Shown here in pieces: positions 1 to 64,000 of a stretch of DNA of 64,000 bases (positions are counted from its first letter, which is position 1; each line of letters begins with the position of its first letter). The notes below the pieces were generated by a model, which saw only the letters and a program-made list of their open reading frames with translations, was not told the DNA's origin and did not search any database. The translations under genes and the position numbers were made by a program. Source of the stretch: Candidatus Aegiribacteria sp. MLS_C (GTDB lineage Bacteria; Fermentibacterota; Fermentibacteria; Fermentibacterales; JCC-6); NCBI GenBank assembly GCA_002030045.1, contig LQBI01000030.1, positions 62,001-126,000 of the forward strand. Reading direction: 5' to 3'.

Positions 1-96
1 CCTGAACTGCTCAACGTGAACCGATGGGTCGTGGCGATACCGGCCATGGTCTTCATCCTTCTTCTGCTGTGGTGGATCGACGGACTGGGCAGATGA
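1..96 (+). CDS. C-terminal end of a membrane protein (partial)
   Basis: The window opens inside a reading frame that ends in TGA at 94-96. The visible 31 residues end in one strongly hydrophobic stretch (about residues 9-26, VVAIPAMVFILLLLWW) and a short IDGLGR tail, so this is probably the last transmembrane segment of a membrane protein. The next gene starts 14 bases downstream on the same strand, which suggests co-transcription. The family cannot be told from so short a piece. Confidence 0.55.
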   Translation, partial: PELLNVNRWVVAIPAMVFILLLLWWIDGLGR

Positions 97-110
97 GGGG
101 CGGGACACGA

Positions 111-704
111 ATGGCTCGAATACTGGCCTTCGCAGGGAGCACGAGGGAGGACAGCTTCAACAGGAAGCTCATAAGGACAGCCGTCTCCGGTGCGGAGGAG
201 GCCGGGGCCCGAGTAACGCTGGTGGAGCTGTCGGATTATTCCATGCCCATCATGAACGAAGACCTTGAAGAGAGGGAGGGCATACCGGAGAGAGCCCTGG
301 CCTTCAAGCGTCTCATGATGGAGAACGACGGTCTTCTGATATCGTCACCCGAGTACAACAGCTCCGTAACACCGCTGCTCAAGAACACACTTGACTGGGC
401 CTCCAGGAGCGAGACGGATGATGAGAGGCCGCTGTCGGCATTCCGGGGGAAGACAGCCGTACTCATGTCCGCTTCTCCCGGAAGCCTGGGCGGCCTGAGG
501 GGCCTGGTGGTCCTCAGGATGATGCTGGGCAACCTGGGCGTCACGGTACTTCCCGATACCAGGAGCATCTCCTCGGCGGACAGGGCCTTCGACGGGAACG
601 GCGACCTGGTCTCCAGCAGGGACCGGAAGGCGGTGAAGAGGCTCGGCAGGGTACTTGCGAAAACGCTGGAAAGATCGGTAGGGTGCGATGAGGAAGAAGA
701 CTGA
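111..704 (+). CDS. NADPH-dependent FMN reductase family protein
   Basis: A 197-residue flavodoxin-like protein. It begins MARILAFAGSTREDSFNRKL, the phosphate-binding loop of the NADPH-dependent FMN reductase family (AGSxRxxSxNxxL), and carries the second FMN-contact signature ISSPEYNSSVTPLLKNTLDW near residues 80-100. Members reduce FMN, quinones or chromate with NAD(P)H in the cytosol. The ATG at 111 follows a GGGGCGGG purine stretch; an in-frame upstream ATG at 24 would overlap the preceding gene and lacks family similarity. Its end overlaps the peroxiredoxin start by 17 bases, so the two are probably translated together as a redox pair. The physiological substrate is unknown. Confidence 0.85.
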   Translation: MARILAFAGSTREDSFNRKLIRTAVSGAEEAGARVTLVELSDYSMPIMNEDLEEREGIPERALAFKRLMMENDGLLISSPEYNSSVTPLLKNTLDWASRSETDDERPLSAFRGKTAVLMSASPGSLGGLRGLVVLRMMLGNLGVTVLPDTRSISSADRAFDGNGDLVSSRDRKAVKRLGRVLAKTLERSVGCDEEED

Positions 705-1203
705 TCATGGTGTTCCAGCTCCCGGGGACAGTGCTCCCTCCTTCAGCCTGCCCGACCACGAGGGCAGGACGGTGAGCCTGGAGGATATGCCTGGCAGATG
801 GCTGGTCGTGTACTTCTACCCCAGGGACAACACCTCGGGCTGCACAAAGGAAGCACAGGACTTCACCGAACTGCTTCCCGAGTTCCGCAGGAACGGGGCG
901 GAGGTTATCGGTATAAGTCCCGACGCGGTGGAGTCCCACAGGAAGTTCAGGGAGAAACACGGTCTGGAACATCTCCTTCTCAGCGACACGGGAAGGAGGA
1001 CCATCAGGGACTACGGCGCATGGGGAGCGAAGAACATGTACGGCAGGCAGACCGAGGGCGTTGTGAGGTCAACGTTCCTGATAGACCCCGAGGGGACGAT
1101 AGTACAGGTATGGAGAAATGTCAGAGTCCGCAGCAGGTCCGCCGGTTTGGAGACCAAACACGCTGCAGCAGTTCTACAACAACTGATTGAATCACGATGT
1201 TGA
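688..1203 (+). CDS. Peroxiredoxin, Bcp/PrxQ-like
   Basis: A 171-residue AhpC/TSA-type peroxiredoxin that reduces hydroperoxides with thiol electrons. The peroxidatic site is in FYPRDNTSGCTKEAQDF (TxxCTxE type), followed by the usual GISPD element (VIGISPDAVESH) and the RSTFLIDPEGTI strand. It lacks the CxxxxC spacing of two-cysteine PrxQ; the only other cysteine is the penultimate residue, so it may act as a one-Cys enzyme or use that C-terminal cysteine. The start overlaps the FMN reductase end, and the stop lies 10 bases from the convergent barrel gene. Confidence 0.88.
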   Translation: MRKKTDHGVPAPGDSAPSFSLPDHEGRTVSLEDMPGRWLVVYFYPRDNTSGCTKEAQDFTELLPEFRRNGAEVIGISPDAVESHRKFREKHGLEHLLLSDTGRRTIRDYGAWGAKNMYGRQTEGVVRSTFLIDPEGTIVQVWRNVRVRSRSAGLETKHAAAVLQQLIESRC

Positions 1204-1213
1204 AAATGCCTGT

Positions 1214-1954
1214 TCAGATCCTGAAAGTGACCCCTCCGGTAATGAAGCTCACAAGTGTGAAGTTGTACACGGACTCCACGTCCGCACCGCCCTCCACGAT
1301 CCGGTAACCGGCCCTGAGGTCCATCCTGTCCGTTACGCCGTAGAGAAGCCCGAGGAAGACGTCCTCAGCCCTTCCCTGTGGTCCCACCAGAGCATCGCCC
1401 TCCAGAAGAACCGACATCCTGCAGGTGGGTCTCCAGCGCAGGTCGAAACTGAGCAACGGTACGAATCCCGTGTTGGTGGTGTTGGCAGAGAGGCTTCCCG
1501 AGTCCAGTCTTATCTCGGCATCCCGTATCTTGGCGGTGAACCCGCCGGAGAACGAGAGCAAAGGAGAGTCCGCCAGCAGGTACCTCCATGTGAGGCGGTA
1601 GGAGTCGAACCTGTAGAGACCGTCGACCTCGCTTCCTCTAGGGAAGGTCTCGCCTCCGAAGTCGATGTCCTGCTCGAGTATTCCGGAACCCTCGAGCCGC
1701 AGGGGGGCCGCGAAAGCGTAGAATGTGTGCCTGCCGGTCTCCAGGCCGGCCCTGAGACGGTATGCGAACTCCGGGTCCACATCCAGTGCGCCGGTGAGCG
1801 AGAATCTGGTGCCCGTACCGTCGTTGGGGACCTGCACGTCGTTGTAGCCGGGAAATGCAATTCCGGCCTCCACATCGGCGAACCAGCCGCCGAAGGCCGC
1901 TCCGCGGAGCATGATGACCGCCAGGAAGAGAACCATCGCAGAAGAATGAAGCAT
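1214..1954 (-). CDS. Outer-membrane beta-barrel-like protein
   Basis: A 246-residue protein with an N-terminal signal peptide (MLHSSAMVLFLAVIMLRGAAFG), then alternating amphipathic strands such as FAYRLRAGLETGRHTFYAFAAPLRLEG and LRWRPTCRMSVLLEGDALV. It closes with a terminal beta strand ending in Phe-Arg-Ile, typical of outer-membrane barrels. The ATG at 1954 is chosen because GGAGGTAAG sits just upstream; a frame open to 2236 adds only non-hydrophobic, low-likeness residues. No family could be named. A porin-like or structural role in the outer membrane is inference. Confidence 0.6.
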   Translation of the reverse strand: MLHSSAMVLFLAVIMLRGAAFGGWFADVEAGIAFPGYNDVQVPNDGTGTRFSLTGALDVDPEFAYRLRAGLETGRHTFYAFAAPLRLEGSGILEQDIDFGGETFPRGSEVDGLYRFDSYRLTWRYLLADSPLLSFSGGFTAKIRDAEIRLDSGSLSANTTNTGFVPLLSFDLRWRPTCRMSVLLEGDALVGPQGRAEDVFLGLLYGVTDRMDLRAGYRIVEGGADVESVYNFTLVSFITGGVTFRI

Positions 1955-2285
1955 TGCCTTACCTCCGGGTATGTCCGTACCTGGTCGTACGAGGGAACAT
2001 ATCCCATGAGCCACTGAAGGCAAGTGTCGCAGTATCATCGGTACCCGCGGCATACATGTTATATTCCGGGTGATCCTCACCGGGATGGTCGGGCCATCCG
2101 CAGAAGGGAAGGTCGGAGATACGGGAACCCTGTCACCGTAAGAGCTTCCTGAAGGACAGCGCCTTTGCCGGCGGTTCCTGTACGGCAACAGAGGTGAGGA
2201 ATTCGGTCCCGGACGATGATCCGGCGGATCGTTCACTTGTGGTGTATCTGCTGGACGTACCCGACCGGTATTAGACCGATAACGA
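1955..2285. other. Divergent intergenic region
   Basis: 331 bases between the divergent barrel and peptidase genes. It must hold both promoters. A TATAAC hexamer on the minus strand near 2055 is a weak -10 candidate for the barrel gene. No convincing -35 partner, operator repeat or small gene was seen. Confidence 0.35.
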
Positions 2286-4466
2286 ATGGAGGGTGCTTTG
2301 GGAAGATCGTGCCTTGTCCTCTTGACTGCCGCCGCTTTCCTCTCATCCGGTGGAATCGAGTACCCCGAAGCGGTCCGGGGCGGCGTGGTGGACGACTACT
2401 TCGGCATACAGGTCCCGGATCCCTACAGATGGCTGGAGGACGTGGACTCTCCGGAGACGCGGGCCTGGATCGAGGCCCAGAACCGCATATGGCAGGATTA
2501 CCTGGAGACCGTACCCGTGAGGGGTGCGATAAGGGAAAGGCTGCAGGAGCTGTACGACTACCAGCGTTATTCCGCGCCCTTCAGGAGGGGCGGGAGGTAC
2601 TTCTTCCATGTCAATGAAGGCCTTCAGGAACACTACGTCATGTGCTGGAGCGATTCCCTGTACGGAGAACCGCAGGTACTGCTGGACCCCAACCTGTTCC
2701 CCGAAGACAGGGTTTCCCTTGGCGGAAGTCAGGTGAGCGACGACGGCCGGCTCCTGGCATGGGCCCTCAGCGAGAGCGGATCGGACTGGCTCACCTGGCA
2801 TTTCATGGAGGTCGGTACCGGACGGGTCCTGGAGGATACTCTGCGCTGGACCAAGAGCAGCGTCAGCTGGGACAGCGGAGGAACCGGCGTCTACTACAGC
2901 AGTTTCGATCCTCCCGAGCCCGGAATGGAACTCGTTCAGCAAAACAGGAACGAGAGGATCCTCTACCACAGGATAGGTACTCCCCAGGAGCAGGACAGCG
3001 TCATCTACTCGCGGCCCGACAGGCCCGACTGGATGCTCTACGCCTGGCCCTCGGAGGACGGCGAATACCTTTTCATATGGGTATACGACGCCGGCGTGGC
3101 TGGAGCGAACGGCCTTTTCTACATGGACCCCGGGTCCGGCGGTGTGGTGGAACTGCTGGGTGATTTCGATGCAGGCTACGATCTCGTAGGATCCATAGGG
3201 GACAGTCTATACGTGAAGACCGACCTGGAAGCTCCCAATGGCAGACTGGTCATGATCGATGCCGCATCCCCGGAGAAGGAGGACTGGGTCGAGGTGGTCC
3301 CGGAGACAGGCAGGCTCCTTACCGGGGCTTCCCTGCTCAACGGGGGACGGACCCTGGTCCTCACCTATTCCGAGCATGCCTACGACCGCGTGATGCTCTG
3401 CGACGCGGACGGGACCGACATGAGGGAACTGCCTCTGCCGGCCTCCGGCACCGTCCGGGGTTTCGGGGGTCTGACGGAGGATGAGGAGACTTTCTATACG
3501 TTCAACTCCATGCTGCATCCCGGCGAGATATACAGGCTGGACCTGGAGACGGGGCGAAGCAGCCTGCTCTGGGCGCCTTCGATCGATGCGGACCTATCCG
3601 GTTTCCGGGAGGAGCAGGTCTTCTACCGGAGTTTCGACGGCACTGCGATACCCATGTTCATCGCCTATCCCGAGGGGATCGAGATGGACGGGTCCAGTCC
3701 GGCCCTGCTATACGGCTACGGGGGGTTCGGGGTATCGATGAGCCCATGGTTCAGCGCTTCCACCATCGCCTGGCTGGAGATGGGAGGCATCTACGCCGTT
3801 CCCTGCATACGAGGAGGAGGCGAATACGGCGAGACATGGCACCTGGCCGGGATAATGGAGAACCGGCCCGTAGTCTTCAGGGATTTCACAGCCGCCGCGG
3901 AGTACCTGATCGACCGGGGATACACTTCCAGCCCCGGGCTTGGCATCTCCGGGGGCTCCAACGGCGGGACCCTGGTGGCGGCGGTGCTCAACATGAGACC
4001 TGACCTCTTCGGCGCCGCGGCCCCTTCCATGGGGGTCATGGACCTGATGCGCTTCCACCTTTTCACCGTGGGCTGGGGCTGGATCTCGGAGTACGGGAAC
4101 CCGGACGATCCCGACGACGTGGAGTTCCTGCTGGGCTATTCTCCCTACCACAACATACGTCCCGGGATCGAGTATCCGGCCGTACTGGTATCCACGGCGG
4201 ACCATGACGACAGGGTGGTGCCGGGGCACAGCTTCAAGTACGGCGCCAGGCTGCAGGCCGCCCAGGCAGGCGATGCGCCGGTTCTGATGTCCATCACCTC
4301 CCGGGCCGGTCACGGCGGGTCGGTGGGCCTGACCGAATACCTGGACAGGACCGCCGACGAGTACGCCTTCTTCTGGAAAAGCCTGGGAATTGAGACGGGA
4401 ATTGCTGAATGGACCGGAAGTACATGGACGCTAACGGTGGAACCCCCTGCAGGAGGGATGCAGTGA
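2286..4466 (+). CDS. Secreted prolyl oligopeptidase (S9A)
   Basis: A 726-residue serine peptidase that cleaves short peptides after proline. A signal peptide (CLVLLTAAAFLSSGG) suggests export, unlike the classical cytosolic enzyme. The N-terminal DPYRWLEDVDSPETRAWIEAQN signature and a seven-bladed propeller region precede the alpha/beta hydrolase domain. The catalytic triad is visible: Ser558 in GGSNGG, Asp641/642 in TADHDDRVVPGHSFKY, and His676 in RAGHGG. Length is normal for the family. The ATG at 2286 has no ribosome site; a TTG at 2298 preceded by GGAGG is an equally good or better start and still gives a full signal peptide. It overlaps the MBL hydrolase start by four bases (GTGA), so the pair form an operon. 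Confidence 0.93.
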   Translation: MEGALGRSCLVLLTAAAFLSSGGIEYPEAVRGGVVDDYFGIQVPDPYRWLEDVDSPETRAWIEAQNRIWQDYLETVPVRGAIRERLQELYDYQRYSAPFRRGGRYFFHVNEGLQEHYVMCWSDSLYGEPQVLLDPNLFPEDRVSLGGSQVSDDGRLLAWALSESGSDWLTWHFMEVGTGRVLEDTLRWTKSSVSWDSGGTGVYYSSFDPPEPGMELVQQNRNERILYHRIGTPQEQDSVIYSRPDRPDWMLYAWPSEDGEYLFIWVYDAGVAGANGLFYMDPGSGGVVELLGDFDAGYDLVGSIGDSLYVKTDLEAPNGRLVMIDAASPEKEDWVEVVPETGRLLTGASLLNGGRTLVLTYSEHAYDRVMLCDADGTDMRELPLPASGTVRGFGGLTEDEETFYTFNSMLHPGEIYRLDLETGRSSLLWAPSIDADLSGFREEQVFYRSFDGTAIPMFIAYPEGIEMDGSSPALLYGYGGFGVSMSPWFSASTIAWLEMGGIYAVPCIRGGGEYGETWHLAGIMENRPVVFRDFTAAAEYLIDRGYTSSPGLGISGGSNGGTLVAAVLNMRPDLFGAAAPSMGVMDLMRFHLFTVGWGWISEYGNPDDPDDVEFLLGYSPYHNIRPGIEYPAVLVSTADHDDRVVPGHSFKYGARLQAAQAGDAPVLMSITSRAGHGGSVGLTEYLDRTADEYAFFWKSLGIETGIAEWTGSTWTLTVEPPAGGMQ

Positions 4467-5083
4467 TCCTGAGCATTACTGCGGGACCTCTGGACGTGAA
4501 CTGCTACATCATCAGCGACGGCGACTCTGAAGAAGCTGTGGTCATAGACCCGGGAGGGGACGGCGAAAGGATAGAGGAGCTGTTGCGCCGCAACAGCCTC
4601 AGACCTGTGAACCTTGTGGACACTCACGGCCATTTCGACCACATCGGCGGGAACGCGTACCTGATGTCCGCTTTTCCGGGAATCGAACTCTGTCTTCACG
4701 AGGATGACCTGCCTCTTCTCAGGTCTGCGGGGGAGCACGCGGACTACTGGAACATGCCTTTCGAGGATTCTCCGGAACCTACCCGCCTCCTCCATGGAGG
4801 TGAACTGGTCAGGGCCGGTTCGCTTGAACTGGAAGTGATGCACACCCCCGGGCATTCACCCGGCGGTATCAGCCTGTACACTCCCGGTCACGTTTTCACG
4901 GGAGATGCCCTCTTCAGCGGGTCCATCGGCAGGACGGACCTTCCCGGGGGCGATCATGTCAGGCTGGTGGCATCGATCAGGGAGAGGATACTCGTACTTC
5001 CCCTGGACACCGTAGTCCATCCCGGACACGGTCCGGAGACGACTGTAGGGGAAGAGGCGATCCACAACCCCTTCCTCGAATGA
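4463..5083 (+). CDS. MBL-fold metallo-hydrolase (glyoxalase II-like)
   Basis: A 206-residue metallo-beta-lactamase-fold hydrolase. The zinc motif THGHFDHIGG gives His55, His57, Asp59 and His60, followed by TPGHSPGG, FTGDALFSGSIGRTD and the final VHPGHG. This set matches the small hydroxyacylglutathione hydrolase-like/YcbL group, which hydrolyses thioesters. The GTG at 4463 overlaps the upstream TGA and lies behind AGGAGGG; in-frame ATGs at 4409 and 4424 would place it deep inside the peptidase gene. Its true thioester substrate is unknown. Confidence 0.9.
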   Translation: MILSITAGPLDVNCYIISDGDSEEAVVIDPGGDGERIEELLRRNSLRPVNLVDTHGHFDHIGGNAYLMSAFPGIELCLHEDDLPLLRSAGEHADYWNMPFEDSPEPTRLLHGGELVRAGSLELEVMHTPGHSPGGISLYTPGHVFTGDALFSGSIGRTDLPGGDHVRLVASIRERILVLPLDTVVHPGHGPETTVGEEAIHNPFLE

Positions 5084-5093
5084 TCGAGTTTTC

Positions 5094-5858
5094 TCAGTAA
5101 CCCGGTCCGGGATGGGAATCGAGCATGCCGGTGACCATCCTGTGCATTCCGTCCGGCCCCTCGAATCCGGGTACGGAAGTACTCAGTACTATGGCCACCA
5201 TGGAATCGCTGAAAACGTATACGTCCCTTATCCTGTAGTCCAGGACGTACTCGTACCCGGGCGCCGGAACACCTTCCCGGTCGGCACGATGCATTACCCG
5301 TCTGCCGTCACCGTCCTCGATGAAGAGTTCCAGGGCGACCGGTTCCCCGAACATGGACAGCCAGTCCGGAGGATTCTCGATCTCCGCGGGATGGAGGAGC
5401 AGGCTGAGATTGTATTCGGGCCCGATGTACAGGGGAGACCAGATCCAGGTGGCGAAGGATGCCCGCCATGGGTCGACACCGGTGTCCGAGGGCAGATGGC
5501 ATATGCAGTGGAAACCCCTGTGCGCTCCTGATATACCCACGCTGTCCAGGAAGGGCCCTGATTCCGCAAGCACCTCGTCCCATGCCGGATTGCCCGTTCC
5601 CTCGAAAGCCCGGTAAGGATCGTCCCCGCCGTAGAAATCCTCCTCGGTCCAGCCCGCCTCGAAGACTCGGACGGTACTGTCCTCCGCAACCGACACTATT
5701 CTCATCTCGGCCCCGGGGAAACCGCTTCCATCCTCCGTCCAGTACTGGCCGAAGCAGGCCAGGGAACCGTCGTGGGAAAAACCGATGAACTCCACTTCGG
5801 AAAGTGTTGCGGAGGCCGCCGGGAATGTAATGGCCAGAAGAAGCGCCGCCGTACGCAT
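5094..5858 (-). CDS. Predicted secreted protein, DUF2259-like
   Basis: A 254-residue protein with a signal peptide (MRTAALLLAITFPAASA). The opening FIGFSHDGSLACFGQYWTEDGSGFPGAEMRIV and the later YRIRDVYVFSDSMVAIVLS are reminiscent of DUF2259 secreted proteins (LGFSPDGRYxAFGQYG, and a closing DRIRDVYVS strand). The function of that family is not known. The start is the first in-frame ATG before the signal peptide; the same frame stays open to 6746 but is out of character upstream. It is convergent with the MBL gene, with an 11-base gap. Confidence 0.6.
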   Translation of the reverse strand: MRTAALLLAITFPAASATLSEVEFIGFSHDGSLACFGQYWTEDGSGFPGAEMRIVSVAEDSTVRVFEAGWTEEDFYGGDDPYRAFEGTGNPAWDEVLAESGPFLDSVGISGAHRGFHCICHLPSDTGVDPWRASFATWIWSPLYIGPEYNLSLLLHPAEIENPPDWLSMFGEPVALELFIEDGDGRRVMHRADREGVPAPGYEYVLDYRIRDVYVFSDSMVAIVLSTSVPGFEGPDGMHRMVTGMLDSHPGPGY

Positions 5859-6002
5859 CGATGGTCTCAACCGGATCCCCTTTCCATCGCCGCAGGAATA
5901 CTTTTCATCCCTATCCGTATAAGATAGTATAGTCGATGAGTGGTCACGGCAGGGAACGGGGCTCAGTGCAGGGACTGGGTTCTGGGTAGAGGAAGGTGAA
6001 AA

Positions 6003-7382
6003 TTGCTCGAATCCATCAATCCGTTCACCGGCAGAGTCATCAGGACCTGGGAGGAGAACGGTGCTGACGATCTGGATGGAATACTGGATTCCGCCCGGCA
6101 GGCCTTCGAGTTCTGGAGGGGCATAGGCGTTGAGTACAGGGCCAAGAGGTTCCTTCGGATGGCTCATCTCCTGGAATCCGCCAAGCATCATCTTGCTGTT
6201 GAGATGGCGGCTGAGATGGGGAAGCCGGTCACACAGGGCCAGGCCGAGATCGAGAAGTGCGCATGGGTATGCAGGTACTTCGCGGAGAACGCCGGCGACT
6301 TCCTGGCGGACGAACACTTGAAGAGCGATGCCGACGAGAGTTACGTATGCTACCAGCCCCTGGGAGTGATCTACGCCATCATGCCATGGAATTTCCCCTA
6401 CTGGCAGGTGTACAGGTTCGCGGCACCGGCTGTCATGGCCGGCAACAGCTTCGTGCTGAAGCACTCCCCCAACGTCACCGGCTGCGCGGTGCGGATTCGG
6501 GACATGTTCGTCGAGGCCGGTTTTCCGGAGGGTCTCGCATCTCTCCTGATGGTATCCGACGCCAACGTCAACAGCGTATCCAAGAAGGTCATCTCCGACA
6601 GCAGGATCAGGGGCGTCACCCTTACCGGCAGTGTGACCGCGGGAATGTCGGCGGCTTCCGTGGCGGGGAGTTCCGTGAAGAAATGCGTCCTGGAACTGGG
6701 CGGCAGCGACCCGGCCATAATCCTGGAGGATGCCGACCTTCAGCATGCCGCCGCCGAGGCGGTGACTTCAAGGATGATCAACAATGGTCAGAACTGCATC
6801 GCTGCCAAGCGTTTCATAGTCATCGACTCGGTCTACGACCGGTTCCTGCAGCTGGTGCTCAAGGAGATGAAGGCCAGGAGGATGGGCGATCCCATGGACA
6901 ACAAGACAGACCTGGGCCCCCTGGCAAGGTACGACCTGAGGGATTCACTGCACAGACAGGTGACCGGCAGCGTGAGGATGGGGGCGGAGCTGGTCCTCGG
7001 AGGCAGGGTCCCCGACCACCCCGGGGCCTTCTATCCAGCCACAGTGCTGTCCGGGTGCGCAAGGGGGATGCCCGTCTTCGACCAGGAGACTTTCGGACCC
7101 GTTGCCGCCCTGTGCAGGGCGGGGGACGAGAGCGAGGCGGTAGCCATGGCAAACGACACCGATTACGGCCTCGGGGCCTCCGTTTACACCAGGAGCAACC
7201 GCAGGGGCGAGCGGATCGCGCTGGAACTCAACGCCGGATGCTGTTTCGTGAACGCGTTCGTGAGGTCCGACCCGAGGCTCCCCTTCGGCGGCATCGGGAT
7301 GTCCGGATACGGCAGGGAGCTTTCCAGGTGGGGGGTCAGGGAGTTCACCAACTGCAAGACGGTATACATCAGGGAGGTCTGA
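6003..7382 (+). CDS. Aldehyde dehydrogenase, succinate-semialdehyde type
   Basis: A 459-residue NAD(P)-dependent aldehyde dehydrogenase. It starts LESINPFTGRVIRTW, typical of succinate-semialdehyde dehydrogenases of the GabD/YneI group. Catalytic Cys265 lies in NNGQNCIAAKRF and general base Glu231 in VLELGGSDPAII. The Rossmann glycine motif is TLTGSVTAG, and EEFGP-like DQETFGPVAAL and GGIGMSGYGRELS close the fold. The TTG at 6003 is supported by GAGGAAGGTG at 5989-5998. It oxidises an aldehyde, perhaps succinate semialdehyde, to the acid. It stands alone, divergent from the DUF2259-like gene, with the AT-rich stretch near 5920-5935 as a likely promoter area. Confidence 0.92.
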   Translation: MLESINPFTGRVIRTWEENGADDLDGILDSARQAFEFWRGIGVEYRAKRFLRMAHLLESAKHHLAVEMAAEMGKPVTQGQAEIEKCAWVCRYFAENAGDFLADEHLKSDADESYVCYQPLGVIYAIMPWNFPYWQVYRFAAPAVMAGNSFVLKHSPNVTGCAVRIRDMFVEAGFPEGLASLLMVSDANVNSVSKKVISDSRIRGVTLTGSVTAGMSAASVAGSSVKKCVLELGGSDPAIILEDADLQHAAAEAVTSRMINNGQNCIAAKRFIVIDSVYDRFLQLVLKEMKARRMGDPMDNKTDLGPLARYDLRDSLHRQVTGSVRMGAELVLGGRVPDHPGAFYPATVLSGCARGMPVFDQETFGPVAALCRAGDESEAVAMANDTDYGLGASVYTRSNRRGERIALELNAGCCFVNAFVRSDPRLPFGGIGMSGYGRELSRWGVREFTNCKTVYIREV

Positions 7383-7486
7383 AGGACCTTTTCCTGCCTG
7401 CGGGGGATCAAGATGGACCATTGCAGGTGCCATGGTGCGAGCACGAGATCTGCGACGGGCCGGCCGCAGCGGCGAAGCAGCAGGTT

Positions 7487-8653
7487 TCAGCCGTCCTGTC
7501 TGTCCGCTGTCATCCCTCCATCGTCCACACCGGGAAGGGAACGGGTGTAGACCCTGATCCTCCGGTGAAGACGCTTGTCGTACATCTTCCACATGGCCTG
7601 GATCTTCCGGTTATCCTCCAGTTCGTGGTTGCTCTCCGCGTACTCCATGCCCCTCGCCAGGGCTGACCTGGCCATCTCGTAAGCCATGACGGCGTCGATC
7701 CCCTTGCCCTGGTACTCGGGTCTGATGCCGGCGAGATAGAAGTCCAGGACGCGGCTTTTCTTCATGTCCCTGATTATATGGATGAAACCGAATGGGAAGA
7801 GCCTGCCGCGGGCTTTCTGGAATCCCCTGGACAGGTTCGGCATGGCGATTATGAACCCGACGATGCGGTCTCCGTCAGCCGCCAGCTTTATGAACTCCGG
7901 GTCCACCTGTCCGAGGTATGTCTTTATGTAGTATTCGATCTCCCTCCTGTCCAGCAGGGTGGTTCCGTACAGTTCCCTGTAGGACTCGTTGAGGACTTCG
8001 AAGACCTGGTGACCCCACTTCCTGGAGAGCGCCCGGGTCGATCTTTCGTTGAAGACCCTGATGCGGCTCCTCTGGCGTATAAGCTCTGCCATTCTTCCGA
8101 CCTTCTCGGGTATCTCATCGGGAACGGTGATCCTGTACTCCACGTAGTCGACTTCCTTGGCGTACCCTCTTTCGACCATCATCTCGCTGTACCATGGAGG
8201 GTTGTAGCTTCCGGCTATCGTGGGCAGCTCGTCGAAACCCTCGATCAGGAAACCCGTCATGTCGTTGTCGGTGAAGCCCATGGGCCCGGATATCTCGGTC
8301 ATGCCTCTCTCGGCGAGCCATGACTCGGCAGCCTCCATGAGACTGAAGGCCGTGTCCCTGTTGTCCTCGCACTCGAACCAGCCGAACCTTCCACAGGACC
8401 TGCCGGTCTTCTCCATGTAGCGCCTGTTAACGGTGGCGACCACGCGGCCCACGGTCCTTCCGTCCCGTACGGCAAGGAAGAACTTCGCGTCGCAGTAATC
8501 GAAGGCCGGGTTCTTCCCTCTGTCGAACTGGGACCTCTCCTGGGATATGAGGGGTGGTATCCAGAGCGGATCGTCCCTGTAGAGCCGGAAAGGCAGCATT
8601 ATGAATCGTCTCATGTCCCTGCTGTCAGTTGCGGGTATTATCTCGACGGGCAT
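7487..8653 (-). CDS. GNAT-like protein, YghO type
   Basis: A 388-residue cytosolic protein with two acyltransferase-like halves. The N-terminal part (FIMLPFRLYRDDPLWIPPLISQERSQFD, then AVRDGRTVGRVVATVNRRY) and the C-terminal part (FYLAGIRPEYQGKGIDAVMAYEMARSALARGMEYAESNHELEDNRKIQAMWKMYDKRLHRRIRVY) match the widespread but uncharacterised family that includes E. coli YghO. The acetyl-CoA loop is RPEYQGKG. The substrate is unknown. The ATG at 8653 has GAAGGAG upstream. It is convergent with the aldehyde dehydrogenase across about 100 bases that hold nothing recognisable. Confidence 0.82.
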   Translation of the reverse strand: MPVEIIPATDSRDMRRFIMLPFRLYRDDPLWIPPLISQERSQFDRGKNPAFDYCDAKFFLAVRDGRTVGRVVATVNRRYMEKTGRSCGRFGWFECEDNRDTAFSLMEAAESWLAERGMTEISGPMGFTDNDMTGFLIEGFDELPTIAGSYNPPWYSEMMVERGYAKEVDYVEYRITVPDEIPEKVGRMAELIRQRSRIRVFNERSTRALSRKWGHQVFEVLNESYRELYGTTLLDRREIEYYIKTYLGQVDPEFIKLAADGDRIVGFIIAMPNLSRGFQKARGRLFPFGFIHIIRDMKKSRVLDFYLAGIRPEYQGKGIDAVMAYEMARSALARGMEYAESNHELEDNRKIQAMWKMYDKRLHRRIRVYTRSLPGVDDGGMTADRQDG

Positions 8654-8776
8654 CTCGGCTCCTTCGGTTGTCGTTGTTCAGGCAGAATCTAATCCTCCAC
8701 CGGTACCGGTCAATCGGTGGATGGAACATAGTCCTGTCGGGACGACTATCTTTCATGCAGTTTCCTGGAGGGCATT

Positions 8777-9643
8777 ATGAAACACAGCAACGGCAGAGGG
8801 CGCAGCCTGGTTCCCGGATTACTCGGCATGCTTGCGGCAGCCGGCATCGGTACCGGTACGGTCCGCGGCGAGTCCGCCGAACCCCCCGGTGGAGCACCGG
8901 TCACCCCGGGGGAGGGTTCCGTCCGGGGTTCCTTCCTGACCAGGACCTCGGTCCTTTGGAGCAGTCCCCGGTGGCAGGAGTTCAGGAGGGTCTGGAGGGT
9001 ACTGGATGAATTCACTCCCGAGGACGGCGACTACAGCAGGAGCCATCTCGAGCCGAAGGAGGCGGAGAAGCTCAGGATAGAGCTGCAGGATGCAATCATG
9101 GGACTCGAGTCCGTCCGGGAGGAACTGGGGCTGGGTGAGACTGAACTGAGACTGTTCTCCCGGCTGGCCAGGGACCGCCTTGAGCTCCTGAGCTACGGCG
9201 TTAGATTTCCAACGACCAGGATGATGCCCCCTCCTGTTCATGACCAGACCTTCGATCTCGTGCCGGTGATAGAGGCCCGTATCGACACGATACGGGAACT
9301 CAGGCAGAGGGGCTTACTGACCGGTCCGGAGATGCAGGGGGCCTTCGAGGCTCTCAGGAATGCAGCCGAACTGTACTGCCTGCTTGAGACCGTGAACATG
9401 AACACAGGCTATGATGGAAGACTCCGGGACCAGACCTGGCCTGTGGACGCCGACAGGATCCAGGACCATCTGGACAGCCTGAGGGTCTCTATGACATCCG
9501 GACCGGCCGTGTCCCGGGATACTCCTCCGGATGACCTGGAACGGATCGAGGACGAGTTCCGCCGGTTGGAGGAATCCCTCGACGATACCAGGGCGAGGCT
9601 GCCCCTTATTCGGGACATGCTCATCAGCCTGGAACTCATCTGA
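8777..9643 (+). CDS. Hypothetical exported protein
   Basis: A 288-residue protein I do not recognise. The first 30 residues have a basic head and a hydrophobic core (LVPGLLGMLAAAGIGTGTV), consistent with a signal peptide. The rest is charged and largely helical, with Arg/Glu-rich segments such as EPKEAEKLRIELQDAIMGLESVREELGLGE and a coiled-coil-like end (DDLERIEDEFRRLEESLDDTRARLPLIRDML). The ATG at 8777 follows GGAGGG. The stop is 13 bases ahead of a radical SAM gene on the same strand, so the two probably form one transcript. Confidence 0.65.
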   Translation: MKHSNGRGRSLVPGLLGMLAAAGIGTGTVRGESAEPPGGAPVTPGEGSVRGSFLTRTSVLWSSPRWQEFRRVWRVLDEFTPEDGDYSRSHLEPKEAEKLRIELQDAIMGLESVREELGLGETELRLFSRLARDRLELLSYGVRFPTTRMMPPPVHDQTFDLVPVIEARIDTIRELRQRGLLTGPEMQGAFEALRNAAELYCLLETVNMNTGYDGRLRDQTWPVDADRIQDHLDSLRVSMTSGPAVSRDTPPDDLERIEDEFRRLEESLDDTRARLPLIRDMLISLELI

Positions 9644-9656
9644 TCCGGCAGCCCCG

Positions 9657-10598
9657 ATGTTCCTGGTCTGGGAGGTGACCGCAGGGTGCAACCTGGAGTG
9701 CGTCTTCTGCTACAACCCGTGGAGGGCGGAGGGTCGCAGCATCCCACCTGACCTCAGTACGGCCGGAATGGTCCACCTGGCAGGACGCATCGCGGAAGCC
9801 GGACCGGTATCCGTGACACTCACCGGCGGGGAGCCACTCCTGAGGGGAGACCTGGAAGTGATAGCGGCTGAACTCGCAGGCAGAGGTATCCCCGCCGGCG
9901 TGGCCACCAACGGCATGCTTCTGGACGACAGGAGGGCGGAATCCCTGGTGCGGGCCGGAGTTCGCTGGTTCGAGATCCCGGTACACGGCTGCAGTCCCGG
10001 GACCGTCGAAGCACTCACCGGCAGGGACTGTATCAAAGGCACCAGGGCTGCGATGCTGGCGGCAGGGAGGGCGGGGGCGACCCTCACGGCCTCCCATGCG
10101 ATCACCTCCATCAACTACCGGGAAACCGCAGACGCGGTAAAGACAGCCTTTGCCCTGGGCGCCGTCTCCATGGCGCTGAACAGGTTCGTTCCAGGCGGGG
10201 CCGGGCTGGACAGACTGGACCTGCTCCCCTCCGGGGAACAGCTGGGGTCCGCCCTGGTAGACGCTTCGAAAGCGGCCATGCAATGCCGGGGAATGCTGGT
10301 CTACACGGGCATTCCGGTGGAACCCTGCCTGCATGATCTGAGCAGGTGCCCCGGGCTGGTGTTTGGCCCCTGCGTATGCGGCAGCGAAAAGTGGGCGGTC
10401 GGTCCCGAAGGGGAACTCAGGGTCTGCGAACAGAGCCCGAATGTCCTGGGAAGCATGGTGACCGGGGATTTCATCGAAATGACATCCTCGAGAGCTGTGG
10501 AGGAATTCAGGTCCCGCGAGGCCTTCCCCGAATGCGGCCGGTGTCCTTCCTTCCCCCGGTGCGGAAGCGGCTGCAGGTTCCTTCGAGCATACCTCTGA
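9657..10598 (+). CDS. Radical SAM protein with Cys-rich C-terminus
   Basis: A 313-residue radical S-adenosylmethionine enzyme. The 4Fe-4S motif is Cys11-x3-Cys15-x2-Cys18 in CNLECVFCYN, followed by the SAM-binding TLTGGEPLLRGD. The C-terminal third has about ten further cysteines (CLHDLSRCPG, GPCVCGSEKW, LRVCEQSP, CGRCPSFPRCGSGCRFL), as in SPASM/twitch auxiliary-cluster domains of peptide-modifying enzymes. No PqqD-like domain is present. The ATG at 9657 has only a weak ribosome site, but it is the first start that gives the family N-terminus. It directly follows the hypothetical exported protein. The substrate is unknown; a peptide or protein maturase role is inference. Confidence 0.85.
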   Translation: MFLVWEVTAGCNLECVFCYNPWRAEGRSIPPDLSTAGMVHLAGRIAEAGPVSVTLTGGEPLLRGDLEVIAAELAGRGIPAGVATNGMLLDDRRAESLVRAGVRWFEIPVHGCSPGTVEALTGRDCIKGTRAAMLAAGRAGATLTASHAITSINYRETADAVKTAFALGAVSMALNRFVPGGAGLDRLDLLPSGEQLGSALVDASKAAMQCRGMLVYTGIPVEPCLHDLSRCPGLVFGPCVCGSEKWAVGPEGELRVCEQSPNVLGSMVTGDFIEMTSSRAVEEFRSREAFPECGRCPSFPRCGSGCRFLRAYL

Positions 10599-10659
10599 GG
10601 CGTAACATCGGTTAGATTCCGCTAGCGCTGCGAATTGAACGGCATGTAACCGGAGGCCC

Positions 10660-12129
10660 ATGAAGAATCTGTCCGATCATTTGACCGTGGATATGCGGAG
10701 GGCCTGTCTCATGGTGTTCCTGGCGGGACTCGCCCTCAGGCTCCTCCACCTTGGATCCAAGAGCCTCTGGATCGACGAGGCCTACGCCGCCGGCCTCATG
10801 GACATGGACCCGATCCAGCTGGTGAGGATGTCGGTGGCAGGTTCCCCCCATCCCCCTCTTTCTTTTCTCTTCCTGAGGTTTTCCGCCATGCTCTTCGGTC
10901 ACGGCGAGACTGGCCTGAGGATGGTGCCCGCACTGGCCAGCGCACTGGCCGCTGTTCCCCTGATGCTTTTCGCGGCCAGGCGTATAGGAAGGAAAGCCGC
11001 CCTGTGGACCGGCATCGTCTGGGCCGTATCCCCCTACTCCGTTTCGCTGGGTCAGGAGGCCTGGATATACGGCATACTTTCCCTGCTGGGATTCGGTCTT
11101 ATCGAACTGGCCGACAGGGCCTGGAGGGGAAGCAGGACCAGTCTCCGCCTCACTGTGGCCGTAGCCCTGGCCGGCGTTCTTGTCCAGCATCTCTTCCTCC
11201 TTTTCACGGTGGCCGCCCTTGCTCTCTACTTCACGCTGCCGAGGAACGAGAGGATCCCCTGGAAAAAGGTGGTCGCGGCCTGTGCCGTTTTTATCGTTCT
11301 CTATTCGCCCTTCGCACTCCTCATGCTGGATCAGGCCTCCTTCAGGTCGGAGCGGATAGCCAGGGCGGCCCTGGACATGTCCGAGGTGTACAGGTACCGC
11401 CTGCTCTCCAGAATACCCACCGTCTTCGCCAGGCTGATCCCCGGAGGCCTCCTTGCAGAGGCATCCGGAAGCATGATGTCGGACGCGAAACAGCTGGCCT
11501 TCTGGGGGTTCTTCACGCTGGTCAACTTCTTTCTCCTTGCGGTACTCTTCACCCGCAGGATGCTTTCGATCCGGTTCAGACTGTGGCTGGCGGGGCTCTT
11601 CTTCCTGCCTCTGCTCCTGTTCATCGTTGAGGATCCCACGGTCAGGCACCTGACCATCATGTGGGTGCCCCTGGGCACAGCAATAGCCGCGGCGGTCGAC
11701 AGGTGGAGACCGCTGGGTCCTGTCCTGGTCGTTTCTACCGCTGTCATGCTCCTTCCCTACTACAACATATCAAGCTTCCCCTACCACCGTTCCGACTGGA
11801 AGGAAGCGGTCGCGCTGGTCGAGGAACGCATTATGCCCGAAGAGGGGATAGTCGTGATCGGGGGCAATGCCGGAGGGCTGGCATGGGACTACTACGCCTC
11901 CGCGGGATTGCATCGGCTGGCTCCGGGAGGCGATGACCCCTACTCGGAGCACATTGAACCCGGCAGGAGCCTGCGGTCTGCCCTGGACAGCATGCTGGCC
12001 GTATATCCCTCCATCTGGATAGTGAACGACATGTGGGGTCCCTCTGCTGTGGAACTGCTCGAAGGCTCCGACGATCTCGACCTGATCAGGGTCAGTCCCG
12101 CGATGGAGGTCATCAGGGTTTCCCGATGA
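10660..12129 (+). CDS. GT-C glycosyltransferase, family 39-like
   Basis: A 489-residue multi-pass membrane protein with roughly ten hydrophobic segments. Near the N-terminus SLWIDEAYAAG places an acidic residue in the first periplasmic loop, and SPHPPLSFLFLRF follows; this is the dolichyl/undecaprenyl-phosphate sugar mannosyltransferase (PMT/ArnT) pattern. The C-terminal part is soluble and ends VIRVSR. Such enzymes move a sugar from a polyprenyl phosphate to a lipid or protein outside the membrane. GGAGG lies just before the ATG. It probably stands alone after the radical SAM gene (61-base gap). Confidence 0.85.
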   Translation: MKNLSDHLTVDMRRACLMVFLAGLALRLLHLGSKSLWIDEAYAAGLMDMDPIQLVRMSVAGSPHPPLSFLFLRFSAMLFGHGETGLRMVPALASALAAVPLMLFAARRIGRKAALWTGIVWAVSPYSVSLGQEAWIYGILSLLGFGLIELADRAWRGSRTSLRLTVAVALAGVLVQHLFLLFTVAALALYFTLPRNERIPWKKVVAACAVFIVLYSPFALLMLDQASFRSERIARAALDMSEVYRYRLLSRIPTVFARLIPGGLLAEASGSMMSDAKQLAFWGFFTLVNFFLLAVLFTRRMLSIRFRLWLAGLFFLPLLLFIVEDPTVRHLTIMWVPLGTAIAAAVDRWRPLGPVLVVSTAVMLLPYYNISSFPYHRSDWKEAVALVEERIMPEEGIVVIGGNAGGLAWDYYASAGLHRLAPGGDDPYSEHIEPGRSLRSALDSMLAVYPSIWIVNDMWGPSAVELLEGSDDLDLIRVSPAMEVIRVSR

Positions 12130-12321
12130 CCGTGCATCTTTTCCGTCGCAGCCAGGGCCGCAGATACGGTCCACTTCCACCAGCCCGAGGGAACCGGGGC
12201 CGTGAGCCCTGGTCCGGAGTACGGGCTTGAACCATCTATATTATTGTATAAATAACAAATAGCTGGTTCAATCTGACGGTTTCCCGCTGGATGGGCATGA
12301 CTATCAAAAACCGCATCCTCG

Positions 12322-12791
12322 ATGGGAGCTATGATGTTCCGGCTTTTTCCGGGAATGATGTCGATGGTATCCGCTCCCGACTCGTTGAATGCCGTTCGCG
12401 TCGAACAGGGACCCGAAATAGACGGCCTGCCGGAGGATCCCGTGTGGGAATGCGCCGGCACCGTCGTCACTGTCTTCAGGCAGTACGGGCCCGACTACGG
12501 CAGTGACGTGACCGAACCCACGGAAACACGCGTTCTCTGCGATTCCGGCAGGCTTCACTTCGGCTTCTCCCTTCATGACCCGGACCAGGGGAGAATGCAG
12601 GAAGCCCTCACTCCCGGTGACGAGTACGTCACCGGAGAGTGGATCGCTGTTCTCCATGACACCTGGGGCGACGGCCGGGAAGCATGTTCTATCTCCTGGC
12701 GGGAAACCTGTCCACAGAGGACGGGGACGGAGACCTGGGCTCACCGGACCCGGGCCTGTACGCGAAGGTCACATGGTTCCTGCCGATATGA
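12322..12791 (+). pseudogene. Decayed CBM9/DUF5916-like secreted protein, N-terminal relic
   Basis: The frame from 12322 gives a short signal-like head, then VEQGPEIDGLPEDPVWECA and RVLCDSGRLHFGFSLHDPDQ. This fits the CBM9-like domain at the start of DUF5916 outer-membrane-associated proteins (IDGxLDExxW, then VRVLYDDxxLYxGxxxxD). After DGREA near 12683 the match continues one base out of frame as MFYLLAGNLSTEDGDGDLG (12684-12791) and then stops. A single-base deletion plus loss of the large remainder (normally several hundred residues) explains this. An AT-rich promoter-like stretch lies at 12236-12260. Confidence 0.6.
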
Positions 12792-12847
12792 CATGGAGGG
12801 ACCCGCGCAGGTGAGCCCGTGATAGGCACGAATATTTATGAACATAT

Positions 12848-12878
12848 GAATATATGAAATTCATAAAATCATATATTC
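12848..12878. terminator. AT-rich inverted repeat between convergent genes
   Basis: Perfect 10-base arms GAATATATGA (12848-12857) and TCATATATTC (12869-12878) enclose an 11-base loop. The element sits between the decayed gene and the convergent FG-GAP gene. It could end transcription from either side, though it has low GC for a terminator stem, so this is tentative. Confidence 0.3.
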
Positions 12879-12904
12879 AAGACTCGGTAGCTGATTCCAC
12901 GTTT

Positions 12905-14722
12905 TCAGTCCAGCAGAAGGAAACGGGTATCCAGGACTCCTCCGGGCCAGCGCATCCTCATCAGGTAGATGCCCTGCTGCAGCTCGTCCAGGGTCTCCAT
13001 GTGCTCTCCCCGCGCAACGTCCGACAGATGCCGTGAAATGACCAGCCTGCCGGACAGGTCGTACACGTAAAGCTCGAGGTCGCACTCCATTGGAACGCAG
13101 TACATCGCTTCCGCCGCGGAGCGGGCGGGATTGGGATAGACGCCGAGCCGAGCCTCGCCCGCCGGCTGACCGCTCTCCAGACCTGTCGGCTCGTATTCCA
13201 CGTAGACGCTGTTGAGGTAAGGGGTCGAATCCATGTTCGTCGTCTCGAGTATCGCCCTGTACTGGAAGTACCTGTCATTCCCCGAGATGTACTCCTCTAT
13301 CCCGCCCGGTTCGTATATCCGCTCCGACCAGGGGTCCATCTGGCCGCTGTCCGGTGTATCGGAGGACCGTACCTGAAAGCAGACCGTCCCGTTCCCTTCA
13401 CATTCCCAGCTCAGATATCCCCAGTAGGAGTCGCCCTGAGTATCCAGCACGCTGGATTCCAGCCTCCCCGCCAGCCCCGCGTCGTAGCTCAGCACACGAC
13501 CTGCGCCGGCACATGCGCTCACGATCTCCGCATAGTCGTCGCCGTTGAGGTCCGCCGCGCAGAGGTCCCAGAAGTGGTTGTAGCCCTGGGATATATCAGT
13601 GCCCCAGAAATCACCGTGCCCGTCGGTGTTCTCGAATACGGTCAGCTGCCAGATTCCAGAAGGGCCCCTGAACGAGACGATAAGGTCATTGTCTCCGTCA
13701 AGATCGATGTCCTCGATGCAGACCGATGAAGGGTACTGCTCGACATCTATGACCGTGTTCGGTCCGTTCCAGATATTGCCCTGCCCATCTGCGTTCTCCC
13801 ACCATTCCACGGCCCAGACGTATGCGCCGTCGCTGGCGCTGACCAAGTCAAGGTCGCCGTCCCCGTCGATATCCCCCGCGCAGACCCTGCTGCCTTCAAT
13901 GTAGGAGAGTGCGATCGTGTGCTCCATCCATGAATTACCGGCCCCGTCGAGGTTCTCGCACCAGTAGAGCCTGTCGTAGGTGATGTCGTTGAAGCACGCG
14001 TCGATATCGCCGTCAGCGTCGATGTCGGCTCCGTAACAGTCGAAGGCCGTTCCGACATCGTCGCAGATCACATGGGATTCCCACGCGGTCCCCGATCCGT
14101 CGGTGTTCTCCCACCAGAGCTGCTCGGTGGAACCGAAGAACGAAGTGGCGAGGAGGTCCGTGTCCTGGTCCCCGTCGATGTCCAGGGCATGGATCGCGAA
14201 CGGACCGTTGAACCCTGAGAGTATGACGTGCTTCTCCCAGGACTGGCCTGTGCCTTCGGTGTTCTCCCACCACGATACCTCGTCCTCATCGAAAGCGCAG
14301 GCGATGACATCCTGGTCGCCGTCGCCGTCCATGTCCGCCACCTGCACCCTCCTTGCGCCTTCGAAATCCGTAGCGATGGTGTTCAGTGACCAGCCCGTTC
14401 CCGTACCGTCGTTCTCCCACCAGTTGATGATGCCGGCCAGGTATACCGTGGCCACGATGTCCGCATACCCGTCGCCGCTTATGTCCCCGCACGCTACGGC
14501 CCTGGGCTCCAATCCCTGCTGGACCGTCTGGCATACCGGTTGCAGGACGAGCTGGAGCGTCTCCCCTGTCTGCAGTTTCACCGCGTTGAGGTACCGGTCC
14601 TGCCATGTCGTAACCGGACCCCATATATCCGGCTCCGACCATTCGGTCTGGAAGGCGCTCTCGGAAATGCACAATCCCGTCCAGGACAGGAGGGACACCG
14701 CCACCAGGAACCTTGCTTTCAC
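12905..14722 (-). CDS. FG-GAP/VCBS-repeat surface protein with T9SS sorting domain
   Basis: A 605-residue secreted protein. The signal peptide is KARFLVAVSLLSWTGLCISESA. It is followed by about seven FG-GAP/VCBS-type calcium-binding repeats, each with a DxDGDGDxD loop (ADMDGDGDQDVIACA, GDIDGDGDLDLVSAS) and a WWENTDGxGxxWexH strand. The end (LGVYPNPARSAAEAMYCV, then LELYVYDLSGRLV and GIYLMRMRWPGG) is a type A Por/type IX secretion sorting domain, so the protein should be exported across the outer membrane and anchored or released. A GTG at 14722 behind AAGGAGGATC is preferred over the ATG at 14749. A paralogue lies at 32133. Confidence 0.85.
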   Translation of the reverse strand: MKARFLVAVSLLSWTGLCISESAFQTEWSEPDIWGPVTTWQDRYLNAVKLQTGETLQLVLQPVCQTVQQGLEPRAVACGDISGDGYADIVATVYLAGIINWWENDGTGTGWSLNTIATDFEGARRVQVADMDGDGDQDVIACAFDEDEVSWWENTEGTGQSWEKHVILSGFNGPFAIHALDIDGDQDTDLLATSFFGSTEQLWWENTDGSGTAWESHVICDDVGTAFDCYGADIDADGDIDACFNDITYDRLYWCENLDGAGNSWMEHTIALSYIEGSRVCAGDIDGDGDLDLVSASDGAYVWAVEWWENADGQGNIWNGPNTVIDVEQYPSSVCIEDIDLDGDNDLIVSFRGPSGIWQLTVFENTDGHGDFWGTDISQGYNHFWDLCAADLNGDDYAEIVSACAGAGRVLSYDAGLAGRLESSVLDTQGDSYWGYLSWECEGNGTVCFQVRSSDTPDSGQMDPWSERIYEPGGIEEYISGNDRYFQYRAILETTNMDSTPYLNSVYVEYEPTGLESGQPAGEARLGVYPNPARSAAEAMYCVPMECDLELYVYDLSGRLVISRHLSDVARGEHMETLDELQQGIYLMRMRWPGGVLDTRFLLLD

Positions 14723-14754
14723 GATCCTCCTTTGAAATCTCCGCTGCATTCCAT

Positions 14755-15276
14755 TCAGCCTTTGGTCTCTTCATTCGAACGTTCCCGGCCAGGTTCCACC
14801 CTCAGCACGGGTGGGACGAACCATTCGGGGATATCCCTTTTGGTCCACTTAGCGAAACGGCTCTTCTCGGACATGTAGTATCGCCTGTAGGCTGCTACGG
14901 GGTCACCGGGAATGCGGTACTCCTCCGGCATGGCCTGGGCGAACCCGGTCAGCCCCTTGTCGTCCAGACGCGGCACAGGAAGCTGCTTCACCACAGCTCC
15001 GGATGCGTGATCCCTGCTCCTGTCGTAGCGATACCTGTACTCCTCGTTCAGCGCAAGCGCCAGGTCCCTGAGCCAGAGCCAGTTCGAAAGCGAGCGTCCG
15101 GTCCATAGAGTGCATGGATGGTGCTCGTGGGTCGGCCTGTAGGGGGCATCGATGCCTTTCCCGTGCAGGACGGTGCACAGCATCTGGGCGCTCTCGAGGA
15201 CCATTTTCACCACATGCCTGTCCGAATGGTACATAGAGCACCTGCGGACATCTCTGTCAAGCACGAAGATGTTCAT
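14755..15276 (-). CDS. Uncharacterised phage-associated-type protein
   Basis: A 173-residue protein starting MNIFVLDRDVRRCSMYHSDRHVVKMVLESAQML, then PTHEHHPCTLWTGRSLSNWLWLRDLALALNEEYRYRY. I recognise this head as a family found in bacteriophages and scattered bacteria with no assigned function; the His/Cys-rich start (C-x3-H-x3-HVVKM) suggests a metal or nucleotide site. Starts at 15288 (GTG), 15285 and 15276 are all in frame; 15276 gives the family start. It may be a phage-derived acquisition. It lies 32 bases ahead of the FG-GAP gene on the same strand. Confidence 0.65.
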   Translation of the reverse strand: MNIFVLDRDVRRCSMYHSDRHVVKMVLESAQMLCTVLHGKGIDAPYRPTHEHHPCTLWTGRSLSNWLWLRDLALALNEEYRYRYDRSRDHASGAVVKQLPVPRLDDKGLTGFAQAMPEEYRIPGDPVAAYRRYYMSEKSRFAKWTKRDIPEWFVPPVLRVEPGRERSNEETKG

Positions 15277-15449
15277 GACCCTCATCACCTCCGGACGATG
15301 ATCGAATAGAATAATCGATCGCGATGAAGTTTGACAGTTTCCTGGCGGGACCGTATCTATGGACGCATGAGGGGTTGTCCGTTCCGCCGTGGCGTCGGAA
15401 GGGACCCCGTGAACGGAAGCACTGCAATGAATGACCGGAGGGTTGGACC

Positions 15450-15881
15450 ATGTACAGACTCATATACAAGAGCAGGAGTTCGGGACCCGTGAGCAGGGAG
15501 ACCGTCAGTCGAATAATTCACTCCAGCATGGAGATGAACAGGAAGCACGGCGTCAGGGGAGCCCTCCTGGCAACCGCCACTCATTTCCTCCAGGTGCTGG
15601 AGGGCGAGTACGAAGCGCTGAACGAGACATTCTTCAGAATACTGAAGGATCCCGGGCACCACGATATAAGGATAGTGCACTTCGCCCCGGCGGGAAGGCA
15701 TCTCTTCCAGGACTGGGCCATGAGGGGATTTGGAGTCTTCGACCTGAACAGGAACCTGGAGGAGAGGCTCAGGGAGAAGTACGGAGAGGAAGACGGTGGA
15801 GTAAGGTTCCCGGAAGAGGAATGGTCCGCCCTCTCCATGGTTTTCGACGTCAGCATGATGGACGAGCCAGCCATTTCCTGA
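15450..15881 (+). CDS. BLUF-domain blue-light sensor
   Basis: A 143-residue, single-domain BLUF protein that binds FAD and senses blue light by rewiring hydrogen bonds around the flavin. All key residues align: Tyr6 (RLIYKS), Asn30 (MEMNRKHGVRGAL), Gln48 (HFLQVLEG), Trp89 and Met91 (QDWAM). The core ends near residue 95 and a charged helical tail of about 45 residues follows, as in short BLUF proteins that act through a partner. The next gene on the same strand, 122 bases on, is a SpoIIE-type phosphatase, a plausible output. No other light-related gene is in the window. Confidence 0.9.
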   Translation: MYRLIYKSRSSGPVSRETVSRIIHSSMEMNRKHGVRGALLATATHFLQVLEGEYEALNETFFRILKDPGHHDIRIVHFAPAGRHLFQDWAMRGFGVFDLNRNLEERLREKYGEEDGGVRFPEEEWSALSMVFDVSMMDEPAIS

Positions 15882-16003
15882 TGGTCCTCGACGGTACCAG
15901 TTCACCGGGCAGCGGAAACCCCGCGCATCCTGCCGGTGTTGACCGAATACAACCGGAATAACAGCGGGACCGGAACGGTCCGGCACACGGGAACAGGGAC
16001 GGT

Positions 16004-17002
16004 ATGGGAAAGAACGAACTGGCACAGGTCCTGGACGTTGTATACAGGGCGATCCTGAGGGAGACTGTCTCATTCAACTACTACTACAGGGCCAGTAACG
16101 ACCCGTCGCTCCCCGACGGTGTCAGGGGGCTCCTTGGAAAGCTGGCGGAGGAGGAGCGCGGTCATCGAAAGATCCTGCTCAAGGAATACACGGCCATTCA
16201 GAAGGGATGGTCCGGAAGGGGACAGCACAGCAGTGAGGAAGGTTCCATATCCTATTCCATTCCGGAGGACCCGGAGTTCCTCTCCCTGCCGGCACCGGTC
16301 CAGCTGGACGTCGAGGCGGTCTCGCTGCCCTCGAGGCTGGTGGGGGGAGACCATATCCTCGGCAGGGTCGCGGAATCCGGTGAAGGCAGCGGCGGGGGTC
16401 TGTTCCTGATCCTCTACGACGCCATGGGACACGGGATCGAGACAACGAGGTTCAACTCCGCCGCCGCGTCGATACTGGGCGAATACCTCGACGCAACCTC
16501 GTCGGCCGACGCTGAGACCGAGATCCTTTCACCCTCCAGGGCGGTGACCCGTTTGAATGCGGACTTCAGCGGCCAGTTCCAGGGTTCCGGGGTCTTCCTT
16601 ACGCTGGTGGCCGTATACATCGATCCCGTGGGTGGAGTCCTCAAGTACTCCATTGCAGGCCACGAGCCTCCTTTGATCATCAGGAGCGATGGTACCATGG
16701 AATCCCTCTACTACACGCAGCTTCTGATCGGAATAGACCAGGAGCGCAGGTACATGGAGTACTCGGTACCCTTCACCCAGGGCGACAGGCTCTGCGTCTT
16801 CTCCGACGGCATCCTGGAGGCCCGGAACAGCGCAGGTGAATTCTATGGGAGGCACAGGCTCAACAGGGTGCTTGCCGGCTGTTCGGAAAGGTCGGCTAAG
16901 GAGATCGTGAACAGGATACTGGCCGACCTCAGGGAGTTCTGCGGAGACGAGACCCTGGAGGACGAGGTTTCAGTTGCGGTAGTGGGCTGCTGCGGAACGT
17001 GA
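16004..17002 (+). CDS. Half-ferritin-like domain fused to SpoIIE/PP2C phosphatase
   Basis: A 332-residue protein. Residues 1-65 form two predicted helices with a ferritin/rubrerythrin-like metal pattern: a Glu in AILRETVSFNYYYRAS and ExxH in LAEEERGHRKILL, the first half of a diiron four-helix bundle. Residues 100-330 are a SpoIIE-type PP2C serine phosphatase, with Asp in SRLVGGDHILG, YDAMGHGIETT, YSIAGHEPPLII and FSDGILEARN. Such phosphatases usually act on anti-anti-sigma factors. The sensory half-ferritin head could respond to iron, oxygen or peroxide (inference). It lies between the BLUF gene and arsC, and its stop overlaps the arsC GTG by four bases. Confidence 0.8.
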   Translation: MGKNELAQVLDVVYRAILRETVSFNYYYRASNDPSLPDGVRGLLGKLAEEERGHRKILLKEYTAIQKGWSGRGQHSSEEGSISYSIPEDPEFLSLPAPVQLDVEAVSLPSRLVGGDHILGRVAESGEGSGGGLFLILYDAMGHGIETTRFNSAAASILGEYLDATSSADAETEILSPSRAVTRLNADFSGQFQGSGVFLTLVAVYIDPVGGVLKYSIAGHEPPLIIRSDGTMESLYYTQLLIGIDQERRYMEYSVPFTQGDRLCVFSDGILEARNSAGEFYGRHRLNRVLAGCSERSAKEIVNRILADLREFCGDETLEDEVSVAVVGCCGT

Positions 17003-17484
17003 TCCCTCCTGTTGACCGAAGGTTGAGTGTACTGTTCCTCTGCACGGGAAATTCATGCAGGAGCCAGATGGCCGAGGCATCTGCCCGTGAGTTGCATGGG
17101 GACGTCATCGAGCCCTATTCCGCCGGAGTGGAACGTCATGGTCTGGATCCTCGAACCGTCCAGGTCATGTCGGAGGCCGGAATCGACATCTCCGGGAATG
17201 AAAGCAAGACCGTGGACCAGCTCGGAATGATCGATTTCGACTATGTGATAACACTGTGCGACAACGCCAGGGAGACCTGTCCCTGGTTCCCGGCGTCGGT
17301 TGCTCTGGCGCACAGGGGTTTTGACGACCCTCCCGCCCTGGAGGGTTCGCCTGAGGCGGAGTAAGACGTGCTCGCGCCCTACCGAAGGGTCAGGGACGAG
17401 ATAAGGGATTTCATCGTGGATCTTCCGGAATGGCTGGAGGAAGTCCGGGAAGGACGGAGGAAGGAGAAGCCGGGGCCGGGATGA
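16999..17484 (+). pseudogene. arsC: Arsenate reductase (thioredoxin type) with one in-frame stop
   Basis: The frame encodes a low-molecular-weight phosphatase-fold arsenate reductase: Cys15-x5-Arg21 in FLCTGNSCRSQMAE, and the redox pair Cys87 and Cys94 in TLCDNARETCPWFP. After EGSPEAE a TAA (17362-17364) stops it. In the same frame the missing helix follows at once (DVLAPYRRVRDEIRDFIVDLPEWLEEV) and runs to a TGA at 17482-17484 that overlaps the next gene's ATG in the usual ATGA manner. All catalytic residues precede the stop, so a 121-residue product might still fold poorly or partly work. A point mutation, a sequencing error or readthrough are the alternatives. Confidence 0.8.
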
Positions 17485-19031
17485 AAAGGATACAGGTATA
17501 CTGCCTGCTGCTTATGGCTTCCTTTGCATGCGCATCGGAGGAAGCAAGTGACGCGGATGCCTACTACACCTGCATTGACGTGGTCGATCAGCTGCTGTCC
17601 GGATCAGGTCCACCGTTACTTTCGGCGTCGGGCGACGTACTCGTGGATACGCTCCTGATGGATTCTCTGCCGTACCCGGACGGTGTCGTCAGGCACTTCT
17701 ACTACGCGGTCCCCGAAGCATACTGTCCGGATTCTCTGAACCCTCTCCTCGTATGGCTCCACGGCGGTGTGAGCACTCAGGAACTCAGGACCATGGATCC
17801 TGAAGACCTCCATGAATGGGTACTGGTGCCCAGACTCGTGGACGAGGGCTACCTCCTCGCGTTCCCCTGTGCCCAGCTGGGAGCCACCTGGTGGGACGCG
17901 AACGGGGAGGAGGGCGTTCTCGGAATAGTCAGATGGATGAAGCTGAACTTCAGCGTGGACGATTCCAGGGTCTACGTCGGCGGTTTTTCCGATGGCGCTT
18001 CGGGCAGCTTCTCGCTGATCATGCTCCATCCTACTCCTTTTGCCGGCTATCTGGCCTTCTCGGGTCATCCAGGTGTGGCGGCCATAGATGGTGGCCGGGC
18101 CACCTACCTGCCAAGTCTCGCAGGCAGGCCGGGGATGGTCACCCACTCCGACGAGGACGGGCTCTATCCCGCCGGGAGGATGTCGCCTTCAGTGGCCCTG
18201 GCAGAATCCGCCGGGGCGGATATCGAGTACCATGTCTTACAGGGTTACGAGCATGATCCCGCCTACCTGGAAATCCTGGAGGACAGGGTAGTGATCTGGC
18301 TGTCTGAGCACACCCGCGAACGCTTCCCGTCCCGAGTCACCTGGGAGGCGGGTGAGCCCTCCGGCTGCGACTGGCTGATGGTGGACTCCATAGTTCCCTG
18401 GCCCCTGATCGCCGTGGACCGTGACTACAATGCCCTCATGGTCTCCGACAGGCTGCAGTTCGGTTTCTATCCGGACTTGGAATACGATGGCGCTGGGGTC
18501 ATGGTCTCGGGACTGGCCGAAGGTGACCTGCCGGCTGTAAGGCTGGGCCTGATGGAGGGGGACGTCATCACCGGCTTCCAGGGAGAGAGGATCGCGGACC
18601 TGGACGATATCGGGGAGCTTCAGTCCGGCATGTCCCCCGGAGACAGCTTCACCGTGGAGATAAGGAGGGGTTCCGATCACCTCGACCTCGAGGACAGGTT
18701 CAACCCTCCCGAGTACTACTGGCTGCTGCCCAGGCAGGGGCCTTCCGTCAGGGTCGAGGCCGTCTACGACGGCAATACCTTCGACATCTCGGTGAACCGC
18801 CTGTGCAGGCTGAGGCTCCTTCTCCATCCCGAAATGGTGGACTTCGGCCGGGAGCTGAGGGTCGTCTGCAACGGTCTGACGGTGTTCGAGGACACGATCT
18901 GCAGCAACTACCCCTTCATGCTGGAGAACCTGACCCGCCAGATGGACCCGCAGAGGATATACACCGCCTTCCTCGACCTGGACCTGGAAAGGCTGCTGCC
19001 TCCTCTGATGTACTCCCTGACCGCGAATTGA
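17481..19031 (+). CDS. Secreted alpha/beta hydrolase (esterase-like) with PDZ domain
   Basis: A 516-residue exported protein: signal peptide MKRIQVYCLLLMASFACA, then an alpha/beta hydrolase domain (about 60-290). The oxyanion region is LLVWLHGGVS and the nucleophile elbow VGGFSDGASGSF carries the Ser. HSDEDGLYPAGR supplies a candidate Asp and GYEHDPAY a candidate His, as in PHB-depolymerase/feruloyl-esterase-like hydrolases. Residues about 340-410 form a PDZ domain (VMVSGLAEGDLPAVRLGLMEGDVITGFQGERIADLDDI). The last 100 residues are unassigned. The ATG overlaps the TGA of the ancestral arsC frame. The substrate is unknown. Confidence 0.75.
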   Translation: MKRIQVYCLLLMASFACASEEASDADAYYTCIDVVDQLLSGSGPPLLSASGDVLVDTLLMDSLPYPDGVVRHFYYAVPEAYCPDSLNPLLVWLHGGVSTQELRTMDPEDLHEWVLVPRLVDEGYLLAFPCAQLGATWWDANGEEGVLGIVRWMKLNFSVDDSRVYVGGFSDGASGSFSLIMLHPTPFAGYLAFSGHPGVAAIDGGRATYLPSLAGRPGMVTHSDEDGLYPAGRMSPSVALAESAGADIEYHVLQGYEHDPAYLEILEDRVVIWLSEHTRERFPSRVTWEAGEPSGCDWLMVDSIVPWPLIAVDRDYNALMVSDRLQFGFYPDLEYDGAGVMVSGLAEGDLPAVRLGLMEGDVITGFQGERIADLDDIGELQSGMSPGDSFTVEIRRGSDHLDLEDRFNPPEYYWLLPRQGPSVRVEAVYDGNTFDISVNRLCRLRLLLHPEMVDFGRELRVVCNGLTVFEDTICSNYPFMLENLTRQMDPQRIYTAFLDLDLERLLPPLMYSLTAN

Positions 19032-19153
19032 GCGGGGAGGTTCCTTCGCGGACCCCGTGACGATCGGCAGGGCGGGGCCTGCAGGATGATGTCACCGGAT
19101 GGAATAACGCAGTCAGCACTCGATGCGGGTTCAGGCGCAGGAGGTCGTTCCCG

Positions 19154-19681
19154 TTAATCCTCCCCCTTTTCGCGCGAAAGCATCTTCTCAACCGCTCCGA
19201 TGTACATCCTGTGGTAATCCTGCTCCGGATAGAGCTCCTCTATCCAGTCCTCCCTGAAGTGGTCGGGCTGGAGGTCCTGGTGGTAGAGCTTCCTGCATAC
19301 CATTACCAGCCGGGCTTCCCTGAAGGCCGTGGCGCCGTCGGCTGGCTGGAAGGGGGTCAGACCCGTCTCCCGGACCTTGTCCGCATCCCTTCCCGAACAG
19401 GAACCGCAGAAGTTCAGGGCTTTCCTGTACTCGGGACCGAAGAAGCTCATTGTGTAAAGCTCGTTCTTCTCCATGAACTCCCAGGTGTATCGCTGAGGCC
19501 GCACGAAGACGAAGCTGACCTTCCTGTTCCAGAGTTCACCCATGCCTCCCCAGTTGGCCGTCATCGTGTTGAAGCCGCTCACTGCAGTACCCGCCGTCAG
19601 CAGGAACCAGTCATCCGCTATGAGCCTGAATACGTTCCTGTCGAGTTCCACAGGATCGATTATTCTGAGTTCACCGTGCAT
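19154..19681 (-). CDS. Flavin reductase-like protein (FMN-binding split barrel)
   Basis: A 175-residue protein of the flavin reductase-like FMN-binding family. Signatures are FNTMTANWGGMGELWNRKVSFVFVRPQRYTWEFMEKNELYTMSFF and YRKALNFCGSCSGRDADKVRETGLTP, with a closing DYHRMYIGAVEKML. Close relatives in anaerobes are small cytosolic flavoproteins that pass electrons from NAD(P)H or rubredoxin partners; the exact reaction here is unknown. It lies 18 bases after the end of the DOMON lipoprotein gene on the same strand, so they may share a transcript. Confidence 0.88.
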   Translation of the reverse strand: MHGELRIIDPVELDRNVFRLIADDWFLLTAGTAVSGFNTMTANWGGMGELWNRKVSFVFVRPQRYTWEFMEKNELYTMSFFGPEYRKALNFCGSCSGRDADKVRETGLTPFQPADGATAFREARLVMVCRKLYHQDLQPDHFREDWIEELYPEQDYHRMYIGAVEKMLSREKGED

Positions 19682-19699
19682 GACTCCTCCAGACGCTGT

Positions 19700-20230
19700 T
19701 CAGATTGTGATGGAAGTGTTGGCTATGGTCTCGTGATTCGAGTCGAGGTTGTCGTTGCCGTCCGCACCGCACATCAGAAGGACGGTGCAGTTCTGTCCCT
19801 TAGCGAGGACGTTGTCATAGATGTCGCCTGAATCCAGGGGAGTCGTGAAGGTAATGGTGGTGCTGCCCGATGCCTCGCTCCCGGACTTGTCGTAGACGTT
19901 CTGCTGACCGCCCGGGAGAGAACTGTCGGAGACGTGGGTGTTGCTGTCGATGCCGAAATCGTCCCTGATGCTGCAGCCGGAGCCGCTGACGGCACCTATG
20001 ATTATGTTTGAGTCGTGCATCAGGTACGATCCCCCGAATCCCACCGCCACCCAGCCGGTGGAAGGACCCGTCAGCTCCACTTCCAGGTCGCTGCCCTGGA
20101 CCCTCCATCGGAGATTGAATCCCTGGTAGCTCTCGGTCTGCCACCCTTCGGGATCGAAGGGGTTGTCACCGCAGCCAGCGAAAAGAAAAGCAAGGACAAG
20201 AAGAGCTGCGACCGCCATGACCTTTTTCAT
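19700..20230 (-). CDS. DOMON-domain lipoprotein
   Basis: A 176-residue lipoprotein: MKKVMAVAALLVLAFLFAGC has a clear lipobox (LFAGC). The body is a DOMON-type beta sandwich, with RWRVQGSDLEVELTGPSTGWVAVGFGGSYLMHDSNIIIGAV and a closing TTITFTTPLDSGDIYDNVLAKGQNCTVLLMCGADGNDNL strand set. DOMON domains bind haem or sugars and often serve extracellular redox chains; the adjacent flavin reductase fits a redox role, but this is inference. The ATG at 20230 follows GGAAGGAAGAGG; longer in-frame starts lack support. Confidence 0.8.
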   Translation of the reverse strand: MKKVMAVAALLVLAFLFAGCGDNPFDPEGWQTESYQGFNLRWRVQGSDLEVELTGPSTGWVAVGFGGSYLMHDSNIIIGAVSGSGCSIRDDFGIDSNTHVSDSSLPGGQQNVYDKSGSEASGSTTITFTTPLDSGDIYDNVLAKGQNCTVLLMCGADGNDNLDSNHETIANTSITI

Positions 20231-20393
20231 CCTCTTCCTTCCATGTCCGGAACCTGATCGGAACACAACTGGAATATTGCATCATGCGGACTCAAGTCAA
20301 AACCGCCATACTCATGAGGTTTCCGGGCTTGAATTTTCCTGCGCGATTCAGCAGAATAGTCCTGTTCAGCGACAATCACGGCTAAGGAGACTT

Positions 20394-21689
20394 ATGGCAC
20401 TGAGCAGGAAGCCATTGAGGGGCATGCGGGAGCTGCCGCCCCCCGAGAAGCGTATCGAGGACTACCTGGTGAGGCGCATCGCCGGTGCCGGCAGGGCATA
20501 CGGTTTCGAGGAATACGAGGCACCCGTCCTGGAGCCCCTGGAACTCTTCGCCGCCAAGTCGGGGAGCGAACTGGCGGTGGAACAGAGTTACAACTTCGTG
20601 GACAAGGGTGGCAGGGAGCTTATCATGAGACCGGAGCTGACCCCTTCCCTGGCGCGGATGGTAGCTGCGGCCGGCGAACTCGCCTATCCGGTGCGATGGA
20701 TGTCATTTCCGGTCTGCTACAGGTACGAGAAGCCTCAGAGGGGCAGGGTTCGCGAGTTCATGCAGTTCAATCTTGACATTCTCGGAGCTTCCGGTCTGGA
20801 GGCTGACCTGGACGTCATTCTCGTCCTCAGGAGGATAATGCTGGGTCTCGGAGCCACCGGGGAACGGTTCAGCATAAGGTACTCCAGCAGGGAGCTGGCT
20901 TCGGCCGTTCTGGAGAGGGCCGGTCTCGACCCATCCGAAACTCCGCTTGCGTTCAAGATCATCGACAAGCACGACAGGATGAGCAGGGAGGAGTGGGAGG
21001 ACTGGGCGGTGCAGGAGATGAAGGGGGTGGCTGCAGCCGATGCGGTGATACGCCTTGCGTCATGCAGCAACCTCGGATCACCCTGGCTGAGGAGCATTGC
21101 CGGCGACAGCCCGGCCTATTCGGAGATGGTCCGCTTCAGCGGCATGCTGGAATCCGCCGGGGTCACGGAAGCAAGGTTCGAGGCCGGAGTGGTCAGGGGC
21201 CTGGATTACTACACGGGAGTTGTCTTCGAACTCATGGATACCGGCGGCGAGAATCGCAGGGCGATATGCGGAGGAGGAAGGTACGACGATCTGGTGGGTC
21301 TCTTCGGGGGCCAGAGGGTTCCCGGGGTCGGCTTCGGCCTGGGACTTCTCACGCTGCAGCTCTTCCTCGAGACCTACGGACTCCTTCCCGCTGAACTCTC
21401 CTCCTCGCATCCGGCCGACCTGTTCCTGGCGGTATACTCGGAGGGACAGAGGGATTTCGCGGTGAAACTGGCGGAGCGGCTGCGCGACTCGGGAGTATCC
21501 GTCGAGCTGGACATTACGGGGAAGAGCGTTTCGAAGCAGATCAGGACCGCTGACCGGAAGTCCATCCGGTTCGTTGCGGTGGTCGGTCCGGATGAGGCCG
21601 GGACAGGCGAGCTTACGGTCAAGGAGATGGCTACCGGCAGGGAGACAGCTTGCCGGGAGGAGCAGGTAGCCGGCCTTGTGGGAAGATAG
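20394..21689 (+). CDS. hisS: Histidyl-tRNA synthetase
   Basis: A 431-residue class II aminoacyl-tRNA synthetase that charges tRNA-His. It starts with the expected RGMRELPPPEKRIEDYL (normally RGTxD), then motif 1 (YGFEEYEAPVLEPLELFAAKSG) and motif 2 in FPVCYRYEKPQRGRVREFMQFNLDILG. The two histidine-specific signatures are RGLDYYTGVVFEL and the GGGRYDDLVGLFGG segment, and it ends in the anticodon-binding domain (about 335-431). The ATG at 20394 has AAGGAG upstream. Length is normal. It leads a run of forward genes. Confidence 0.95.
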   Translation: MALSRKPLRGMRELPPPEKRIEDYLVRRIAGAGRAYGFEEYEAPVLEPLELFAAKSGSELAVEQSYNFVDKGGRELIMRPELTPSLARMVAAAGELAYPVRWMSFPVCYRYEKPQRGRVREFMQFNLDILGASGLEADLDVILVLRRIMLGLGATGERFSIRYSSRELASAVLERAGLDPSETPLAFKIIDKHDRMSREEWEDWAVQEMKGVAAADAVIRLASCSNLGSPWLRSIAGDSPAYSEMVRFSGMLESAGVTEARFEAGVVRGLDYYTGVVFELMDTGGENRRAICGGGRYDDLVGLFGGQRVPGVGFGLGLLTLQLFLETYGLLPAELSSSHPADLFLAVYSEGQRDFAVKLAERLRDSGVSVELDITGKSVSKQIRTADRKSIRFVAVVGPDEAGTGELTVKEMATGRETACREEQVAGLVGR

Positions 21690-21704
21690 AGGTCCCTGAG
21701 CAAA

Positions 21705-24062
21705 GTGATCAAGAGACCGAGGGCAATACACGGCAGGCTGCTCCTGGCCTTGGTCCCGCTTGTCCTGTTCGTGCCGCTCTTCCTGTTCAGGACGGTCCAC
21801 GGCAGGCTGAACTTCCCCGAGGCTTCTGCCTGCCTCGGTGCTGGTATCCTCTATTTCCTCCTGGTCAGGCTCATAGCCAGGCTCCAGCTGACCAGCGTGC
21901 TGATCTCAACGATGATCTTCACAGCTGCGGTCTTCGGACTGACCTGCTACCTTGAACCCTCCGTTCCCTGGGCACAGGAGGTGCAGGATGCAAGGCCTGT
22001 TGAGTTCCGCGCGCCTTCGGCTGTATCCGGTTACGGGCAGGACGATCCAGCCGAACTGGAAGACCCGGGAATACAGAGCAGGATAGACAGCCTGGCGAAC
22101 TCAGGCGGAAGGGCCATAAGGAACATCGGGCTCTTCGACGGCAGCGGCACCGTGGGCATGACCCTGGGTGCAGTGGGGGAGGTCACCTCCGCCACCGCCG
22201 AGATCTTCATCAGGACCGTCTATGCAGGTTCGAACGTAGCATTCGAGGATACGCTGATACTGACGGAGGAGGGGCTGAAGGAGTCGGCCAGGCCGCTGAA
22301 GGTGCTGGCACTGGTGGCGGCCATCGTCTTCTCGATCGCCCTTCTGGCCTCTCTTCGCAACCTGGTGCTGGTTGAGCAGAAGAAGGGGACCCTCCTGCTG
22401 TTCAGGATCCTGATGGTCGTACTGGTCCTCAGGATAGTCTACATCTCCCTGGGGCTCGAGGACCTGATCCGTCCCGCCATCTCGGGGTTCGGCGATTCTG
22501 ACCTCATCCTTTCCATAAGCCCGCTGTACGTGCTTCTGTTCGTCTTCGGATTCATCAACGCATTCCGGACCGAATGGGTCCATTACCTCAACAGGTGGAG
22601 GAAGTACCTGACCCTGGCCGGGGCCCTGGGAATGCTGATACTGTCCCAGTCCATCCTAAGGGTCTACTTCAGGGGAGGTCTGACCGCCTGCTCGCTGGCC
22701 ATGGGGACCTTCATCGGCTGCGTGTTCACGGTCCTCTTCATCTTCAGTTCCGTGGCCTTCGTGAAGGTGCTGTTCCTCCTGCCCTCCGCCAGGCTCCTGG
22801 ACAGGAGACTGGACCAGCTGAGGATCATGGACGGCCTGGGACAGTCAATCTACTCCACTTTCAACGAGGAAAGGATCATTCGGTCATCGGTAACCCTCGG
22901 AAGGAAGTTCTCAGGCGCAGACAGATGCTGGGCGGTAAGGATCGGCGACACCTCCGTCACTCCCTGGCAGTCAACCGACCAGGGGCCGCCTGTCCTGCAC
23001 TTCCCGCCGGAATGGCACAGGGAGGTGTTCAACCGCCTGGAAAGGACCTCCGGCTCCCTGCTCCTGAGCCGTTACCCCGGCAGCTCCCTGGCGAGACTGG
23101 CAGGAAAGGATGCTCCTGTTCCCGGGTCCCTGATAGCCTCGATCCTCGGCATCAGGAAGAAGACCTTCGGCATACTCTACGCTTCGACCGGCAGGCAGTT
23201 CGGATTCGTAAGCGAGACGCGGGCGCTCTTCGAGACCTTCGCCAGACAGGTGGCCGCCGCCGTGGACAACGCCGGGATGATGGAGACCGAGCTTGAGAGG
23301 GAGAGGTACAGGGAGGAGCTGGCCATCGCCAGGTCAATTCAGGAGAGCCTCCTTCCGGGAGAACTTCCGAAGATCGAACACATCGATCTGGCTGCGGTGA
23401 CGGTTCCCAGCAGGAGCGTGGGCGGTGACTACTACGACGTTTTCGAAGTGGGTGAAGGTCTCTACGGAGTGACCATCGCGGACGTGGCCGGAAAGGGGAT
23501 CGCTGCGGGCCTCCTTATGGCGGCCCTCCAGGCGGCGCTTCACGCCCTGGCTCCCGGCTTCGGCAGGAACACCGGTGAAACCGTTCGAAAGCTGAACGAG
23601 CTTGTCTGTTCAAGGATGCCCGACGACAAGTTCATCACCTTCTTCTACGGTGTGCTGGACCCCTCGGATGGCACACTTGACTACTGCTGTGCCGGTCATG
23701 ATCCTCCTCTTCTCATCGATGGGGAAGGCGGCATCAAGAGACTCGAGGAAGGAGGCCTCGTACTTGGAGTATCCGACACCGCACCCTACACTTCCTCCAG
23801 GCTAACAATGAAACCGGGAGACCGTCTTCTGCTCTACACCGACGGGATCACGGAGAGCATGGAAGAATTCACAGGGGAGGAGTTCGGAACCCGGAGACTG
23901 CTGGAATTCCTGGTCGAAAGGGACGACCTGCAGCTCGAACCACTGCTGTGCGACCTGCTGGAGAGACTGGACGCATTCAGGGGAGGGACGGCGGCCATGG
24001 ACGACATGACACTGCTCCTGCTGAGACGGAGCGGGAGTACCCTGAAGAAGGGGAGGAGCTGA
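21705..24062 (+). CDS. Membrane RsbU-type serine phosphatase with GAF domain
   Basis: A 785-residue signalling protein. The N-terminal 360 residues are membrane-bound: about two helices at 12-85, an exposed loop of roughly 110 residues, then about five or six more helices to residue 360. A GAF domain (about 375-525, ending RALFETFARQVAAAVDNAGM) leads to a short coiled coil (ELERERYREELAIARSIQESLLPGELP). The C-terminal SpoIIE/PP2C domain has SRSVGGDYYDVFEV, VADVAGKGIAAGLLMA, YCCAGHDPPLLI and LLYTDGITESM. It should dephosphorylate an anti-anti-sigma protein, but no STAS or anti-sigma kinase gene is nearby. The start is GTG; the next gene begins 6 bases after the stop. Confidence 0.87.
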   Translation: MIKRPRAIHGRLLLALVPLVLFVPLFLFRTVHGRLNFPEASACLGAGILYFLLVRLIARLQLTSVLISTMIFTAAVFGLTCYLEPSVPWAQEVQDARPVEFRAPSAVSGYGQDDPAELEDPGIQSRIDSLANSGGRAIRNIGLFDGSGTVGMTLGAVGEVTSATAEIFIRTVYAGSNVAFEDTLILTEEGLKESARPLKVLALVAAIVFSIALLASLRNLVLVEQKKGTLLLFRILMVVLVLRIVYISLGLEDLIRPAISGFGDSDLILSISPLYVLLFVFGFINAFRTEWVHYLNRWRKYLTLAGALGMLILSQSILRVYFRGGLTACSLAMGTFIGCVFTVLFIFSSVAFVKVLFLLPSARLLDRRLDQLRIMDGLGQSIYSTFNEERIIRSSVTLGRKFSGADRCWAVRIGDTSVTPWQSTDQGPPVLHFPPEWHREVFNRLERTSGSLLLSRYPGSSLARLAGKDAPVPGSLIASILGIRKKTFGILYASTGRQFGFVSETRALFETFARQVAAAVDNAGMMETELERERYREELAIARSIQESLLPGELPKIEHIDLAAVTVPSRSVGGDYYDVFEVGEGLYGVTIADVAGKGIAAGLLMAALQAALHALAPGFGRNTGETVRKLNELVCSRMPDDKFITFFYGVLDPSDGTLDYCCAGHDPPLLIDGEGGIKRLEEGGLVLGVSDTAPYTSSRLTMKPGDRLLLYTDGITESMEEFTGEEFGTRRLLEFLVERDDLQLEPLLCDLLERLDAFRGGTAAMDDMTLLLLRRSGSTLKKGRS

Positions 24063-24068
24063 AAAGGT

Positions 24069-24422
24069 ATGGGCGGCATGAATGATTTCATGGGGGAGAG
24101 GGAAGCCCTCAACGGTCTCATGATGGAGAAGGCCGACAGGGTGATCAGGCGGTTCGTGAGCCTGGACTCCCTGGCTTACCGTGATGGAGCCCTCACCATC
24201 AGGGAGAAGGAGCTGCTTGGACTGGCAGCCTCGACGGCGCTCCGCTGCGATGACTGCATCAGCTGGCATCTCGTCAGGTGCAGGGAAGAGGGACTGTCAG
24301 CAGCCGAGGTGATGGAGGCCCTTGGCATAGCGATGCTGGTGGGCGGTTCCATAACCATACCCCACGTGAGGAGGGCGGTAAGGTTCTGGGAGGAGTCTGC
24401 CGAAGGAAGCAGGGATGGCTGA
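24069..24422 (+). CDS. Carboxymuconolactone decarboxylase family protein, AhpD-like
   Basis: A 117-residue protein of the CMD/AhpD fold. The redox-type motif CxxC-x3-H is present in TALRCDDCISWHLVRC, preceded by LTIREKELLGLAAS and followed by EEGLSAAEVMEALGIAMLVGGSITIPHVRRAV. AhpD-like members with this motif reduce alkyl hydroperoxides or partner peroxiredoxins, while others are hydrolases or decarboxylases. It lies between the RsbU-type phosphatase and the GAF/Met-sulfoxide gene and overlaps the latter by eight bases, so an oxidative-stress operon is plausible. GGAGGAG precedes the start. Confidence 0.85.
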   Translation: MGGMNDFMGEREALNGLMMEKADRVIRRFVSLDSLAYRDGALTIREKELLGLAASTALRCDDCISWHLVRCREEGLSAAEVMEALGIAMLVGGSITIPHVRRAVRFWEESAEGSRDG

Positions 24423-24912
24423 AAAACCGATGTACCGCGAAATGATGACCGATCTCGAGCGGACAGTTTCGGAGGGGGGCACTGCGGAGGAAGTCCTGAA
24501 GGCGGTCTGCGATTATCTCTGCAGGGAACACCCTGAATGCGACTGGGCCGGTTACTACCTCGTTGATCCTTCCGCGGAGGGGGAGCTCTTCCTGGGCCCC
24601 TACGCGGGTGCTCCCACCGAACACGACAGGATCCGCTTCGGGGAAGGCGTCTGCGGGCAGGCTGCGTCGGGCCTGAAGACCTTCCTGGTGGATGACGTGG
24701 CTGAAGAGGACAACTACCTCTCCTGCAGCCCGGAAGTCAGGTCCGAGATAGTGGTGCCCGTGTTCCATGAGGGCGTTCTGGCGGGCGAGATAGACCTGGA
24801 CTCCCATCACATCTCCGGTTTCGGCCCCGAGGACGGCGAGTTCCTGGAGTGGCTGGCAGGGCTTACAGCCGAATTCGCGGACAGGGCCAGGAAGGGAGAA
24901 GGCGGAAGCTGA
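24415..24912 (+). CDS. GAF protein, free methionine-(R)-sulfoxide reductase-like
   Basis: A 165-residue single GAF domain that resembles YebR/fRMsr, which reduces free methionine-R-sulfoxide. Matching elements are CDWAGYYLVD, RIRFGEGVCGQAA (a catalytic-type Cys), YLSCSPEVRSEIVVPVF (the second Cys) and the binding-pocket motif EIDLDSHHISGF. The third cysteine usually found just before the RIxxG strand is absent, so recycling chemistry may differ from E. coli YebR. It overlaps the AhpD-like gene by eight bases. A sensory GAF role cannot be excluded. Confidence 0.78.
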   Translation: MAEKPMYREMMTDLERTVSEGGTAEEVLKAVCDYLCREHPECDWAGYYLVDPSAEGELFLGPYAGAPTEHDRIRFGEGVCGQAASGLKTFLVDDVAEEDNYLSCSPEVRSEIVVPVFHEGVLAGEIDLDSHHISGFGPEDGEFLEWLAGLTAEFADRARKGEGGS

Positions 24913-24977
24913 GGAAACCCGATTTTCTCAGGCTCCAGGGCCTGAGCCGCAGCGACCAGGACTCGAGACTCGTCTCA

Positions 24978-26372
24978 ATGGGTCTCGCCTTGATATGCCT
25001 GGTACTCCTCGTGGCCATGTTCATGAAGCACTTCGCGGCCGCGGCCGCCCTGCTGGCGGTCCCCGGTATCCTGTTCCTGCTGGTCGGCGCCCCGGTCAGG
25101 GTCCTTATGACCGTATTCGCCGTCCAGATAGTCTTCACGGTGACCCAGCTCAGCGCCGTCACCTTCCAGATCGGTTTCGTTCCTCTTCGAGTGGACGACA
25201 TGCTCACCTTTCTCTTCCTCTGGCTGTGGCTGCTCTCCATTCCCGACGGATCAATGAAGGGACTGCGGCCGGGGCTGCAGGGATACCTCATAATCGCCTA
25301 CCTCCTGCTGTTCATCTATTCGTTCCAGATGGGAAGGGCCGCGGGGAACGAGATGCTCAACATCGGCTACCAGGTGCTTCCCTACGGCGCCTACATCACC
25401 TACTTCCCCCTTCTCTGGATACTGTCGGACCCGAAGAACCGGAGGCTGCTCTGGCGGACCCTCCTGGTCTCGGCGGTTGCAGGGGGAGTGATATACACCA
25501 TCAAGGGGTACATGAAGGCGGGCGAGGAGGTTTACATAAGGGAGACCACCGGGGTCAGAATAGCTACCAGGCAGCCCAATGCCATCGGAGCGGTGATGCT
25601 TGTCTACATGGGCACTCTCTGGAAGGACTGGAGGAACAGGCCCTCCCTCGTTGCTGTGATCCCTTCCCTGATACTCATGGGCATGGCCATCATTCTGTCC
25701 CAGACCAGGGGCATCTGGGGCGGTTTCGTGCTTGCCATGGCGTCGGCATGGATCCTGAACCTCTTCAGGCGGAAGGACAACGTGAGGCTGGGAAGGAAGC
25801 TGGTGGTATCCATAACCGTGACCGCCGTTCTCCTCATCATCCTGGTCTTCGCAATCTCCGCCATGGGGATCCTGTCGGCCCAGGACATAGCTCAGAGGAC
25901 CAGCGAGACCAGCAGTTTCACCACCAGCGAGTCCACCCTGGCGAGGCTGCTGGCCTGGAACGCCATCCTGGAGGACCTGCACGGCAGGAGCCTGCTCATA
26001 GGCAGGGGACTGGGAGCCACATACACGTCATTCAGGCCGGACATCGGCTCCGTGATGACGGTCCACTACGTTGACAGCTCATATTTCCAGCTGGCCCTGA
26101 ACATGGGTCTCATCGGCGTGGTGGTGTTCACATCCATCTTCGTCGTCGCTCTCTTCAGGGCTGCCAGGCTGTTCGTGAGGACCGAGGACCCGCGGAGGGC
26201 CGGCCTTGCGCTGGGAGTTTTCTGCGCGGTGATCATGCTTCTCTTCGCGTCCGGATTCGCATCCGTCCTTACCAACTACCGCTTCTCGATGCTCTGGGCC
26301 TTTCTCCTGGCCCTTCTGCAGGTGGAGATACTCAGGGAGAGGAAAGGCCGGGCCATTCCGGCGGAAGCCTGA
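24978..26372 (+). CDS. O-antigen ligase/polymerase-like membrane protein
   Basis: A multi-pass inner-membrane protein (464 residues from this start) with about 11-12 hydrophobic helices and one larger periplasmic loop (about 290-350) typical of Wzy/WaaL-like proteins. Late in the protein, LLIGRGLGATYTSF and VHYVDSSYFQLALNMGLIGVVVF match the O-antigen ligase family core (GxGxG...HNxYLxxLxExGxxG). It would polymerise or ligate a surface glycan. The start is uncertain: the frame is open back to a GTG at 24849 inside the previous gene, and the 22 residues before 24978 (RKPDFLRLQGLSRSD...) look like a normal cytosolic head, so a CTG at 24909 or the GTG could be real. Confidence 0.8.
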   Translation: MGLALICLVLLVAMFMKHFAAAAALLAVPGILFLLVGAPVRVLMTVFAVQIVFTVTQLSAVTFQIGFVPLRVDDMLTFLFLWLWLLSIPDGSMKGLRPGLQGYLIIAYLLLFIYSFQMGRAAGNEMLNIGYQVLPYGAYITYFPLLWILSDPKNRRLLWRTLLVSAVAGGVIYTIKGYMKAGEEVYIRETTGVRIATRQPNAIGAVMLVYMGTLWKDWRNRPSLVAVIPSLILMGMAIILSQTRGIWGGFVLAMASAWILNLFRRKDNVRLGRKLVVSITVTAVLLIILVFAISAMGILSAQDIAQRTSETSSFTTSESTLARLLAWNAILEDLHGRSLLIGRGLGATYTSFRPDIGSVMTVHYVDSSYFQLALNMGLIGVVVFTSIFVVALFRAARLFVRTEDPRRAGLALGVFCAVIMLLFASGFASVLTNYRFSMLWAFLLALLQVEILRERKGRAIPAEA

Positions 26373-26498
26373 CGAATCATCGGAGCATTCAGAGCGGCGG
26401 GGTTGACGCGCACTCCTGCTATTCATATCCAGTTTATAGCAAGCTTGAAAAGTATCACTGGTTCTGTGTTCTCTTTCGAAAAGGATGGGTGAGCTCAC

Positions 26499-27581
26499 GT
26501 GGATGCTGAATTCCTTGAGTCGACCTTCGCGGGCAATACGGTACTGAGATGGATTACAGCGGCAGGTATCATGATGGCGGGCGTCATCGTGCTGAAGATA
26601 CTGAAGACCGCCGGTCTTAGATTCCTTGGAAGGCTGGCCCGAAGCACGGATAACTGGGCCGACGACCTGCTGCTGGAGGCTCTGCACAGGACATGTTTCC
26701 TCGCCTATTCAGCCTTTGCCCTTCTTGCCGGCATGCTTGTACTCGACCTGGAGCCGTCCGTCGAGTCGGTGGTCAGGCGGGCGGGAACAGTGATGCTGAT
26801 GCTTCAGACCGGGATCTGGATGCAGGGCATGGTCAGGGGCGTGATCAACCATACAGTTGACCAGCATGACGACAGGAGGAGTTCCACAATGGCGGCGGGC
26901 TTCGCATTCGTTGCCAGGCTGATCATCTGGAGCGTAGTGGGGCTGCTCGTGCTTTCAGCCCTGGGTGTGGAGGTGACGGCGGTCATCGCCGGTCTGGGCG
27001 TGGGCGGCATCGCGGTGGCCCTGGCCGTTCAGGGCATACTGGGAAACCTCTTCGCGTCGCTGTCGATGTATTTCGACCGTCCTTTCGACATAGGGGACTT
27101 CATAATAGTGGACGACTACATGGGGACAGTGGACAGGATCGGACTGCGGACCACCAGGATACGCTCCCTCGGCGGCGAACAGATAGTCTTCGCCAACGAT
27201 GACATAGTGAAGAGCAGGGTGAGGAACTACGCCCGAATGGAGGAGCGCCGCATCGTCTTCTCCTTCGGCATCGAGTACAACCTGCCTGCGGAGAAGGTCG
27301 AGAAAGCGGCGGAGATAGCCCGGGAGGTGATCGAGGGGACACCGGACACGAGGTTCGACAGGGTCCACTTCAAGTCCTACGGAGATTTCTCGCTGGACTT
27401 CGAGGCGGTATACTACGTACTGTCACCTGATTACAACGTATACATGGAGCGCCGGCATGCGATAAACATGGGCATATACAGGAAGTTCGAGGAAGCCGGG
27501 ATACCCTTCGCCTTCCCTACAAGTACGGTCCACCTCCTGGGCAGGGTGGAAATACCGGGACCGATGGTCCCGAATGATTGA
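26499..27581 (+). CDS. Small-conductance mechanosensitive channel (MscS family)
   Basis: A 360-residue inner-membrane channel that opens under membrane tension to release solutes. Four hydrophobic helices precede the pore helix and the conserved block LGVGGIAVALAVQGILGNLFASLSMYFDRPFDIGDFIIVDD, followed by GTVDRIGLRTTRIRSLGGEQIVFANDDIV, the MscS beta domain. The C-terminal alpha-beta domain is complete. A TTGACG at 26403-26408 with a loose TATCCA 17 bases on may be its promoter. The GTG start is the first that gives the full first helix. Confidence 0.92.
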   Translation: MDAEFLESTFAGNTVLRWITAAGIMMAGVIVLKILKTAGLRFLGRLARSTDNWADDLLLEALHRTCFLAYSAFALLAGMLVLDLEPSVESVVRRAGTVMLMLQTGIWMQGMVRGVINHTVDQHDDRRSSTMAAGFAFVARLIIWSVVGLLVLSALGVEVTAVIAGLGVGGIAVALAVQGILGNLFASLSMYFDRPFDIGDFIIVDDYMGTVDRIGLRTTRIRSLGGEQIVFANDDIVKSRVRNYARMEERRIVFSFGIEYNLPAEKVEKAAEIAREVIEGTPDTRFDRVHFKSYGDFSLDFEAVYYVLSPDYNVYMERRHAINMGIYRKFEEAGIPFAFPTSTVHLLGRVEIPGPMVPND

Positions 27582-27641
27582 TGACCGCGCCGCAGGGCTC
27601 TGAAGGAGGAACGGCGTGAATTGGATGGATGGAGGAGTGAC

Positions 27642-28151
27642 ATGGCAAAGGTAGCGGTGATAGTTGACGAGATGTTCGAGGACAGCGAGTACACCGTCCC
27701 GGTGGAAGCCTTCAGGCAAGCCGGCCACGAAGTGGTGAACGTGGGACTGGAGAGGGGGAGGGAGGTAAAGGGCAAGAAGGACTCCACTGCCGTGGTGATA
27801 GACAGTTCAGTGGACGATGTACGGGCTGAGGACTTCGACGCGCTCCTCATACCCGGCGGCTATTCCCCGGACAAACTCCGGGCTCACGAGGGTCCCGTGA
27901 AGTTCGCCAGGGAATTCATGGAGAAGGACAAGCCGGTGTTCATGATCTGCCACGGCGGACAGCTGCTGGTCACCGCCGATGTCCTGAAGGGACGGAGGGT
28001 CACCGGGTGGCGGTCCATCAAGCAGGACCTCAGGAACGCCGGAGCCTCTTACGAGGACAGCGAAGTGGTGGAGGACGGCAACCTTGTCAGCAGCAGGCAG
28101 CCCTCGGACCTGCCGGCCTTCGTGGAGGCATCCCTCAGGCGGCTGGACTGA
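27642..28151 (+). CDS. DJ-1/PfpI family protein
   Basis: A 169-residue protein of the PfpI/YhbO branch of the DJ-1 superfamily, variously described as intracellular proteases or protein/glyoxal deglycases. The nucleophile elbow is VFMICHGGQLLV (Cys followed by His), with the supporting Glu in DEMFEDSEYTVPVEAF and the conserved VRAEDFDALLIPGGYSPDKLR. GGAGGAG lies just upstream of the ATG at 27642. The length is standard. It may protect against carbonyl stress. It lies 60 bases after mscS on the same strand. Confidence 0.9.
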   Translation: MAKVAVIVDEMFEDSEYTVPVEAFRQAGHEVVNVGLERGREVKGKKDSTAVVIDSSVDDVRAEDFDALLIPGGYSPDKLRAHEGPVKFAREFMEKDKPVFMICHGGQLLVTADVLKGRRVTGWRSIKQDLRNAGASYEDSEVVEDGNLVSSRQPSDLPAFVEASLRRLD

Positions 28152-28175
28152 TACCGGCAGGCGGTCTCCAGGCAC

Positions 28176-28204
28176 TTGATAAAAGGGCTGCGGGGAAGTA
28201 TTTT
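28176..28204 (+). promoter_or_regulatory. Candidate sigma70-type promoter for ackA
   Basis: TTGATA (28176-28181), a 17-base spacer and TATTTT (28199-28204) form a plausible -35/-10 pair about 75 bases ahead of the acetate kinase ATG. It is a pattern match only, with -10 conservation of four in six. Confidence 0.35.
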
Positions 28205-28280
28205 CAACGGTGCTTTTCTTCTCGATCCGAAATGCGGTACGACCGGCTGGACCAGCCCAATTCCACTCACGGAGGCCTTC

Positions 28281-29477
28281 ATGAAGATACTTGTCATCAA
28301 CAGTGGAAGCTCTTCCATCAAGTTCAAGCTCATGGACATGGAGAACGAGGACCAGCTGGCCGAGGGTCTGCTGGAGAGGATAGGCCTTCCAGAGGGAAGG
28401 ATCAGGTTCAAGACCGGCGAGGACACCATCATCCTGGAGGAGCCGATCCCGGATCACCGGAAGGGCCTCTCCTTCGTGCTTGATGCCCTCACTCACCCTG
28501 AATACGGTCCCATCGACAGCTACGACGAGATAGGAGCCGTGGGGCACAGGGTGGTACACGGCGGAGAGAAGTTCACCTCCTCTGTTATAATAAACGACGA
28601 TGTGATAGCCGGCATCGAGGAATGCAGCTTCATGGCGCCGCTTCATAATCCTCCCAACCTCCAGGGCATCAGGGCTTCGATGGAGACCCTTTCGAATATT
28701 CCCAATATCGCGGTCTTCGATACCGCGTTCCACCAGACCATGCCCCCGGTCTCCTACATCTACGGCCTGCCCTACAGCATCTTCGAGGAGAAGCGCATGA
28801 GGAGGTTCGGTTTCCACGGCCCCTCCCACCAGTACGTGGCGCAGCAGGCAGCGAAGATGATGTGCAAGCCCCTGGAGGAGCTGTGCATCATCACGTGCCA
28901 CCTGGGCAACGGGAGCAGCCTCACGGCAGTGAAGCACGGCCGGAGTATCGACACAAGCCTGGGTTACGGCACCGCCTGCGGTGTCATGATGGGAACCAGG
29001 TCCGGGGACGTTGATTCAGCGATACTCATCGACCTGGTGGAGAACTACGGCTATTCCATTCAGGACGTGAAGGAGATGGTATACAAGAAGAGCGGCGTAG
29101 CCGGCATCTCCGGCATCTCCAGCGACCAGAGGGATGTGGAGGAAGCCGCCCTCCAGGGGAACGGGAGGGCGCAGCTGGCCCTGGACATGTACGCATCCAC
29201 CGTCCGCAAGTACATCGGGGCCTACGCGGTGACCATGGGAGCCCTTGACGCCATAGTCTTCACTGCCGGCGTGGGCGAGAACGGACCCCAGATGAGGGAG
29301 CGTATCTGCAACGGCCTCGAGGTGCTGGGCGTCAGCCTCGACAGCGAGGCCAACGACTTCAAGGGGCAGCAGAGGGACGTCACCGCCGGGGGCAGCAGGG
29401 TAAGGGTCCTGGTCATACCCACCAACGAGGAACTGATGATAGCACGCGAGACCGACCGTCTCGCAGAAGGGATATGA
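28281..29477 (+). CDS. ackA: Acetate kinase
   Basis: A 398-residue enzyme that interconverts acetyl phosphate + ADP and acetate + ATP, usually the last ATP-forming step of fermentation. It starts MKILVINSGSSSIKFKLMDM (family signature 1) and has signature 2 around FDTAFHQTMPPVSYIYGLP and RRFGFHGPSHQYV. The nucleotide-binding blocks are CHLGNGSSLTAVKHGRSIDTSLGY and the closing FTAGVGENGPQMRERIC. GGAGG sits 6 bases before the ATG. No phosphotransacetylase gene is adjacent. A parvulin gene starts 1 base after the stop. Confidence 0.96.
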   Translation: MKILVINSGSSSIKFKLMDMENEDQLAEGLLERIGLPEGRIRFKTGEDTIILEEPIPDHRKGLSFVLDALTHPEYGPIDSYDEIGAVGHRVVHGGEKFTSSVIINDDVIAGIEECSFMAPLHNPPNLQGIRASMETLSNIPNIAVFDTAFHQTMPPVSYIYGLPYSIFEEKRMRRFGFHGPSHQYVAQQAAKMMCKPLEELCIITCHLGNGSSLTAVKHGRSIDTSLGYGTACGVMMGTRSGDVDSAILIDLVENYGYSIQDVKEMVYKKSGVAGISGISSDQRDVEEAALQGNGRAQLALDMYASTVRKYIGAYAVTMGALDAIVFTAGVGENGPQMRERICNGLEVLGVSLDSEANDFKGQQRDVTAGGSRVRVLVIPTNEELMIARETDRLAEGI

Positions 29478-29478
29478 T

Positions 29479-30261
29479 ATGTATCACAGGATGTTCGCCA
29501 CGGTCCTGGTCGCGATGCTGACGGTGCTTTCCGCCTGCGGCGGCGGTGAAGACTCCACGGAGCCCGACAGCGGCCAGACGACCTCAATGAACGATTCGCT
29601 ATCGGGAACCACGGTTGCGGAGGATCCCGAGATGGTATACGCAAGCCACGTTCTCGTGCCATTCCAGGGATGCATGCAGGCCCCGGCGGACGCCATGGCC
29701 AGGGAGGAAGCGCTCCAGCTTCTCGGTTCTGTCCGGGACAGCATAGAGACCGGGCAGGTAACCTTCGCGGAGGCGGCCTCAAGGCATTCCTCCTGTCCAT
29801 CGTCGGAAGAGGGGGGTTTCCTGGGAGGCTTCATGCAGGGACAGATGGTGCCGGAGTTCGAGGATGTCGCCTTCAACCTGGAGGAGGGCAGTATATCCGA
29901 GGTCTTCGAGACCGGTTACGGGTACCACATAGTCTACCGGGAGCCCGTGGTCAGGGCCAGCCACATTCTCATAGCCTACCAGGGCGCGGAGAGGAGCGCC
30001 GCCACCAGGACCCGGGAAGAGGCGCTGGAACTGGCAGAGGCCCTGAAGGACAGCGTATGGAGCGGCGAGCTGGCCTTCGATGAGGCCGCAAGAAGGTATT
30101 CCGACTGCCCCTCGGGGCAGGAGGGCGGGGACCTGGGACCCTTCTCCAGGCACGTAATGACCCCGGCCTTCGAGGATGCGGCCTTCGGCATCGGCGTGAA
30201 CGACATCTCCGATGTGACCGAGACCCCCTTCGGCTACCACCTGATAATGCGGACCGAGTAG
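29479..30261 (+). CDS. Lipoprotein with two parvulin (PpiC) domains
   Basis: A 260-residue exported peptidyl-prolyl isomerase. The head MYHRMFATVLVAMLTVLSAC carries a lipobox (VLSAC). Two parvulin domains follow, at about 52-155 (YASHVLVPFQGC ... FVTGYGYHIVYREP type) and 156-260 (VRASHILIAYQGAERS ... TPFGYHLIMRTE), each with the CPSxEEGGxLGxF or CPSGQEGGDLGPF loop and an ASRHSSC/ARRYSDC segment. It should aid folding of periplasmic or outer-membrane proteins. AGAAGGG lies before the ATG. Co-transcription with ackA is likely. Confidence 0.9.
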   Translation: MYHRMFATVLVAMLTVLSACGGGEDSTEPDSGQTTSMNDSLSGTTVAEDPEMVYASHVLVPFQGCMQAPADAMAREEALQLLGSVRDSIETGQVTFAEAASRHSSCPSSEEGGFLGGFMQGQMVPEFEDVAFNLEEGSISEVFETGYGYHIVYREPVVRASHILIAYQGAERSAATRTREEALELAEALKDSVWSGELAFDEAARRYSDCPSGQEGGDLGPFSRHVMTPAFEDAAFGIGVNDISDVTETPFGYHLIMRTE

Positions 30262-30334
30262 GGGAGGAACTGGCCGAAGAAAGTCCCGTAGAGGCGGCAG
30301 GGACCGGACCCGCCGCCTCCACCACTATTTAGAG

Positions 30335-30367
30335 ACCCTAAGTATCTCAATATGAAGGACTTAGGGT
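30335..30367. terminator. Stem-loop after the ackA-parvulin operon
   Basis: Arms ACCCTAAG (30335-30342) and CTTAGGGT (30360-30367) pair perfectly over 8 bases with a 17-base loop, about 75 bases after the parvulin stop. There is no U-tract. It could be a terminator or an end structure of the neighbouring IS91 relic. Confidence 0.3.
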
Positions 30368-30623
30368 TATGACTGTCTAAGAGGTCATGAACCGCTGCAC
30401 GTATATGGCACAGTTTTACATCGGATAACCTCATTCTTTTGCTGGAAACAGCTTCAGTTTGACTTAATAAGTACACAATTGTATACATCATCAATATGGA
30501 TGATGGTGAACCGATCTTGAGTGCATGCTTCACTGCATTGTGAATAACACGGATCATGGTCGGCATGGCACCTGACGAGAGGATGGGCCGGCAGGCGCTT
30601 CACCCTTCACCGGGAGGTGAGAG

Positions 30624-31735
30624 GTGGGCGCTTTTTGCGTATATCCGGGAAAATACATACCCAGGCGCCCGAAGGATACCCCTCTGCACAGGTTACTGGA
30701 TTCCCATTACGATGAATTCCGTGATCTGTATGACGAACGCTTCTCAAAACGCTATGGCTTCTGGCGTCCGGTAACCGATGAAGTAGTTGACAAGTATCTG
30801 CAGTGCGGCGATCCTCATTACGGTTTTGCGAGAATCCGATGTAAAAAATGCGGTGCCGAATACCTGAGAACATATTCATGTAAATGCAGGGGCTTCCGGG
30901 ATCTCCCGGGAACCTCATGCTTCTGGCTATACTGGTTTCTGTCCATCCTGTTCGAAGAGGAGGTCGCTGGATCTGGCGGTCTTTCTTGAGGAAGGATTAT
31001 TCAGGCCTGTGCCGCACCGGCACTGGGTGTGGAGTGTTCCAAAGATGCTGAGGCTGCATTTCCTGCACCACAGAAGATTGTTACCAAGACTCTGCAGATG
31101 CGCCTGGAAGTCTCTTACTCTATTCCTTCATGAATCCTTCGATCGCATTGATATCTTTCCCGGCGGCATCCTGGTACCCCAGACCTTCGGAGGTATGGCA
31201 AACTGGAACCCCCACGTTCACGCGCTGATAACCGATGCCTGCTGGGACAGGAAGGGCAATCAGTTCGCAATGTCCAAGATCAGCGATGGTGATCTGAAAG
31301 TCGACGTTTCCGATCCTCTGGAGTGGATAGCCCGAATAACATCACACATTCCCAGGAAAGGTGCCAAACAAATCATCTACTACGGTGCCTACAGCCAGGC
31401 CTGGAGGGGGAGAGAACGCCGCCAGGGCATTTTACCGAAGGTATCAACAGAAGAGGAACCTGCTTCTTCGGTGAAAGACCGTTCTTCATCCTCCAGGCGC
31501 AGAAGACAGCAATGGGCAGTCCTCCTCAAGAAGGTCTGGAACATCGATGCCTTGAAGTGCCCGAAGTTCGGAGGAGAGAGATGAAGGCCGCTTCGCTTCT
31601 AAAGTCATCTCTTTCATAGAGCAGCCATCCATTATCAGGCGTATTCTGAAGCACCTGGATCTCTGGGAAGATCCCAGGCCACCTCCACAACCGCTGGAGA
31701 TGGTCTGCGAACCCTGTGCAGACTATCTTCCCTGA
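30624..31735 (+). pseudogene. IS91-family transposase relic with several lesions
   Basis: Fragments in different frames together give an IS91/IS801-type Y2 transposase. The zinc-binding head is PRRPKDTPLHRLLDSHYDEFRDLYDERFSKRYGFWRPV and FARIRCKKCGAEYLRTYSCKCRGF. After a 43-base insertion (30897-30939) the frame resumes as CPSCSKRRSLDLAVFLEEG and PVPHRHWVWSVPK. The middle has QTFGGMANWNPHVHALITD and DPLEWIARITSHIPRKGAKQIIYYGAYS, with the usual stretch between those two parts missing. The tail (ALKCPKFGGE, then out of frame SKVISFIEQPSIIRRILKHLDLW) ends at 31735. It cannot make an active enzyme. Rolling-circle ends were not identified. Confidence 0.8.
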
Positions 31736-31773
31736 CGGGACGATGTCCCTGAGATAGAGGTCGGGTGAATAAG

Positions 31774-31797
31774 CTACTGACCTTACTACTGACCTTA
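31774..31797. repeat. 12-base tandem duplication
   Basis: CTACTGACCTTA occurs twice head to tail (31774-31785, 31786-31797) just downstream of the IS91 relic, a typical small scar of mobile-element activity or slippage. Confidence 0.6.
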
Positions 31798-31922
31798 TTG
31801 GGCAGGTATATCTCCCGGGCATGGTCTTGTCTCTTTTCAGGGCTTCATCCCTGCTTGACCGCTCGTTTCATTTCTGTATTCTGCAATCAAGCACAATAAT
31901 CAGTGAAAATGATTGAAAATGT

Positions 31923-32089
31923 GGATCATGAAGCGCGATCACGGAGCAACTCACATAAGGTGTGAAATCCAGTTTCCTATTGCTTGCAATAAGGTACCAG
32001 GAATGATGAAAAATGGATTAGAACACGGATCATGAGGCTTGGTTACTGAGCAGTTCATGGATGGTGTGAAATCCAGCTTCCTATTGCTT
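31923..32089. repeat. 63-bp imperfect direct repeat pair
   Basis: Two related 63-base units (31923-31985 and 32027-32089), spaced 104 bases start to start. Both begin GGATCATGA and end with a nearly identical block, GGTGTGAAATCCAG then T or C then TTCCTATTGCTT; the middle is more diverged. They fill the gap between the IS91 relic and the second FG-GAP gene. The rest of 31736-32126 shows no gene. Origin as an element end or an upstream regulatory duplication is unresolved. Confidence 0.7.
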
Positions 32090-32132
32090 CATCGCACGCC
32101 ATCCGCCGGATAAAGTACTCTAGGGGGTGGAA

Positions 32133-33977
32133 ATGCGCAACTACTTCACCTTGCTGATCCTACTGATAACAGCTTTGACGGCCAAATCATCTCTGGCCGC
32201 TACTGAGAATCAGACCGACTGGTCCGGAGGACCAGGTGTCTGGGGTCCGGTGTTATCCTGGGGCAGCGAGTTCAGCTCGTGCCTGAACGTCAACTGGTTT
32301 GATCCCGCAGGCATGCTCGAGTCTCAGTGGATACCTCTGGATGCTCCTATAGAACATCCCGTATCCGGATTGTACGAAGGCGCCCTGGGCCTCAGCAGCA
32401 TGGATTTGGACGGAGACGGCGACCTCGACGTGCTTAGCACCAACGGCAGTGCAGTCCACTGGTGGGCAAACGGCGGTGGAGGGACCAATTGGGACATACG
32501 CGTGATCGATCCCGAATGCATCGAGGCAAGTGCAGTGTCTTTCGGATGTATCGATGATGATCCCCATGTGGACGTACTGGCCAACGATCACTGGGGAATC
32601 AACTGGTACGAGAACGATGGCATCGGTGCAGGATGGGTTGAACACACGGTTGACGAGGCTTTCTATCATGCAGGATTCATCATTACCGGTGATATCGATG
32701 GTGATCTGGATATCGATGTTGTAGCCGCTCAGGATGAGTTCGGAAACGGAGACATCTCCTGGTGGGCAAATGAGGACGGTGGAGCATCCTGGTCCGAGCG
32801 GCCCCTGATAGGCCCTCCATACTACTACGTGACCTCGATCCATATCGCGGACCTGGATGGAGACGGCGATCCGGACGTCCTCGTGTCCTACAGCGAAGAC
32901 GGTACCGGCTGGTTCGAGAACCTCGACGGTTCTGGCACCTTCGGCTATCACGAGATCTGTCTGACATTCACCGATGCACGATCGGTATTCGCTGCGGACA
33001 TTGATGGAGATGCCGACCAGGATGTCCTGGGAGCATCGGGTCTCGGCAACCGGGTTGCCTGGTGGGAGAACCTGGACGGCTCGGGCACATCTTGGCAGGA
33101 GCATGCGATCGAAGATAGCCTCAGCGGAGCATCATCGGTGTACTCCTGCGATCTTGACGAGGACGGGGATAACGATGTGATTGCCGTGGCATCCGGTGCA
33201 GACTGCGTGGTCTGGTTGGAAAACGTAGACGGCGTGGGAAGCAGCTGGATCGAACATATGGTGGATGATACCTTCCCCGGGGCATTCCGCTTGGAAAGCG
33301 GCGATTTCGATGGAGACGGTACCACTGACATAGCTGGTATGGCCTCGGGGACAGCGGTAACTCACTCGATAACCTGGTGGAAGGTTATGGGCTACTCCGC
33401 CACTGCGATCCTCACCTCGTCCGTCCTCGATGTCCAGGAGCCGCCGGAGTGGCAGTACCTTGATTGGTCTGGCATCGAGCCATACGGGACCGACATAGAG
33501 CTTCAGGTCAGAGCATCTAAAGACGCTGCAAACATGGGAGCCTGGTCGAGCAGCCTCATTGCACCGGACAGCCTGGGCGGGATACTCTCAAACGGAGACA
33601 GCCTGTTCCAGTACAGGGTTATCCTCAGCACGACCGACCCGTACCTCACCCCCGTCCTGCAGGATCTGGAGGTGTCCTGGTCGACCTGTACGGGTATCGA
33701 GAACGATGAACCTAGCTCATCCCCTCTCTTCGGAGCGCATCCCAACCCCTCTCCCGGTTCAGTATCGATAATTGTACCCCCCGCATTCATCCCTGACGCC
33801 GAGATCCTCGTCTACGACATCTCCGGCAAGCTCATCAGGAGGTTCACGGACATAGAGACAAATGTAGTGCATTGGGACTGCTGCGGAGAGTCAGGCAGGG
33901 AAGTGCCTTCGGGAGTCTATATCATCCAGGGGATCTCTGAAGAGCAGACACTGAGCCTGAGGCTGGTGAAGATATAG
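32133..33977 (+). CDS. FG-GAP/VCBS-repeat protein with T9SS sorting domain (second copy)
   Basis: A 614-residue secreted protein, paralogous to the one at 12905. The signal peptide is MRNYFTLLILLITALTAKSSLA. About seven repeats follow, with DxDGDGDxD loops (MDLDGDGDLDVLSTN, ADIDGDADQDVLGAS) alternating with WWENLDGSGTSWQEHAI-type strands. A jelly-roll-like section (SSVLDVQEPPEWQYLDWSG) precedes the sorting tail (FGAHPNPSPGSVSIIV, EILVYDISGKLIRRF, SGVYIIQGISEEQTLSLRLVKI). The ATG at 32133 follows AGGGGGTGG. It lies beside transposase debris, so duplication or transfer is possible. Confidence 0.85.
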   Translation: MRNYFTLLILLITALTAKSSLAATENQTDWSGGPGVWGPVLSWGSEFSSCLNVNWFDPAGMLESQWIPLDAPIEHPVSGLYEGALGLSSMDLDGDGDLDVLSTNGSAVHWWANGGGGTNWDIRVIDPECIEASAVSFGCIDDDPHVDVLANDHWGINWYENDGIGAGWVEHTVDEAFYHAGFIITGDIDGDLDIDVVAAQDEFGNGDISWWANEDGGASWSERPLIGPPYYYVTSIHIADLDGDGDPDVLVSYSEDGTGWFENLDGSGTFGYHEICLTFTDARSVFAADIDGDADQDVLGASGLGNRVAWWENLDGSGTSWQEHAIEDSLSGASSVYSCDLDEDGDNDVIAVASGADCVVWLENVDGVGSSWIEHMVDDTFPGAFRLESGDFDGDGTTDIAGMASGTAVTHSITWWKVMGYSATAILTSSVLDVQEPPEWQYLDWSGIEPYGTDIELQVRASKDAANMGAWSSSLIAPDSLGGILSNGDSLFQYRVILSTTDPYLTPVLQDLEVSWSTCTGIENDEPSSSPLFGAHPNPSPGSVSIIVPPAFIPDAEILVYDISGKLIRRFTDIETNVVHWDCCGESGREVPSGVYIIQGISEEQTLSLRLVKI

Positions 33978-34093
33978 AAAGGTGCACGAAGAGTGTGCCA
34001 TATATGTGCCACGGTAATTGATCCGGCAGGCAGCTTAAGGGCCTAATTCGTTCTTATAATTGGATTTAGTGTCCTATCATGGTATAGAGGAGA

Positions 34094-34111
34094 GCGGGCC
34101 CGAAAGCCCGC
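34094..34111. terminator. Stem-loop between convergent genes
   Basis: GCGGGC (34094-34099), loop CCGAAA, GCCCGC (34106-34111): a perfect GC-rich 6-base stem between the FG-GAP gene and the convergent decayed secreted gene. It lacks a clear U-tract on either side. Confidence 0.45.
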
Positions 34112-34140
34112 CTTCCAGAACTATCAGCAGCTTCTGGCCG

Positions 34141-34854
34141 TTACCTGATGACCATCGCCTGCTGTGTTAGGGTCCCGCCCTCGGTTGTGAGCCTGATGAA
34201 GTAGACTCCGCTGGAGATGCCGGAGCCGGGTGCCCAGTTCAGGCTGTGGCTGCCGGCCTCCATGGTGCCGTCGACGATTGTCTCGGCAATGCCTATGCCG
34301 CAGTGCCATCCGGAACCTCCGGAGAAATCCGTCCTCCAGGATTCTGGATTGGTGACCGGCGTGGTATGGTAGTCTTCCTGCACTGTGGCAGAACCGGAAT
34401 AGCTGCCTGTGCCGGCTCTTATTCTAAGCAGGGGACTCCTTAACTCAGCTCCGATGCTCAGCTCGGTTATGCTCATGCGTATCTCGGGTGGAATGCAGGG
34501 CACGTGGTGTCGAACCGCGAAAAACCCGAACTCAGATGGTCTATCTCGCCGTAGAGGTATCCTACGCAGGATTTGAAGCCCCTCCCGGCGCCTAGCCGGA
34601 GGCAGGCTCCGTTCTGCTCACAGCCCTCGCGGAATTCGTATTCGAACTGTTCCAGGGCATCATCGTTGGAATCGTGGCTTATCCTGCCGAAACCCAGTGC
34701 GCCCTCTGCGAACACGACGAAGTCTTCGCCCCAGTGGTGGAGTATGGGAACTGTCCGGAGGTGCCTGGGCGCCTCCGGTCTCCACCTCACCTGCTGAAGA
34801 CAGGACTATCGCAGATGATAGAAGAAGAACAACAGCCGGTCGCTTCATTTCCAT
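34141..34854 (-). pseudogene. Frameshifted secreted protein with FlgD/T9SS-like tail
   Basis: On the minus strand a signal peptide (MKRPAVVLLLSSAIVLSSAGEV, near 34848-34790) runs out of frame near 34790. A second frame then reads RWRPEAPRHLRTVPILHHWGEDFVVFAEGALGFGRI ... YLYGEIDHLSSG to about 34490. The original frame returns for MSITELSIGAELRSPLLRI and ends AGSHSLNWAPGSGISSGVYFIRLTTEGGTLTQQAMVIR, a FlgD-like/T9SS-type C-terminal domain. The head and tail share one frame and only the middle is shifted, so two opposite indels are implied. The middle is not recognised. Confidence 0.6.
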
Positions 34855-35286
34855 TGAGGACTCCTCGACGGTCGACCGTCATGCTGACAGATGCCGACCT
34901 CCCCTTTGGGAATGGCCCGTTCAGGCTTTCCCGATCCGCAATCCGGAATTGATTGAGCACCCGCGGGATTGCCATCTTTCCCGGCGACTCAGCTCCTTTG
35001 CCGAATGATAGCCGAGCGGTTTCGACCGGTCAAAGAGAAGTGGACCGTCAAGGCGCACACTGTGATGGTGCAGAGTCATCAGGCGGACCTTCCAGGAATT
35101 CATACCTGGCTGTTCTGGAGCCGGATAGACTGGGTCCGTGCGGTCTTGTCAGGAGTGGATGTTACTCCGGGGGAGGAGAATGGCAGCCTGCTCGGGACCA
35201 GGATGGCGGTTCCGGGCGTGCAGTGGAATAAAAGGGAGCTTTCCGGTGTATACCTGTAGAACCATCAGATAGAAGGAGACGAATGC
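34855..35286. other. Intergenic stretch with a 14-base palindrome
   Basis: 432 bases between divergent genes. A perfect palindrome GACGGTCGACCGTC (34867-34880) lies just upstream of the decayed secreted gene and could be an operator. A forward open frame (34969-35259) has no recognisable similarity and no good ribosome site, and I do not call it a gene. Confidence 0.35.
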
Positions 35287-36066
35287 ATGACCAGCGGAAG
35301 GATTCTCTCCGTGCTTCTGCCTGTGCTGCTGGCTGCCTGCCCGGCCCGCGGCTCCATCCTGGATTTCAGGGTCCTTGAGATAGACCTGACGGACGCCGCC
35401 GCCGGATCATCCTGTACCTGGTCCGACCCCGAATTGATCACCGTGACACCGGAGGGACTGGGATGGGAGGGCGACCCGGTCTCTCTCAGGGACGGCTGGC
35501 TGCTCACGGTTCCTATGCCCCTTGGACTCTCATGGAGGCCGCCTTCCTCGGTCTCCATATGCGTCACCATGCTCCCGGAGGCCCGGGAGGTGGAACTCGA
35601 CAACGGACAGACATTCATGCCCTACCCGGGGGAGGTGTTCGTAAGGTACTCGCCGGACACCGAGCACTGGTCCACATGGCAGGTCCTCCGGCAGGGTCCG
35701 GATCCCTCCCGGGGTGGCCTAGATGGATCCGGCACGCATTTCCACGGTTCGGTAGCGGTGCCGATGATCCAGCGCGATGCATATGCAGTCCTACTGAGGG
35801 AATACGCCGGGATGAAAGTGCCATGGAGGAGCGACGAGGATGCCGCATGCCGTTGGATAACGGAGTCGGATCCGGACTTCTTCAGCGATAACCTTCCCTT
35901 CATAGGTTATCTCCAGTTCCTCTACGAGGGCTCCTTCCACGGGAACAGGAGGATCACCGGATTCAGGGCGGAGGTATTCTACGGCATAAGCGGTCTTCAC
36001 TACGCGCCTGAAGACGAGAGCGTCTATGCTGACAGGGATACCCTCCCCTGGTCCTACCAGCGGTAG
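35287..36066 (+). CDS. Hypothetical secreted protein
   Basis: A 259-residue exported protein with a signal peptide (MTSGRILSVLLPVLLAACPARG). The rest is mainly beta-rich, with FVRYSPDTEHWSTWQVLRQGPDPS and a closing NRRITGFRAEVFYGISGLHYAPEDES. I recognise no family. The ATG at 35287 follows GAAGGAG. The codon pattern is like the genome core, so it looks intact and native although its neighbours are eroded. Confidence 0.65.
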   Translation: MTSGRILSVLLPVLLAACPARGSILDFRVLEIDLTDAAAGSSCTWSDPELITVTPEGLGWEGDPVSLRDGWLLTVPMPLGLSWRPPSSVSICVTMLPEAREVELDNGQTFMPYPGEVFVRYSPDTEHWSTWQVLRQGPDPSRGGLDGSGTHFHGSVAVPMIQRDAYAVLLREYAGMKVPWRSDEDAACRWITESDPDFFSDNLPFIGYLQFLYEGSFHGNRRITGFRAEVFYGISGLHYAPEDESVYADRDTLPWSYQR

Positions 36067-37036
36067 AGCCGGCGGCCGGGCCGAACTACCCGGCAGGTTT
36101 ATCGGGGCTGCGCGGCAGGCGGGGCATCGCTTCCCTGCCGACCGACTGCAAGGATCATCCTGCAGGGGATCATGCAGGTTCTCAAGCTCAGGTTACACTC
36201 TTTCAACTAAATACACCATATAATACTATATAATTATAAATAATTTAAATCCAGAGGTTGAGTTTCAACTAAGACTCGGATACGGTGCTAACAAGGGTTA
36301 TTCTCATCCCGTCTGGCAAGGACTTCTATGTAGCAGACACACTCGAAATCGTATTATGAAACATCTTCTTCGGCATATCGTCACCTTTATTCTCCATTAT
36401 CTTGCGAGGCAAGCCCAGGTGTGATATCACCCTTGGCTCACGCTTCATTCCCTTTACGGTTAGTCATTCTGTGTTTGTCATTACTAAGATGCGATCACCT
36501 TCCTTCTTCCTCAAGTCTCTAAGCTCGTACACTACTCCAGCGGACTCTACTGACCTTTTCCGAGAGTCATACAATGGACATGGCAGAACAAACGATGAAA
36601 TCGCTGACAGGTATCTGCGACGTTGCCATTCCGGTCAGTTGACTTATGATGCAGGTGTCTTAGGTTTTGTTATCGGAATGGATGAGTTGGTCACTACCGC
36701 GAGTAGATGAGGACCGGAGGGTTGATGGTACATACAGGGCCTTTCGTTCAGCCTGCTATCCCGGGCCCGTGTTTATCCCGGCGGTACTTCCATTCCCCGC
36801 TGTCCGGTCATTCCCGGTCATGCAGAATATCTATTCACCACGGGACAGCCTACTGTCATGGGAGATACGCCGGTCCCCCCGGAACATAACCCACCTACGG
36901 GTCCCCCACGGTTCTCAATTACGCACTCCAGCCAGGCACCGCCAGTGGTGTGATTTGATCCGGGTCCACGGGGGAATGTAGTCGGCAGCACATTACTCGA
37001 GAGATTCCAAAGGAACAACTTAGTGAGAGGTTTGTC
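36067..37036. other. Gene-poor, AT-rich accessory stretch
   Basis: 970 bases without a convincing gene. 36190-36260 is strikingly AT-rich (runs of TATAAT-like and AATTTAAAT sequence). Frames at 36402-36710 (plus), 36667-36981 (plus) and 36818-37309 (minus) are open but match nothing I know, and their composition differs from nearby genes. Decayed mobile DNA is the likeliest origin. Confidence 0.4.
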
Positions 37037-38893
37037 ATGCTGAAGCTTCGCAATCGTTATCTGTTCGCGCCGATTAAGACCGGGTTCTCCGATGGCAGCG
37101 GTGTAGTTACCGACAGGCATCTGTCGTTCTATCGGGAGCGCAGTCGGCACGTGGGAGCAGTCATTCCAGAGCCCTTGTATCTGGACCCCGGGCTCAGAGA
37201 GATCCCCACCCAGATAGGAATAGACAGCAAGGACAAGGAAGAAGGTCTTAAGGAGCTCGTGAAAACCATTCATGAGGGTGGAGCCGGGGCGATAGCGCAT
37301 CTCAACCACCCTGGGCGAATGGCGAACCCTAGAATACCGGGCAATCTTTTCATTTCTTCGACCGACCGTCCATGTGAGAACGGCGGGGCAGCACCTGTGC
37401 GCATGGAGGAATCCGGTATGGAGGCGGTCGTATCACTGTTCACCGACGCCGCCATATTTGCTGAGAAAGTGGGGTTCGACGCTCTGGAGCTTCAGCTGGG
37501 TCATGGGTATCTGCTGGCTCAGTTCCTGTCGCCAGGAGTCAATGATCGGGACGATGCTTACGGGGGCAGCTTCGAGAATCGGGCCCGCTTCCCCCTGATG
37601 GTCGTAGACGCGGTCCGAGAGACTGTCGATCTGCCCATTCTTGTCAGGGTAAGCGGATCGGAGATGATCCCCGAAGGGATACATATCGATGAGACAGTCA
37701 GGCTGGCACGGGTCCTGAATGAGAGAGGCATAGAGGCGGTCCATGTATCGGCAGGCACTGTCTGCAGCACGCCGCCATGGGATTTCCAGCACATGTTCGT
37801 ACCCATGGGGAAGACCTGGGACTTCGCCGAGGAGATCAGGGAAAAAACAGGGGTGAAGGTGGCAGTGGTCGGACGGATCAGCGACCTGGAGCATGCAGCT
37901 CAACTGGAGAAGCGTTTCCCCGATGCTTACCTGGCGGTGGGGCGTGCCCTGGTCGCAGATCCTGATTTTATCGGAAAGTGTCTCGGAAGTATACCGGAGC
38001 CGGTCAGGCCGTGTCTGGCATGTTCAGAGGGATGCCTGGGCGGTGTCAGATCCGGCCTGGGGCTGCGATGCCTGGTCAACCCTCGGGTCGGGCGGGAGAA
38101 GCTTGAGGACGCTCCCGCACAAGCACCCCGCAGCTTCGCCGTGGTTGGTGCCGGCCTGGCCGGTCTGCAGGCATCACTGACCCTCAGGGAGAGAGGACAC
38201 TCCGTTGACCTGTTCGAGAGGGACGAGGTGGGCGGCCAGTTCAACCTGGCCTGGCGCACTCCCAACAAGGAGTCCATGAGCAAGCTTGTACCGTACATGA
38301 AGAACGCTGTTGATCGGATCGGTGTCAGGATCATAAGTTCGGAGGCGCGGGCCGGGGATCTCCAGGGCTACGACGGAGTTGTGGTCGCGACCGGAGCTAG
38401 ACCCAGGATTCCCGATATCCCCGGCCTGGATGATTATCGGGTCTACGATATACTCGGTGACAAAGAACTTCCACGAGACAAGAACGTTCTCATAATCGGT
38501 GGCGGGCTCATAGGCGTGGATGTGGCCACCGCGCTCATTCCTCGAGGTAACAGGATTACCATCGCCAAGCGGACCACGGATTTCGGCGAGGATATGGAGG
38601 CGATAGCCAAGACATTGTCGTTGAAGATGATGAAAGAAAACGGAACCACCTTCAGCGACCACACCAGCATTTACAGGATCGAGGGGAACAGGGTATTCGC
38701 CAGACGCGATGACGAGGAGATCGTCTTTGAAGATATAGATCTGATAGTCATATCAACAGGCATGAGTAGTGTGGACTACCTTGCCCGTGAACTTAGCGGA
38801 AGTGTACCGGTATGGCTGGTCGGTGATGCCAGGGATGTAGGCAATGCGAGGACTGCGATCGAGGATTCATACCTCACTGCCCGCGAGCTGTAG
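37037..38893 (+). CDS. Old Yellow Enzyme/FadH-type NADH:flavin oxidoreductase
   Basis: A 618-residue two-part flavoenzyme like 2,4-dienoyl-CoA reductase (FadH), enoate reductase and BaiCD. Residues 1-330 are the OYE TIM barrel (NRYLFAPIKTGFSDGSGVVTDRHLSFYRERS; LQLGHGYLLAQFLSPGVNDRDDAYGGSFENRARFPL). A 4Fe-4S cluster is bound by CLACSEGCLGG plus a fourth Cys in LRCLVNP. Residues about 365-618 are an FAD/NAD(P) domain (AVVGAGLAGLQASLTLRERGHSVDLFE; VLIIGGGLIGVDVATALI). It reduces an activated C=C bond; the substrate is unknown. Gene and flanks look less GC-rich than the core, and mobile debris lies on both sides, so acquisition is possible. Confidence 0.9.
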   Translation: MLKLRNRYLFAPIKTGFSDGSGVVTDRHLSFYRERSRHVGAVIPEPLYLDPGLREIPTQIGIDSKDKEEGLKELVKTIHEGGAGAIAHLNHPGRMANPRIPGNLFISSTDRPCENGGAAPVRMEESGMEAVVSLFTDAAIFAEKVGFDALELQLGHGYLLAQFLSPGVNDRDDAYGGSFENRARFPLMVVDAVRETVDLPILVRVSGSEMIPEGIHIDETVRLARVLNERGIEAVHVSAGTVCSTPPWDFQHMFVPMGKTWDFAEEIREKTGVKVAVVGRISDLEHAAQLEKRFPDAYLAVGRALVADPDFIGKCLGSIPEPVRPCLACSEGCLGGVRSGLGLRCLVNPRVGREKLEDAPAQAPRSFAVVGAGLAGLQASLTLRERGHSVDLFERDEVGGQFNLAWRTPNKESMSKLVPYMKNAVDRIGVRIISSEARAGDLQGYDGVVVATGARPRIPDIPGLDDYRVYDILGDKELPRDKNVLIIGGGLIGVDVATALIPRGNRITIAKRTTDFGEDMEAIAKTLSLKMMKENGTTFSDHTSIYRIEGNRVFARRDDEEIVFEDIDLIVISTGMSSVDYLARELSGSVPVWLVGDARDVGNARTAIEDSYLTAREL

Positions 38894-39505
38894 GGCGAAA
38901 GCCGTGTCCCGGTAGGATTGGATTTCTCAGAGAACGGGTGTGTAAGGAGAGAATCAGCAGCTGGACGGCAAGCGAATACCCCTCTGCCCGGCCCGGGTAG
39001 AGGTATTCGATGATGGCCCCGATCCCTCCGAACCGCCGTAGATCTGACCCGACGGGGAATGGATCCAGGCTTGATCCGGCCTGCCCTTGCGCATCAGCAG
39101 CGCCATCATTGTTTATGCAGCGGCTTTCTCAGGAGTCCGGCCAGAAATGGAAGAGCGGAATCTGCGTGATACCGCGGCAGCGCAACAGTCTGACAGATGG
39201 AACCTCTCCTGGACTTCCTGTACATGAATTCTCTGCAGGATGGCCCAATGACTGGACTGTCAACGGTCTGAACATATCCTGCTTGCAAAAGAGCATAAAT
39301 CTTGTATCGTTCTTCAATGTGGGTGGAGATGTCGAACGCGGGCTTTGAAAACGGTATCCGTGCACGTCATGGTTGTTTGGTATTCGATTCTGTGAACCCG
39401 CTACAGATAAGAACATTCAGGAGCAGTTGAATCGAACTTAAGGGTTTCATGCAGGCGGTACAGAAGGGGTAGAGATCCGTCTGCCCTTGCCAAGGGGAGT
39501 ACAGT
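38894..39505. other. Intergenic stretch with a hairpin
   Basis: 612 bases. Near the OYE gene stop, CGAATACC (38973-38980) and GGTATTCG (39002-39009) form 8-base arms around a GC-rich core that can extend the stem; this is a candidate terminator without a U-tract. Open frames at 39010-39348 (plus) and 39129-39416 (minus) match nothing and are not called. Confidence 0.4.
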
Positions 39506-40486
39506 ATGCTGAGGAGCGCATATTACGCAATATTCTCCGGATTGACCCGCCTGGCGGGTTTCCGCGGTTCAGAGGTGATGGCCGCAATGATGGCCAGGGT
39601 ACGTTATACCGTTAACGGTAAGCGGAACGGTCCTTATCTGGGTCACCTGGCGCGGATCTTTCCTGATCGCTCGGACAGGGAGCGTATGAGGATGCTCATG
39701 GGTTTCTGGAGGGTTCACCAGAGGGCATTCCTGGGGCTCTTCAACACAGCACGCCTCAACACCTCCAGTCTGACGGAGCGGGTGGAGTGGTCCGGGAAAG
39801 AGGCGCTGGACGAAGCCATTGCAGAGGGCCGAGGAGTGGTGATGGCTGCGCCGCATTTCGGGGACGAACGGACCCTGCACATCCTCCTGGCCATTGCCGG
39901 ATACCCGATGCACGTTATTTCCTCGCGGTATTCAGAACTGTCAGAGCGGGTCCGGAAGGCGCGGCTGGGTGTCAGTATGCGTTGGCACCATGTGGGCTTT
40001 CCCGATGAGAACCCAGCATGGATTTACCGTGCCCTGAAAGCGGGAGAGGTGGTCCAGATATCCCCTACAGCATGGGGTGGTCCCAAGGGGCACTGGGTAA
40101 TTAATTTCGGCGTACCTTTCCTGGCTTCCTCGACCCCTCTACGGCTGGCAGCCTCCACCGGCTGCGCAATTGTTCTCGGCTGCAATCATGCCCTTTACGG
40201 GTCCAGATACCGTTTGGAATTCCTCCGTTTCCGACCGGAAGAGTCAGGTCCGGCGGGAACCGCCGAGATGTTCACACGGTTCGAAGATCTGGGCAGGACG
40301 TGGCCGGACCAGTACAACTGGATGAACCTGGTTATCCGCCACCGGGAGACCAACACATTGGCACGTCTGGGAAGGATCCCCCGCGGCGAGAGGGAGGTCG
40401 AGGAGGCTGCGATCCCAGAAGACTGGAATCCCAACCTTATCAGAAACCTCGAGGAGGTTTCAGGGCTGTGTGCGTTTCAGGAATAG
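39506..40486 (+). CDS. LpxL/HtrB-like lipid A acyltransferase family protein
   Basis: A 326-residue membrane-associated acyltransferase. The catalytic HxxxxE-like site is in VVMAAPHFGDERTLH (normally HxGNWE), followed by RYSELSERVRKARLGVSMRWH and a substrate-binding VQISPTAWGGPKGHWVINFGVPFLASSTPLRLAASTGCAIV. The C-terminus has the usual PDQYNWMNLVIRHRE (QWxWxHRR-like). Such enzymes add a secondary acyl chain to lipid A or related lipids; here the acceptor could also be another lipid. AGGGGAG lies before the ATG. It is the last intact gene before the IS cluster. Confidence 0.8.
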   Translation: MLRSAYYAIFSGLTRLAGFRGSEVMAAMMARVRYTVNGKRNGPYLGHLARIFPDRSDRERMRMLMGFWRVHQRAFLGLFNTARLNTSSLTERVEWSGKEALDEAIAEGRGVVMAAPHFGDERTLHILLAIAGYPMHVISSRYSELSERVRKARLGVSMRWHHVGFPDENPAWIYRALKAGEVVQISPTAWGGPKGHWVINFGVPFLASSTPLRLAASTGCAIVLGCNHALYGSRYRLEFLRFRPEESGPAGTAEMFTRFEDLGRTWPDQYNWMNLVIRHRETNTLARLGRIPRGEREVEEAAIPEDWNPNLIRNLEEVSGLCAFQE

Positions 40487-40682
40487 TTCCGTCCCGGGAG
40501 GGAAGGACCGGTCTCCATTGTACATGCAGCCAATATTCCCTCCTCATCCTGTACTTACACTAATTCATGCGTAATCACATGCCAAGGTATCACAGATATC
40601 CATCGATAGCAGCTTGATACAGAATTGACATTTCTCGGACGTGTAGGTGTGATTAGGTATACCTACATGAGAGGAGAATGCC

Positions 40683-40814
40683 ATGTCTTCCATTGTCAGG
40701 AACAAAGTAGGCAGATACACCTACCTTTGCGAGTCGGAATCTTACCGTAATGAGGAAGGCAGGCCGCGTAACCGCAGGGTCCTGATCGGAAGGATCGATC
40801 CTAGGACAGGGTGA
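40683..40814 (+). pseudogene. N-terminal stub of an IS1634-like transposase
   Basis: 43 codons reading MSSIVRNKVGRYTYLCESESYRN then EEGRPRNRRVLIGRIDPRTG and a TGA. I recognise this as the extreme N-terminus of IS1634/IS4-type transposases, which normally run on for about 500 residues. The stub ends exactly where the IS3 element begins (its TGA is the first three bases of that element), and no continuation appears beyond the IS3 right end. Upstream, GTAGGT/AGGTATACCTAC symmetry at 40644-40667 could be part of the old element end. Confidence 0.65.
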
Positions 40815-40876
40815 CCTTGCTCCCGGAAACTGGACACATACAGGTTTAGGGATCATTCTTACCGAAGGAGGTAGGG

Positions 40877-41143
40877 ATGGGCAGGAAGAAGTATTCGGAA
40901 GAACAGATCATCTATACCTTGAAACAGGCTGAGAACGGCAGGCCGATCAGGGAGGTTTGTTGATAACTTGGCGTAAGTGAACAGTCCTTCTATCGATGGA
41001 AGCGCAAGTACGGTGGAATGGGCGTAAGCGAGCTCAGGGAGCTTCGTCAGCTTCGAGACGAGAACATGCATCTGATGCGGATCGTTACCGAGCTTACTCT
41101 GGACAAGCACATCCTTCAGGAGGTGCTCTCAAAAAAAGTCTGA
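40877..41143 (+). pseudogene. IS3 orfA with tandem in-frame stops
   Basis: An 88-codon frame for the helix-turn-helix protein of an IS3 element: MGRKKYSEEQIIYTLKQAENGRPIREVC, then TGA TAA, then LGVSEQSFYRWKRKYGGMGVSELRELRQLRDENMHLM. Two adjacent stops replace two residues of the recognition helix, so no full OrfA can be made. At 41131-41137 the run A AAA AAA is a classical -1 slippery site where OrfA would be joined to OrfB. Confidence 0.85.
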
Positions 41144-41990
41144 AGGCAGCCAGGAAGCGTGAGCTGGCTGCTCAGATCGTGGAGTGGTACGAGGTAAGCG
41201 TACGCCATGCCTGTGGTCTGCTGGACCTGGGAGGTCTGTATTACTATCGGAGCCGCAGGCGCCAGTACACAGCCCTTCGTCTACGCCTTAGAGAGCTTGC
41301 TCTCAGCAGGGTACGGTATGGATACATCCGACTGATGGTTCTTCTGAGACGAGAAGGCTGGCGAGTAGGCAAGAAGCTTGTTTATCGTCTGTACACCGAG
41401 ATGGGCCTGACGCTGAAGAGCAAGCGAGGCAGGAAGCTTGCCAGGCGTGGTAGAATCTCAAAGCCACCAGTTGCGGATGCTCCTAACCAGAGGTGGTGTG
41501 CATGGACTTCGTCACGGAGCGGTTCGAGAACGGTCGCTACTTCAGGATACTGACAGTGATGGACACCAGGGAATGTCTTGCTCTTGAGCCTGGGATATCC
41601 ATGACTGGTAAGAAGGTTGCGCATTGCTTGGACGGGGTCGTGATCGGACGGGGGTCTCCAGAGTCGATCACGATGGACAATGGGACTGAGTTCCAGTCCG
41701 GGGCTATGGATGCATGGGCTTATCAGAATGATGTAAGACTGGATTTCATCCACCCCGGCAAACCGATCGAGAACGGGTTGATAGAGAGCTTCAATGGGCG
41801 CTTATGGGACGAATGTCTGAATGTTCATCTGTTCTGGTCTATGGAGGACGCCAGGGCAAAGCTTGAGGAATGGAGGCTGGACTACAATACAGCTAGACCT
41901 CACAGTGCGTTAGGCCAACTAACACCTGAGGAGTACTCTTCAAGTGTCTGTGGAGAAGGAATCTGCAGGCTGAAGACCGGCGATCCCTAA
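41131..41990 (+). pseudogene. IS3 orfB (DDE integrase) with frameshift
   Basis: The frame entered through the slippery A7 run encodes KRELAAQIVEWYEVSVRHACGLLDL and RVRYGYIRLMVLLRREGWRVGKKLVYRLYTEMGL. At APNQRW (about 41495) it loses one base and continues in another frame as MDFVTERFENGRYFRILTVMDTRECLALEPG, ESITMDNGTEFQS, FIHPGKPIENGLIESFNGRLWDECL and DYNTARPHSALGQLTPEEY. The DDE residues are present (MDFV, DNGTEF, IESFNGRL) but split between frames. Two residues are also missing after TVMD. It is inactive. Confidence 0.85.
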
Positions 41991-42313
41991 CTCTCAGAGT
42001 GGTCCTATTCTGGGGAGAAGCGCAACCGGTTGCCACACTAACATAAAGCGTGGACTAGTTTTCGGGGGGCAGGTCACATTCTACTGATAGGTTGATATCA
42101 CGTCGAATCAGTATTGTGACGTCAGAGCTTTAGTTGGAACTATCGAAATGCCGGCTTTCATTGTGAATATGATTGACCCCGGTAAAATGGAATAACTTCC
42201 AACTCATCCCGATTCTCATAGTGGATACAGTTCAAAGATGAATGACAGGTGATCAGTACTTATCCATTTACAATGAATTAACTATACGACAAATAATAAT
42301 AATAAAACAGTTC

Positions 42314-42336
42314 AAATAGCTTATCCTGAGCCGGAA
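42314..42336 (+). repeat. 23-base repeat, copy 1 (upstream of sulfatase gene end)
   Basis: AAATAGCTTATCCTGAGCCGGAA, quoted in two parts: AAATAGCTTATCC and TGAGCCGGAA. A second copy with two C/T differences lies at 44057-44079 in the same orientation. The pair brackets the sulfatase-like gene. The rest of 42077-42344 is AT-rich and holds no gene. Confidence 0.65.
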
Positions 42337-42344
42337 CTGGCCTG

Positions 42345-43691
42345 TTAGTCAATGTACCCTAGATCACGTAGCGCCTGTATGGATCGGGGGTCGGATTGAG
42401 CGAATTCCGGGAAGCCCCTGGGCGGAGTGGCCCAGTAGTAGAGAACGCTTTCCATACCGATGGAGTCACCCGGAAGCGGTTGAATCTCTTGAGGATCCTC
42501 ATCCAGCCTGTAAGTCACGAATTCCTCCATGTCGTTCATCATTATGGTTTTCACCGAACCGGACACGGATGAAGCGAGGGGATACCTGTCGGTCCACGGT
42601 GGCAGGGAGGTTTCACTGGAAGGAATGCTTCTGTATGGATCGGGATCCTCCAGTATGTTCACTCCATCGAAGTACGCGTCAGACTCAAGACCTGCCCATG
42701 CGATCAGCGTGGGAAGAATGTCGAACTGACCGACCCTTGTCGAGTCAACAACTCCAGCGGGTATGCCGGGACCCGACATGATCAGGGGTACATGGAGCAC
42801 TTCCTGGTATAGGGTGGTGCCATGGAGAACCCAGCCATGCTCAAGAAACTCCTCACCGTGGTCCGCCATCACCACGATCATGGTCTCCCCCTCAAGACCG
42901 TTTGTTCTCAACCATGCAAAAAGTCTGGATAGGTTGTCGTCTACCCAGCGTATCTCGCCGTCGTACATATCAATTGCCGTCTGAACTTCCTCGGCGTTAA
43001 GAATGCTGTCCCCGTCAATCTCCCAGTCAAACCAGACGAGTTCGGGATCGTCCTGGAACATGGAATTGTACGGTGCGGGAGGAGCGTAAGGAGAATGGAT
43101 GTCGTACAAATGCATCACGCAGAAGAACCTCTCGTCACGGTGTTCTTCCAGCCACTCTATCATCATGTCCACCGAAACAGCCGCTTGACCCTCGCCGGTA
43201 GGGTGGCAGTGATACTCATCGAAACCCTGGTCGAAACCGTATACATCACTGAGTATAGCGAAGTTTACCACACCAAAGGTCGCAAAGCCTGCATCCCTGA
43301 GTATGACCGGAAGGGAGGGGAGATCAGTGTCAAGCTTGTAGATGAGCTTCAGTCGATCCTCACCCTCGGTTTCCAGTGATACCGGGTTCAGTGTTCTGTG
43401 CGACTGGACTGACAACCCGGTCCAGATAGTCGCGTGGGCAGGAAGAGTCCAGGGAGCCTGCGCCTGGAGGCTGGTCCATCTGGTGCCGCACTCGGCAAGG
43501 CTGTCCAGAGCCGGGGACGTATCCCTGTAATAGCCGTAGCAGGACAGGTTCTCAGCTCTCAGTGTGTCGAGGATGATCAGTATTATGTTGTTTCTTCCAC
43601 GCTCCTGAACTGACTGCTCCGGACCTCCACACGAAACGGAGAGAATAAGGTATACCAGGATTATTGGACCAATGGAAAGCCAGCTGCGCAT
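42345..43691 (-). CDS. Sulfatase-like lipoprotein
   Basis: A 448-residue protein of the alkaline phosphatase/sulfatase superfamily. The head MRSWLSIGPIILVYLILSVSC is a lipoprotein signal (LSVSC). The metal site starts IILIILDTLRAENLSCYGY. The nucleophile region is APWTLPAHATIWTGL, with Thr where true sulfatases have the formylglycine Cys/Ser of CxPSR. Metal ligands follow in MVVMADHGEEFLEHGWVLHG. It is probably a periplasmic phospho- or sulfohydrolase, or phosphoethanolamine/phosphoglycerol transferase-like; the substrate is unknown. Tandem AAAGG precedes the start. Confidence 0.85.
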   Translation of the reverse strand: MRSWLSIGPIILVYLILSVSCGGPEQSVQERGRNNIILIILDTLRAENLSCYGYYRDTSPALDSLAECGTRWTSLQAQAPWTLPAHATIWTGLSVQSHRTLNPVSLETEGEDRLKLIYKLDTDLPSLPVILRDAGFATFGVVNFAILSDVYGFDQGFDEYHCHPTGEGQAAVSVDMMIEWLEEHRDERFFCVMHLYDIHSPYAPPAPYNSMFQDDPELVWFDWEIDGDSILNAEEVQTAIDMYDGEIRWVDDNLSRLFAWLRTNGLEGETMIVVMADHGEEFLEHGWVLHGTTLYQEVLHVPLIMSGPGIPAGVVDSTRVGQFDILPTLIAWAGLESDAYFDGVNILEDPDPYRSIPSSETSLPPWTDRYPLASSVSGSVKTIMMNDMEEFVTYRLDEDPQEIQPLPGDSIGMESVLYYWATPPRGFPEFAQSDPRSIQALRDLGYID

Positions 43692-44161
43692 TGAATCGAC
43701 CTTTCAGTTTTACATTGCATCAAGCCGTGGAGCTTCTAGGATGATAACCGGCCTGCAATACTCTGCTTCCGTCCCGCACACCGAATATACCTACGAGGAA
43801 TCACATTTGAAAATGAGTTGGATAAGCTCTCCCCCCGCCCTCGAGTATCAGCGGGAAACCAGATGATTCATTGATAACTCTTAGTAGACCACATTCAAAA
43901 CCCCCGGCCGGGTGCTGCCGACGGATGACGCCGGAGCTGCCATGATGTTCCTTTGAGCTTCGATAAGATCAGTAAATTATCATTGCAATACTTTTCGTTG
44001 ATCTTCATGCTTACATTTATCATTATCATTACGAGTGTATATGATTATAAAAGTTGAAATAGTTTATCCTGAGCTGGAATATTCTCTTTGCTCCATTGTC
44101 CGTTATTCCGAATATGGATATATTGCGTCCCATGTAAATCCGCCTTCCGGAGGTTACTGAG
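43692..44161. other. Divergent AT-rich intergenic region
   Basis: 470 bases between the divergent sulfatase-like and GT2 genes. 43960-44060 is rich in A and T with several TATCAT/TATGAT hexamers that could serve as -10 boxes. The second copy of the 23-base repeat is at 44057-44079. GGAGG at 44149-44153 is the GT2 ribosome site. No gene was seen. Confidence 0.45.
44057..44079 (+). repeat. 23-base repeat, copy 2
   Basis: AAATAGTTTATCC followed by TGAGCTGGAA, 21 of 23 bases identical to the copy at 42314-42336. It lies 83 bases ahead of the GT2 start. Confidence 0.65.
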
Positions 44162-44860
44162 GTGACTATGGAACAGGGAGTTTCTTTCTTCTGCCCCGCC
44201 TACAACGACGAGGGCAACATCAGGGGTACGGTGGAATGCGCCCTTGGCACATTCCAGAAGCTCTCACTGGATCATGAGATAGTCGTGGTTGAGGATGGGT
44301 CTCCGGACGGAACCGCCGAAGTTGCCGACCAGCTGGCGCGGGAATACTTGACGGTCAGGGTTGTACATCACGAGAAGAACAGAGGTTACGGCGGCGCCCT
44401 CAGGTCAGGATTCAGGGAAGCCCGCAACTTTCCTCTCGTGACCTATACTGACGGTGACGGCCAGTACGATTTCGCCGAGTTCGAGAAGCTCTTCAATGCC
44501 TGGGAAGAGGGCTACTGCGTTATAGGATACCGTCTGTACAGGGCCGAGGGGTTCCGAAGGGATTTCCAGAACAAGGTTTACGGTTTCATGCTCAGACTGA
44601 TGTTCGGGCTCCATGTAAGGGACGTCAACTGTTCAATGAAGCTCTTCCAGCGCAGCGACCTGGACAGGATCGAGATAAGGAGCGACAGCTCCTTCCTGGA
44701 CGGGGAGGTCCTGATCAAACTTCGGAAACTCGGTGTTCCGCTGAAGGAAGTGCCAGTCCACCATTATCCCCGTCTGCACGGAGAGGCCTCGGGAACCAGG
44801 GCCAGTGTAATACTCCCGACCATCAGGGACATGTTCACCTACCGGGTCAGGAGAAGATAG
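44162..44860 (+). CDS. Glycosyltransferase family 2 (DPM1/polyprenyl-phosphate type)
   Basis: A 232-residue GT-A enzyme. It has FFCPAYNDEGNIRGTV, the nucleotide-sugar EIVVVEDGSPDGTAEVA, NRGYGGALRSGFREA and the metal-binding DGDGQYDFAEFEKL, then CSMKLFQRSDL and DGEVLIKLRKLGVPLKEVPVHHYPRLHGEASG. It most resembles dolichol/undecaprenyl-phosphate glycosyltransferases without membrane helices. The product would feed a GT-C enzyme or glycan assembly. Start is GTG at 44162 or ATG at 44168. It ends 4 bases from the convergent SGNH gene. Confidence 0.9.
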   Translation: MTMEQGVSFFCPAYNDEGNIRGTVECALGTFQKLSLDHEIVVVEDGSPDGTAEVADQLAREYLTVRVVHHEKNRGYGGALRSGFREARNFPLVTYTDGDGQYDFAEFEKLFNAWEEGYCVIGYRLYRAEGFRRDFQNKVYGFMLRLMFGLHVRDVNCSMKLFQRSDLDRIEIRSDSSFLDGEVLIKLRKLGVPLKEVPVHHYPRLHGEASGTRASVILPTIRDMFTYRVRRR

Positions 44861-44864
44861 AGGA

Positions 44865-45968
44865 TCAGCGGAGCAGTCCGTCCAGGTTCCCCGAACTCCT
44901 GAGCATGTCGTAGATATCCTCCGCCAGTATCCTGTTGCCGTAGCCGTTCAGATGCTTGCCGTCAGGCGACTCGAATCTCCTGTGTCCCTCCTCCCAGGCG
45001 GTCTGGAACGCTTCCCTGGAATCGGTGCATTGTATGCCCGGGTATTCCGGCGCCATCTCCAGGAGCAACCTGTAGTCCTCCGGTTCGACAAGGTCCCCGG
45101 ACAGCCTCAGCTCAATTGCATCGTATATCCGGTACCTGGTAACGAAGAAGTTGAGGAACATGAGAACGCCCCTCCCGCCGAAATTGTCAGACATCTTCCG
45201 GAGGATGTAGTCAGCTGCTTCCGGCATGAGTTCATCCACCCTCTCCGGAGGGAGGTCGGCGTTGAGGCTGCGGTAGTCCTCGGGTATGCTGAACAGCGGG
45301 AAGAGTTCCAGCCTGGTGTTGAACGTGAGGTACCTGATCAGTGCGCTCTGCAGGAATACCCCGGCAATTCCGGAGGGTTCCCTGGGAGCCGGCGGCGCAA
45401 CCGTGAAACCCGTATCGGCAGGTACAAGGTAACTGTAGGTGGCTGACGGGTCGGGCATTATGCTCCTCCTGACGACGTCGCCACCCAGGACGATGACCCA
45501 GGTGTCCGGACTGTACAGGCTGTCAACGTATTCCATGAGCAGAAGGTCCTGCAGAAGCGACTGGTCAGCCTTTCCGAACCCGTACACCAAGCAGGCATCA
45601 CCCAGCAGTGTCTGAAGATGCGACGCTATGCTCTCGTCAACGTCACTCTGGAGGTTCTCCACGTGGGAATCTCCTATCACGGCCACCAGGGGCCTGTCCC
45701 TCTCCTCTGGTCCCAGGTAATCCTGCAGACTGTTCCAGCCCTGGTCGTTTATGCGCCAGTGGAACTTCTGGAGAGGAACACGGCCAATGCTCGTGAATCC
45801 CTCCCTGGTGGTCGTGTCGAAAAGCATTATGCCGTCATCCACTCTCATGGACGAGGGTCTCTGGTCAGCCGGGAAGACGAACCTGAAAACGAGTTCCAGG
45901 AACAGGAGGCCCGAGAGGAAGAACAGTAACGCTCTCCCAAGCCAGCCGTAGATCATCCTTCGTTCCAA
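44865..45968 (-). CDS. Membrane-anchored SGNH-hydrolase-like protein
   Basis: A 367-residue protein with one N-terminal membrane anchor (RALLFFLSGLLFLELVFRFVF) and a periplasmic SGNH/GDSL-like domain. Block I is VAVIGDSHVENLQ (catalytic Ser) and the terminal catalytic pair is SPDGKHLNGYGN (Asp-x-x-His pattern). It follows the MBOAT gene by 9 bases, the usual pairing for glycan O-acetylation systems in which the MBOAT protein exports acyl groups and the SGNH protein transfers them. A TTG start at 45968 is supported by GGAGGG. Confidence 0.78.
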   Translation of the reverse strand: MERRMIYGWLGRALLFFLSGLLFLELVFRFVFPADQRPSSMRVDDGIMLFDTTTREGFTSIGRVPLQKFHWRINDQGWNSLQDYLGPEERDRPLVAVIGDSHVENLQSDVDESIASHLQTLLGDACLVYGFGKADQSLLQDLLLMEYVDSLYSPDTWVIVLGGDVVRRSIMPDPSATYSYLVPADTGFTVAPPAPREPSGIAGVFLQSALIRYLTFNTRLELFPLFSIPEDYRSLNADLPPERVDELMPEAADYILRKMSDNFGGRGVLMFLNFFVTRYRIYDAIELRLSGDLVEPEDYRLLLEMAPEYPGIQCTDSREAFQTAWEEGHRRFESPDGKHLNGYGNRILAEDIYDMLRSSGNLDGLLR

Positions 45969-45977
45969 GGTTCCCTC

Positions 45978-47417
45978 CTAGAAGTGGAAATAGATGAATT
46001 CCTGCTGACCGAAGTTGCCGTAGAGCACAAGAACCGCGACACATGCATAGTACACGGCCCAGCGAAGCGTCCTGGGCATGAAGTCTATCTCGAGACCGTG
46101 CTTCCTGCTCCTCTGCAGCCACTCCACACCGAAAAGGACAGCGGACATCACGAGCCCTTCCGCGAAGTAGCCCATTCCCAGGTCTAATCCTCCCCTGAAG
46201 GTGGCGATATCACTGAGGAACCTCCAGGCTCCTCCGATGGACTGAGCCCTGAACACGATGGCGGTGCCGATGACCGGGACCAGCGTGAGGAACATCGACC
46301 AGGCCTCTCCGACGGAAGGCAGGAGCCGCCCCCTGGCGACAACATCATCGTATTTGGTGTTGTGTCCGGTAACCATGGTCAGGCAGTAGAGGACACCGTG
46401 GGCCAGGCCCCAGATGATGAAGGTCCAGGCCGCTCCGTGCCAAAGGCCGCTCACTGTGAAGGTGATGACCAGGTTGGCGATATGTCTCCAGTCCGATACC
46501 CTGCTTCCGCCAAGAGGTATGTACACGTAGTCCCTGAACCAGGAGGAGACGGAGATGTTCCACCTGGACCAGAACTCCGTGAGGTTACGGGAGAAGTAGG
46601 GATAGGCGAAATTCCTCATCAGACTGAATCCGAAGAGCCTTGCCGCGCCTATGGCTATATCGGTGTAGCCTGAGAAGTCGCAGTATATCTGAATAGAGAA
46701 GAAGGTGCCGCCGATCAGGAGTCCCACCCAGTTAAGGCCGTCGCTGTGGCTGAAGACCACATCGACGATCCTGCCTATGTTGTCTGCTACCACCATTTTC
46801 TTTAGAAGTCCCCACAGGATCTGGCGCATGCCGTCCGTGGCGGTGGCGGGGTCGAACCGCCTCCGCTCGAGGAACTGCGGAAGGAAGGTTTTTGCCCTTT
46901 CCACCGGTCCGGCCACAAGCTGGGGGAAGAAGCTGACAAAGGCGAAGAAGGCCACCGGATCGTTCACCGGCTTTACTTTTCCCCTGTATATATCGATCGT
47001 GTAGCTGAGTGTCTGGAACGTGTAGAAGCTTATCCCGACGGGCAGGATCACGTTGAGGACCGGAAGGTGGGGCTCCATTCCGAACTGGGTCAGAAGCCTG
47101 GCCACGGAGCTGACGAAGAAGTTGAAGTACTTGAAGAAGCCAAGAAGACCGAGGTTGATGAAGAGACTGGTCCACAGCAGCATCCTTCTCCTGCTGCTCC
47201 GGATGCCGGTTCTTCCGAGCCCCATGCCCACCAGGTAGTCGGTAAGGGAACTCGCGAAGATCAGGAGCAGGAAGCGCCAGTCCCACCATCCGTAGAAGAA
47301 ATAGCTGGCGGCCAGCAGGAAGAGGTTCTGTACCCTCAGGCTGCACCGCTGGAGTTCCCAGTAGATGATGAAGACCGCCGGCAGGAAGAGCCAGAATGCC
47401 AGGGAGTTGAAGAGCAA
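45978..47417 (-). CDS. MBOAT family O-acyltransferase (AlgI-like)
   Basis: A 479-residue membrane-bound O-acyltransferase with about 11 helices. Signatures are LPVGISFYTFQTLSYTIDIYRGKVKP, FFPQLVAGPVERAKTFLPQF and the catalytic His region GLWHGAAWTFIIWGLAHGVLY, all typical of AlgI/DltB/PatA-like proteins. It moves acyl groups across the inner membrane to modify an exopolysaccharide or peptidoglycan-type polymer. The start is TTG at 47417 with GGAAGG upstream. It sits between DegT and SGNH genes in one operon. Confidence 0.93.
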   Translation of the reverse strand: MLFNSLAFWLFLPAVFIIYWELQRCSLRVQNLFLLAASYFFYGWWDWRFLLLIFASSLTDYLVGMGLGRTGIRSSRRRMLLWTSLFINLGLLGFFKYFNFFVSSVARLLTQFGMEPHLPVLNVILPVGISFYTFQTLSYTIDIYRGKVKPVNDPVAFFAFVSFFPQLVAGPVERAKTFLPQFLERRRFDPATATDGMRQILWGLLKKMVVADNIGRIVDVVFSHSDGLNWVGLLIGGTFFSIQIYCDFSGYTDIAIGAARLFGFSLMRNFAYPYFSRNLTEFWSRWNISVSSWFRDYVYIPLGGSRVSDWRHIANLVITFTVSGLWHGAAWTFIIWGLAHGVLYCLTMVTGHNTKYDDVVARGRLLPSVGEAWSMFLTLVPVIGTAIVFRAQSIGGAWRFLSDIATFRGGLDLGMGYFAEGLVMSAVLFGVEWLQRSRKHGLEIDFMPRTLRWAVYYACVAVLVLYGNFGQQEFIYFHF

Positions 47418-47445
47418 TCAGCACCTTCCGTTCAAGCGCTCGGGA

Positions 47446-48561
47446 TCAGACCCGTCCCCGATCCCATTCTTCCAGGGCATCTATGACAGTCAGGGTCTCC
47501 TTCTCCGTCATGTCGGAATAGAGAGGAAGGGTCAGCATCTCCTCGTAAACCCTCTCGGTCACCGGGAGCCGGAACCCGCTTCGCCTGTAGAAACTGAATG
47601 TATGGGCCGGAATGTAGTGGATCCCGGTGCCTATTCCCCTTTCCTTCATGAACTCCATCAGTCCGTCCCGATCCTCGTGGACGCGGACGATGTACATGAA
47701 GAGGCTTACCCGGTCGTAGTCGGCGGGGATGAGGCTAATGCGCCTCATTCCGGAAAGGCCCCTGTCGTATGCGCGTGCTATCCTGCTCCTGGACTCCCGG
47801 AGTTCGTCGAACCTCTCCAGCTGAACGATTCCTATGGCTGCATTGATGTTGCTCATGTGGAGCCTGTAGCCCTGGGTCAGTACATCGTAGACCCAGCTCC
47901 GGCTGTTCCTGTAGCGGCTCAGCGTGTCCCTGTCTATGCCCAGGATCCTCTTCTGCTGCATGAGTTCGACGATAGCCGGGTCGCTGGTCACCACCGCTCC
48001 ACCCTCGCCGCAAGTAATCACCTTGATGGGATCGAAACTGAAGCAGGTGAGGTCACCGAATGAACCGACCCGTCTTTCCCCGTAGAACGAACCGAAGGCG
48101 TGGGCCGCATCCTCCACGATCCTCAGACCATTTTCCGAGGCCAGGTCGAGCACGCCGTCCATGTCGCAGGGTACACCCCTGAAATGGACCGGCAGTATGA
48201 CCCTGGTCCTGGGGGTGAGCCTCCTCTTCGCGTCCTCCAGGTCGATGTTGAGATCTTCCTCTCTGATATCGCAGAAGACCGGAACCGCTCCCGTAGCGGT
48301 GATGGCCTGCACGCTGGCCACGTAGGTGAGCGAGGGAACGAGGACCTCGTCCCCCGGACCCAGTCCGGCTGCATGGAGCGCAAGGAATAGAGCGCCTGTG
48401 CCGTTGCATACAGCTACCGCATGGCCGGCCTCCAGGAACTGGCACAGCATGTGTTCGAACCTGTCCACCTCGGAGCCCATGCCCAGCCAGCCGGTGGAGA
48501 AGACACGCTCCACCGCCCTGAGTTCCCGCTCGCCTATGGATGGCCTGGAAACCGGTATCAT
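47446..48561 (-). CDS. DegT/DnrJ/EryC1/StrS aminotransferase
   Basis: A 371-residue PLP-dependent sugar aminotransferase. It starts MIPVSRPSIGERELRAVERVFSTGWLGMGSEV, with AVCNGTGALFLALHAAGLGPGDEVLVPSLTYVASVQA, EDAAHAFGS and the PLP lysine in CFSFDPIKVITCGEGGAVVT. It ends with IHYIPAHTFSFYRR and LPVTERVYEEMLTLPLY. It aminates a nucleotide keto-sugar, giving an amino sugar for the surface glycan built by this operon. The ATG at 48561 follows GGAG; a longer frame to 48600 lacks support. Confidence 0.93.
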   Translation of the reverse strand: MIPVSRPSIGERELRAVERVFSTGWLGMGSEVDRFEHMLCQFLEAGHAVAVCNGTGALFLALHAAGLGPGDEVLVPSLTYVASVQAITATGAVPVFCDIREEDLNIDLEDAKRRLTPRTRVILPVHFRGVPCDMDGVLDLASENGLRIVEDAAHAFGSFYGERRVGSFGDLTCFSFDPIKVITCGEGGAVVTSDPAIVELMQQKRILGIDRDTLSRYRNSRSWVYDVLTQGYRLHMSNINAAIGIVQLERFDELRESRSRIARAYDRGLSGMRRISLIPADYDRVSLFMYIVRVHEDRDGLMEFMKERGIGTGIHYIPAHTFSFYRRSGFRLPVTERVYEEMLTLPLYSDMTEKETLTVIDALEEWDRGRV

Positions 48562-48845
48562 GGGACACTCCGGGATGAAAGGTGCTATACGAACGGACAA
48601 TCAGACGGCATGATACTGGCTGGTGAAAGATGTGTCAATTCCGCCCGAGCATGTGCTCCATGCATGGTCCGGCAATCCGCCCGGTCCCCGTGCAGGGCAC
48701 TTCAAGGTCGGCATTTCGCCGAGGAACGGCACCGCTTCCATGAGCCGTCCTGTTGTAATGCCCGGGTACTGGCAGTGGTTTCTTGACCCCGCAGGGAACG
48801 AACCTTATTATGTTACACGGGAATACTTATGAATTGGAATCCGAC

Positions 48846-49622
48846 ATGTTTTCAAGGGTATCGATAACCGCAGGGATCCTTGTATGCTGCCCTGCATTGC
48901 TTGCGCAGAGCCGGGCCGCTTCCGATGATGTCATAGTGTTCTCCTGCCATCAGACCTGGGACTCAAGGATATACGTGCTGGATATGTGCGGCCGGGTCCT
49001 CGACTGGCACCAGTACGAATTCTACAGGCTGTGCGACCTGGAACTCGTGGACGGAGAGGTCCATGCGGTAGACGCATTCGCTCCCCGTTCCTTCAGGGTG
49101 GATCTTCAGACCTGGGAACTCGAGACCATCATCGATGACTGGTCCCTCTACTACTTCTACGACCTGGCCTATGACGGCCGGTTCCTGTACGTGACGGAGT
49201 GGGACATGAACCGCTATCTGCCTGACGGCATCAAGGACTCTTCAGCCGATTTCGACCATGATGTCCTTGGTTCCTGCTTCAGCGGAGGCCTGCTCTGGAC
49301 GCTCAACGAGGATGGCCTGATTCGCTGCTGGAACATTCAGGATTGGCCCGAGATCGCGGAGGTATCCTCAGCATCCTTCTCACCCCCGGGTGATTCCTGC
49401 AGGGGTCTCTGGCACGACGGAGAGTACTTCTGGTCGGCGGAAGCCCTTGATTCAGGGCCGGGTATGATCTACAGGTTCGACGGATCCGGAACCGTCGTGG
49501 ACCAGCTGGCAGCGCCGGCCTTCACCGGCTGGTCGGCATGCGTGTACTACGGATATCCTTCCGGTCTGGATCAGAATACATGGGCCAGTCTCAAGGCACT
49601 GATGAACCAGGGTAACGATTGA
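48846..49622 (+). CDS. Secreted propeller-like protein with C-terminal TWASLKA tag
   Basis: A 258-residue exported protein: signal peptide MFSRVSITAGILVCCPALLAQSRA, then propeller-like strands (IYVLDMCGRVLDWHQYEFYRLCDLELVDGEVHAVDAF; WTLNEDGLIRCWNIQ; MIYRFDGSGTVVDQLAAP). No family name can be given. The last 15 residues, QNTWASLKALMNQGND with its preceding Asp, match the tails of two other secreted proteins in this window (58300 and 59610 regions). The ATG at 48846 is chosen because it begins the signal peptide. Confidence 0.6.
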   Translation: MFSRVSITAGILVCCPALLAQSRAASDDVIVFSCHQTWDSRIYVLDMCGRVLDWHQYEFYRLCDLELVDGEVHAVDAFAPRSFRVDLQTWELETIIDDWSLYYFYDLAYDGRFLYVTEWDMNRYLPDGIKDSSADFDHDVLGSCFSGGLLWTLNEDGLIRCWNIQDWPEIAEVSSASFSPPGDSCRGLWHDGEYFWSAEALDSGPGMIYRFDGSGTVVDQLAAPAFTGWSACVYYGYPSGLDQNTWASLKALMNQGND

Positions 49623-50135
49623 TGACACCAGTGCGTGCTCCAGCGCAAGCAACGGGAGCGCAATGACCGTCTTCCAGCGGAGGTCGCCCTGGCCGGCATC
49701 AGTTCAGCGTACCGAAGAGCCGACATAGGCAGGCATAGACATTTTGGTCCGGGTACTCTCCGCACGGATTCCGTTTTTTCGGCCGGCCTGCTCGAAACGG
49801 CCACCGTTGATAAGATGGAGTGATCTCTTAACTGGTCTGGGTCGATCCTTGTTCAGCCCGATTACATTATATGATGGACCATAAACCCTCTACGGTCTTC
49901 CTCAGACGGATGATCGATCCGGAACAGGGAAGGATGGCTGGTTGCGCGAAGTCGGCGGAAGCCGGCACCTTCGGTGATTCCTCTCCATGATCCTGCGCGG
50001 AGCAGGTAATCCCGGGGGACATCGACTGCGATCCCATCTTTCTTCGGAACCTTCTGAACGGCCATATCCACGCACTATGTGAGGAAGTGGCCGACACAGC
50101 GGAATGCCGGCCGCTCTTTCCGAAAGATCAAATGG
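49623..50135. other. Intergenic stretch, no gene seen
   Basis: 513 bases between convergent genes. Short minus-strand frames near 49862-50097 are open but match nothing. No repeat, hairpin with U-tract or tRNA was found. Confidence 0.4.
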
Positions 50136-50450
50136 TCATTCCTCCCTTGTCAGGGGAGCGACACCCGTTCTTCCTTCGGCCACGAGTTCGACCGTGTTGT
50201 CCTCGCGAAGGTGGATCCTGCCCAGCGTGAGTTCCGTGATCTCCACCCGGGGGAAGTTATGGACGATGATGGATATCTGGTCCTGAGTGAGTTCGATGGT
50301 GGTCAACTCGTCCCTGGGGCAGTCATGGATGATGATAGCGACCTGTTCGTCGGTCAGTTCGATGACCAGGGGATCGTTCCTCTCAGCGGCCAGGGCGGTT
50401 CCGGTCAGGATGAGGAGCATCACGACCACCGGTGCTACTACAGTTCTCAT
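50136..50450 (-). CDS. Small secreted protein with internal repeat
   Basis: A 104-residue exported protein: signal peptide MRTVVAPVVVMLLILTGTALA, then two related units of about 23 residues (VIELTDEQVAIIIHDCPRDELT and TIELTQDQISIIVHNFPRVEIT) and a third, partial one (ELTLGRIHLREDNTVEL). The unit is E-L-T-x-[DE]-Q-[VI]-[AS]-I-I-[IV]-H-[DN]-x-P-R. No family is recognised. GGGAGAC precedes the ATG; the frame upstream to 50537 is not hydrophobic or conserved-looking. Confidence 0.6.
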   Translation of the reverse strand: MRTVVAPVVVMLLILTGTALAAERNDPLVIELTDEQVAIIIHDCPRDELTTIELTQDQISIIVHNFPRVEITELTLGRIHLREDNTVELVAEGRTGVAPLTREE

Positions 50451-50729
50451 TCTGTCTCCCTTCCATTGACAGAAGGTTCGGTAATGCACGTGCCATAACT
50501 GCCCGTATATTACCATTCCTGGTAGATTTAACAGCAAACAGGTTAATACCGGTCAATGGCAGTTCGCCACTCTGATTTGCATCCCGACCGTCCGCCGCGA
50601 CCGGTCCTGGATACCTCAAAGCCGGTCTTTTCCGGTTCTGGTGAGGTGGCGAGGATTCAAGTATTTATCTTGCTGTTGCACACTGCGGGAATTCCCGCTG
50701 TCATCGGCAATGCCGGGGGAGGGTAGCCA

Positions 50730-53700
50730 ATGAAGGGTCTGATCCCGTCCTTCATAAGCGATCGGTGCTCTCAGGACCGTCGGGACGGTATTCTTCAGGC
50801 TACATGCATGTTCATCGACATATGCGGGTTCAGTGCGATGACCCAGGCGCTCATGAACAACGGCAAGGAGGGAGCAGAAGTCCTCGCCGAAGTCATCAAC
50901 AGTGTCTTCACACCGGCCATAGGCACCATCTACAGACACGGAGGGTTTGTATCCTCCTTCGCAGGAGACGCCTTCACCAGCATCTTTCCCTCTGACTCGG
51001 CCAGGCTCCTCGATTCTCTGTCCGCTGCCATCCGACTTCGGGACCGGTTGCGCAAGGAAGGCGTCCAGATCACGAAGTTCGGGTCCTTCGATCTGTCTGT
51101 GAGGATCAGCCTTTCCTTCGGTGATGTCTCATGGGGCATAATCCCCCATGAAGCACAGAGCACCTTCCATTTCGGAGGGAACGCCATCGTGAAATGCACC
51201 GAATACGCCATGATGCATGCGGCTACCGGAGAGGTCGTCCTGGACGGGAGTGTCGTTTCGGAGCTTGAGGGAACCAGTGGAGTAACACTGGAGAGTACGT
51301 CCGAAGGTTACCGGCTGCTGAGTTCGATTGACTCCCCTGCACCGGAGTGGATGCTTCCCGAACCCATCGATTCGCACCAGGAGGAGTTCGTACCCCCTGA
51401 AGTCCTGGAGCTGAACCGCAGGGGGGAGTTCAGGGACATAGTTTCCTGCTACATGACCTTCGAGACGGCAGGTGATCTCTCATCAGGCATAGCCGGTATC
51501 ATCTCCCTTGCCCGCCGTTTCGGAGGTTATTTCAACAAGATGGACTGCAGGGACGGAGGAGGGATGATCCTGGTCCTCTTCGGTGCCCCCGTGAATCCCG
51601 GCAACCTCTACAGGAGAGCGCTCGACTTCGCAATCGCCGCTGGAGGGGTTTCCGAGCTGCGGCTGCGCACGGGACTGGCATGCGGTACAGTTTTCGCGGG
51701 TTTCGTGGGCAGTGGGCTCAGGAGCGAATACACCGCGCTGGGCAGCGTCGTGAACCTTTCGGCAAGGTTCGCGCAGAGCGGGGGCGAACCCTTCATATAC
51801 CTGGACGAGACCATCTACAGGCAATGCCGTTCACTTTACGACATGGTGCCGCTGGAACCCGCGGAGTTCAGGGGCTTCGACGGGAGGGTACCGGTATTCC
51901 AGCTGTCCGGGAAGAGGCTCGAGATCCCCTCTTCAGCCTTCGGAGGAAGAATGGTGGGAAGGGAAAGGGAGATGGTCCAGCTGGAGGACCTTATGCGGCC
52001 GGTAGGCGCAGGGGTGTTCGGAGGTATAGTCTACCTCTTCGGCAACCCGGGAGTGGGCAAGTCGCGGCTCGTGCACGAAATCGCCCGTCGCAACCGGTTC
52101 AGGACACTGCTCCTGCAGACAGACGGCATACTCAGAAAACCCCTGAACCCCTTCACCGGGTTCTTCAGACAGTACTTCGATCAGGAGGAAGAGCTATCGC
52201 TCGAGGAGAGGAAGTCGAACTTCGAGTCCAGATACAGGGAACTAACAGGCATGATGCAGAGATTCACGGATACCGCCAGACGACCGGAAACGACAGGGGA
52301 TCTTACCCGTGTGAAGTCTTTGATAGGGTCTGTCATCGGATTATCCTGGGAAGATTCGGTGTTCGAATCGGTGGACCCGGATGACAGGAGAGTAATCATC
52401 AGGCTGGCGGTAAGTGAGTTCTTCAGGGCACTAAGCCTGACAGAGGCTGTGGTCCTGGTCATCGAGGACATCCAATGGCTGGACGATGAGTCGAAGGGTG
52501 TTTTCGAGCTGATGACGCGAAGCGCGGAGGGTTACCCGCTCATGATCCTTGCCACCGGAAGATTCGACGATGACGGTTCCAGCCCGCTCCTAAGAAGTGA
52601 CCCCGACGTGCCCAGTCATTCGATCACTCTGCGGGACCTCTCCGAAGAACAGACAAAACTGCTTGTCGAAGACCTTCTCGGCGGCAGGACCGATGATTGT
52701 CTCGCCGCTTACATACAGGAAAGGACCGAGGGGAACCCTTTCTACACGGAACAGTTCTGCCTCTACCTCAGGGACCGCGGGATCATATCCACCGGGGACG
52801 GCGTCTACCGACTGGAGAGGGAACCCGCCGACATACCCACTGATATCAACATGGTCCTGGTCTCCAGGATAGACCGTCTTTCGGAGAAGCTGAAGGAAAC
52901 AGTCCAGATAGCGTCCGTCCTGGGGCGCGAGTTCGAGATACAGGCCCTCGGGGCAATGATCCGCAACCTCGGCGCAGCCGGCGGGAGCGACGCTCCTTCG
53001 TCGGACAGCGGAGTGCTGCATCTGGTAAACAGCATCGAGGAGGAGGGTATATGGTCGGCAATGACGGAGTTCATCTGCATGTTCAACCATTCTCTCCTGA
53101 GGGATGCCGCATACGAGATGCAGTTGAGGACCCGTCTTAGGGACCTTCACGGAATGGCCGGAGACGTGGTCCGTGACCTTCATCCTGATGACATGACGCT
53201 GTACGCGGACATCGCCCATCACTACGAACTTGCCGAGGAATGGGAAAAGGCAATTGAGTACAGCGGGAAGGCGGCGGACTACTTCCACAGGTCCATCAGG
53301 TACGATGAGGCCCTGGCCTACCGGAGGAAATCCCTTTCCGTTTGTCTGCGGACACTTGGCGGGACACATTCGAAGACGGCTCGCTGCTATTCGGACATGG
53401 GAGTCGTTCTCTCGGACATGGGTGATTTCGGCGAGGCGCTGTCCTGTCATCGGAAGGCTCTTTCCATCAGGCTGGGACTATTCGGCGAGGAACACCCGGA
53501 CACCGCCAGGTCGTACAGCTTCATAGGCGAGGTTTGCTCAGAGAGGGGAGAGTACGATCCTGCACTGGAGAACCTCGAGAGAGCCATCGCAGTAAGAAGG
53601 TCTGTGCTGGGCGAGATGCATCCCGATACCGCGACTTCCTACAACGATATCGGAGCCGTATACCTGGACACGAACAGGTTCGACAAGGCACTGGAATACT

Positions 53701-54476
53701 ATCGGAAGGCGCTTTCGATCGAGAGGCAGACCCTTGGCGAGATGCATCCCTCTACCGCATGCTCCTACAACAATATAGGCCACGTGCACTCGGTCATGGG
53801 TGACTACGATAAGGCTCTGGAGTATTACGAGAAGGCCCTGGCCATACAGAAGGAGACCCTCAGCGAGAAACATCCCCACACCGCTACTCTCTACAGCAAT
53901 ATCGCCAGTCTGTACTGGAAGAAGAACGACTTCGGAACGGCCCTTGAGTACAGCGAGAAGGCCCATTTGATGCAGAAGGAACTCCTTGGCGAGAAGCATC
54001 CCTCCACAGCCAGATCCTACAATAACATAGGGGTCATACATGCCCGCCAGGGACACTTCGATGAAGCCCTGGCGTACTACGAGAGGGCACTCGCCATAAG
54101 GATGGAACTGCTCGGCGAGAGGCATCCTGATACCATCAATTCCTACAACAATATAGGAATATGCCTCCATCAGAACGGAAATAACGGCAGAGCACTGAGG
54201 TTCAGCGAAAAGGCCCTTGCCCTGGGAAGGGAAGTATTCGGGGAGAACCACCCCAACACCGCCCTGGCGATGGGGAGCATTGCCCGCATCTGCTCTTCGA
54301 GGGGGGATTACGGCAGGGCGGAAAGCCTTTTCTTGCAGGCTTATTCGATCCTGTCCGGTTCACTCGGGAATAGCCATCCCTATTCGACGAGGACACTGGC
54401 CAGCATGGCCGACATGTACGAAACCATGGGCAGGCCCGCCGAGGCGGAGAAGGTCAGGGCACGGCTGGGTCGATAG
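50730..54476 (+). CDS. Adenylate cyclase-like/AAA ATPase/TPR signalling protein
   Basis: A 1248-residue cytosolic protein. Residues about 20-200 are a class III cyclase domain (metal Asp30 in MFIDICGFSAM, Asp80 in SSFAGDAFTSIF). A second, cyclase-like domain (about 230-400) has lost the first metal Asp (CYMTFETAGDL) and looks regulatory. Residues about 410-720 are an AAA/STAND-type ATPase with Walker A GNPGVGKS and Walker B VVLVIEDIQWLDDES. From about 840, nine or so 42-residue kinesin-light-chain-type TPRs follow (HPDTATSYNDIGAVYLDTN...KALEYYRKALSI). This is the architecture of large bacterial cyclase regulators. GGAGGG precedes the start. Confidence 0.88.
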   Translation: MKGLIPSFISDRCSQDRRDGILQATCMFIDICGFSAMTQALMNNGKEGAEVLAEVINSVFTPAIGTIYRHGGFVSSFAGDAFTSIFPSDSARLLDSLSAAIRLRDRLRKEGVQITKFGSFDLSVRISLSFGDVSWGIIPHEAQSTFHFGGNAIVKCTEYAMMHAATGEVVLDGSVVSELEGTSGVTLESTSEGYRLLSSIDSPAPEWMLPEPIDSHQEEFVPPEVLELNRRGEFRDIVSCYMTFETAGDLSSGIAGIISLARRFGGYFNKMDCRDGGGMILVLFGAPVNPGNLYRRALDFAIAAGGVSELRLRTGLACGTVFAGFVGSGLRSEYTALGSVVNLSARFAQSGGEPFIYLDETIYRQCRSLYDMVPLEPAEFRGFDGRVPVFQLSGKRLEIPSSAFGGRMVGREREMVQLEDLMRPVGAGVFGGIVYLFGNPGVGKSRLVHEIARRNRFRTLLLQTDGILRKPLNPFTGFFRQYFDQEEELSLEERKSNFESRYRELTGMMQRFTDTARRPETTGDLTRVKSLIGSVIGLSWEDSVFESVDPDDRRVIIRLAVSEFFRALSLTEAVVLVIEDIQWLDDESKGVFELMTRSAEGYPLMILATGRFDDDGSSPLLRSDPDVPSHSITLRDLSEEQTKLLVEDLLGGRTDDCLAAYIQERTEGNPFYTEQFCLYLRDRGIISTGDGVYRLEREPADIPTDINMVLVSRIDRLSEKLKETVQIASVLGREFEIQALGAMIRNLGAAGGSDAPSSDSGVLHLVNSIEEEGIWSAMTEFICMFNHSLLRDAAYEMQLRTRLRDLHGMAGDVVRDLHPDDMTLYADIAHHYELAEEWEKAIEYSGKAADYFHRSIRYDEALAYRRKSLSVCLRTLGGTHSKTARCYSDMGVVLSDMGDFGEALSCHRKALSIRLGLFGEEHPDTARSYSFIGEVCSERGEYDPALENLERAIAVRRSVLGEMHPDTATSYNDIGAVYLDTNRFDKALEYYRKALSIERQTLGEMHPSTACSYNNIGHVHSVMGDYDKALEYYEKALAIQKETLSEKHPHTATLYSNIASLYWKKNDFGTALEYSEKAHLMQKELLGEKHPSTARSYNNIGVIHARQGHFDEALAYYERALAIRMELLGERHPDTINSYNNIGICLHQNGNNGRALRFSEKALALGREVFGENHPNTALAMGSIARICSSRGDYGRAESLFLQAYSILSGSLGNSHPYSTRTLASMADMYETMGRPAEAEKVRARLGR

Positions 54477-54494
54477 ACCGGAAGGAGTCCCCGC

Positions 54495-55379
54495 ATGATG
54501 TTGCTTCTTACCCTTATAGCCTTTCCGCTTCCCGTAGAGGGCACGGAAGGCTTCCATGCCATCGAACTGGTTCCCTTCGGTGAGGGAGTCGCCGCCACGG
54601 GAGAGGCGGGAAGCAGGCTGCTGGTCCTGGGCGGCGGACTGGAACCTCTCCTGGACATAACCGCCGGGGACCTGGGAATAGACTGGTTCCGATCCATTGC
54701 GGCCGACCCGCTGCTGGGAGACCTCTGGGTGCTGGCTGAAGACACGGGGCCCTTCCTGTTCCGCTTCGATCGTGGAACACTCACTGATGCGGACGGATTC
54801 CGTTTCGACGACATCAGCAATCCCGTCGTGGACGGGTCGGGCCGGCTGTGGTACTCCTCCGGAGGCAGGCTCTTCAGGGACCTCGCCGATCTCGGAATCG
54901 TCCTGGACGCAGGTTGGCTGGCGGTAAGCGCCGACGGTGAGACCGTGGCATGGGTGGACGGCGAGGACAGGGTCTGGCGCACGCGGGTATCATCCGACCT
55001 CGAACCGGAAATGGTCGAGGAAAGGCGCTCCATCACCCCGTTCTACCTTCCGACAAGCCCTGTCCTCGTCGTACCCCTTCTCGGCGGCGGTTTTTCAATG
55101 CATCTGCCTGAAGGTTCCGTCATCGAGGTGGAGGAGGGACTGCAGCCCTCCTGGTGCCCGTATCCCGAAGGCGTCGTCTACTGCGTGTCAGAGGATGACG
55201 GTCACCGCATCATCGGGTCAGACCTGTACCTGGCCACGCTGCAGGGGGAGATCGTAAGGCTGACGGATACACCGGACTGCCTGGAGACCAACCCTTCGGT
55301 CTTCGATGAGGGAATCATCGCCGTGGATGCATCCAATGGATACCTGGTAGTGGTCCCCGACGACTGCCTGTTCCGGTAA
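54495..55379 (+). CDS. Hypothetical secreted propeller-like protein
   Basis: A 294-residue protein with a short signal-like head (MMLLLTLIAFPLPVEG) and repeated propeller-type strands: SRLLVLGGGLEPLL, WVLAEDTGPFLFRFD, RLWYSSGGRLFRDL, GETVAWVDGEDRVWRTRV and LYLATLQGEIVRLTDTP. I recognise no named family. It starts 18 bases after the cyclase/TPR gene stop, behind AAGGAG, so it is probably co-transcribed with it; a role as a periplasmic partner is speculation. Confidence 0.62.
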   Translation: MMLLLTLIAFPLPVEGTEGFHAIELVPFGEGVAATGEAGSRLLVLGGGLEPLLDITAGDLGIDWFRSIAADPLLGDLWVLAEDTGPFLFRFDRGTLTDADGFRFDDISNPVVDGSGRLWYSSGGRLFRDLADLGIVLDAGWLAVSADGETVAWVDGEDRVWRTRVSSDLEPEMVEERRSITPFYLPTSPVLVVPLLGGGFSMHLPEGSVIEVEEGLQPSWCPYPEGVVYCVSEDDGHRIIGSDLYLATLQGEIVRLTDTPDCLETNPSVFDEGIIAVDASNGYLVVVPDDCLFR

Positions 55380-55465
55380 GTCTTGTCGGGAAGGCGTCCG
55401 CCGCCTTCATGAGACCGATACCGGGGAGGAGCCGGCGGTATTCCGAAGGGACCCTTTCCGTGCCG

Positions 55466-55488
55466 TCCGCTCCGCGTCATGGAGCGGA
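55466..55488. terminator. Stem-loop in the gap before the M1 peptidase gene
   Basis: TCCGCTCC (55466-55473) and GGAGCGGA (55481-55488) pair perfectly over 8 bases with a 7-base loop. It lies in the 213-base gap between two forward genes. Without a U-tract it could be an attenuator, terminator or mRNA-stability hairpin. Confidence 0.35.
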
Positions 55489-55592
55489 GACCTGTCCGGC
55501 ACCGATCGGAAAGGGATACTCGATGGTCCCTCGACTCTTTATCTTCTTCGGCAGGGACTGGCTCTTGACCTGCCGGACGAGGAGGAGGAGCG

Positions 55593-57488
55593 ATGCTGCT
55601 GATCATTATGCTGACGCTGATCTCGGGACCCCATCCGCTTTTGCAGGAACAGGCACTCCGCAGGCCCCTTCCCTGCTGGACGATCGACGGCTCGGACCAT
55701 CCCGAGAACCCGGTGGACATCCTGCACTACGACCTGGCAATAGAGGTGTTCCGAGACATACAGGAGATATACGGTATAACCGGAATAACAATGACCTCCG
55801 CCGGGACGACGGTGTCCGACATAAGGCTCGACCTCAGGCAGCTCACCGTTGATTCGGTGTGGGACGCCACCGGGGACCTGGCCTTCCACCAGCAGGACGA
55901 TTCGCTGTTCATCACGCTCTCGTCACCGCTGGCCCCCGCCGATACGGCGGAACTCTTCGTGGCGTACGGCGGATTCCCCTACCACGAATCCTGGGGGGGT
56001 TTCTGGTTCCATCCCTACATCACCTACCACATCGGGGTGGGGATCTATACCCCGGGACAGTGCATGGGCAAGTGCATGTTCCCGTGCTGGGACTTCCAGA
56101 ACGACAAGGCCACCTACGATTTCCACATAACCTGCCCCGATACGCTCTACGCCGTTGCCAACGGCGATTCCGCCGGGGTCGATTACGAGGCTGGGAAGGC
56201 CACCTTCCACTGGACCTTCGATCAGCCCCTCCCCACCTACCTGGTCACAATGGCTGTGGGGGAGTACGCGGTGCTCCACGACTCAACGGACTCCCGAATC
56301 TACTACTACGTCTACGAGTGGGAGATCGACGACGCGCTGGGCAGCTTCACCAATGTAGACCTGATGCTGGCCAACCTTGAGTCACTTTACGGTCCCTATC
56401 CGTGGGACTGCAGGTTCAGCCTCGTTGAGACTCCCAACGGCGACATGGAGCATACATCCGCCATAGCCCACTGGGCCAACGCGGTCAACGGCAACAACTA
56501 CTGGGACTGGCTCATCGCCCATGAGATGACCCATCACTGGTGGGGCTGCTGCGTTTCCCACGCGGACTGGCAGAGCATCTGGCTCAAGGAGTCCTTCGCC
56601 ACCTACGGCGAGGCCCTCTGGATGGAGACCTACGGCGAGGACGAATACACGGAGTACATGGTACAGAGCATAATGATACCGTACCTTAACAGCGGCGAGC
56701 TCTTTCCCGTAGCCTATCCCGAGACTCCCGCCCAGATATTCAGCTACACCACCTACGAGAAGGCGGCATCGGTGCTGCACATGCTCAGGTATGTACTGGG
56801 CGACCAGGATTTCTTCGATTCGATGAACTGGCTGTTCCAGCAGCACATGTACGGTCTCATAACGAACCAGGACTTCCATGACGCAGTGGAGTACGTCACC
56901 GGAGAAGACATTGACTGGTTCATGGACACCTGGATATACGACTGGGGCTATCCCGTGTACGACATCACCAGCAGCTGGACCGGGACCCTCGACGCATGGG
57001 AGCTCACCGTAGAACTCAGCCAGGTCCAGACGACCGGACCCGTGTTCGAGATGCCGCTGGAGTTCCTGGTCCAGGGCGTGTCTCAGGATACCCTTGTGAC
57101 CATGTGGAACGATTCCGCATACCAGGCGCAGTCGTACCAGGTATCCTTCGAGCCGGTGGATGTGGTTTTCGACCCCTACAGCCACATACTCTGCGGTAAC
57201 GTCCTGACCGGGATAGAGGGGCCGTCTTCGCCTCCCGGCGGTCTGGGTACCGTCCATCTCGGTCCCAATCCCTGCAGGGGTTCCGCGACGGTCATATGGC
57301 CGGGTACCGAGAACTGGGACCTGACCGTCACCGTCTACGACATGAGCGGGAGGACCTGCCTCAGGGGAAGGCTTGTTCCCGGCGAAAGGACCCTTGACGT
57401 TTCCTCGCTGCCCCCGGCAACCTACCTTCTGGACATAAGGGGAGAGGGGAGCACCAGGCAGTCGGCCAGGCTCGTGGTACTCGAGTAG
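55593..57488 (+). CDS. Secreted M1 family metallopeptidase with T9SS sorting domain
   Basis: A 631-residue zinc aminopeptidase-like enzyme. An N-terminal hydrophobic head (MLLIIMLTLISG) precedes the beta domain. The exopeptidase GAMEN-like loop is FSLVETPNGDMEHTSAIAH. The zinc site is HEMTHHWWG (His310, Glu311, His314) with the third ligand Glu333 in WLKESFATYGE, at the correct 18-residue spacing. The last 90 residues (VHLGPNPCRGSATVIW, LTVTVYDMSGRTCLRG, YLLDIRGEGSTRQSARLVVLE) form a type IX secretion sorting domain, so it likely acts at the surface or outside the cell. GAGGAGGAGG precedes the ATG. Confidence 0.9.
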   Translation: MLLIIMLTLISGPHPLLQEQALRRPLPCWTIDGSDHPENPVDILHYDLAIEVFRDIQEIYGITGITMTSAGTTVSDIRLDLRQLTVDSVWDATGDLAFHQQDDSLFITLSSPLAPADTAELFVAYGGFPYHESWGGFWFHPYITYHIGVGIYTPGQCMGKCMFPCWDFQNDKATYDFHITCPDTLYAVANGDSAGVDYEAGKATFHWTFDQPLPTYLVTMAVGEYAVLHDSTDSRIYYYVYEWEIDDALGSFTNVDLMLANLESLYGPYPWDCRFSLVETPNGDMEHTSAIAHWANAVNGNNYWDWLIAHEMTHHWWGCCVSHADWQSIWLKESFATYGEALWMETYGEDEYTEYMVQSIMIPYLNSGELFPVAYPETPAQIFSYTTYEKAASVLHMLRYVLGDQDFFDSMNWLFQQHMYGLITNQDFHDAVEYVTGEDIDWFMDTWIYDWGYPVYDITSSWTGTLDAWELTVELSQVQTTGPVFEMPLEFLVQGVSQDTLVTMWNDSAYQAQSYQVSFEPVDVVFDPYSHILCGNVLTGIEGPSSPPGGLGTVHLGPNPCRGSATVIWPGTENWDLTVTVYDMSGRTCLRGRLVPGERTLDVSSLPPATYLLDIRGEGSTRQSARLVVLE

Positions 57489-57501
57489 GAAGGAGTATTC
57501 C

Positions 57502-58329
57502 ATGTACCGTGCAGTATTGGTCCCGGCATGCCTGGCCTTCGGGGGCGGGGAAGCGATGATCCCGCCGGGCGCCTCAGCCGGACAGTCATTCACGCTCACG
57601 GTCGAGAACGAATGGTACCTCGGCTGGGCTTCGGGGATCGCGCTCTCGGGTATTACCCATGACGAGGGGGAGGATCGAATCTGGATCGTCAGTTCGACCA
57701 CGGACAAGCTGTACCGTGTATCACCGTCAGATCCGCTGGTGGTGGAGGAGACCATTGACGTTCCCGGCGACTGGGGTTCGGGTATAGCCGCCAGGGGGTA
57801 TGGTGCGGAAAGGTACATCTACCTAGTGGACGGCAACATACAAGGCAGCTACTATGCATATCACGATGGCTCATGGATCTTCTACTCCGGCAATCCTGCG
57901 TCCGAGTACGGTACTGGCCTCGATGTGGAGGATAACGGAATGCTGTGGGAGTCTGTGCACGATTACGGTCTGATGAGGTTCTACCCCGGAAGCAGCACCT
58001 TTACCGGTTTCGAATACCATACTCCCGGAGCGACTGGCAGCGGAGTGACACTCTTCCCATGGGAGGACGGGACGGGTGTCGCTGTTTCATTGCAGAATTA
58101 CAACAAGCTGGAGTTCTTCGTCTTCGAGCCCCCCGACTCCCTTGTCTTCCTCGGCGATGCGGATATTCCGGTGAGCGTGGATTTCTGTTCGGGCCTGGAA
58201 TACGTATCCAGCAGGGCAACCTTCTACCTGACCGTCAGGATCTCCGGCCTGATGCACATGCTGGAAGTCGGATGTGACGTTCTCGAACTCAGGCAGGATA
58301 CCTGGGGGAGCATCAAGACGGCCATGTGA
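57502..58329 (+). CDS. Secreted propeller-like protein with C-terminal TWGSIKT tag
   Basis: A 275-residue exported protein. A short hydrophobic head (MYRAVLVPACLAFGG) is followed by propeller-like strands (GITHDEGEDRIWIVSSTTDKLYRVSPSDPLVVEETIDVPGD; GLDVEDNGMLWESVHDYGLMRFYPGS). The family is unknown. It ends LRQDTWGSIKTAM, matching the tails of the proteins at 48846 and 59607. It starts 14 bases after the M1 peptidase stop behind GGAAGGAG, so the two are probably one transcript. Confidence 0.65.
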   Translation: MYRAVLVPACLAFGGGEAMIPPGASAGQSFTLTVENEWYLGWASGIALSGITHDEGEDRIWIVSSTTDKLYRVSPSDPLVVEETIDVPGDWGSGIAARGYGAERYIYLVDGNIQGSYYAYHDGSWIFYSGNPASEYGTGLDVEDNGMLWESVHDYGLMRFYPGSSTFTGFEYHTPGATGSGVTLFPWEDGTGVAVSLQNYNKLEFFVFEPPDSLVFLGDADIPVSVDFCSGLEYVSSRATFYLTVRISGLMHMLEVGCDVLELRQDTWGSIKTAM

Positions 58330-58409
58330 TTTCCGGGCTGCGGAAGCGGCCGGCACCCGGTGATGCACCTGTGCCGTCGATCGATTATGATACCCTCTTC
58401 AAACTGGTA

Positions 58410-58441
58410 TTGTTTACCCGAAATACTCCAATGGTTGACAG
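58410..58441 (+). promoter_or_regulatory. Possible BirA-type biotin operator upstream of bioY
   Basis: TTGTTTACC (58410-58418) and GGTTGACAG (58433-58441), separated by 14 bases, resemble the BirA half sites TTGTAAACC and GGTTTACAA (7 of 9 matches each). Known operators have 15-16 base spacers. The right half abuts the AGGAGGT ribosome site of bioY, a sensible place for biotin-dependent repression. Pattern match only. Confidence 0.4.
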
Positions 58442-58449
58442 GAGGTACC

Positions 58450-59088
58450 ATGCAGTTAGCGGCTGCCGTTGCAGAGTACGACAGGTTCAGGGCAGGCATC
58501 TTCCGCAGGCGTGACGGCCTCGCCTTCGAGGGGAAGCTGGCACTGGCCTTTTCCATGGCTGTTCTTACTGGATTGCTTGCTCAGGTCAGGGTGTACCTTC
58601 CCTGGACTCCCGTTCCTCTGACGGGGCAGGTGCTTGCCGTCCTGCTCTCCGGGGTCGTCCTCGGTGGAAGGTTCGGCGCGCTGAGCCAGGTCCTGTACAT
58701 TTCCCTTGGAGTCGCGGGCGTTCCCTGGTTCAACGGTTCGTCAGCCGGTCCGGCTGTTCTGTTCGGCCCTACCGGAGGCTATCTGCTGGGCTTCATCCCT
58801 GCTGCCTACGCCATGGGGCGAACAGTGGACAGCTGCCCTCCGGCGAGGTCGTTTCCCGGAAATGTACCTTCAATGGCGGTCGTTACACTGTTATGCATAT
58901 ACCTGCCCGGACTCGCCGGGCTTGCTTTCTGGCACCATGCCGCGACCGGCGGCTTTCCCGACCCTCTCAGGCTACTTGTCATCGGTGCCCTTCCCTTCAT
59001 GCCCGGAGAATCACTGAAGATCCTTCTTGCCGGACTGGGCGGTCGTATTCTCGGCCCGCCGTCAGCGTTTCCGCAGTCGGGAAAGTAG
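58450..59088 (+). CDS. bioY: Biotin transporter BioY
   Basis: A 212-residue S-component of the biotin ECF transporter, with six predicted helices. Signatures are VYLPWTPVPLTGQVLAVLLSGVVLGGRFGALSQVLYISLGVAGVPWFNG and GPTGGYLLGFIPAAYAMG, and the C-terminal PFMPGESLKILLAGLGGRIL. No EcfA or EcfT gene is near, so it either works alone or shares an energising module elsewhere. The ATG at 58450 follows AGGAGGT. The organism therefore probably scavenges biotin. Confidence 0.92.
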   Translation: MQLAAAVAEYDRFRAGIFRRRDGLAFEGKLALAFSMAVLTGLLAQVRVYLPWTPVPLTGQVLAVLLSGVVLGGRFGALSQVLYISLGVAGVPWFNGSSAGPAVLFGPTGGYLLGFIPAAYAMGRTVDSCPPARSFPGNVPSMAVVTLLCIYLPGLAGLAFWHHAATGGFPDPLRLLVIGALPFMPGESLKILLAGLGGRILGPPSAFPQSGK

Positions 59089-59228
59089 TCCTTGATCCCA
59101 TAGTGATCCGGCCCCGGAACATGACTTGCGATCCTTCCGAAGGACGCGACGGTCCGGGTCCGATTGGTCCCGGGCCAGTGGAGCTTATACTGAAGGATAA
59201 ACGGTCCGGACTGCCAGGGAGGGAGGAC

Positions 59229-59553
59229 TTGAATGAAAAATACCGTAGAGCGCCCAGGTGCGGGGACAGGAAGCTAATGACCATCACCGGGGCGGTGAAT
59301 TCAAGCAGTTACGATCCACAGTCGATATACCTCCTCTCCCTCGGGGGGACCGCCCTGGCCGGCGCGGTGCTTGGCCTTGAGCCGGGGGCCCCTGGAGGCT
59401 TTCTTCTGCAGGGGTTGCGGTTACCTCGAACTGTACGTGATGGAGCCGGGGTCGGTGGTTTCCGACGGTGAGACGATCAAGGGTCAGGACATCCGCTGGA
59501 GTCGACAGGCCTTGACATGTTCCTTGAATACCGTGAAGGGGTGCAGGTCATGA
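59229..59553 (+). pseudogene. Decayed small zinc-ribbon protein
   Basis: A TTG at 59229 behind GGGAGGGAGG begins NEKYRRAPRCGDRKLMTITGAVNSSSYDPQSIYLLSLGGT. The match then shifts one frame near 59370 and reads PLEAFFCRGCGYLELYVMEPGSVV. Joined, these give the pattern of small zinc-ribbon proteins (CPxCG ... CxxCGYxELYV), except that the first Cys is lost (APRCG). Loss of one knuckle Cys plus a frameshift argues for decay. The region 59089-59228 before it holds nothing else clear. Confidence 0.45.
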
Positions 59554-59579
59554 AGGGGTGCAGGTCATGCACCCCTTCG
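59536..59579. terminator. 17-base tandem repeat and strong hairpin
   Basis: A 17-base unit starting GAAGGGGTGCAGG occurs twice in tandem (59536-59552, 59553-59569). The second copy forms a perfect 11-base stem, GAAGGGGTGCA (59553-59563) with TGCACCCCTTC (59569-59579), around a 5-base loop. Sitting between convergent genes it is a good bidirectional terminator, and the extra copy offers an alternative pairing. Confidence 0.6.
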
Positions 59580-59606
59580 CGAAGTACGCTCTGTGATCCG
59601 AAGACC

Positions 59607-60200
59607 TTACTGGATCGTGGCCTTGATCGATCCCCAGGTGGTCTGCTCGAGGGCCAGCTCATCGAAGATGAAGTTTGGCCCGAAACGGCCGTAGGAGGTG
59701 GAGGTGAGGCCCGGGAACACGAATCCCAGCTCTCCGGAGGTGGGGTAGACACTTGCCACCCAGGTTATTTCCGGCGCGGTGGACATAGAGCTGGCGCCGG
59801 AGATGTAACTGTCATCGTCACCGGAGAGGTAAAGGGCGCCTATGGTGTAGGTCTCGCCTGTATCAAGGATTATCGGAGTGATGCTCTCGTAGATCCAGTC
59901 GCCAACGACGGTACCGGTGTTGTCCACTATCACGGAACCGAGCAGGTTCTGCGAACCGTCCCAGATGCCAACCTCGTGGGGATTGTCGATGCCTCCGGCT
60001 CCGGACGAATCCATGTTCCAGATGCCCAGGTCCGTCACCTGCATCTGCTCGCTAACTGTGAACTGGTAACCCACCACGTCCCCGGTGGCGCTGCCGTAAT
60101 AGGAGTCGTACTGCGAACCTCCGGTGAATCCCGTGATCGCCTGTCCGAAGGCGGCGGGGACTATCACCAGAGCGATCAGAGCATAGATGCCTGTTCTCAT
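59607..60200 (-). CDS. Secreted DUF4082-like beta-sandwich protein with TWGSIKA tag
   Basis: A 197-residue exported protein: signal peptide MRTGIYALIALVIVPAAFGQA. The body resembles DUF4082-type beta sandwiches: VVGYQFTVSEQMQVTDLGIWNM, HEVGIWDGSQNLLGSVIV and ITPIILDTGETYTIGALYLSGDDDSYI. Such domains occur in extracellular proteins of unknown function. It ends LALEQTTWGSIKATIQ, the tail motif shared with two other secreted proteins here. GGAGGGTGACA precedes the ATG at 60200; the frame upstream to 60254 is basic and unsupported. Confidence 0.72.
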   Translation of the reverse strand: MRTGIYALIALVIVPAAFGQAITGFTGGSQYDSYYGSATGDVVGYQFTVSEQMQVTDLGIWNMDSSGAGGIDNPHEVGIWDGSQNLLGSVIVDNTGTVVGDWIYESITPIILDTGETYTIGALYLSGDDDSYISGASSMSTAPEITWVASVYPTSGELGFVFPGLTSTSYGRFGPNFIFDELALEQTTWGSIKATIQ

Positions 60201-60301
60201 TGTCACCCTCCTTGCGAGTGTTTTCTGTTTTCTGCACGAACGAGACACGAACATAATTGAAGAGCACCGGCAGCCGCAACTGATTCAGCTGGTGATCGAG
60301 G

Positions 60302-60988
60302 TCAGCGTTCACCGCGGTTCCTCCAGATCCCCCATACGATGCGCCATTTGATGTACGGAAGTTTCTCCGGCAGCTCCGCGAGGTTCATCGCGAGGAAGTC
60401 CCTGTCGGGGACGGAGGGAGACGACAGGACCTCTCCGCCGTGGAGCTTCGTGAACCCCGATGCCGAGAAGTAAGCGTCCAGCCTGCCGCCGTGTCCTGTG
60501 TACAGGCCGGATTCCCGGAGCCCCTGCAGGAGCCGTACACTGAAACCATCGTCCGGAGTCGCTTCCAGGGCATCGTAGTCGTACTCCCCCATCACTGCGT
60601 AGAACCCTCCCGGGGTCAGCACCCGGCCTACCCTGGCAAGCCATTCCACCGGATCGGGGACGATTGAGAAGAAGAAGGAGCTGACGTACATATCGGCCTT
60701 AACGGGACCGGCAATTGCGTCACCCTGAATGAATCCCTCCCCATCCGGCAGGACGTCCGGATCGATGTCCATCCCGGTGTACCGGGCCCCGGTCAGGTCC
60801 CGGAGTTCGGTCGCCAGCAGACCCGTTCCGCAGCCGGGCTCGAAGACGGTGCCGGTACTCCTGAGGGGCAGCAGGGAGTAGACATTCCTGCGCATCTGCC
60901 TGATTTCTTCGAACTGCCTGCGGTAGATCCCGGCCAGGACCCGCCTGTCACATGGAGTCCCTGCAGGGTACCCCGTTCTGCTTCTCAA
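60302..60988 (-). CDS. Class I SAM-dependent methyltransferase
   Basis: About 228 residues with a methyltransferase core: motif I VFEPGCGTGLLATEL, then YTGMDIDPDVL, the acidic ADMYVSSFFFSIVPDPVEWLARVGRVLTPGGFYAVMGEY, as in type 11/25 methyltransferases. The start is uncertain; a TTG at 60988 behind GGAGGAGG overlaps the upstream radical SAM gene by 41 bases, and other in-frame starts reach 61066. Overlap implies translational coupling, so it may modify the same target as the radical SAM enzyme (inference). No metal or Cys-rich elements are present. Confidence 0.8.
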   Translation of the reverse strand: MRSRTGYPAGTPCDRRVLAGIYRRQFEEIRQMRRNVYSLLPLRSTGTVFEPGCGTGLLATELRDLTGARYTGMDIDPDVLPDGEGFIQGDAIAGPVKADMYVSSFFFSIVPDPVEWLARVGRVLTPGGFYAVMGEYDYDALEATPDDGFSVRLLQGLRESGLYTGHGGRLDAYFSASGFTKLHGGEVLSSPSVPDRDFLAMNLAELPEKLPYIKWRIVWGIWRNRGER

Positions 60989-62264
60989 GAGGGCATCCTC
61001 CTCCGCAGAGGTCGAAATGGACGCAATCGCGGCATTCATCATCGACCCATTCCCTGTCCCTGGCATACCTCAGGAGCGGGCCGTTCCATATGGAATCCCA
61101 GTCGTCCTCCAGGAAGTTGCCGGCGGATTCGTACCAGCTCTGGCATGGAAGGACCTCTCCGTCAGGCTCGATGCACAGGTTGTACTCCCCCGCGGTGCAT
61201 CGCCTGGGGCCGAGGGAGAACTCCAGGGGATTGAAGGAGCAGTAGCGAGTGGGTGAGTACCAGACGAACCGCATACCCAGCCGGTCCAGGGTTTCGGTCA
61301 GCCGGAGCATGGTGATCTCCAGGTCCTCGGGCGTAACTGACCAGTCGCCTTCCAGGGCCCTTCCGGAGTGGATCACCGCGTTGGCGGCAACTGCACCCAG
61401 TCCCAGTCCGTGGACGAACTCCACCGTGTCCGGCAGACCTTCCCGGTTGACTTTGGTGACGGTGGTGTTGGTGATGGTGTGAATGCCTGCGTCAACGCAG
61501 TTGCGTATCGCCTTCACCGTGCTCCGGAAGCTGTCGGATCCCGTCATGCTGTTGTGGATATCCTCATTCGAGGACTCCAGGGTTATCTGGACATGGTCGA
61601 GACCCGACAGCACCAGCTCGTTCAGATAACCTGCATCAGCCAGTCTCACTCCGTTGGTCAGAAGTCCCGTGACCATGCCGAGCGACTCGGCGAACCCCAC
61701 CAGTTCCGGAAGGTCCTTCCTCAGAGTGGCCTCACCTCCGGTGAAGATCGCATGGGGTATGCCAAGGTCCCATATGCGCTTCAGGACCTCCTTCCATCCG
61801 TCCGTACCCAGTTCGGTCTTCTCCCTGGACTGGTTGTAGCAGTGGCCGCAGTTGAGGTTGCACCGGTATGTGAGAGCCAGGTCCATCCTGTAGGGAACGG
61901 ACACCTTTGTCCTGAAAGGCTCCCTCACGTCAATGTTCTCGAAGGATACCGGTTCCTTTTCGCCGGCAAGGATCAGTTCGGCAAGAACTTTCCCGAATTT
62001 CATCAGATCGGAGGAGGCCCTTTTTCTTCCCACCCTGTAGGTCCTGACCATGAGTCCAACTGCTTCACGGTCAGAATAGCCCGATAGGATCATCCAGGCC
62101 ATGTCCACAGCGACACTGTTGAGATGTACTATCCTGGAGGCATCCACGGTGAGCATTCCGGTCCCGGACCCGTCCGACCTGAGATGGAGCCTGTGTCCTT
62201 CCCTCACGAAATGGTGTATCCCCTTCGGAGATATACCCATAGTTAGCTTTGCTTCAGGACCCAT
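60948..62264 (-). CDS. RRE-radical SAM/SPASM maturase
   Basis: A 438-residue enzyme. Residues 1-100 are a PqqD-like peptide-recognition domain (HLRSDGSGTGMLTVDASRIVHLNSVAVDMAWMILSGYSDREAV). The radical SAM core has Cys135-x3-Cys139-x2-Cys142 (LTYRCNLNCGHCYN) and AIFTGGEATLRKDLPELV. The C-terminal SPASM region carries auxiliary-cluster cysteines: RRCTAGEYNLCIEPDGEVLPCQSW and ECRDCVHFDLCGGGCPLEKQNGVPC. This layout is that of RiPP maturases such as PqqE-type and thioether-forming enzymes. It starts 3 bases after the Cys-Ala-tailed membrane protein gene, whose tail is the obvious substrate candidate. Confidence 0.9.
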   Translation of the reverse strand: MGPEAKLTMGISPKGIHHFVREGHRLHLRSDGSGTGMLTVDASRIVHLNSVAVDMAWMILSGYSDREAVGLMVRTYRVGRKRASSDLMKFGKVLAELILAGEKEPVSFENIDVREPFRTKVSVPYRMDLALTYRCNLNCGHCYNQSREKTELGTDGWKEVLKRIWDLGIPHAIFTGGEATLRKDLPELVGFAESLGMVTGLLTNGVRLADAGYLNELVLSGLDHVQITLESSNEDIHNSMTGSDSFRSTVKAIRNCVDAGIHTITNTTVTKVNREGLPDTVEFVHGLGLGAVAANAVIHSGRALEGDWSVTPEDLEITMLRLTETLDRLGMRFVWYSPTRYCSFNPLEFSLGPRRCTAGEYNLCIEPDGEVLPCQSWYESAGNFLEDDWDSIWNGPLLRYARDREWVDDECRDCVHFDLCGGGCPLEKQNGVPCRDSM

Positions 62265-62267
62265 TAC

Positions 62268-63827
62268 TCACCTTCCTCCTCCGGCGCAGGCACAGGCACA
62301 GCCGGCGCAGGCGCAGGCGCAGGCGCAGCTGCTCCCGGAGCTTCCCCTGTACGAAGAAGAGGCGACAGGCACAGGGTTAGTGCTGGAGGTGACCGCCCTG
62401 GACATTCCCGTCAGGTTCCTGACCATACTGCCGGCAGCGCTCTCCAGGAACCCGGCCACTTCCGAGCAGGCCCTCGATAGCGGAATGCCTCCCTTTCCCC
62501 CGTCAGGTCCCGAAAGAAGGCCGCTCATGAACGACGGGAAGTATACCGTTCTCCCTTCGGGGAGGTCCTTCACCCTGGAATCGAAATCCTCGTCGGCAAG
62601 AAGCCACTGGAACATTTCCCCCAGCCGTCTGCCTATCTTCCCGGCGGATTCGTCGGACCGGACCATTCGCCATGCGTTCCGTATGATGCTCAGGTAGTAC
62701 TCACGGGTCTCCTCGAGGGAGTACCCCTCCATCTTTTCCTCCAGTTCTTCTATCATGTCCATGAAGATCTTCCTGAGCCCCGCCTCGGGCACACGACCCT
62801 TCTCCGGTATTGTTTCCAGAAGGGCCTTCTCGTAGCTCCTAAGCCCCGTCACCGAGCCGGTCTTGACCAGTGTGTCGTCCTCCAGCTTCAGGGCCCCCTT
62901 CTTCACCATTCCGAACACTATCATCAGGAAGACCCTGTCCAGCTTCTCCTCCAGCAGCAGGGCCGCCATGGGCGCTGGAAGTCCCCTGCGTATACTGGAA
63001 CCCTCCAGCCCTATGGTAGGCGGAAGATACTGCTCCCTCCTTCGCCTGGCCTTCATGACCGACAGGACGACGACCAGGATGATGGACGCCGATACCATGA
63101 ATATCGCGAAGAGTGCGATGATGGTGGATATGGCCGCCGGGCTCAGAAGAGGCTTCTTCGGTCTCTCACGGAGGGGACCCTCCACCAGGTCCGCCGGGAA
63201 TGAGATGCCCACACCGTACCCGGAATCCACACTCCGTTTCTCCTCCCAGACGAATATGACCCTTCCCTCTCCGTCCACGAAGGAATCGGTGAAGGGCCTG
63301 TCATGGTAGTAGACGTCCTCGGGCACGGCCCCGGGCGGAAAGACCATCTCCAGCCTGAAGTCGCTATCCCCGCTGAGCATGCCCCCGTCGAACCAGGTCG
63401 TGGAGAACTCCACCGAGGCGTACCCCTCTTTTTCCGGGTCGAGGAACACCATGGAGGGGTTTACTCCGGAACAGGTGAAAAGGCCGGAGGTTCCCTGTCT
63501 TATGGCCCTGGACCGCAGGTGCACCTCCACTCCGGTCTCGATGTACTGGGAGGGATAGATCCCCTGGAGCGGTTCCCCGTCTACGGCGGCGGTCACCGAG
63601 GACAGGAGGTAGTCGTCGGTGGGGAAGCCTATATCCACTATGTCTATGCTGCTGCGGCCGATGTCGCAGCGGAAGAATACGGCGTAGTCGATGGTCAGGC
63701 TCCTGTCGGAGTTGACCGTGACCCGGCATTCGAACTCCGGTACCGAGAAGCCGTAGTCCTGCGAGCAAGCCGGCAGGGGAAGAAGGACCGCGAGAATGGT
63801 CGTGACGAGAAAAGATACCCTCACCAT
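62268..63827 (-). CDS. DUF2207-like membrane protein with Cys-Ala repeat tail
   Basis: A 519-residue protein. The head MVRVSFLVTTILAVLLPLPAC is a signal peptide, perhaps a lipoprotein one. An extracytoplasmic domain follows (YGFSVPEFECRVTVNSDRSLTIDYAVFF; VWEEKRSVDSGYGVGISFPADLV). One or two helices lie near residues 245-275 (AISTIIALFAIFMVSASIILVVVLSV), then a cytosolic part (LPPTIGLEG, PAPMAALLLEEKLDRVFLMIVFGMVKKGALKLED), the general DUF2207 plan. A Ser/Gly-rich linker ends in CACACACAGCACACAGGGR, with seven cysteines alternating with alanine. GGAGG precedes the ATG. The tail is almost certainly modified or metal-binding. Confidence 0.8.
   Translation of the reverse strand: MVRVSFLVTTILAVLLPLPACSQDYGFSVPEFECRVTVNSDRSLTIDYAVFFRCDIGRSSIDIVDIGFPTDDYLLSSVTAAVDGEPLQGIYPSQYIETGVEVHLRSRAIRQGTSGLFTCSGVNPSMVFLDPEKEGYASVEFSTTWFDGGMLSGDSDFRLEMVFPPGAVPEDVYYHDRPFTDSFVDGEGRVIFVWEEKRSVDSGYGVGISFPADLVEGPLRERPKKPLLSPAAISTIIALFAIFMVSASIILVVVLSVMKARRRREQYLPPTIGLEGSSIRRGLPAPMAALLLEEKLDRVFLMIVFGMVKKGALKLEDDTLVKTGSVTGLRSYEKALLETIPEKGRVPEAGLRKIFMDMIEELEEKMEGYSLEETREYYLSIIRNAWRMVRSDESAGKIGRRLGEMFQWLLADEDFDSRVKDLPEGRTVYFPSFMSGLLSGPDGGKGGIPLSRACSEVAGFLESAAGSMVRNLTGMSRAVTSSTNPVPVASSSYRGSSGSSCACACACAGCACACAGGGR
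62271..62282 (-). promoter_or_regulatory. Ribosome site of the maturase gene embedded in the tail codons
   Basis: The last four sense codons of the membrane protein (GGA GGA GGA AGG, encoding Gly-Gly-Gly-Arg) form an extended Shine-Dalgarno sequence 6 bases before the maturase ATG. The end of the tail is thus also the translation signal of the enzyme thought to modify it. Confidence 0.6.
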
Positions 63828-64000
63828 TTCGGGGCCTCCTCGATCTGGTACTCGGCGTGACAGTAGGGACAGGTGACGAAGACGGTACCCGCCCTCACCG
63901 ATATGCTTTCTGCGGAGAGTGCCCCCCCGCACTGGGTGCATTTCATGTCCTGGAGACTGACGTCCCCGGTCAGCTCCAGTTCCCGCCTCAGGACAACGTT
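63821..64000 (-). CDS. Zinc-ribbon protein, C-terminal end (partial)
   Basis: The last 59 residues of a protein that begins beyond the window. It ends with a four-cysteine zinc ribbon: DMKCTQCGGALSAESISVRA, then VFVTCPYCHAEYQIEEAPKW. The stretch before the ribbon (RRELELTGDVSLQ) suggests a longer protein rather than a start at the Met of MKC. Its TGA overlaps the ATG of the Cys-Ala-tailed protein by seven bases (ATGGTGA), so it belongs to the same operon. Confidence 0.75.
   Translation of the reverse strand, partial: NVVLRRELELTGDVSLQDMKCTQCGGALSAESISVRAGTVFVTCPYCHAEYQIEEAPKW

Follow-up and report, generated by a model that had tools for sequence, protein, structure and literature searches.

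Among described C-terminal signals of exported proteins, those closest to the tag reported here include the T9SS domains, of which type A (Por_Secre_tail, TIGR04183/PF18962) is a beta-sandwich of 60-100 residues with motifs A-E. The type B and type C domains are of ~55-100 residues, type B having a dedicated PorP/SprF partner (PMC10202324), and the short T9SS domains of Prevotella intermedia have 43-55 residues, form three beta-strands and retain motifs B, D and E (PMC11969387). Published accounts restrict T9SS to Bacteroidota (PMC4793230, PMC10202324), and for Poribacteria, where Por tails are known, the Por machinery was said to be absent (PMC3909097). PEP-CTERM, LPXTG and other sortase/exosortase signals are short conserved motifs right at the C-terminal end of exported proteins of many unrelated kinds ("choice of anchor"), and need a transmembrane helix and a basic tail downstream of the motif.

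The tag resembles each of these signals in part. Like the type A domain it is C-terminal and is carried by Sec-exported proteins of FCB-type bacteria, in the same genomes and with SprA/PorV-type proteins present, but it is only ~13 residues long, is predicted to be helical, and has an invariant Trp and Lys. TIGR04183 matched none of 74 tagged proteins at E-values up to 0.1, which, with the short helix predicted by AlphaFold2, agrees with the earlier note in setting the tag apart from Por/T9SS domains; the type B and type C profiles (TIGR04131/NF033708) likewise matched 0 of the 74 at the same threshold. If the tag were read by SprA, it would resemble types B and C in being an alternative C-terminal signal for one translocon, and, as in P. 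intermedia, it is a shortened signal found beside long ones, but without the strands and motifs of the P. intermedia domains. With the sortase and exosortase signals it shares its position at the end of many unrelated exported proteins, but neither the transmembrane helix nor the basic tail: as the earlier note had observed for the first examples, the motif is followed by just 3-10 residues, usually xxF and a stop. Since the tag fails the defining features of T9SS types A, B and C, of the short P. intermedia domains and of sortase/exosortase signals, we assign it to none of them, although it may still function like a T9SS signal. No Pfam or NCBIfam model describes the tag, and none of the papers searched has the motif strings or reports such a tag in these phyla.

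The window, a stretch of 64,000 nucleotides from the 2.98 Mb genome of Candidatus Aegiribacteria sp. MLS_C (Fermentibacterota), holds three tagged genes. The first (48783..49622, + strand; probable start 48846, beginning MFSRVSITAGILVCCPALLAQSRA) encodes an exported protein that has no Pfam/NCBIfam match and ends in DQNTWASLKALMNQGND, with the tag TWASLKALMNQGND at 49578..49619 and its core TWASLK at 49578..49595. The second (57502..58329, + strand) encodes an exported beta-propeller protein (AlphaFold2 pTM 0.78) whose model has glutaminyl cyclotransferase 2iwa as its top PDB match in Foldseek; it ends in RQDTWGSIKTAM, with the tag TWGSIKTAM at 58300..58326. The third (59607..60254, - strand) is an exported protein with weak similarity to DUF4082 (E 5.6e-5, under the gathering score), ending in EQTTWGSIKATIQ, with the tag TWGSIKATIQ at 59610..59639 and the core TWGSIK at 59622..59639. 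Re-reading all three C-termini found them as originally described. The Gln that precedes the motif in all three proved to be a coincidence and not a general trait, as position -3 across the phylum is R in 27%, Q in 24% and N in 18% of tags. The window tags are also slightly atypical in their endings; the majority elsewhere finish exactly in KxxF and a stop. Near the tagged genes is an M1 peptidase (55593..57488, + strand) with the alternative C-terminal signal, a Por_Secre_tail (TIGR04183, E 7.8e-8).

A search of the whole genome with the DNA pattern ACN-TGG-GSN-NNN-NTN-AAR, equivalent to T-W-[GA]-x-Phi-K, gave 35 matches, versus 2 (1+1) for the reversed pattern used as a control. In 29 of the 35 (24 of the first 30 matches and 5 of the remaining 5) the motif began 9-15 residues before the stop of an export-type ORF, and the other six matches were internal or out of frame. 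In a 464-kb sample, made up of 20 stretches picked regardless of the tag plus the window and containing 333 called genes, four genes had W[GA]x[ILVMF]K within the last 20 residues, and the motif occurred just once among the other 120,144 residues. The expected number of C-terminal matches was 0.044 (Poisson P ~1.6e-7), a comparison that is not fully independent, since three of the four genes are those of the window that first drew attention to the tag; the counts over the genome and over the phylum do not share this dependence. All four C-terminal-motif genes have a predicted signal peptide. More broadly, signal peptides were predicted for 18 of 25 tagged ORFs and 96 of 329 background genes from the same genome (Fisher P = 2.7e-5), and for 132 of 164 collected tagged ORFs, by a home-made, strict heuristic that requires a basic n-region and overlooks several visible signal peptides, and on home-made gene calls. 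Tagged proteins have a median length of 243 aa. These counts bear out the proposed enrichment at the C-termini of exported proteins, and the 35 matches versus 2 controls, with P ~1.6e-7, exclude chance as the origin of the tag.

The overall consensus, of ~13 residues, is [LV]-[ED]-x-[ST]-T-W-[GA]-x-I-K-x-x-F-stop, in which T(-1), W, [GA], I, K and the C-terminal F are conserved. The profile in Fermentibacterota is L(-5) E/D(-4) x S/E(-2) T(-1) W G/A x I K x x F-stop, in Poribacteria K(-5) L(-4) x T T W G x I/L K x x F/L, and in Coatesbacteria and Gemmatimonadota V(-5) E(-4) x T/S T W G x I K x x F. The stop follows the conserved F directly in ~85% of Fermentibacterota tags, and two tags (L018, L030) have extra residues past it. 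Trp and Lys are present in 100% of 74 aligned proteins drawn from 51 clusters, but most loci had been picked with both residues fixed in the pattern, so Lys was checked separately with its codon left free: among the matches listed for the phylum it was AAA or AAG in 150 of 150, with Arg in 0. The 164 collected tags are encoded by 142 different 18-mers with mixed synonymous codons, which indicates selection at the protein level and rules out a DNA-level repeat or recombination site. In three Rhodothermia proteins that are strongly diverged elsewhere, the final 11 residues, RRTWGSIKAMF, are identical.

The tag matched in all 42 Fermentibacterota genomes examined, representing three families and nine genera, where a stricter pattern of tag plus stop gave ~526 matches compared with 5 for the control. 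Strict matches numbered 3-31 per genome, except for a single match in one genome, G013; most of the genomes compared in this study are MAGs. A scan over 84,980 species extended the distribution well beyond this phylum, so that the tag, proposed earlier to be lineage-specific, is not: among the matches listed were Fermentibacteria (including Aegiribacteria and Sabulitectum), Poribacteria, Coatesbacteria, Gemmatimonadota, Latescibacteria, Eisenbacteria (a MAG), UBP1 and Rhodothermia, and nearly all of the matches listed were in-frame C-termini of exported ORFs. Strict matches numbered 2-11 per genome in Poribacteria, 1-4 in Gemmatimonadota and Latescibacteria, exactly 1 in Rhodothermia, and 13 in one Coatesbacteria MAG; across Gemmatimonadota and Rhodothermota the tag is patchily distributed. 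A match in a Bdellovibrionales MAG was a 12-residue chance ORF and was rejected as a genuine tag.

The proteins that carry the tag are diverse. The 164 collected proteins fell into 51 clusters without detectable homology, the biggest with 13 members, and their domains include beta-propellers, LamG lectin, LTD, DOMON, CBM and DNRLRE. Pfam and NCBIfam scans found no domain common to all of them, which together with the clustering upholds the original view that the motif is not part of one homologous domain. Two DOMON homologues encoded by the same genome stop before the tag, so it behaves as a removable module; one of the two, a homologue of the tagged DOMON protein L005, is encoded in the window at 19700..20266 (- strand; E 1e-35, 44% identity). 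A tagged propeller protein, L101, ends in TWGSIKSTF, and its homologue in another species, L221, with 49% identity across 221 residues of the propeller, ends instead in a type A Por tail (TIGR04183 E 8e-4, below the curated cut-off; PorZ tail E 1.6e-6). A second, weaker case of such a swap is the pair L077/L139 (E 7e-5; TIGR04183 E 2.8e-6). None of the 74 tagged proteins carries a Por tail as well. This exchange of tag and Por tail behaves like that of "choice of anchor" domains, and its occurrence on a homologous propeller is what chiefly leads us to regard the tag as a sorting signal. In gene clusters of tagged proteins (L218-L221) we found no recurrent neighbour fit to be a processing enzyme.

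AlphaFold2 models, with low confidence in the tails (pLDDT 34-57), suggest that the tag is a helix outside the folded domain in two unrelated folds. In the propeller protein encoded at 57502..58329 the tag is predicted as a separate helix of residues 265-274 (pLDDT ~55), and in one Poribacteria protein a beta-rich domain is followed by a linker and then by a predicted helix, residues 207-221, that covers the tag. A free tail would be expected to have low pLDDT. Plotted on a helical wheel, the conserved W, I, K and F occupy a single face of 100 degrees.

With one exception, G013, the genomes with a genuine tag that were tested also encode a giant protein of the T9SS translocon family. SprA_N (PF14349) matched 31 of 35 genomes against 0 of 14 control genomes, and a second query, L207, the 1,870-residue SprA-type protein that this genome encodes between pilB and lptF, detected a SprA-type homologue in 41 of 42 Fermentibacterota. 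Outside that phylum an SprA_N homologue was found by PF14349 or L207 in 20 of 20 tag-bearing genomes tested, some Poribacteria having been probed with PF14349 alone and with weak scores (E down to 5e-4). The L207 query was positive in all Poribacteria, Coatesbacteria, Eisenbacteria, Gemmatimonadota, Latescibacteria and UBP1 genomes so tested, and in Rhodothermia SprA_N matched with full score; the homologues are ~1,870-2,300 aa long. The Bdellovibrionales genome, whose tag match was by chance, gave no SprA homologue. The PorV family (NF033709) was present in 32 of 32 genomes tested, above the cut-off in 31; a tag-free genome, G062, also has weak matches to this family. Por tails numbered from 30 to >100 per genome in the genomes tested, the Bdellovibrionales genome excepted. 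The published statements on T9SS and on the Por machinery (PMC4793230, PMC10202324, PMC3909097) predate or do not cover the SprA-like proteins found here.

The association of the tag with SprA is correlative, and is confounded by phylogeny through the common ancestry of FCB-type phyla. A tagged or tag-like gene lies immediately upstream of the SprA-like gene in three Poribacteria, which probably represent one lineage. G013, the sole Fermentibacterota genome without SprA, has its single strict tag and a tag-like neighbour, the next-lowest strict counts in the phylum being 3-4, and 33 Por tails are retained, along with PorV proteins. Besides SprA, the genes for LptF and LpxC and two PilB genes are missing from G013; in relatives they sit together in that part of the chromosome, so that a single missing contig or a single deletion accounts for all of these losses; this weakens the co-absence as proof of SprA dependence, and the pairing of an absent SprA with a lone strict tag is suggestive only. 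Among Bacteroidota that have SprA, the tag is not known in most. The earlier note had proposed that a protease or transferase might be co-distributed with the tag; no dedicated enzyme of this kind emerged, and it is the SprA-type translocon that is co-distributed.

The earlier note left the role of the motif among sorting, processing and anchoring. Its enrichment at exported C-termini and its presence on proteins that do not share one homologous domain fit a signal of this general kind, and the Por-tail swap favours sorting among the three, so that a short C-terminal sorting signal is well supported by what we infer from these patterns. That it is a helical signal, alternative to Por tails and read via an SprA/PorV-type outer-membrane route, is a narrower proposal to which we give about an even chance. 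By this mechanism small tagged proteins would cross the inner membrane by Sec, and in the periplasm the tag would fold as a short helix on a linker beyond the folded domain. The helix face with the conserved W, I, K and F could then dock into a receptor for export or attachment at the outer membrane; the most probable reader of the tag is the SprA-type translocon with its PorV-family partners, which these phyla encode. The same translocon may also serve, or have served, the Por_Secre_tail proteins of these genomes, and phyla outside Bacteroidota would then have, in the tag, a second and minimal type of T9SS-like signal. The helix in vivo, recognition by SprA/PorV and the surface destination of tagged proteins are all parts of what we infer.

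The strongest competitor, considerably less probable than an SprA-read signal, is a docking tag independent of SprA, in which the helix is bound by a dedicated surface or periplasmic receptor that holds the protein on the envelope. PDZ and TPR proteins bind C-termini in a groove and offer a model for such docking, which would suit the frequent stop directly after F, the one-sided helical face, and the predominance of binding or lectin-like domains among tagged proteins. However, we found no candidate receptor, L018 and L030 extend beyond F, and the Por-tail swap points towards the Por/SprA route. More doubtful is the idea that the invariant Lys is a site of covalent attachment or cross-linking, coupled to the Trp, a glycan or peptidoglycan through the action of a transferase or radical-SAM enzyme. 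The fixed W-x-x-x-K spacing and the absence of Arg substitutions when the codon was left free (among the matches listed) are compatible with this, but a Lys that shares a helical face with W, I and F could equally be a binding contact. The sole local candidate for the enzyme, a radical SAM/SPASM protein (60948..62264, - strand), drew attention as a possible maturase because it adjoins a tagged gene and because W-x-x-x-K is reminiscent of streptide-type cross-links; it was rejected, having no orthologue in the tag-rich genomes G007, G008, G010, G011, G014 and G015 or in the Poribacteria tested, and other maturases are possible.

We think it quite improbable that the tag marks a site of periplasmic proteolysis or quality control, either as a degron or as a C-terminal peptide removed by a Prc/CtpA-type protease. 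PDZ-proteases recognise hydrophobic C-terminal residues, and the location and hydrophobic last residue of the tag would suit them, but it is hard to see why ~30 exported proteins in each genome should carry a degron, and a processing signal is not expected to alternate with a Por tail. An OMP beta-signal, suggested by the terminal F alone, was rejected on general grounds, as the spacing is wrong and the proteins are not barrels. Chance or a common homologous C-terminal domain, for which one could cite the several beta-rich tagged proteins and the paralogous clusters of up to 13 members, is scarcely credible against the control counts and P value, the 51 non-homologous clusters and a tag that lies outside the fold.

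Returning to the SprA-read sorting signal, its fullest form would be a helical tag of 13 residues, marked by an invariant Trp-Lys pair, that represents a new class of signal for outer-membrane secretion and is read by an SprA/PorV-type translocon in at least seven phyla outside classical Bacteroidota, giving these phyla a T9SS-like system with two interchangeable kinds of C-terminal signal and possibly a covalent use of the Lys; we regard this combination as possible, at somewhat less than even chances. Surface proteomes are predicted by C-terminal sorting signals, and a simpler second tag, together with the SprA-type translocon genes, would make it testable how these bacteria export their surface proteins. 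It would also provide a 13-residue, genetically portable signal and a naming rule for many exported proteins now annotated as "hypothetical".

Two further loci in the window encode a 1,248-residue cyclase/ATPase/TPR protein (50730..54476, + strand), which resembles both TOMM-system kinase/cyclase fusions and FxSxx-COOH TPR proteins, and a PqqE/NirJ/AhbD-like radical SAM/SPASM protein with an adjoining methyltransferase (60302..62264, - strand). Orthologues of the radical SAM/SPASM protein are distributed patchily across Fermentibacterota, and are also found in one Coatesbacteria genome and in the UBP1 genome.

A UBP1 protein ending in NATWGAIKSLF (locus L056:4327-4680, + strand) carries a second, internal tag-like motif, CDTWGLIKCCF, in a Cys-rich stretch directly after its signal peptide. 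At loci L028, L057, L067, L109 and also L208, a tagged protein is followed by a lamin-tail-domain protein whose C-terminus, NSWAFIKAFVQ, is an S-W variant of the tag. This conserved gene pair is retained even in G013, a Fermentibacterota genome (1.9 Mb, 98% complete), where it is followed by another secreted-protein gene, possibly of metallo-beta-lactamase type as judged by eye. G013 lacks LpxC, LptF, SprA and two PilB genes, all of which lie within one chromosomal region in its relatives, suggesting either LPS loss or a missing contig.

SprA_N-type giant translocon homologues are encoded by non-Bacteroidota genomes (L207:8307-13919, L209:6459-12845, L210:10533-17060 and L216:7135-13983). In Fermentibacterota its gene has lptF/lptG and PilB/PilT/PilC-like genes as neighbours; Gemmatimonadota and Latescibacteria carry LptF/LptG-like genes beside it.

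Two homologous exported propeller genes (L221:9767-10786 and L101:4074-4853, both + strand) have an in-frame TGA at matching positions, in the context ...DC*GSDLD..., with a hairpin at most about 15 bases 3' of the TGA and GGU in or near its loop. From these sequences, the TGA probably encodes selenocysteine, forming a C-U motif in an exported beta-propeller.
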